From IMG/VR virus record IMGVR_UViG_3300030118_002591, positions 1 through 23,347 of that record: a stretch of DNA of 23,347 nucleotides, one strand, 5' to 3'. The notes beneath the pieces are model-generated. The model was given only the letters and a program-made list of their open reading frames with translations. It did no database searches and was not told the origin of the DNA. The stretch's first letter is position 1, and every line of letters begins with the position of its first letter. Positions 1-23,347 of this stretch are shown one piece after another. The DNA comes from a virus. The position numbers and the translations under genes were made by a program.

Positions 1-434
1 AAAGAATTTACGTTTCCCCAATAAGTTTCTACTTGTTCTGGTAATTGAGGATCTCCATAAACTTCACTAGTTGAAGTATGAAGTACACGAACATTACCTT
101 GCTCTAAAGCATATTGTACAATGTTTCTTACTCCTGTATAACAAGCTTCTAAAGTTTGAAAAGCATGAGTTTTATAATGATCTGGTGAAGCAGGACATGC
201 TAAATTATAAATATAACTAATACCCCACCTATTAAAATCTCTTAGTAACATAGAAAGATCTGTTTTAACTATATCAGCTTCAAAAAAATAATAATTTTCA
301 TGTTCAAATACATTATATTGACTTCCTGTAAGAAAGTTATCTATTCCTATTACTACATAACCTTTATTCAAAAGATTTTCACATAAGTTCCTACCTAAAA
401 ATCCTGCTGCCCCTGTTACTACAACTGTTTTCAT
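1..434 (-). CDS. UDP-glucuronate decarboxylase-like NAD-dependent sugar epimerase/dehydratase (C-terminus off the left edge)
   Basis: I translated this by hand from the ATG at 434-432; the frame stays open to base 1, giving about 144 residues, so the C-terminal half is missing. The start has the extended-SDR Rossmann motif TGAAGFLG, an acidic end of strand 2 in GIDNFLTG, and the stretches NLACPASPDHYK, TSTSEVYGDP and ETYWGNVN. These match UDP-xylose synthase (UDP-glucuronate decarboxylase), which turns UDP-glucuronate into UDP-xylose through a keto intermediate using bound NAD. The Glu of TSEVYGD is a known active-site residue; the Tyr-x3-Lys pair would lie beyond the edge. The ATG overlaps the exonuclease stop (ATGA), so the two are translationally coupled. 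In a phage it probably changes surface sugars or supplies a sugar nucleotide; that role is inference. A related GDP/UDP-sugar dehydratase is the main alternative. Confidence 0.85.
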   Translation of the reverse strand, partial: MKTVVVTGAAGFLGRNLCENLLNKGYVVIGIDNFLTGSQYNVFEHENYYFFEADIVKTDLSMLLRDFNRWGISYIYNLACPASPDHYKTHAFQTLEACYTGVRNIVQYALEQGNVRVLHTSTSEVYGDPQLPEQVETYWGNVNS

Positions 435-1213
435 TTTTCTGCCATTCTCCTTATTATATTCATCTGTTTTTCAGATATCATTACTTTTTCTTTATACTTT
501 TCAATTCTTTCTTCTTGATCTGAAAGAAAGTTTGATTCCCAATCGCTGATATTATCTCTATTTATTTTTTCAATTAAACCTATTAATTCATCATACTCAT
601 TAGAATTCATAATTTTAATTAATTTTTTAGGTATGTCTCTAGGCGGTTTAAGCTCAATATCTTTATTAACTAAATGAAAGTAAATAATTCTACAAACCTG
701 AACGTCTGCTAAAGCATCATGCCAATCGAAATAAGATATATTAAAAAAATGTTTGTAAGTTTCTTCTAACTTAGGAAATTTATAATCATCAAAATCACTT
801 TCTAACTTTATAATGTCTTTTGTACTCATCATAGTACAATGTAAATTTTTAGGTTGTCTAAAAGATTTTTTTAAATAACTAAAATCTCTAGCAATAATTT
901 GTAGATCGAAAGATAAATTATGAGCAACTAATGTATGTGCGCAAGACGCCATACTATTAAAAACTGATAATGCACTTATTAAAGGAACGCCATACTTACT
1001 AGCTTTTTCATTAGATATACCATGTATATCTTCAGCTTCTTTAGGAATAGACCAGCCTTCAGGTTGTATAATCATTGAACATTGATTTACAACTTTCTCA
1101 TCTTCATCAACTAACTGTGCAGCTAATTGCACTAGATGAGGTTGCTCTACATTAGTAGCTTCTAAATCTCTACGCCAAAGACCATTTGTCTCTGTATCAA
1201 AAAATAAATACAA
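431..1213 (-). CDS. DEDDh 3'-5' exonuclease (DnaQ/RNase T-like)
   Basis: A 260-residue stand-alone exonuclease. The Exo I motif is FFDTETNG (D6, E8), with HGIS at 64-67 as in DNA polymerase III epsilon; Exo II is AHNLSFD (D103); Exo III is HDALAD (H165, D170), so all DEDDh acids and the general-base His are present. It should remove nucleotides from 3' ends, either proofreading for a separate polymerase or degrading DNA. The residues after about 200 are a charged helical tail without a recognised domain. The start is a TTG at 1213-1211, chosen because it directly precedes the Exo I strand and has the Shine-Dalgarno-like GAAAGGA five bases upstream; no in-frame ATG fits. Its stop overlaps the ATG of the sugar-nucleotide gene. 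Confidence 0.92.
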   Translation of the reverse strand: MYLFFDTETNGLWRRDLEATNVEQPHLVQLAAQLVDEDEKVVNQCSMIIQPEGWSIPKEAEDIHGISNEKASKYGVPLISALSVFNSMASCAHTLVAHNLSFDLQIIARDFSYLKKSFRQPKNLHCTMMSTKDIIKLESDFDDYKFPKLEETYKHFFNISYFDWHDALADVQVCRIIYFHLVNKDIELKPPRDIPKKLIKIMNSNEYDELIGLIEKINRDNISDWESNFLSDQEERIEKYKEKVMISEKQMNIIRRMAEK

Positions 1214-1218
1214 AAAAA

Positions 1219-1225
1219 TCCTTTC
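1219..1225 (-). promoter_or_regulatory. Ribosome binding site for the TTG-started exonuclease
   Basis: On the minus strand GAAAGGA is followed by five T residues and then TTG at 1213. The same AAGAAAGGA context precedes the genes starting at 4695 and 4367, and a close form (GAAAGGAG) precedes 3782. This supports the non-ATG start. Confidence 0.6.
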
Positions 1226-1229
1226 TTAA

Positions 1230-1358
1230 TTATTTTTTTGAAGTGGCTCTTGCCCTTCTAAAAGCTTCTTTAGTAGGTGCACCCTTTGCTCCTTTTTTTC
1301 GCATTTTAGCACCTCGCTTTCTTTTAGCATGAATGTTAGCCCATAAACCTCGTTTCAT
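1230..1358 (-). CDS. Small basic conserved phage protein (KRGLWANIHAKR family)
   Basis: A 42-residue protein that starts MKRGLWANIHAKRKR and then reads KKGAKGAPTKEAFRRARA. Lys and Arg make up well over a third of it. The KRGLWANIHAKR start followed by a KGAPT motif is one I recall as a recurrent tiny protein in many tailed phages; no function is established that I know of. The charge suggests binding to nucleic acid, which is inference. The ATG overlaps the stop of the Cys-rich gene upstream (ATGA), with GAGGT as a possible ribosome binding site, and the next gene begins 16 bases beyond its TAA. The clear motif, the coupling and the spacing make it a real gene despite its size. Confidence 0.78.
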   Translation of the reverse strand: MKRGLWANIHAKRKRGAKMRKKGAKGAPTKEAFRRARATSKK

Positions 1359-1510
1359 TCGTTTACCTCTATTCCTACTCCTTCAACTTTTACAATAATA
1401 TCTTTTTTAGTGCATACTTTACAGTTACAAATAGCACAGTTATTATCGCAAATACAAGTCATTTCACTATGACATACACACCCACATTTTTCGCACCTTT
1501 CCTGTTCCAT
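1355..1510 (-). CDS. Cysteine-rich 51-residue protein, probable metal-binding
   Basis: Translated by hand from the ATG at 1510-1508. It has ten cysteines in 51 residues (C6, C9, C11, C13, C19, C21, C25, C28, C30, C33) plus H14, all in the first 33 residues, followed by a cysteine-free tail KKDIIVKVEGVGIEVNE. The CxxC and CxC pairs look like a knuckle for two or more zinc ions or another metal; there is no signal peptide, so disulfides are less likely. Its ATG overlaps the primase stop (TAATG) and GGAG lies about ten bases upstream; its stop overlaps the ATG of the next small gene. It sits inside the replication module. I cannot name a family, and function is unknown. Confidence 0.7.
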   Translation of the reverse strand: MEQERCEKCGCVCHSEMTCICDNNCAICNCKVCTKKDIIVKVEGVGIEVNE

Positions 1511-3024
1511 TAGAATTCTATCTCCTGTTCTTCATCTTGTATCTTAGGCTTTGTAAATTCCTCTTCTTGTCTCTTAAACTTAGCCATAGACCATAGATTA
1601 ACGTGTTTACCCTTAATCTTCTTGGTTAAATGTTCAGCACCAAACTCTTTTAAATGAGCAGTTACTTCATGTAACTTAAATTCTTTGAATCTATGTTTTT
1701 CTAAGAATTCCATAAAATCGTTTATTCTAAACATAGTTACGTTCTCTTGCGTAACTGCATGACCTCGTAACAAGTCTTCTATTATATCAGAAGAAGTGCT
1801 TCCTGTACAAAATCTTTCGCATAATTCTAGTAATCTTCCTCTATTAGAACTATCTGAATTTACCTCTACAACCTCCATTCTAACCATTAATTCGTTAATT
1901 GTTTCAAGCCAAAGTGGTTGAGCTACGATAGGCATGAGAGTATTCATGTTCTCGAATACCACTCTTTGAAAGTTTTTTTGATTAATAATCTCTAAACTAT
2001 CGATAGGTCCTATTCTCTGATCATTAACAGTAACGAAATAAGTAGGAGGATCTGTATTAATTTTAGTTATACCACTAATTGCTGGTAAATTTCCATTATC
2101 GCTAATACCAAACTTACAAGTTAAACAAACTGGTTTATTACAGAACGCATTAATTGGTTGTTCTGAACACATATAATTGTAATCTTTTTTCTCTAATGAT
2201 TTAATAATTGTTTGCACTTCTTTAGATTTTAAAGGAGGTTCCATGTAATTGTGATTGTATTCTTCTATCTTCTCTTCCCATTCGTCAGGGTGTGCTTTCT
2301 TTAAATATACTCCTATGTTATATAATGAATTGTTTCTTGTGCCTTGAGGAAATCCGTGTTGTAGTAAATATTTTAAACAAGGAGGTCCGTCAGGTAATAA
2401 TTTTTTATTTTCTTCCTTAAGTTGTGGAATTTTAATTTCGTCAACACTATCTATTTTTCTAATGTTAGCAAGTTTAATAAAAGCTTCAGGATCTGTTATA
2501 TGTTCTCCGTTATAAATAGCGTATCTAGTAGAACGCTTTCCACCAAAGTAAGGCATATTTATCCAGTTTCCTACATCTCCTCGATCTGTAACTAGCTTTA
2601 CTTGTTTAGGAAATATCTCAGCACTAGGCTTTCCAAGTGCTGAAGTTATCTGTCTTAGTTTATCCACTACTAATTTTGCAGATACTGCTTTATTAAAAAA
2701 TAAATACAGATGAATTCCACCAGATTTAGTTAAACAAGGTATGAAAGGGGATGTTCCTAGGCTCTTTGATAAAGTATCTACGTCTAAGTCGTATTCGTCA
2801 ATATCAATAGCTGCCCATAAAACTTTAGCATCATCACGAATAGGAACTACACCTAGGCCTTGCATGCCTAATAAATGTAGTTCCCATTGCTTCGTTGTTA
2901 GTTTTTCAGGTATTGTTCTAGCAGTACCAGATTGTTTTACTCCTGATTGATCTGAGTCAACATCATATCTACCATAAGCACGATCTAATCCACTAAATAG
3001 ACTATGAAAGTTTTCTGCAAGCAT
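1510..3024 (-). CDS. DNA primase of the archaeo-eukaryotic (AEP/TOTE-like) type with C-terminal cysteine cluster
   Basis: A 504-residue protein. The AEP catalytic core spans about residues 20-190: motif I is AAIDIDEYD (D74, D76), motif II is KSGGIHLYLFF (H105), and motif III lies in SAEIFPKQ, followed by the GNWINMPYFGG signature typical of the primases in TOTE-type systems and many phages. It should make primers, or short DNA, from nucleotides at the replication fork. Residues 213-305 contain GPPCLKYLL and then C286, C295, C300 and C303, a layout that recalls the zinc or Fe-S C-terminal domains of primases. The last 200 residues are unassigned. The ATG overlaps the stop of the SSB-like gene (TAATG) and no Shine-Dalgarno is visible, so translation by re-initiation is likely. 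No DnaG-type Toprim motifs are present. Confidence 0.85.
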   Translation of the reverse strand: MLAENFHSLFSGLDRAYGRYDVDSDQSGVKQSGTARTIPEKLTTKQWELHLLGMQGLGVVPIRDDAKVLWAAIDIDEYDLDVDTLSKSLGTSPFIPCLTKSGGIHLYLFFNKAVSAKLVVDKLRQITSALGKPSAEIFPKQVKLVTDRGDVGNWINMPYFGGKRSTRYAIYNGEHITDPEAFIKLANIRKIDSVDEIKIPQLKEENKKLLPDGPPCLKYLLQHGFPQGTRNNSLYNIGVYLKKAHPDEWEEKIEEYNHNYMEPPLKSKEVQTIIKSLEKKDYNYMCSEQPINAFCNKPVCLTCKFGISDNGNLPAISGITKINTDPPTYFVTVNDQRIGPIDSLEIINQKNFQRVVFENMNTLMPIVAQPLWLETINELMVRMEVVEVNSDSSNRGRLLELCERFCTGSTSSDIIEDLLRGHAVTQENVTMFRINDFMEFLEKHRFKEFKLHEVTAHLKEFGAEHLTKKIKGKHVNLWSMAKFKRQEEEFTKPKIQDEEQEIEF

Positions 3025-3782
3025 TAAAAGGGAATATCATCACCGTCAACTGCTGCAGCTCTTTTCTCACCACTTTTAATAGATTCAGATAAAGCTTTTG
3101 CTTCTTTATAGATATTAGGGTCAGATATAGGCTTAGCATCTCCTACTCTATAAATAAACCAAGTTCCTTGATCGTTGTCTTTCTCAGTAGTTTCTATTTC
3201 CCATTCGTAATAGAATGTAGGAGGTTCTATCATCTTACCACCTATAACTTCTTTTTGAAGTTTCATTCTAGTTAACCAATTTCTAGAAACAGTTAATAAA
3301 GAACTAGTCATAGACATAACTGCTGGTTCGTAAGAGCCATCTTCATTCACTACTAATACATAGTGATCAGCTGTATCAGCAAGTTCATTACCACTAGGAA
3401 GTATGAATTTACCTTTATCATTCTTAGTAAGATCAGTAGGTCTAGTTTCATGGGCTTGTACGAAACCACCTCCTTGTTCTCTAGGTATCCATTCTACATA
3501 TGATTTTATAAACTCACATGGTACTACTCTAATTTTTCCCTTATAGAGAGTATTAGTTACAGTATTAAAGATATCTCCCTCTTCAGCACCGTCAATATAC
3601 TTATCGTCTTTCTTTTTTCTTTGAGGACTACCAGATTGCACAATCGCTAATCTAGGAATACTCATATCTTCAGTCTTTACATTCTGAAGACCTTTACCAG
3701 AATCAGCTATAATTTCTTGCTGTAACTCAGCTAAAACTATATTCTGTTCTTCTTTTTTTACAACTGTCTTTTGCTCAGGCAT
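3024..3782 (-). CDS. Putative single-stranded DNA-binding protein with acidic DDIPF tail
   Basis: A 252-residue protein ending in DGDDIPF, the acidic-hydrophobic tip by which bacterial SSB proteins dock partners. The body contains SIPRLAIVQSGSPQRKK, EEGDIFNTVTN and VVPCEFIKSYVEW, a pattern I recall from conserved phage proteins beside replication genes. I do not see a standard OB-fold SSB signature, so the single-strand binding call rests on the tail and on the position directly upstream of primase. The ATG follows the previous stop with no gap (TAAATG), and GAAAGGAG lies within the end of that gene, so expression is coupled. The alternative is a recombination or replication accessory protein. 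Confidence 0.5.
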   Translation of the reverse strand: MPEQKTVVKKEEQNIVLAELQQEIIADSGKGLQNVKTEDMSIPRLAIVQSGSPQRKKKDDKYIDGAEEGDIFNTVTNTLYKGKIRVVPCEFIKSYVEWIPREQGGGFVQAHETRPTDLTKNDKGKFILPSGNELADTADHYVLVVNEDGSYEPAVMSMTSSLLTVSRNWLTRMKLQKEVIGGKMIEPPTFYYEWEIETTEKDNDQGTWFIYRVGDAKPISDPNIYKEAKALSESIKSGEKRAAAVDGDDIPF

Positions 3783-4367
3783 TTATTTTTCTCCTTTCGA
3801 TAATTTTACTTTAGCCAAAGGTGTTTCATACCAATTAAATAAACCATCTGGTATTTCTTCACCCTTATTTCTCAAGTCTTTAAAAGTAGCTTTTAAAGTT
3901 TGAGGGTGTACAGTAGCTTTTTCTAAATAACTATCTTGACCATTATCTTGTAAAACTCCTTTAATTCTTTCAGCTTCTTCGTGCTCTCCACGTGCAAACG
4001 ATATAGTTATATCATGTTTAATAATATCACCTAGACCGTTATTATCTAACCACTCTAAAGCTTCTTTTCTCTTAGATTCGTTTATACTAGCATAAAGTTC
4101 ATCTTTAACAGCTATTTCCGTACCATCGTCCATAACGAACTTACTTATATTTAAAGACATCATGGCGTCTGGTATTTCTTTTTCTCTGATATCCTTTAAC
4201 TCTTCATACGATTTACTAGCTAAAGATTTATAATCAGAGTATTCTCTTTCTTTGTTAACTAATCTACGACATATAGATGTTAATTTAGAAAGTTTTTCGT
4301 CAGTAGGTATTTCCCTCTGTTTTTTAGCGTCTTCTTCTAGACTACTAAATATTTCGTTACTTGACAT
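3783..4367 (-). CDS. Conserved phage protein of unknown function in the replication module
   Basis: 194 residues if started at the ATG at 4367 (MSSNEIF). A longer reading from 4397 is open, but its extra codons contain the ribosome binding site AAGGAG seven bases before the 4367 ATG, which decides the start. The protein is charged and mostly helical, with a heptad-like part around LVNKEREYSDYKSLASKSYEELKD (longer than shown as a motif, only its pattern is used), then KFVMDDGTEIAVKDEL, and a C-terminal segment ATVHPQTLKATFKDLRNKG. This domain order is familiar from conserved hypothetical phage proteins near primase and helicase genes. I do not recognise a catalytic motif. It overlaps the preceding gene by 11 bases and abuts the SSB-like gene. 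Confidence 0.7.
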   Translation of the reverse strand: MSSNEIFSSLEEDAKKQREIPTDEKLSKLTSICRRLVNKEREYSDYKSLASKSYEELKDIREKEIPDAMMSLNISKFVMDDGTEIAVKDELYASINESKRKEALEWLDNNGLGDIIKHDITISFARGEHEEAERIKGVLQDNGQDSYLEKATVHPQTLKATFKDLRNKGEEIPDGLFNWYETPLAKVKLSKGEK

Positions 4368-4695
4368 TATCTTTCTCCTTTCTTCCGAATAAGTCAATAG
4401 ATACTGAATAATAAGCTTTAGTTTGCTTATCCCATTTCAATAACTTAATGAAGCCATTATTAATATCACCAGCTACCATAGCCGTTATAGCAATCGCAGC
4501 GGGATCTCCCATGGCTAATATATAGTCTTCATCTGTAAAGTCTTTTAACTTTTTTCTAACAGTTATTACTGCTCGATTAGATGAAAATACTATTTGACTA
4601 CCGAAAGGAAAGATTACGTCTAACTCACCATATCTTGCGGCTGGCATAACGTTTACAGATGGATTCTCTTGTACTATATATACTCTAGAACTCAT
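4357..4695 (-). CDS. Conserved hypothetical phage protein
   Basis: 112 residues, the first gene of the leftward replication cluster. It contains RYGELDVIFPFGSQ, then KLKDFTDEDYILAMGDPAAI and FIKLLKWDKQTKAYY. The DYILAMGDPAAIA and LKWDKQ.. YY elements look like a family of small proteins found near replication genes in marine phages; no function is known to me, and no nuclease, kinase or DNA-binding motif stands out. The ATG at 4695-4693 has a strong AAGAAAGGAG ribosome binding site. It is the promoter-proximal gene, which would fit an early product, but that is inference. Confidence 0.7.
   Translation of the reverse strand: MSSRVYIVQENPSVNVMPAARYGELDVIFPFGSQIVFSSNRAVITVRKKLKDFTDEDYILAMGDPAAIAITAMVAGDINNGFIKLLKWDKQTKAYYSVSIDLFGRKEKDNVK
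4375..4380 (-). promoter_or_regulatory. Ribosome binding site that sets the 4367 start
   Basis: AAGGAG on the minus strand, inside AGAAAGGAGAAAGATAATG, seven bases before the ATG at 4367. It sits inside the 3' end of the upstream gene and inside the extra codons of the longer reading, arguing for the shorter protein. Confidence 0.7.
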
Positions 4696-4764
4696 TGTTT
4701 CTCCTTTCTTAATTATTCGATATAGTATAAATTAATTTTTAAAAATAAACAGAAAGAAAAAATA
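4696..4764. promoter_or_regulatory. Divergent spacer, probable promoter region
   Basis: The only non-coding gap of any size, lying between the start codons of the leftward cluster and the rightward helicase. It is nearly all A/T. On the minus strand TATACT (4729-4724) is a good -10 box placed about 30 bases before the ATG, but no convincing -35 is seen at 17 bases. On the plus strand TATAAA (4726-4731) is a candidate -10, also without a clear -35. Both promoters would overlap, so the two directions may compete. The ATTTTTAAAAAT palindrome at about 4735-4746 could be an operator. Confidence 0.35.
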
Positions 4765-6240
4765 ATGACGCAAGTATCTTTTAGTGATGATGAATTTATA
4801 GATTATAAATATAAAACTAAACCATTTAAACATCAATGGGACGTGTTTAAAATGTCTCGTGATGAAGAATATTATGCCTTGTTTATGGAACAAGGAACTG
4901 GTAAATCTAAAGTAATAGTAGATACTATTACTCATTTAGCAAGAAAAGGTAGCATAGATAGTGCTATAATAGTAGCACCTAAAGGTGTTTATAGAAACTG
5001 GCTAAAATTAGAAATACCTATACATATGCCAGATGATGTCCTTGATTCTATTTACATGGAGATATGGAATCCTACTGAAACTAAGAAAAACATAGAAAGA
5101 TTAACTAAATTTATGAAAGAAAACCACGATGGTTTAAAAGTATTTATTATTAACATAGAAGCTTTTAGCACGTTAAAAGGATTACATTATACTCAAAGAT
5201 TTTTAAATGTTCATAAGTCTATGGTAGTTATAGATGAATCTTCTACTATTAAACATAAGACTGCTCGAAGAACTAAGAACTTATTAAAAATTTCTAATAT
5301 GGCAAAGTATCGTAGAATACTTACAGGAACACCAGTAACAGCAGGACCTGTAGATATATACACTCAAATGTCTTTTCTTTCAGATAATATTTTACAGTCT
5401 TCGTTTTATGGTTTTCGTAATCGATACTGCGTGCTTCGTAGAAGAACAATAAATATGAGAACATTTGATGAAATAGTAGATTATCAAAACTTAGATGAGT
5501 TGCAAGACGTAATTAAACCTTACTCTTATCGGGTAACTAAAGCTGAGTGTTTAGATTTACCAGATAAAATTTATATAAAAAGAGAAATAGAGATGACTTC
5601 AAAGCAAAAGAAAGTATATGACATACTAAGACGTAAAGCTTACATAGAGTTATCGGAAGAAAAATCTGTATCTGCTCCTCTAGTTATTACAAGATTACTA
5701 AGACTACAGCAGATTATGTGTGGCTTCGTAAAGTATGATGATGGTAAGTTAGAGGAAATAGATAAGGTAAACCCTAGAATAACTGAGTTAATACAAGTAT
5801 TAGAAGAAACAGAAGGTCAAGTTATAATCTGGTCTAACTATACTAGATCTATTCAAGACATAGAAAACGCTATAAAAAAGAATATGAAAGATAAAACTTG
5901 TGCTACATATTATGGAGATACTAAATCGGAAGATAGACAAGAAATAGTTTCACAGTTTCAAGCTGGTGAAATAGATTATTTTATAGGGCAACCTAGAACG
6001 GGTGGCTATGGTCTTACTTTAACTAATGCTAAAACTGTTATCTACTATGCTAATAGTTATGATTTAGAAGTAAGACTACAATCTGAAGATAGACCTCATA
6101 GAATTGGTCAAACTAATAAAGTTACTTATATAGATTTTGTAACGCCTAAAACTATTGATGAAAAAATATTTGAATCTCTTAGAAACAAAAAGTCTTTAGC
6201 AGATAGTATTACAGGAGATAATTGGAAAGAATGGATTTAA
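4765..6240 (+). CDS. SNF2-family superfamily 2 helicase/ATPase
   Basis: A 491-residue helicase and the only plus-strand gene. Motif I is MEQGTGKS (Walker A, K47), motif Ia is IVAPKGVYRNW, motif II is VVIDESS (D157, E158), motif III is ILTGTP (186-190), motif V is TGGYGLTLT, and motif VI is QSEDRPHRIGQ (439-449), which is the SNF2 form. The length is that of a bare two-lobe motor with no chromodomain or nuclease fused. It should couple ATP hydrolysis to movement on duplex DNA, in replication or recombination beside the primase. An N-terminal FKHQWDVFKM is the usual Q-like motif. The ribosome binding site is weak (AGAAAG). Its stop overlaps the stop of the convergent gene in the four bases TTAA. 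Confidence 0.92.
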   Translation: MTQVSFSDDEFIDYKYKTKPFKHQWDVFKMSRDEEYYALFMEQGTGKSKVIVDTITHLARKGSIDSAIIVAPKGVYRNWLKLEIPIHMPDDVLDSIYMEIWNPTETKKNIERLTKFMKENHDGLKVFIINIEAFSTLKGLHYTQRFLNVHKSMVVIDESSTIKHKTARRTKNLLKISNMAKYRRILTGTPVTAGPVDIYTQMSFLSDNILQSSFYGFRNRYCVLRRRTINMRTFDEIVDYQNLDELQDVIKPYSYRVTKAECLDLPDKIYIKREIEMTSKQKKVYDILRRKAYIELSEEKSVSAPLVITRLLRLQQIMCGFVKYDDGKLEEIDKVNPRITELIQVLEETEGQVIIWSNYTRSIQDIENAIKKNMKDKTCATYYGDTKSEDRQEIVSQFQAGEIDYFIGQPRTGGYGLTLTNAKTVIYYANSYDLEVRLQSEDRPHRIGQTNKVTYIDFVTPKTIDEKIFESLRNKKSLADSITGDNWKEWI

Positions 6241-6257
6241 TATTCTTTATAATTTTT
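6226..6257 (+). terminator. Weak AT-rich hairpin plus T-run at the helicase 3' end
   Basis: AAAGAAT (6226-6232) pairs with ATTCTTT (6242-6248) across a nine-base loop, followed by five T residues at 6253-6257. The stem has a single G-C pair, so it may act poorly alone. It spans the convergent stop codons. There is no T-run in the minus direction, so late leftward transcripts would not stop here. Confidence 0.25.
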
Positions 6258-6461
6258 AATTAGAAATTCTTCTATCCAAGCCATTCTATCGTCCATTTGA
6301 ACGATTTTTTCTTTTATTACAGCTATATCTAGTTGCATTTGAGTAACACTATCCACTTTATTTTCAACTGCTTCTAGCCTAGATTTCCACATACCCCATG
6401 TCATAGCAAATCCTACTATCATTACGATGTACGGAGTAGCTGTTTTTAGGTCAATCTTCAT
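6237..6461 (-). CDS. Small single-span membrane protein with coiled-coil tail
   Basis: 74 residues. An N-terminal hydrophobic stretch (about residues 9-24, TPYIVMIVGFAMTWGM) is followed by a heptad-patterned helix with KSRLEAVENKVDSVTQMQLD and then IKEKIVQMDDRMAWIEEF. This is the build of phage small membrane proteins of the lysis or superinfection kind, but no family-specific motif is present. It is the last gene of the long leftward block and ends on the helicase stop codon. It follows a larger protein of the same plan after four bases, so the two may act as a pair. Function unknown. Confidence 0.7.
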   Translation of the reverse strand: MKIDLKTATPYIVMIVGFAMTWGMWKSRLEAVENKVDSVTQMQLDIAVIKEKIVQMDDRMAWIEEFLIKNYKEY

Positions 6462-6465
6462 AGTT

Positions 6466-6948
6466 TTACTTTACATTAGCCGACATATTATTCAACGGAT
6501 TATTCAGTGCCTTATTTATCTTTAAATCTAAATTATCTTCTAATATTTTTATCTCATCTAATAATTCTCTAGCATCTTCTTTCTGTCGATCTTCTACATC
6601 ATTTACGATTTCAGTTATATGTCTAATATCGCCTTCCATTTGGCGTAAATCTGTTTTTAAATCATCTTTTAATTCTTTTGCAGTAGAAGCAACTAAGCTT
6701 ACTTCTTCTAATATCATAGATATTTCAGTTTTTATCATTTCTAACTCTTGCTCTACTAGAGCAATTTTTTTATCAAAACCACTAAGATCAGGAGATACAA
6801 AATTTTGTATTTGTGCTTTCATATCTAGATAATCGTCATAAAATTTATAAGCAGACCAGCCTCCACCTATAATAGCCCCTAATAAAGACAGTATAATAAA
6901 GAATTTACCGCCACTAAACTTTATACCTTGATACTCAATACTGGCCAT
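6466..6948 (-). CDS. Membrane-anchored coiled-coil protein, possible i-spanin-like
   Basis: 160 residues with one membrane span near the N-terminus (about 15-35, containing FFIILSLLGAIIGGGW) and then a long acidic coiled coil to about residue 150, rich in Glu, Asp, Lys and Leu. An N-terminal anchor with a periplasmic coiled coil is how inner-membrane spanins such as lambda Rz or T7 gp18.5 are built, and the length is near theirs. No matching outer-membrane lipoprotein with a lipobox was found nearby, so the spanin call is weak. The start overlaps the end of the upstream exported-protein gene by 14 bases, which points to coupled translation within the lysis/envelope block. Confidence 0.6.
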   Translation of the reverse strand: MASIEYQGIKFSGGKFFIILSLLGAIIGGGWSAYKFYDDYLDMKAQIQNFVSPDLSGFDKKIALVEQELEMIKTEISMILEEVSLVASTAKELKDDLKTDLRQMEGDIRHITEIVNDVEDRQKEDARELLDEIKILEDNLDLKINKALNNPLNNMSANVK

Positions 6949-8371
6949 TAATCATTCGTTCCATAGTGTTGTTTTGTGAATTGTTGAACAATATACCATA
7001 TTTGTCTTCCAATGTCTTTAACAAATATTCTTCTACATTAGTGTCTTGAATTACAGATTGAGCATCGAAAAAAGCTTTTGTATCTCCTAGTATTTGCATA
7101 ACTATTAACGTTTTCATTTGATTTGATTCATCATATCTAGCTTTATCGTCAATCTTCTTTACTATTTTAGTAGCAGCTTTTTCTTTATTTGATAATTTAG
7201 GTTTAGATGGTTTCTCTTCTTCTATCTTTTCTTCTTGATCTTCTTCTTTTTGTACTGTTTGTGGCGTTTCTTGTTCTGGTTCCTGTAATTCTTCTTGAGA
7301 TTCTTCGATAGTTTCTTCTTCAGGCTCAGCTTCTACAACTTCTATTTCTTCTATCTCTATTTCAATCTCTAATTCAACTTCTGTTTCTACTTCTACAATT
7401 TCTACTTCAGGTTCTGGTAACTCTAATTCAAATTCAGCTATCTCTAATTCAACACTTGCAAAAGTAATTTCTTCAGGTTCTGGCTCAATCGGAGTAAAAT
7501 TTATTTCTCCGTCATCAACACTAATATCGTTAAACTCAAAGACTTCTTCTACAAAATCTAATTCAGTAGGGTCAAAAATATTTAAATAATATATTTGTTC
7601 AAGAGTAGTTATTTCTTGCTCGATTAATGTAGATACTACATTATATAAAACATTTACAGTTACGTCATCAAATAGAGGGCCTATAGCTAAGTTTATATCT
7701 CTACCTCCTACTTCTATAATAACAGTGCTTATAGTGCCAGAAAAATCAAAAGAGCCGTTATAAGATTGATAACCTGAGGCTACGCCAGTTTCCGATAATA
7801 TATCTGTTCCTTGAAATATATTAGTTTTTCCGTTACGACCAGTAATATGCATGTATATTCTATCTTGAGCATCTCGTTTATCTACTTCAATTGTATATCT
7901 TACCTCTCCACCTCTTTCTATGTTAAGATCTGAAATATCTACGCTGTTTATGAAAGTTGTACCCATGCCTGTTACGCCCATACTAGATGTAGAATTACCA
8001 CTACCAGTAATCTGAGCACACTTATCAGTTCCTAATTGACCGCAAGTATTACCCGAGGGCATGGATGCTGGACCCTGGCCACCCCAATCAATATCCATAT
8101 CGCCCTCTTTATTAGAAATTACATAGTTATTATCTCCGTCTAGGATGTCTCCAGAATCTTCGTTTGTAACAGTTTGAGTAGTGGTTGTAGTTGTCGTAGT
8201 AGTTGTCGTAACTATCTCTGTTCCTAAGTCTTCTTCAGTTATTTCTACTTGTATATCTTCGACTACAGTAACGCCAGGTTCACATAAACCTTCGGTGTTA
8301 GGAAGACATACGTCAGCTCTAGAATAAGAGCAGTAAAGAAAGAGCCATAAGGCCAAAATTCTTAAGACCAT
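6935..8371 (-). CDS. Exported protein with poly-threonine linker and Glu-rich beta-alternating region
   Basis: 478 residues. Residues 1-19 form a Sec signal peptide (hydrophobic core ILALWLFLYC, likely cut after SRA19). Then come a short Cys-containing segment, a run of eleven threonines (55-65), a conserved-looking core (about 68-265, with DGDNNYVISNKEGDMDIDWG, PASMPSG, AQITGSGNS, MGVTGMGTTFINSVDIS and VGGRDINLAIGPLFDDVT), and a Glu-rich part (about 270-385) where Glu alternates with Val, Ile or Leu. The C-terminus is helical and mixed charge. I recall proteins with this core in marine phage genomes, always without known function. The ATG has AGGAG seven bases before it and lies 53 bases inside the upstream gene. 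It probably acts in or beyond the periplasm; a lysis or envelope role is inference. Confidence 0.72.
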   Translation of the reverse strand: MVLRILALWLFLYCSYSRADVCLPNTEGLCEPGVTVVEDIQVEITEEDLGTEIVTTTTTTTTTTTQTVTNEDSGDILDGDNNYVISNKEGDMDIDWGGQGPASMPSGNTCGQLGTDKCAQITGSGNSTSSMGVTGMGTTFINSVDISDLNIERGGEVRYTIEVDKRDAQDRIYMHITGRNGKTNIFQGTDILSETGVASGYQSYNGSFDFSGTISTVIIEVGGRDINLAIGPLFDDVTVNVLYNVVSTLIEQEITTLEQIYYLNIFDPTELDFVEEVFEFNDISVDDGEINFTPIEPEPEEITFASVELEIAEFELELPEPEVEIVEVETEVELEIEIEIEEIEVVEAEPEEETIEESQEELQEPEQETPQTVQKEEDQEEKIEEEKPSKPKLSNKEKAATKIVKKIDDKARYDESNQMKTLIVMQILGDTKAFFDAQSVIQDTNVEEYLLKTLEDKYGILFNNSQNNTMERMINGQY

Positions 8372-8870
8372 CGTTATCTCCTGTTGGTTGTTCTTCTATT
8401 TTTTGTGAAACATACTCTGGTTTATATTTACTTCCGTCTGGTATTTCATCAGGGTTATTAGACCAATACTCTTGAGCTTCTATTCCGATAGAGCCTTTCG
8501 CAGGGCACGGGGTGCCAGCATCTGTCATAGCGTCCCAAACACGAGGGTCTTGGCACAAGACAGACACTGCCGCAACCTTCATACCATAAGCATAAAGGCT
8601 ACGACTTAGCTTTAGTTTTTGGCATAGCTCATCATCTATTACTATGCCACTAGCAAGTCCTACAATATTATTTTGTACACTTGCTCCTACACCTACTTTA
8701 CAAATATCAGAATTAGAATTGATTATAGAGGGGGCATTTGCAGTAGGCGGTGTATTATTCGTAACAACCGTAGAACTAACAGTGTTAGTTTCAGCATTAG
8801 AATTAATAGAAAAAAACATGACAACGACAGTCATGAAAGCACAGAAGAGATAGAAATAACCTAATTTCAT
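8319..8870 (-). CDS. Exported protein with four cysteines and hydrophobic C-terminal tail
   Basis: 183 residues. A signal peptide of 26 residues (core LFCAFMTVVVMFFS, cut after SNA) leads a Ser/Thr/Asn-rich linker, then a conserved-looking core with KVGVGASVQNNIVGLASG, LCQKLKLSRSLYAYGMKVAA and LCQDPRVWDAM. The mature part has four cysteines (C57, C83, C106, C122), enough for two disulfides in the periplasm. The last twelve residues (FGLMALSLLLLF) are hydrophobic and could anchor it. I recall this core from marine phages as a protein of unknown function that sits beside the poly-threonine protein. Its 3' 53 bases overlap the start of that gene in another frame, so the two are surely co-expressed. 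Confidence 0.72.
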   Translation of the reverse strand: MKLGYFYLFCAFMTVVVMFFSINSNAETNTVSSTVVTNNTPPTANAPSIINSNSDICKVGVGASVQNNIVGLASGIVIDDELCQKLKLSRSLYAYGMKVAAVSVLCQDPRVWDAMTDAGTPCPAKGSIGIEAQEYWSNNPDEIPDGSKYKPEYVSQKIEEQPTGDNDGLKNFGLMALSLLLLF

Positions 8871-9151
8871 TTTTTCTTCTTATGCTTTTTCCTTAAACTT
8901 TCTTTTCCTTTCTTAAATATACTGGCAACTTCTCTTTTTCCCATTACTTTCGCTCTTTGTTCGCCAACAGTAAGGATTTGAATTTTTCGTGCATACGGTT
9001 TTTTAACTTTTCGCACTTTTGCGACCGTTTTCCGTGCGTCAGTCGGAGTAGCAAACTTAATACCGACAGTATCTTTAGGGTTTTCATCTGTGTATAATCT
9101 TCTACCGCTCCCTTTAGGTTTTTTACCAGTTCCTTTTTTTGGATCTGCCAT
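8867..9151 (-). CDS. Small, highly basic conserved phage protein
   Basis: 94 residues, with over a third Lys or Arg. The start contains GTGKKPKGSGRRLYTDENPKD, of which RRLYTDENPKDTVGIKFATP is the recognisable part; the end is a run of lysines (KKHKKKK). No hydrophobic span is present. I recall the KPKGSGRRLYTDENPKDTV signature from many marine phage genomes, usually near lysis and structural genes, without a function. The charge would suit binding DNA or RNA, or the virion interior. It overlaps the next gene by four bases and the holin by one, inside the same transcript. Confidence 0.72.
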   Translation of the reverse strand: MADPKKGTGKKPKGSGRRLYTDENPKDTVGIKFATPTDARKTVAKVRKVKKPYARKIQILTVGEQRAKVMGKREVASIFKKGKESLRKKHKKKK

Positions 9152-9537
9152 TACTTTTTAAATTTTTTAATTGCAAGATCTGATATTTTTAGTCCGAATG
9201 AACTTGCTATTGCTGCCAATAACGCCCATATATACCAGTCTGGTAGTTCATCTAGAGTAATAAATCCTTCTTTTAACTTTGTAATCCACTCAGGTTTATT
9301 TAAAAATATTGCAGCAAAAACTATAATGAGTGGAATCGAGAGTATAATTGTGAACCATTCGTCACGCCAAGAGCTTTGCATATTTTTTTGTGTTGCGATG
9401 GCGTAATCAATTTCGCCTTCAGCCATCTTTCTAACATGCGTTTGCTCAGCTTCAGCCATAAGTTTTTTAGTTTCAGTTTTAGTTTTAACAACGTCAACAA
9501 CTCCTTTTATTATCGTAGGAACTAAATTTAAAAGCAT
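9151..9537 (-). CDS. Holin-like membrane protein (Holin_3TMS-type)
   Basis: 128 residues. An N-terminal amphipathic segment (LLNLVPTIIKGVVDVV) is followed by a charged helix and two membrane spans, residues 61-79 (WFTIILSIPLIIVFAAIFL) and 102-117 (YIWALLAAIASSFGLK), joined by a loop with LDELPDWY, then a basic tail. The WRDEW before the first span and the ELPDWYIWAL before the second are the marks of the phage Holin_3TMS group. It would form lesions in the inner membrane that free the lysozyme coded just before it in the same operon. The neighbours make the assignment firm; whether two or three spans form is open. Confidence 0.8.
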   Translation of the reverse strand: MLLNLVPTIIKGVVDVVKTKTETKKLMAEAEQTHVRKMAEGEIDYAIATQKNMQSSWRDEWFTIILSIPLIIVFAAIFLNKPEWITKLKEGFITLDELPDWYIWALLAAIASSFGLKISDLAIKKFKK

Positions 9538-9959
9538 TAGACGTTCCTCACAATATTAGCTAAATCGTTTGCTCTATTAGGAGTTTGTTTAGCCCAACGA
9601 CTATCTAACATTTCTACAGAAGCTGTAGTATAGTCTTTATTTTCTAGTGCAGCTTTAAATTTTTTAAATCCACAAAGACGAGGATATCCTAATTGAAAAC
9701 ACATCTCTATAATAACTCCGTATATGTCTTCTGGATGTTCATCTTTATTAATAAATTTATTAGCATCTTCTACAGCTGTTTGAAAATCTTTTTCAAAATA
9801 TCGCATAACGATATCATCTGAGTATTCTACTCCTTCTTCTAAGTCATCAGATTGTAATACTAAGTGCCCTACACCAAAAGTTTTAAGACCTAAAGAATCT
9901 TTGTATATCTTATTTATTTTACCTTCGTGTTTTATTATTCTTTGTTTAATTGCTTCCAA
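9537..9959 (-). CDS. T4-type lysozyme (endolysin, GH24)
   Basis: 140 residues, shorter than the 164 of T4 lysozyme. The catalytic triad is intact: E12 in KHEG, D21 in IYKDSLG and T27 in KTFGVGHL, each one residue beyond the T4 positions (E11, D20, T26). The C-terminal RWAKQTPNRANDLANIV matches the conserved end of this family. It should cut the NAM-NAG bond of peptidoglycan. No signal peptide or anchor is visible, so export depends on the neighbouring holin. The start is TTG (9959-9957), with GGAG about a dozen bases upstream inside the nuclease gene, which it overlaps by 14 bases; no ATG precedes the catalytic Glu. Confidence 0.93.
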   Translation of the reverse strand: MEAIKQRIIKHEGKINKIYKDSLGLKTFGVGHLVLQSDDLEEGVEYSDDIVMRYFEKDFQTAVEDANKFINKDEHPEDIYGVIIEMCFQLGYPRLCGFKKFKAALENKDYTTASVEMLDSRWAKQTPNRANDLANIVRNV

Positions 9960-10230
9960 AATAACACTCTCCGTTCTTTTTTACGAATAGCAATTTTACA
10001 CCATATTTATCTTGTTTACTAGTAGGTTTTCTATATATCATTTGACCATTTTTCTTTCTAAATGTTTCACTTTTAATATCTAAGCCTATTAGTTCCTTAC
10101 CATTAAATATAACTACGTCTATAAAACCAGTAACATGTACATTTTTAAAAACATGATAACCTTTTTTTAGTAACCAAGAAATCGCTGAATGTTCAGCACT
10201 AGTGCCTTTTACTACTTTACTAAGAAACAC
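9946..10230 (-). CDS. PD-(D/E)XK-fold nuclease (Holliday-junction-resolvase-like)
   Basis: 94 residues that fit the minimal PD-(D/E)XK core: an N-terminal helix with GTSAEHSAISWLLKKGY (E13), a strand ending in GFIDVVIF (D38) and the strand LIGLDIKS (D51-x-K53), followed by a basic part. The order E...D...DxK and the small size resemble archaeal-type Holliday-junction resolvases and the PDDEXK_5 group. It may resolve branched replication or packaging intermediates, the task T7 gives to gp3. The gene starts with GTG directly on the TAG of the large upstream gene (TAGTG). Its place between an ejection protein and lysozyme, away from the replication genes, is odd. Confidence 0.75.
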   Translation of the reverse strand: MFLSKVVKGTSAEHSAISWLLKKGYHVFKNVHVTGFIDVVIFNGKELIGLDIKSETFRKKNGQMIYRKPTSKQDKYGVKLLFVKKNGECYFGSN

Positions 10231-13187
10231 TAGTTAAATATCTCTAACGAACCTACACTTTCTACTATTTTATCGACCATTGAAGTTTTTTTAGGTGGTT
10301 CTTGATCTGCTTCAATCGCTTGAGTTCCTGACACAGCGGTTACTGTTCCTAGTTTTTCTTGATCAAGTAATGTTTTTATATATGTTTCTACATCTAATAC
10401 GTTATCCATATAGTCTTCAGCACCAAATAATTTTATTGCTTTAGAAATTCCTCTTAAGATTGTTCTTTTTCTATTCAAAGGACCGAAACCTATATCAAGT
10501 GCTGCTCTAGTTATTACTGGTTCTTTTTCTATTTCTGTAATTTTTCTTTGAAAATTTAATAAAATATTTCCAATATCGTCAAAAGCACCTATAAATTTAG
10601 CACCTCTTTGTTCACCAAAGATATTTAGTAACATTTCTCTATTGTTATTAGTTTTCAAAAACTCTATAAGCTTAGCACCGTCAAATGCATACATGCCAGC
10701 TCTAGCATCATAAGATGTTGTAGCATCGTAAAATTCTCTTAAAAAGAATTTTTGAGTTTGTCTACGCACTTCTTGTGCTAGTGGTGCATCTCCTGATTTA
10801 ATAATACTAATTATTTTATTAAATTGAGTAGGATTTTTTTTAAAATAATCTAAATAATTTGCAGGATCCATACTAGTAAATTCTTCATATTCTTTTTTTA
10901 CTCTTCCTAAAGCACTTTCTTTTCTTTTATTCATTGTTTTAACGTATTGATCAAATTTTCTAGGAGATTGCATTAGTTTCATAATGTTTCTATTTTCTCC
11001 TGTAAAAAAATTATCTATGTATTTGTTTGAAGCAAACCACTTATCTGCTTTCTTAGCAAGTTCGCTTGAAGGAATACTTAAATCACCTAAAACATTTTTT
11101 ATGTAATCATCTATTATAGCTTGTTCAAATACTGCTTTTTTAGCTAAGTTAGGAGTTTGATTTAAGATACTTGCCATCTCAATAGCAAATCTTTCATTAG
11201 ATAGCACGTGGTTTATAATATGACCGTCTGCTAATTTTACTTTGCCAGATTTAGATTGTATGAATAATTCATTAATAACATTATTATCGAAATCTTTTCT
11301 TAGATTTCTTAAATTATCGTAACTAGCAAATAATTCATTAGCATCATTTTTACTTAAATTTTTATTAACTCCTCTTCTTAGATCTCTTCTTAACGCAGAT
11401 AATAACTGTCTAAACTCTGCTTTTTTAGCATCTGGTACATTTTTTAATGCGGCAGAAAAACTATCTGAAGATAAAGCATCTACATACTGTATAAGCTGTT
11501 GAGTTTGTTCTAAGCTTAATGTTTTAGTTTTTCTACCCTCTTTAGTAAAATCTAAGAAATTTTTAAATATGCTATATTCAGCACTTTTAGGATCTAATTC
11601 TCTTAAGAAGCTTCTATTGTTATCTATTAAATTTAAAGTTTTTCTAAAACTACTTAAAGTAACTAAATTATTAGTTATCTCTTCAGAGTAATTACCTAAT
11701 ATTCTAGATACGTTATTTTCAATTGCTTCTAATTCAGTGTTGAGTAATTTTTTTTGTTGATTAAATATATTTGTAACGAAGTTAGTATTTTCTAATAAAT
11801 CTATACCTCCGTCAGAACTTTTATTTATTAAATCATATATTTTACTAAAACTTGAAAAATCTTGAGTATAATTATCTAATATTTTTTGAGTATTTTTTTC
11901 TAAACCTTCACTTACTCCTGTTTGTATATTCTCTCCTAACTCACTTACTACTTGAGTTTTAGGAGTGGGTTCTTCTCCTAAAATTTTAGTTGTATATTCT
12001 TCTAAACTATTTTGAGATAAAATTATTTTTTGTTTATAAGCTTGATTATATTTATCAGCTAATTCAGGTATTTTTTGTATACTATTTTCTTTTGCAAGTA
12101 AGTCATAACTACCAGTAGCTTCTCCTAAAGTTAATTGAACTTTAGCTGCACTATTACCTGTTACTTCTTGTATGTCTTTATTAATCTCATCTAGTTTATT
12201 TATAGTTGTAGAACCTGATTCAATAGCTGCAGTGCTTTCTTCTACCTCAGCATCAGTAAGTTTTTGTTTAGGAGATCCTAATTTTCTCATAACAAACTGG
12301 TATGCTTTATCTGCTATCTTAGTTAATAACGCTGTACTTACTCCTACAAATGCTGCATCTGGTAGAGAGTTTATGAATCTTTCTCTAAATTCTTCTGCAG
12401 TTACTTCTTTTCCTGCTAATTTTTGATTAGTTATATAAGCACCCATTTGAGCTACTGACTCTACAAGCCCTGCAGCTAAACCGGCTCCTACTGGTCCGCC
12501 TTTAGCGTATGCTGGTATTTCTAATAAAACACTTGCAATATCTTTAGTAAAGTATCCTAGATCGCCTTCAGAAAATCCAGGCTCATTTACAACTGACCAA
12601 TTACCATCTCCTACTTTATACAATAATAAATTTTCATTTACATCTACATTAAATCCAGCATCTTTTAATTCTTGAATTCTGTTTATATCTCTAGTCGATT
12701 CTGGTTCTAATTCACCAGCATACGCCATTTGAATATCTTGACCAGGGTTAAACGTTTGAATAACATTTCCTACATATTCTTTAATTATATCTGGACCCAT
12801 GTTTGAAGAAGCGCCGTACATTAGATTGTACATGAAGTTAGCATAACTATCAGTTTCTTGACTATTTAACCCTAGCATTTTTAAAGACGTAGTTTTACTA
12901 GGTACAAAATCTCCTAAAAATTCTAATTTAACGTTTTCTGGTACTACTGCATTAGTGAACTCTTCTGTTCCTGGTTGTAAAGGAAATTTAAATCTTACTT
13001 CTTTTTCTATTAAGTATTGTTCTAATTCTTTATTGTAATCGTCAATGCCTTGCTTCATGACGTCAACATCGTAGCCTAAAACACTTGGTTGTTTTTCTTC
13101 TTTCGCTGTAGTATCTAATTCATTTATAAGTGTGTCTAGTTCAGATGTGCTTGAATTTTCTATTTTTTTTAATAATTCTTTGGACAT
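10230..13187 (-). CDS. Large internal virion/ejection protein (T7 gp16-position)
   Basis: 985 residues, the largest gene in the window. Mostly charged, Asn- and Lys-rich helical sequence; one weakly hydrophobic, glycine-rich zone near 213-295 (containing AYAKGGPVGAGLAAGLVES and LPDAAFVGVSTALLT) could touch membrane. There is no lytic transglycosylase or zinc peptidase motif that I can find. Assignment is by size and order: it is the last of three large proteins that follow the nozzle and GNAT genes, as gp16 follows gp15 and gp14 in T7, where these form the ejected core that carries DNA across the envelope. A tape-measure-like protein is the alternative, but the nozzle argues for a short tail. 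Confidence 0.6.
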   Translation of the reverse strand: MSKELLKKIENSSTSELDTLINELDTTAKEEKQPSVLGYDVDVMKQGIDDYNKELEQYLIEKEVRFKFPLQPGTEEFTNAVVPENVKLEFLGDFVPSKTTSLKMLGLNSQETDSYANFMYNLMYGASSNMGPDIIKEYVGNVIQTFNPGQDIQMAYAGELEPESTRDINRIQELKDAGFNVDVNENLLLYKVGDGNWSVVNEPGFSEGDLGYFTKDIASVLLEIPAYAKGGPVGAGLAAGLVESVAQMGAYITNQKLAGKEVTAEEFRERFINSLPDAAFVGVSTALLTKIADKAYQFVMRKLGSPKQKLTDAEVEESTAAIESGSTTINKLDEINKDIQEVTGNSAAKVQLTLGEATGSYDLLAKENSIQKIPELADKYNQAYKQKIILSQNSLEEYTTKILGEEPTPKTQVVSELGENIQTGVSEGLEKNTQKILDNYTQDFSSFSKIYDLINKSSDGGIDLLENTNFVTNIFNQQKKLLNTELEAIENNVSRILGNYSEEITNNLVTLSSFRKTLNLIDNNRSFLRELDPKSAEYSIFKNFLDFTKEGRKTKTLSLEQTQQLIQYVDALSSDSFSAALKNVPDAKKAEFRQLLSALRRDLRRGVNKNLSKNDANELFASYDNLRNLRKDFDNNVINELFIQSKSGKVKLADGHIINHVLSNERFAIEMASILNQTPNLAKKAVFEQAIIDDYIKNVLGDLSIPSSELAKKADKWFASNKYIDNFFTGENRNIMKLMQSPRKFDQYVKTMNKRKESALGRVKKEYEEFTSMDPANYLDYFKKNPTQFNKIISIIKSGDAPLAQEVRRQTQKFFLREFYDATTSYDARAGMYAFDGAKLIEFLKTNNNREMLLNIFGEQRGAKFIGAFDDIGNILLNFQRKITEIEKEPVITRAALDIGFGPLNRKRTILRGISKAIKLFGAEDYMDNVLDVETYIKTLLDQEKLGTVTAVSGTQAIEADQEPPKKTSMVDKIVESVGSLEIFN

Positions 13188-13189
13188 TT

Positions 13190-15112
13190 TTACTCAATAT
13201 CAACATCGTAATTAGGATAAAGTTGAATAATAATTGATGTATTAATATCTAAACCTGGATATTTTTGTACCCAAGCGTCATATATAGCATCGCCTGGTCC
13301 TGAATCTAATCTTAATATTTCTTGTCTCGCTTTCTCTCCTTCTGCTAAACTTAAAATTAAAGGCGTAGTTAAAGCGTCAGGGTCAGCTGGTAAATTTAAA
13401 GTGTCTAATAAGCTTTCAGCTGCCTTACTTTTTGATAAGAATATCTTATCGCTAGGTTCTCCGAATGCTTCAGCAACTTCTACTCCGTTTATAGCTATTA
13501 ATTTAGTAACATTACTGTATTGTCCGTCTTCTTTTCTAAAACCCCAACTATTCATTTGTTCATCTGTAATTCCTGATTTTTTCCACTCAGCATCTATCTT
13601 ATCTTGTAAGACAGCATCTCCATAGTTAGACGCTGTATAATATGTTTTACCATTATACTCTATACCTTTACTTGAAAAGGAAGTTGGTTGTTGATTTATT
13701 TGACCATTCTTTATTATGAATTCTCTTTCAGCTTGATTTTTTAAAATATCATATTCTTTAAAAGCTAGTAATTGAGATGAACGTAAACCAAATCCAAAAG
13801 CCCCTAAAGGTTTAGATGCTTTAATAACTCTCATATCGTTATCAGATACAGGGTATAAATTTTTAAGATCGTCTAATAAAAGATCAAACACATTAGCTTC
13901 TAAATCTTTAAATATTTCAAAATCTTTTACTTCTCTATTAACTATTCCTGCAAGAGTATTAGCAAGATCTGGACTTTTTTGAGCTACAAATTCTACAATA
14001 GGCGATAAAAGTTGATCTGCGTTAGTTATACCTTTTTGCCCCTCTAATTGTGAAGCTAATCTAACATTTTCTTGTAATATATTTCTTTGTGTTTGATTTG
14101 CCTTAAGATCAAAGTCTGTGAAAATTCTTTTATCTTCACTTTCAATTATAGGAAAATCTTTAGGATCGAATCCTTCTTCTGCTACTTTTTGAGTAGATAA
14201 AGCAAAATCTAAATAGTCTGTTATTTTTCCGTTTTCTAATTGAACAGTAGCATAGCCAGGTGTTCCTGACGCAAAACCTAAATCTGAAAAGTAAGGGTCG
14301 TTAGGTTTTATCGTATATCTTATTTGTTTAGTTGTTGTTTTATCAGTAGTTTTATTTTTATCTCTATACTTCAATAAGTTTAATAATTTTTGTTGTTCAG
14401 CTTCACCCGTTTGAACTGCAGCATTAGCAACACGTGCGAAAGGAGAAGCGAAAGAAGGTGTTCCTGATTCTCTTGCTAATCGTAAAAAGAACTGAGTTCT
14501 AGGATCCATTAGTCTATCTTTAAATACTTCTTTACCAGGCGTATCGGTAAATGCAGCACCGTAAAGCGATCCGACATTCTCTGAACCTATTGGTAGTTTT
14601 TCAGCTGTAAGTGCGGCGGCCCTAAAAGTATCTAAATCAAAATCAGTTCTACCTGTAAAGATATCTCCTATGCTTCTAACACCTTCTGTAATTGTTCCGA
14701 AGATTCCTTTATTATTAGCCCCTAAACTTTCTTTTAATAAATCTCCTTGCTGTTCATTTAAATTAGCTAAACTTATAATATTATCTGCAAGAGCTATTTT
14801 TTCTTCGTAGTTTTGAAATTCTTTTTCAGCGTTTTTAAACTTATCTAAATCAGAAAGAATAGAAGTAGCATCTTGAGTTACGTTAGCAAAATCTTCTTGT
14901 CTGTCCATTTCAGCGAGAATTTCTTCAGTAGACATTACTTCTTCCATACCAGGAGATCCTTCATTTGCTGCATCATAATTTATTATGGCGTTTTCAAATC
15001 TTTCTTCTCCACCATATTTTTCGTAAATACGATCTATACCTTCTTGATTATTTTCTTTTATGAAGTTTTGAAGAATATTAAAATCTTCTTTTACATTTAA
15101 AGCCGTTGACAT
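13190..15112 (-). CDS. Large virion protein, probable ejection protein (T7 gp15-position)
   Basis: 640 residues without a catalytic motif that I recognise. The N-terminal 110 residues are acidic and helical; the middle has ANAAVQTGEAEQQKLLNLLK and a short strand-rich part around YFSDLGFASGTPGYATVQLE. The C-terminus is YPGLDINTSIIIQLYPNYD. It begins one base after the S74-type gene and is followed two bases later by the 985-residue gene, so the three are read together. By order it fits the middle protein of the T7-type ejection core (gp15). The assignment is positional; sequence alone says only a structural-type phage protein. Confidence 0.55.
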   Translation of the reverse strand: MSTALNVKEDFNILQNFIKENNQEGIDRIYEKYGGEERFENAIINYDAANEGSPGMEEVMSTEEILAEMDRQEDFANVTQDATSILSDLDKFKNAEKEFQNYEEKIALADNIISLANLNEQQGDLLKESLGANNKGIFGTITEGVRSIGDIFTGRTDFDLDTFRAAALTAEKLPIGSENVGSLYGAAFTDTPGKEVFKDRLMDPRTQFFLRLARESGTPSFASPFARVANAAVQTGEAEQQKLLNLLKYRDKNKTTDKTTTKQIRYTIKPNDPYFSDLGFASGTPGYATVQLENGKITDYLDFALSTQKVAEEGFDPKDFPIIESEDKRIFTDFDLKANQTQRNILQENVRLASQLEGQKGITNADQLLSPIVEFVAQKSPDLANTLAGIVNREVKDFEIFKDLEANVFDLLLDDLKNLYPVSDNDMRVIKASKPLGAFGFGLRSSQLLAFKEYDILKNQAEREFIIKNGQINQQPTSFSSKGIEYNGKTYYTASNYGDAVLQDKIDAEWKKSGITDEQMNSWGFRKEDGQYSNVTKLIAINGVEVAEAFGEPSDKIFLSKSKAAESLLDTLNLPADPDALTTPLILSLAEGEKARQEILRLDSGPGDAIYDAWVQKYPGLDINTSIIIQLYPNYDVDIE

Positions 15113-15113
15113 A

Positions 15114-16214
15114 CTACCTCAGCTTTTTAAAATCTACATCTATTTTATTATAATCTACAGCTAAGAAACCATTAACGTTAATAGAAGCTTCTGGCACTTC
15201 TTGTGCTATTACACCTTGATATCTATCAGGGTTATTAATATATTTAAATTCATAAATATTTATTCCTAATGGAGATTTACCTACTAATTCAATATCTTCT
15301 TTTAAACGAGAATCACTCATCATATAAGCCGATCCAATAGCCCCTGCTATTTGACCGAAAGGAGAAGTCCCTCCTATAACTTGACCTACTGTACCTGAAC
15401 GCTCTTCGCCGTAAGAACGTATAGGAGCACCTGTAAGAATACTTGATAAGAATCCTAATTGTCCTCTTTCAAATCCTTGTTGTTCTACAAAGTCACGATA
15501 ATCTTCTAATAACTGTTGTTGTCTTACTGCTTGTTGTAGCCCACCAAATTGAGTGGCAGCGGCCGCTTCTCTTAATCCTGTCTCCCCTAACTGTGCTTGT
15601 AAACCAGGAACAGCTTGAGCTGCAGTCAATTGCCCTTGAGCTGCAACAGCACGATCAGTAGCAAATCTATTTGCTGCATCTTGAAAAGCTTGTGCTTGTA
15701 ATTGAGCTGTTAAATCTCCTGCTCTTTTTGCAGTTTCAGCTTGAAGAGTAGCTTCTTGTATTCCTTGTCTTGCTCCACCAAACGCACCTCTTGAAACAGC
15801 TTGTGCTCTAGCTGTTTGTTGTGCTCTAGCAGATTCTTCTTGTAAATTTCTTATTGCGTTATTAGCAACTGTATCTATAAAAGGATTCATATACTGATTC
15901 GCAATATCAGTAGTAAATTGAGTTCCTGCTATATTAGCTGCCGCTCTAACTCTATTTTGAGCTTCTGGTATTACACCAGATTGACCGAACTGTCCTAAAT
16001 TAGTTGCAGCTTGAGTAATTGCAGCATTTTGAAGAGCAGTTAAATCTGCTATACGTTCACCTTCAAACGCTTGAAAAGGTTGTTGACTTGCTGCATTAGC
16101 TCTTGCAAATACATTTTCTTGTAAATCTTTAAAATATTGTGGGATTTCATATTGTACTGTACCTTGACTAGGTGCTTGTACTACTGTAGATGTAGGTCTA
16201 AATAAGCTTCCCAT
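15114..16214 (-). CDS. Ala/Gln-rich ejection or tail-needle protein with C-terminal S74-type intramolecular chaperone
   Basis: 366 residues. Residues 30-260 are Ala/Gln-rich and almost wholly helical, with the marine-phage motif SRGAFGGARQGIQEA (141-155), as in DNA-injection-like proteins. Residues 299-366 begin MSDSRLKEDIE, with the S-D-x-R-x-K signature of the chaperone of endosialidase (peptidase S74) domain, and continue YEFKYINNPDRYQGVIAQEV. That domain trimerises fibre and spike proteins and often cuts itself off at the Ser. The gene sits in the gp14 position of a T7-like order. The pairing with a helical, non-fibre body is unusual. Start ATG; the stop of GNAT overlaps it. Confidence 0.75.
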   Translation of the reverse strand: MGSLFRPTSTVVQAPSQGTVQYEIPQYFKDLQENVFARANAASQQPFQAFEGERIADLTALQNAAITQAATNLGQFGQSGVIPEAQNRVRAAANIAGTQFTTDIANQYMNPFIDTVANNAIRNLQEESARAQQTARAQAVSRGAFGGARQGIQEATLQAETAKRAGDLTAQLQAQAFQDAANRFATDRAVAAQGQLTAAQAVPGLQAQLGETGLREAAAATQFGGLQQAVRQQQLLEDYRDFVEQQGFERGQLGFLSSILTGAPIRSYGEERSGTVGQVIGGTSPFGQIAGAIGSAYMMSDSRLKEDIELVGKSPLGINIYEFKYINNPDRYQGVIAQEVPEASINVNGFLAVDYNKIDVDFKKLR

Positions 16215-16657
16215 TATAAATTATCTCCATATGTGCCACCAAGGTATTCAAAGTTTTGTCTTATTAACCATTGATGTTTTCTATCAATATCATGTCCTTG
16301 CGTCATTTCAAGTATCAAAGGCATTTTGTTTATTTTAACGTATTCTTTAACATATTCTAGCAATTTTTTTGCTATTCTACTATTTCTTTTTTTACTATCT
16401 ACATAGAGCCAATTAACTCTAAAAAACTTCTTATCTGTATACCAAGTATCTTCATCAACTACTGATATAGTTCCTACGATTTTATTATCTTTTTCAGCTA
16501 CTATTACAAAATTATTATAGATTATATCGTAAATATAAGAATCTCCTTTCCTAGTATTAGGTTTTCCTAATCTTAGTGGCGATTCATCAAGCCAGTTTAG
16601 TAGTAAATTTCTAATAGGCTTTACGTCTTCTAAAGTAGCTTTCCTATAATTAACCAA
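16214..16657 (-). CDS. GNAT-family N-acetyltransferase-like protein (T7 gp13-position)
   Basis: 147 residues with the GNAT plan: YRKATLEDVKPIRNLLL at the start, a strand FVIVAEKDNKIVGTISVVDE (51-70), the core FRVNWLYVDSKKRNSRIAKKLLEYV (79-103, shown here only as its ends matter) and a final NFEYLGGTYG. The acetyl-CoA loop reads RNSRIA, so the usual third-position Gly of Q/RxxGxG/A is Arg, and catalysis may be weak or lost. T7 gp13, which sits between gp12 and gp14, also belongs to this fold, and this gene lies between the nozzle and the ejection genes. It starts with TTG at 16657, with AAAGGG four bases before; no earlier ATG fits. Confidence 0.8.
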   Translation of the reverse strand: MVNYRKATLEDVKPIRNLLLNWLDESPLRLGKPNTRKGDSYIYDIIYNNFVIVAEKDNKIVGTISVVDEDTWYTDKKFFRVNWLYVDSKKRNSRIAKKLLEYVKEYVKINKMPLILEMTQGHDIDRKHQWLIRQNFEYLGGTYGDNL

Positions 16658-16901
16658 TTAACCCTTTCGATTTTAGAGCATCTATTAAAGTAGCTAAAGT
16701 ATTTGCGACAGTAGCCAAGTTAGCTGATGTAGGATCTAAACTTTTATTAGGAGTTACATTACTAGTAGTAAAACCTGTTTCTGCTGGCTGAGTAATTTCT
16801 AATAGATACTGCTCTAAGTCAGTAATAGCTTGATTGTATACTGTTATTAGTTCATTATCAGATCTAGCTATAGGAAGGCTAGGAGGTCTCTTAAACGCCA
16901 T
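16650..16901 (-). CDS. Small conserved virion-module protein
   Basis: 83 residues beginning MAFKRPPSLPIARSD, then a helix with ITDLEQYLLEITQ and a second helix near ANLATVANTLATLIDALKSKG. No cysteines, membrane span or catalytic motif. It lies directly after the nozzle gene, overlapping it by one base, and overlaps the GNAT start by eight bases. I recall similar small proteins at this place in marine podovirus genomes, and it may be a connector or core component, but no function is established. Confidence 0.65.
   Translation of the reverse strand: MAFKRPPSLPIARSDNELITVYNQAITDLEQYLLEITQPAETGFTTSNVTPNKSLDPTSANLATVANTLATLIDALKSKGLIG
16662..16667 (-). promoter_or_regulatory. Ribosome binding site for the TTG-started GNAT gene
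   Basis: AAAGGG on the minus strand, followed by TTAA and the TTG at 16657. It overlaps the last codons of the preceding small gene and supports the non-ATG start. Confidence 0.5.
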
Positions 16902-18760
16902 TATCTTTTACCATCTGGTCGAGCATCTACTCTTAAAGTTCCGAATCTCCACCTATCGTCTACAGTAGAATTACTGCTTATCTTTACAGCTACTTGTCTT
17001 CCTCTCGATCTAGTATTAATTTGTTTAGTGCTAGTTGTAATATCTTTTTCTCCTGACTGAGTTTGTGTATCAGTAGGAAACTCTCTAGATAATAAATTCA
17101 TTTTTACAGTTCCTTGTAAGTTTTTAAAATCTGGTATGTATCCTCTAATAAACATGAACTGATCTCCGTCAGCTATATCTACATCTCCACTTGTGATAAA
17201 CGTGCTCATTACATTTCCGTTATCTGATTCACCAGTTTCGTGTTCATATATAAAGCTACGACCTGCACTAACTCCATTTAAAGTATCTGAAGTTGCAGCA
17301 GTAGAACTAGCATCGTATTCAGTAGCTTGAGGAATACTAAATACTCCTTGATCTACCCATGCACTTCTACTTAGATTTCCAATATACCATACTTGTTCTT
17401 GATAATTATAAATTACATATCTATCTACTTGACTTGAATTAGATGAACAGTAGAACCATATAACTTCATTAAACTCATTATTCTCACCAGCATACACTTG
17501 AGTATTTTGAGCTGTATTAATATCACTAAAAACATAATTTTTTACACTACAGGGAAGTTCTTGAATACTTCCTCTGTAAATCATAAATCTTCCCTCTGAC
17601 ATCCAGTAAGCTGTATCATTTACTACTACTGCTGAGTTTAATCCTACAGCACCACAATCTGTTCCTAATAATCTAAAACCAAAAGTAAAAGGAGGACCTA
17701 CAAACTGCATACTGTGAAGTGCTTGATCAGTCCACACTAAGATTTCATTTCTAGTTTTTTTAGCAGATATTATTCTACTTCCCTCACCTAATCTTTGAGA
17801 GCCTGCTGTATTAGTTGTACTAGCTGTCCATTGAGTAAAATTTTCTTGATCTGACCATCTAATTAACATAGTATCTTGAGTGCTAGGTGTTCCTATCGTT
17901 ACTTCAGTTCCAAAACAAATTAAATGTCTATCAGGAGTAGATACTAAACCAGTAACTGAAGCTGTAGGAGCATTACTAACTGCTGTCATACGATTATTAG
18001 CTAACCCTGCTGAAGTATCCCATTGATAAGTGCTATCGTTCTTTTTCCAACCATATAAATCTTCACCAGCATTATCGAAACTCCACATACCCATATCTAA
18101 AGTAACGTTAGAAGTAGATCGAGCTGTACCCCAAGTTTCAGTATTCCATGTAGATGTACCCCAACCATAGCCTAAAGTTTGAACATCTGGTTCAGTTGTT
18201 AACTCAAATTTAGCGTTTCCGTTTCCTTTATTAGTTATACCAGAGCCTGATTCAGCAGATGGCATTTGTATAAAGAAAGCGTTTCCGTTTGCTACTCCTT
18301 GTACCTCAAACTCTCCTGTTGTAAAGTTAGAAGTTGTAAAATTAGTATCTGAAGTTAATGAAGATATAGTATCAAATATAACGAAATCACCAGCACTAGT
18401 TCCATGACTATTAATAGTTACAGTAACGTTAGCACTTCCGTTAGTAGTAGTAAATATATTCGTTAAAGAAGTATTACTTTGTCTAATAGGAGTAACATTA
18501 TATAAGTTACCTCCGTTAAAAATGTAAACTTTCTTATTAGTTCCTAAACCTATATATCGACTTCCGTCTAAATCGAACCATGCTTTTATTCCTCTTACAG
18601 CTCCTACCATAGCTGTACTTGCTTTTTTTAACCAGCCTCCTATTTTTTGAGGAAGACCAAATCTAAATCTTACTTTATCACAATCTACCCATGCTCCTTC
18701 AGCACCATACTCAGTATTTTCTTTATCTATTCCTGATCTGAATTGAACTTTCGTATACAT
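16901..18760 (-). CDS. Tail nozzle/hub protein (P22 gp10- / T7 gp12-like)
   Basis: 619 residues, rich in Ser, Thr, Asn, Gly and aromatic residues, of beta type. The N-terminal part has WVDCDKVRFRFGLPQKIGGW and AWFDLDGSRYIGLGTNKKVY, and the middle DRHLICFGT and ARS...LVWTDQALHSMQFVGPP, which are marks of the blade repeats in the packaged-DNA stabilisation (gp10) and nozzle proteins of short-tailed phages. It should form the closed end of the tail tube that holds packaged DNA. The C-terminal part after about residue 540 (FIRGYIPDFKNLQGTVKMNL) is the usual second sandwich. The start lies on the stop of the Cys gene (TAATG) with AAGG upstream. This protein is the main evidence for a podovirus. 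Confidence 0.8.
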   Translation of the reverse strand: MYTKVQFRSGIDKENTEYGAEGAWVDCDKVRFRFGLPQKIGGWLKKASTAMVGAVRGIKAWFDLDGSRYIGLGTNKKVYIFNGGNLYNVTPIRQSNTSLTNIFTTTNGSANVTVTINSHGTSAGDFVIFDTISSLTSDTNFTTSNFTTGEFEVQGVANGNAFFIQMPSAESGSGITNKGNGNAKFELTTEPDVQTLGYGWGTSTWNTETWGTARSTSNVTLDMGMWSFDNAGEDLYGWKKNDSTYQWDTSAGLANNRMTAVSNAPTASVTGLVSTPDRHLICFGTEVTIGTPSTQDTMLIRWSDQENFTQWTASTTNTAGSQRLGEGSRIISAKKTRNEILVWTDQALHSMQFVGPPFTFGFRLLGTDCGAVGLNSAVVVNDTAYWMSEGRFMIYRGSIQELPCSVKNYVFSDINTAQNTQVYAGENNEFNEVIWFYCSSNSSQVDRYVIYNYQEQVWYIGNLSRSAWVDQGVFSIPQATEYDASSTAATSDTLNGVSAGRSFIYEHETGESDNGNVMSTFITSGDVDIADGDQFMFIRGYIPDFKNLQGTVKMNLLSREFPTDTQTQSGEKDITTSTKQINTRSRGRQVAVKISSNSTVDDRWRFGTLRVDARPDGKR

Positions 18761-19047
18761 TAGCCTTTTTTTAATTTTAACAAGTTACTAATATTATTAG
18801 CTTTAACCATCTCATTTCTAAAACTTTCAATTGCAGCACCAGCTTGACTACTTTGTCTAGAATTTTCTATTAATAACATAGGAAGCATAGCAATAGCACA
18901 GCCATACTCGTCAACTTCTTCACCAGTTTGAGGGTGAGTGCCTCTTATTTGAGTAAACCAAGCACAGTCAAATTTTTTACAAGGAGTAAAATTATTGAGA
19001 GGACAATTATCTTTAATTTCAATTTTCAATTTAGTCTTTTGCTGCAA
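18760..19047 (-). CDS. Small four-cysteine conserved phage protein
   Basis: 95 residues if started at the TTG at 19047; a second TTG at 19029, just after the stop of the collar gene, would give 89, and neither has a clear ribosome binding site. The fixed part is DNCPLNNFTPCKKFDCAWF, then IRGTHPQTGEEVDEYGCAIAMLPMLLIE. The cysteines C15, C23, C28 and C50 are spaced C-x7-C-x4-C-x21-C and could bind zinc or an Fe-S cluster. I recall this pattern from marine podoviruses at the same position, before the nozzle gene, without known function. It overlaps the collar gene by 17 bases if the first start is used. Confidence 0.7.
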   Translation of the reverse strand: MQQKTKLKIEIKDNCPLNNFTPCKKFDCAWFTQIRGTHPQTGEEVDEYGCAIAMLPMLLIENSRQSSQAGAAIESFRNEMVKANNISNLLKLKKG

Positions 19048-20032
19048 TAATTAAATCTACATATTGCACATCTAAATTTAAGTTAGTAGAAAAACTATGA
19101 GTATGTGAATCACCAGCTAATGAACCAGCAGTGTGAGTATGGCCACCACCTCCTCCTTGATAATCAGTATAAAATCTTTTAGCACCACTTGAGTTACCAG
19201 TATTTCTAGTACCTGCACTAACGCTATCACCAGTACCAAATTCAACGTGACCACCTTCTAAGTGTCTATGTGAAGGTATTTCACTTAAAGTTAGAGTATG
19301 AGATCCTGTTGAACCTGAAATAGTAACTGCACTTCCGCCAGTAGTTCCACTAACAGCGTTATTAGTATTAAATGCTGCAGCGAAAGTATTGCTTCCACCT
19401 GAACTTACTGAACCTGTTACAACACGTAAAGCTTTATTATTATGTGTAGTTTGTTTAGTCCAGCCAGTAGGTGCTGCAGATTGTTGAAATAACATTTTAG
19501 TTGAACTAGGAAAAGCTTCTATTCCTGTTAAACCTGAACCATCACCAGTTACTGTAGTTGCGTTTAATACTGCTACATTAACAGTTCCTAAAGATTTAGT
19601 GCCATCTGCAAAAAGATCTACCATATCATCTCCGTCTTTAACGTAAGCAACAGTATGGGTTCCTTGAGTAATAGCTATGCCATTAGCTGCATGGCCAGTA
19701 GGTGCTACATGTAAAGTATAAGAACCTGTAGTATTATTATGAAAAATATATTCTTTCTCTACTGCTGGTAAAAAAACGTAAATATTACCAGATAGTGTTC
19801 CTGTAAATTCAATTACTTTATTAGCGGCTTCATTAGTAGTTTCTACATCTGGATCTCTATTAGAAGACGTTAAAGTAACGTTAGCACTTCCTGCTACAGA
19901 TTTAGCTAGATAGCCTCCTACGGCAGCGTCTATAACTTGTAAATTTTCATTTGTATTGTTACCCCATACACCAGCGTTTGCGCCAGCTTCCATTAATTCT
20001 AATTTTAATCTAGTTGAATAAGTTGATGCCAT
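19031..20032 (-). CDS. Tail-collar-type fibre protein with HxH motifs
   Basis: 333 residues. The N-terminus (STRLKLELMEAGANAGVWGN, then ENLQVIDAAVGGYLAKSVAG) is an attachment part common to marine phage fibres. The collar-like domain begins near 176 with FPSSTKMLFQQSAAPTGWTK and RVVTG. Three His-x-His pairs follow: SHRH (H255, H257), GHTH (H298, H300) and SHTH (H310, H312), before the terminal NLNLDVQYVDLIIAAKD. In T4 gp12 and gp37, HxH motifs from a trimer bind iron or zinc in the tip, and the same is likely here. It would serve in host binding at the tail end. It starts two bases after the cupredoxin-bearing fibre gene ends. Confidence 0.8.
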   Translation of the reverse strand: MASTYSTRLKLELMEAGANAGVWGNNTNENLQVIDAAVGGYLAKSVAGSANVTLTSSNRDPDVETTNEAANKVIEFTGTLSGNIYVFLPAVEKEYIFHNNTTGSYTLHVAPTGHAANGIAITQGTHTVAYVKDGDDMVDLFADGTKSLGTVNVAVLNATTVTGDGSGLTGIEAFPSSTKMLFQQSAAPTGWTKQTTHNNKALRVVTGSVSSGGSNTFAAAFNTNNAVSGTTGGSAVTISGSTGSHTLTLSEIPSHRHLEGGHVEFGTGDSVSAGTRNTGNSSGAKRFYTDYQGGGGGHTHTAGSLAGDSHTHSFSTNLNLDVQYVDLIIAAKD

Positions 20033-20033
20033 T

Positions 20034-21296
20034 TTATGCCGCTATCTCCGTCCATGTGTTTGTACTCGAAGTATCTACTTCAGTCCACGAATTACTTGCA
20101 CCTGGTATAGGTTGCCAGAAATTAGGTGAACCAGAACTTATATTAGCAGAAATTCCAGAAATTGAAACAATTTGTTGCCCTACTATAGATACTGTTCCTA
20201 CTGATGTAGTCGCAGATAATCCTGTTACTGAAAATCCTTGATTATTCTTTACAACTACACTATTTAAAGTAGTCGTTAATCCTTGACCAGTAACAGCAAA
20301 TGAAACATTAGATAATTGGCTAACGCTTCCTAATGAAACAGTTAATTGTTGTCCTGTAACATCTGAATCAGTTACGAGCTGAACTGTAACGCTTCCTAAA
20401 TTTGTAGTAGCAGATTGCCCTTGATAATTATTATTAGTAGGAGTATTAGCTTGACCTCCCATAGCAGAGTGATATTGACAGTAATAATATAGAGTAGGAG
20501 CAGAAGCGGCAACAGTTATAGTTGTTTTATAAGCACTATCATCTTTTACAACCCCTGTAGTGTATTCACTACCTCCACTATGAGTTCCACCACTAGTAGT
20601 AGAAAATCTAACAGGATGCCCTGTAGCGGCCGACCAATCGAATATGTAAGTGTTACCTTCTTCTAGTTCAAGAGTAGGTTGTTGTACTCCGTCAATAACG
20701 TATTTATTACCTGATCCAGTAGATACAACAGTTACAGTAAATGTTTGAGTTATTCCTTTAGGAACGACTAAAGCTGAACCGCTCGTAGTTTCATTTCCTT
20801 GAGAAACTGTAGCTTCTTGTCCATTTGCAGCCACATCACCTGGTATCTGAACAGCTACACTTCCTAGACTTGTAGTTCCTTGAACTCCTGTTTCTATAAC
20901 TACTGCAGATCCTACGACAACTTCATCAGATAAAGTTGAAGTTAGTTCTTGACCTGATTGAGCAATTGCTATATTAATAGCTACTGATTCATCTCCTAAC
21001 GTTGAAGTTAAACCAAATCCTGTTTCACTTATAACAGCTTGCCCTGCTACTACAACATCGTTTACAGATCCAGTAATTGCTTGCCCTGAAGCTACAATCT
21101 CTCCTTGAGCTGATACAGTTACACTATTTAATGTAGTAGTAAGAGCTTGGCCAGTAATCGCAACACCAGTAGTTACGTCAACTGATACGCTATTTAATGT
21201 AGTAGTAAGAGCTTGACCAGTAACAGCGAATGCTATACTAGTTCCACCTTCCGCAGAGAAAGGGGCTTCAGCGAATGATAATCTCGCAAAATTCAT
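20034..21296 (-). CDS. Tail fibre with 22-residue repeats and an embedded cupredoxin-like domain
   Basis: 420 residues. Residues 27-180 and 293-391 are tandem units of exactly 22 residues with the pattern G-Q-x-L-T-T-T-L-x-S-V-x-V (repeat glycines at 27, 49, 71, 93, 115, 137, 159, then 293, 315, 337, 359, 381). Between them residues 182-282 form a cupredoxin-like fold: TFTVTVVS, then GNTYIFDWS, GHPVRFST (H227) and LYYYCQYHSAMGG (C273, H276, M279). His, Cys, His and Met are the type 1 copper ligands. The C-terminus has tandem SNSWTEVDTS and TNTWTEIAA. The N-terminal MNFARLSFAE is a short fibre-attachment part. It should be a virion fibre; whether metal is bound is untested. Start ATG; the fibre chaperone lies just upstream. 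Confidence 0.8.
   Translation of the reverse strand: MNFARLSFAEAPFSAEGGTSIAFAVTGQALTTTLNSVSVDVTTGVAITGQALTTTLNSVTVSAQGEIVASGQAITGSVNDVVVAGQAVISETGFGLTSTLGDESVAINIAIAQSGQELTSTLSDEVVVGSAVVIETGVQGTTSLGSVAVQIPGDVAANGQEATVSQGNETTSGSALVVPKGITQTFTVTVVSTGSGNKYVIDGVQQPTLELEEGNTYIFDWSAATGHPVRFSTTSGGTHSGGSEYTTGVVKDDSAYKTTITVAASAPTLYYYCQYHSAMGGQANTPTNNNYQGQSATTNLGSVTVQLVTDSDVTGQQLTVSLGSVSQLSNVSFAVTGQGLTTTLNSVVVKNNQGFSVTGLSATTSVGTVSIVGQQIVSISGISANISSGSPNFWQPIPGASNSWTEVDTSSTNTWTEIAA
20124..20420 (-). repeat. Tandem 66-base coding repeats, second block (four to five units)
   Basis: Codes for the repeats with glycines at residues 293, 315, 337, 359 and a cut unit at 381 of the fibre. The spacing is exactly 22 codons. 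The units differ more at DNA level than the two nearest the N-terminus. Confidence 0.75.
20757..21218 (-). repeat. Tandem 66-base coding repeats, first block (seven units)
   Basis: Codes for the repeats with glycines at residues 27-159 of the fibre. The first two units are almost identical in DNA: the segments starting at 21124 and 21190 match over about 33 of 34 bases at an offset of exactly 66, so a recent unit duplication is likely. Confidence 0.8.
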
Positions 21297-21299
21297 TTA

Positions 21300-21584
21300 T
21301 TACGACCCTGGTTTAGTCGGCCAAATTACTGAGTTTACTTTTTCTACTGTATCTAATCCTGTAGTGAGATCTCTTAAATCTTGTCTATATTTTTTCTGTG
21401 CGTCTGTCATGGTGTTGTCAGAGGCACCCCACCAATCTGTTTCTTTTAATAACATATTTCTTTTTTCTCTCAGCTGTTCCATTTTAATATTAAACTCAGT
21501 TGGTGCGTTTGCTTGGTCATTATTATATTGAGCTATATCTTCTGCTGTAGCATCTACTAAAATTCCATTTAAATATTTTTTCAT
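21300..21584 (-). CDS. Tail-fibre assembly chaperone-like protein (Phage_tail_APC type)
   Basis: 94 residues. After a short lead (YLNGILVDATAEDIAQYN) comes the family block LREKRNMLLKETDWWGASD (38-56), then TMTDAQKKYRQDLRDLTTGL and the end IWPTKPG. The TDW, YRQ-LRDL and WPTKP elements are those of the phage tail assembly chaperone-like domain (Pfam Phage_tail_APC), usually found as a small protein or as a C-terminal piece beside fibre genes. It sits between two fibre genes in the same transcript, which fits a helper in fibre folding; a virion component is the alternative. Confidence 0.78.
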   Translation of the reverse strand: MKKYLNGILVDATAEDIAQYNNDQANAPTEFNIKMEQLREKRNMLLKETDWWGASDNTMTDAQKKYRQDLRDLTTGLDTVEKVNSVIWPTKPGS

Positions 21585-22237
21585 TATGCTTTTACTCCAT
21601 ATAGTGTAAATGTTCCTTTAGCTACACTACCAGAACTAAAATAAAACCTTATTCCCTGTAAAGCCGTCAGTCTTGAAGTGCCAGTATAAGTAACACCACA
21701 TAGTTGATTATGAGAATTTTGATTATCTGAGCCACCCCATGAGTTAGCTACAAAACTTTTACCTTTAGTTGTGCTATGAACATTATAAAATAACACTTGT
21801 ATATTAGTGCCAGTTTCTACATAACCATTTCCAGAGCTATTAATACCTAAGGAAGTATTACCTCCTGTTCCTGTAAAACCATTTGCACTATCAGTCCATG
21901 TAGAACCACCAGTTTGATAGATTCTTTGTCTTGAATTTGAATAATCACCAGAGCCATCTCGATATGAACCACCTAATTTAAATCTACATGCTAAAGTATA
22001 ACCATTATTAGAGGGTTCAACACCTCCTATGTGTACAATAAAATTATTGTAATCTGTGCTTAATGTTTCAAAATCTACAGAACTAACATTTGTAGATACT
22101 GTAGTTGTAGCTATTTTCACCATATCACTAGCACCAGTAACAGTACCAGTAAAAGCAAATGTGTTAGCTAAATTAATTTTATCAGAAGTAATCGCATCAT
22201 CTGCAAAAGCTCCTGCGGGTAATGTATTAAGTGCCAT
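21584..22237 (-). CDS. Tail fibre/adhesin protein
   Basis: 217 residues of Ser, Thr, Gly and Asn-rich beta type. The N-terminus LPAGAFADDAITSDKINLAN is a fibre attachment part widely used in marine phages. The rest has DFETLSTDYNNFIVHIGGV, CRFKLGGSYRDGSGDYSNS and a C-terminal RFYFSSGSVAKGTFTLYGVK, which looks like the sandwich domain of phage receptor-binding tips. It overlaps its neighbour genes by single bases. Host-binding role is from composition and context; no enzymatic motif is seen. Confidence 0.68.
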   Translation of the reverse strand: MALNTLPAGAFADDAITSDKINLANTFAFTGTVTGASDMVKIATTTVSTNVSSVDFETLSTDYNNFIVHIGGVEPSNNGYTLACRFKLGGSYRDGSGDYSNSRQRIYQTGGSTWTDSANGFTGTGGNTSLGINSSGNGYVETGTNIQVLFYNVHSTTKGKSFVANSWGGSDNQNSHNQLCGVTYTGTSRLTALQGIRFYFSSGSVAKGTFTLYGVKA

Positions 22238-22773
22238 TATGCCAGTACCTCCATAAGTGTTAAAGTTGCTGTTGTTGTTGCTGAAACTCCACCTTGATTA
22301 GCAGCTCTGTTTACATACAAAGTTCCTGAATTAGTTAGTGCTTGTACTTTAAATGTTAAACTTGATGTCGAAGAGGGGCTATCAAAATCTGTCATTGAAA
22401 CATTATATAATCTATAAACAGCTTGACCCTCTTGTGGTACTCTTAGAACAGTTTCTTGTAAGTCTGTTGAATCCCTGACAAGTTTAACAAAATTATTAGC
22501 TGTTTGTGTATCTCCACTTATGTAAAGTGAAAGGTTTACAAAAATTTTACTTGATGTAGCTGATGGAGTAATCGCTGCACTTAAACCAGTTACGTCTGTG
22601 TATGACCCTGATGTAGTAGAGAATGTATCTGTTTTAGTTGTGTTTACTACTTGACCAATTTTACCAACAGCAGGAAAAGCGGCACCAAGAGTTACGCTAC
22701 CTGAGCCATCAGATGTGATAATATTATTATCACCTGCATCATTAATTAAATTTACTTTTAGTTTACTGGTCAT
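22237..22773 (-). CDS. Tail fibre protein, paralogue of the next upstream gene
   Basis: 178 residues. The N-terminus SKLKVNLINDAGDNNIITSD and GKIGQVVNTTKTD is the anchor shared with the protein coded at 22770-23347, and both end in TLTLMEVLA or TLTAMEILP after a DSP-x-T-S-x-(V/L)-T-(Y/F)-K segment. This is a domain common in marine phage fibres. It is likely a short adhesin. Start ATG at 22773, overlapping the upstream stop (ATGA). Confidence 0.75.
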   Translation of the reverse strand: MTSKLKVNLINDAGDNNIITSDGSGSVTLGAAFPAVGKIGQVVNTTKTDTFSTTSGSYTDVTGLSAAITPSATSSKIFVNLSLYISGDTQTANNFVKLVRDSTDLQETVLRVPQEGQAVYRLYNVSMTDFDSPSSTSSLTFKVQALTNSGTLYVNRAANQGGVSATTTATLTLMEVLA

Positions 22774-23347
22774 GGTAATATCTCCATTGCTGTCAGTGTT
22801 GAAGCTGATCTAAAAACAGTTGCATTATCTGTGTCACCATTTCCTTTATTTACCTGTAGTGTTTCTGAACCCTCTGCCATACCAAATATTTTGTAAGTAA
22901 CAGCAGAAGTTGTAGCTGGACTGTCTAAAAAATTAAATGTAAGTGTAGTAGCATAATTACCATCGCCTTGCCTCATAGCAGATACTGTTCTTTGTCTGCT
23001 TCCAGCAGCATCAGCAGAACCTATAATAGTAGAATCTCCTCTCCTTAACTGAATACCTACTCTTGCACCAGTTCCAGATCCTATCGAAACATGACCAGTA
23101 ATTAAAACTTTACTAGAGGTGCTTGTAGGAGTAATAGAAACGTTAAAAGCTGGACTTCCAGTAATTTCTACAAGAGATGATGATGTTGAACTAAAGTAAT
23201 CACTAGCTGTAAGTGATGTTTGTACCACTTGACCAATCTTACCAAACGCAGTTGTGGCACCAGAGCCTAATACAATATTATCTCCAGACCCACCTAATGT
23301 TAGGTTAGATCCGGATTGTTGTACTATTTCATTTACCTTTAACTGTG
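22770..23347 (-). CDS. Tail fibre protein, 5' end off the right edge
   Basis: 191 residues are visible. A GTG at 23228 gives a 152-residue reading, but the frame stays open to the edge and the upstream codons read QLKVNEIVQQSGSNLTL, then GSGDNIVLGSGATTAFGKIG. These match the start of the paralogue (SKLKVNLINDAGDN), so the real start lies only a few codons past the window and the GTG is internal. The body has SITPTSTSSKVLITGHVSIG and ends TLTAMEILP, parallel to its neighbour. It should be a fibre or adhesin subunit. Confidence 0.78.
   Translation of the reverse strand, partial: QLKVNEIVQQSGSNLTLGGSGDNIVLGSGATTAFGKIGQVVQTSLTASDYFSSTSSSLVEITGSPAFNVSITPTSTSSKVLITGHVSIGSGTGARVGIQLRRGDSTIIGSADAAGSRQRTVSAMRQGDGNYATTLTFNFLDSPATTSAVTYKIFGMAEGSETLQVNKGNGDTDNATVFRSASTLTAMEILP

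Follow-up and report, generated by a model that had tools for sequence, protein, structure and literature searches.

A tail-fibre-like protein encoded by the virus analysed here carries, set between β-repeats, a cupredoxin-like domain with the complete His-Cys-His-Met ligand set of a type 1 copper site. The fold of this domain and its capacity to bind copper are strongly predicted, on the basis of a structural model and of the conservation of the ligands among its relatives. As to function, we favour the reading, to which as a whole we give a probability of roughly 0.55, that the domain is a mobile cupredoxin module in which the copper site would clamp a β-sandwich with variable, probably host-contacting loops. 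Both the fold and the site are of known kinds, and what is new is their location on virion fibres.

The fibre gene and its neighbourhood

The window, meaning the whole stretch of DNA that was analysed, comprises the 23,347 bases of an IMG/VR virus record. The features relevant to the domain are all encoded on the minus strand:

21300..21584 (-), tail fibre assembly protein, immediately before the fibre ORF in transcription order (phrog_4912, E = 9.7e-14)
20034..21296 (-), tail-fibre-like ORF of 420 residues carrying the cupredoxin-like domain (PHROG matches over the domain; fibre-gene neighbours)
20751..21296 (-), N-terminal repeat region, residues 1-182, with TGQALTTTLNSVTV-type β-repeats (predicted all-β, low confidence)
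20439..20750 (-), cupredoxin-like domain, residues about 183-286 (alignments, model, fold search and profile comparison)
20508..20642 (-), middle of the domain (residues 219-263), where identity with the fibre of locus L227 falls to 41% (surrounding segments 88-96%)
20616..20618 (-), codon of His227, predicted copper ligand 1, before strand 4, in GHPVRF (translation and model)
20478..20480 (-), codon of Cys273, predicted copper ligand 2 and only Cys of the fibre, in YYYCQYHSAMGG (translation)
20469..20471 (-), codon of His276, predicted copper ligand 3, in YYYCQYHSAMGG (translation)
20460..20462 (-), codon of Met279, predicted axial copper ligand 4 and only non-initiator Met, in YYYCQYHSAMGG (translation)
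20037..20438 (-), C-terminal repeat region, residues 287-420, with TGQALTTTLNSVTV-type repeats as at the N-terminus (predicted all-β, low confidence)
19031..20032 (-), next tail-fibre-like protein, 333 residues, downstream of the fibre ORF (phrog_12796 tail fibre, E = 1.8e-7)

The 420-residue ORF lies in a minus-strand block of fibre-like genes, which is followed, beyond the 333-residue protein, by genes for virion structural and DNA ejection proteins. PHROG matches over the domain are to tail fibre and virion structural proteins and place the ORF in a tail fibre family, and cultured homologues of the domain are annotated as tail fibres. The model of the full-length fibre has a pLDDT of 41 and supports nothing beyond a mostly β structure. 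At the nucleotide level similarity to cultured phages is practically nil, consisting only of a 71-base lysozyme match to the SAR11 phages HTVC105P and HTVC121P, and the whole 420-residue fibre is also present in six IMG/VR loci (L001, L002, L003, L004, L007 and L008). Elsewhere in the window, a TOTE-type archaeo-eukaryotic primase with PriCT_1 is encoded at 1510..3024 (-), an SNF2-family helicase is found on the opposite strand at 4765..6240 (+), and a GNAT acetyltransferase (16214..16657, -) is located inside the structural gene block.

Ligand residues and spacing

Translation of the ORF places H227 in GHPVRF and C273, H276 and M279 in the second motif, exactly as numbered in the preliminary description of this DNA; the span given there, 20454-20753 (-), translates as residues 182-281, and the end of the domain extends to about residue 286. 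The protein contains one Cys (273), three His (227, 239 and 276) and one non-initiator Met (279), and the proposed site uses up its sole Cys, its sole internal Met and two thirds of its His. Since Cys273 is the single Cys of the fibre, an intrachain disulfide at this position is impossible. Two further candidates were discarded, namely an iron-binding fibre of the HxH type, as the His residues at 227, 239 and 276 form no HxH motif, and a role of H239 as additional ligand, this residue being merely 55-70% conserved.

The two residues between the last His and the Met had been regarded as unusually few. However, C-x2-H-x2-M is a known type 1 spacing, since the copper of amicyanin is bound by His53, Cys92, His95 and Met98 (PMC12723479), and this spacing (2,2) occurs in 128 of 129 copies of the domain, with 2,3 in the remaining one. 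The only spacing variant seen is a divergent phage copy at residues 195-303 of ORF 107 (+) in locus L178, which reads C-x2-H-x3-M (ACYVHGIGMGG). The position after the first His is occupied by Pro in nearly all copies of the fibre-domain family and mostly by Asp in a distant gammaproteobacterial clade, whereas His-Asn is invariant among the cupredoxins compared, so that this feature of PF00127 is absent from the fibre domain. In amicyanin, the Asn at this position tunes the redox potential (PMC12723479), and the predicted site of the fibre may therefore have unusual properties.

Conservation of the ligands

All four ligands are present in each of the 129 distinct copies found first, and in 157 of 158 distinct copies, from ocean viruses and from envelope proteins of bacteria or archaea, once those of SAR86 are added from a whole-profile search. 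The sole exception reads N-S-A-M, the first three ligands having been lost together, and belongs to a giant SAR86 adhesin of 3,684 residues (L193, G034:C2) which carries a second, intact copy of the domain. An alignment of 44 diverse rows has no invariant columns other than H, Y, C, H, M and G, which comprise the four ligands, a Tyr and a Gly. When the copies are clustered at 60-90% identity, conservation in the ligand columns is 97-100%. Even distant envelope proteins of Gammaproteobacteria, detected with E-values of 1e-10 to 1e-17, retain H...C-x2-H-x2-M-G, with Asp instead of Pro after the first His. As far as sequences can tell, such near-invariance, which extends to these distant copies, is the pattern of a working site and not of an inherited ornament.

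For most copies, recruitment through seed peptides that cover the ligands can be excluded as a source of bias, because 102 of the 129 were recruited only through peptides overlapping no ligand, and whole-profile searches supplied the copies of SAR86 and of Gammaproteobacteria. A chance motif is likewise ruled out, given that C-x2-H-x2-M is expected about 3e-5 times per protein at the composition of the fibre and that the ligands are nearly invariant in its relatives.

Fold and homology to cupredoxins

The structure prediction and fold search proposed in the preliminary description gave a confident model of eight strands and best PDB matches that are mostly cupredoxins, at modest TM-scores. The AlphaFold2 model of the domain, built from the 44-row alignment, has a pLDDT of 95.5 and a pTM of 0.88; in it, the first His is located just before strand 4, the Cys ends the strand at 91-95, and the second His and the Met lie in the loop preceding the strand at 102-106. 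As modelled, this layout is the cupredoxin arrangement, in which the last three ligands are gathered at the loop that joins the final two strands. When the model is compared with the PDB by Foldseek, copper nitrite reductase, rusticyanin and multicopper oxidases rank first, and a pseudoazurin with an engineered amicyanin loop is found at rank 13, along with a few non-cupredoxins (SO1698 peptidase, a Fab and semaphorin). The domain is predicted to be a β-sandwich, of eight strands in the model, whose nearest solved folds are cupredoxins, with the reservation that these matches have a TM of about 0.46-0.61 and an rmsd near 6 Å, none of them reaching E <= 0.001. Among viral models, the same domain is found in many cyanophage fibres (TM 0.7-0.9); β-sandwich proteins of pithoviruses and marseilleviruses (A0A481Z6J5, A0A481Z7Q7 and A0A481YVH3) are more distant matches.

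Profile comparison also points to cupredoxins. Alignment of the domain with Copper-bind cupredoxins by hhalign yields a probability of 94.5% (E 7.8e-8), compared with 0.5% for a cadherin-like β-sandwich used as control, and a profile search of PDB sequences returns plastocyanin first (E 0.0084), aligned at the Cys/His/Met segment. The Pfam model PF00127 (Copper-bind) scores 16.5 bits, below its gathering score of 21.2, and the domain is for this reason termed cupredoxin-like and not a member of PF00127. Taken with the strict conservation of the ligands, the model and the profile comparison give good support to the original suggestion that the domain is cupredoxin-like and has all the ligands of a type 1 site.

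Distribution in phages and cells

The suggestion that similar segments are widespread in structural proteins of marine phages is well supported too: pelagiphages, cyanophages and methylophages have homologues in their fibres, and hundreds of IMG/VR contigs encode them. Protein comparisons place the domain in the cultured pelagiphages HTVC028P, Baldr and Hodr, in cyanophages (the S-TIM5 group and S-B68), in Methylophilales phages (Melnitz) and in a Mediterranean fosmid phage, where its proteins mostly bear the annotation of tail fibre or virion structural protein; the cyanophages P-SSM2, P-TIM68 and S-RIM14 have it as well. Of two IMG/VR scans, one gave 162 relative-encoding stretches and the other at least 459. 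Because the domain is found at the N-terminus (28), internally (65) or at the C-terminus (98) of the proteins collected, for 191 copies in all, it is a mobile module. Its spread with the ligands retained suggests that a copper site is present in many marine viruses on the structure that attaches to the host.

Cellular relatives were sought by scanning GTDB genome contigs and by whole-genome searches. They comprise proteins with an obvious lipobox (e.g. LTACGGGGG) and giant adhesins of SAR86 and related bacteria, as well as copies in Marine Group II archaea, and several of them are chromosomal, since they lie on contigs of 0.4-1.2 Mb. The domain is present in 31 of 61 genomes of the order of the SAR86 genome, in 8 of 60 of the order of the Marine Group II genome and in 17 of 185 genomes sampled from the class of the SAR92 genome. 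In a tree of 80 copies and 115 columns, in which many forks are unresolved, nearly all phage copies fall among marine bacterial ones and the gammaproteobacterial clade stands far outside. The simpler reading of this tree is that phages may have captured the domain from bacteria.

Some copies deserve separate mention. Three Pelagibacteraceae (SAR11) contigs of 71-118 kb (L089, L090 and L091) contain a phage-type tail fibre bearing the domain, and are possible prophages or co-sequenced phage. In the Marine Group II order, ORFs of about 118 residues consisting of little but the domain are found at the very start of contigs (G104:C5:55-348, G124:C16:44-337 and G130:C31:35-328) and are perhaps viral or repeat-bounded elements. 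Finally, a gammaproteobacterial family (L229-L238) of secreted proteins or lipoproteins of about 460-550 residues has a distant copy with HD in place of HP, together with a conserved C-terminal region ending in ...RALMIAGVR/N.

A variable middle beside a constant ligand loop

The fibre of locus L227 (IMGVR_UViG_3300030389_000763) is 88-89% identical to the 420-residue fibre on both flanks of the domain. Within the domain, identity is 91% and 96% at the two ends, the latter value being that of the ligand loop, and falls to 41% in the middle. Loss of the domain in L227 is therefore a false impression, as the domain is there with a divergent middle, which may have been replaced or diversified through recombination or positive selection while the ligand loop was left unchanged. 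A variable middle, a constant metal loop and the fibre context together suggest a copper-clamped scaffold presenting variable, host-contacting loops.

Proposed role and alternatives

According to this proposal, residues 183-286 or so would constitute an independently folding cupredoxin module set into a β-repeat tail fibre, and its mononuclear type 1 copper site, built by His227, Cys273, His276 and Met279 on a ligand loop of amicyanin length, would sit at an end of the β-sandwich. Since fibres fold in the cytoplasm, the copper may be taken up there as Cu(I) or be acquired after lysis. Once bound, it would tie the loop of the first His to the Cys-His-Met loop, thereby stiffening and stabilising an exposed module whose variable middle loops probably contribute to the binding of the fibre to the host surface. 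The two functional components of this proposal are each held more tentatively than the fold, at somewhat short of even odds: that the metal is used structurally instead of for electron transfer, and that the domain serves adhesion, for which we rely mainly on the gene context and the one variable pair.

Free copper is minimal in the cytoplasm where fibres are made, and the predicted site may for this reason be empty in virions. This fits an alternative in which the domain is a plain Ig-like β-sandwich decoration that has inherited its Cys/His/Met pattern and binds no metal in virions; such a domain would spread as other fibre modules do, and antibody V-domains appear among the weak sequence matches, albeit only around YYC, which led to their rejection as an assignment. 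However, the four ligands rank with the best-conserved residues of the domain while other positions drift, distant cellular copies retain them, and the sole copy to lose ligands lost three at once, all of which makes a merely decorative domain unlikely. A site filled structurally by another soft metal (Zn, Fe(II) or Co) has a still slimmer chance. The identity of the metal cannot be read from a sequence, and cupredoxin sites can take other metals in vitro, but the combination of His2-Cys-Met with a cupredoxin fold is that of type 1 copper sites, and Met is seldom used in structural zinc sites.

Other alternatives give the copper an active part. The site might be a functional fibre tip that docks on copper-binding or copper-uptake proteins of the host surface or delivers copper, as a counterpart of the iron-based 'Ferrojan/Trojan horse'. 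Metal in fibres has a precedent in the HxH iron sites of T4 gp37 and those predicted for the Alteromonas phage R22Y (PMC11705849), and the ligand loop is the most constant part of the domain even where the middle changes, as in L227. On the other hand, many fibres have the domain in an internal or N-terminal position and not just at the tip, the 420-residue fibre has no HxH motif, and no host copper receptor has been identified, so we consider this role improbable. Even less probable is a redox role, in which the site would trade electrons with carriers of the host envelope or sense the redox state and thereby set off a change in the fibre. The same ligand set does serve electron transfer in amicyanin (PMC12723479), plastocyanin and rusticyanin, and cyanophages carry the plastocyanin gene petE as a separate gene (PMC2984593). 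Nevertheless, the structural clamp in an adhesion module is favoured over redox sensing because the fibre, with its single Cys, has no second redox centre and no partner gene is apparent within the 23,347-base window; moreover, the envelope relatives are lipoproteins and adhesins in which the domain is joined to cadherin-like or other non-redox regions.

Comparison with known systems

The domain resembles amicyanin, plastocyanin and pseudoazurin (PF00127) in the order of its ligands, His...Cys-x2-His-x2-Met, with the spacing of amicyanin (PMC12723479), in their placement in the loop between the last two strands and in detectable profile homology. It differs from them in its score, which is under the gathering threshold, in having Pro for Asn after the first His, and in its setting: those proteins are free electron carriers of the periplasm or thylakoid, amicyanin being the periplasmic carrier for methylamine dehydrogenase, whereas this domain is a module of virion fibres and lipoproteins, here embedded in a tail fibre among virion genes. 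The best solved fold matches, rusticyanin (1rcy) and the three-domain copper nitrite reductase of Hyphomicrobium (2dv6), align with a TM of 0.55-0.61 and low identity, and the fibre domain is without a catalytic partner domain.

Among phage proteins, the PetE plastocyanin of cyanophages is likewise a copper protein encoded by marine phages, as an auxiliary metabolic gene (PMC2984593), but it is a stand-alone soluble photosynthetic carrier acting in the infected cell, in contrast to a domain that is part of a structural fibre. The fibres of T4 (gp37) and R22Y share metal coordination by a tail fibre, with a proposed role in marine metal exchange (PMC11705849), the copper site of the present domain being a predicted one; in those fibres, HxH motifs coordinate octahedral iron in an intertwined trimer, whereas here there is one His-Cys-His-Met site per sandwich. 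The fibre domains of S-TIM5, P-SSM2, P-TIM68, S-RIM14, HTVC028P and Baldr are homologous and direct members of the same family, although they are set in other fibre architectures and are annotated, in the records seen, as tail fibre or virion structural protein only, with no mention of copper.

Implications

A search of the open-licence literature found no paper joining cupredoxins with phage tail fibres or virions, an absence there that is not proof; on plastocyanin-like structural proteins of phages it yielded only a paper on a plant phytocyanin, and on cupredoxins of cyanophages only the Borg paper. The phage cupredoxin that is known is PetE, a soluble plastocyanin (PMC2984593). In its farthest-reaching and unlikely form, the finding would mean that the adhesion fibres of virions from several marine phage groups bear functional type 1 copper sites, in a module shared with host envelope lipoproteins, and that copper takes a direct part in infection, either through docking on copper-handling host proteins or through redox triggering; the copper strongly bound to virions would then constitute a dissolved pool in the sea. 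Whether copper is bound is directly testable on the 100-residue domain and on the cultured phages HTVC028P, Baldr, S-TIM5 and Melnitz. If it is, a widespread class of marine phage fibres would be cuproproteins, with the first type 1 copper site in a virion to our knowledge, a copper counterpart would be added to the idea of iron in fibres, and phage fibres would be linked with envelope proteins of SAR86 and other organisms through a shared module.
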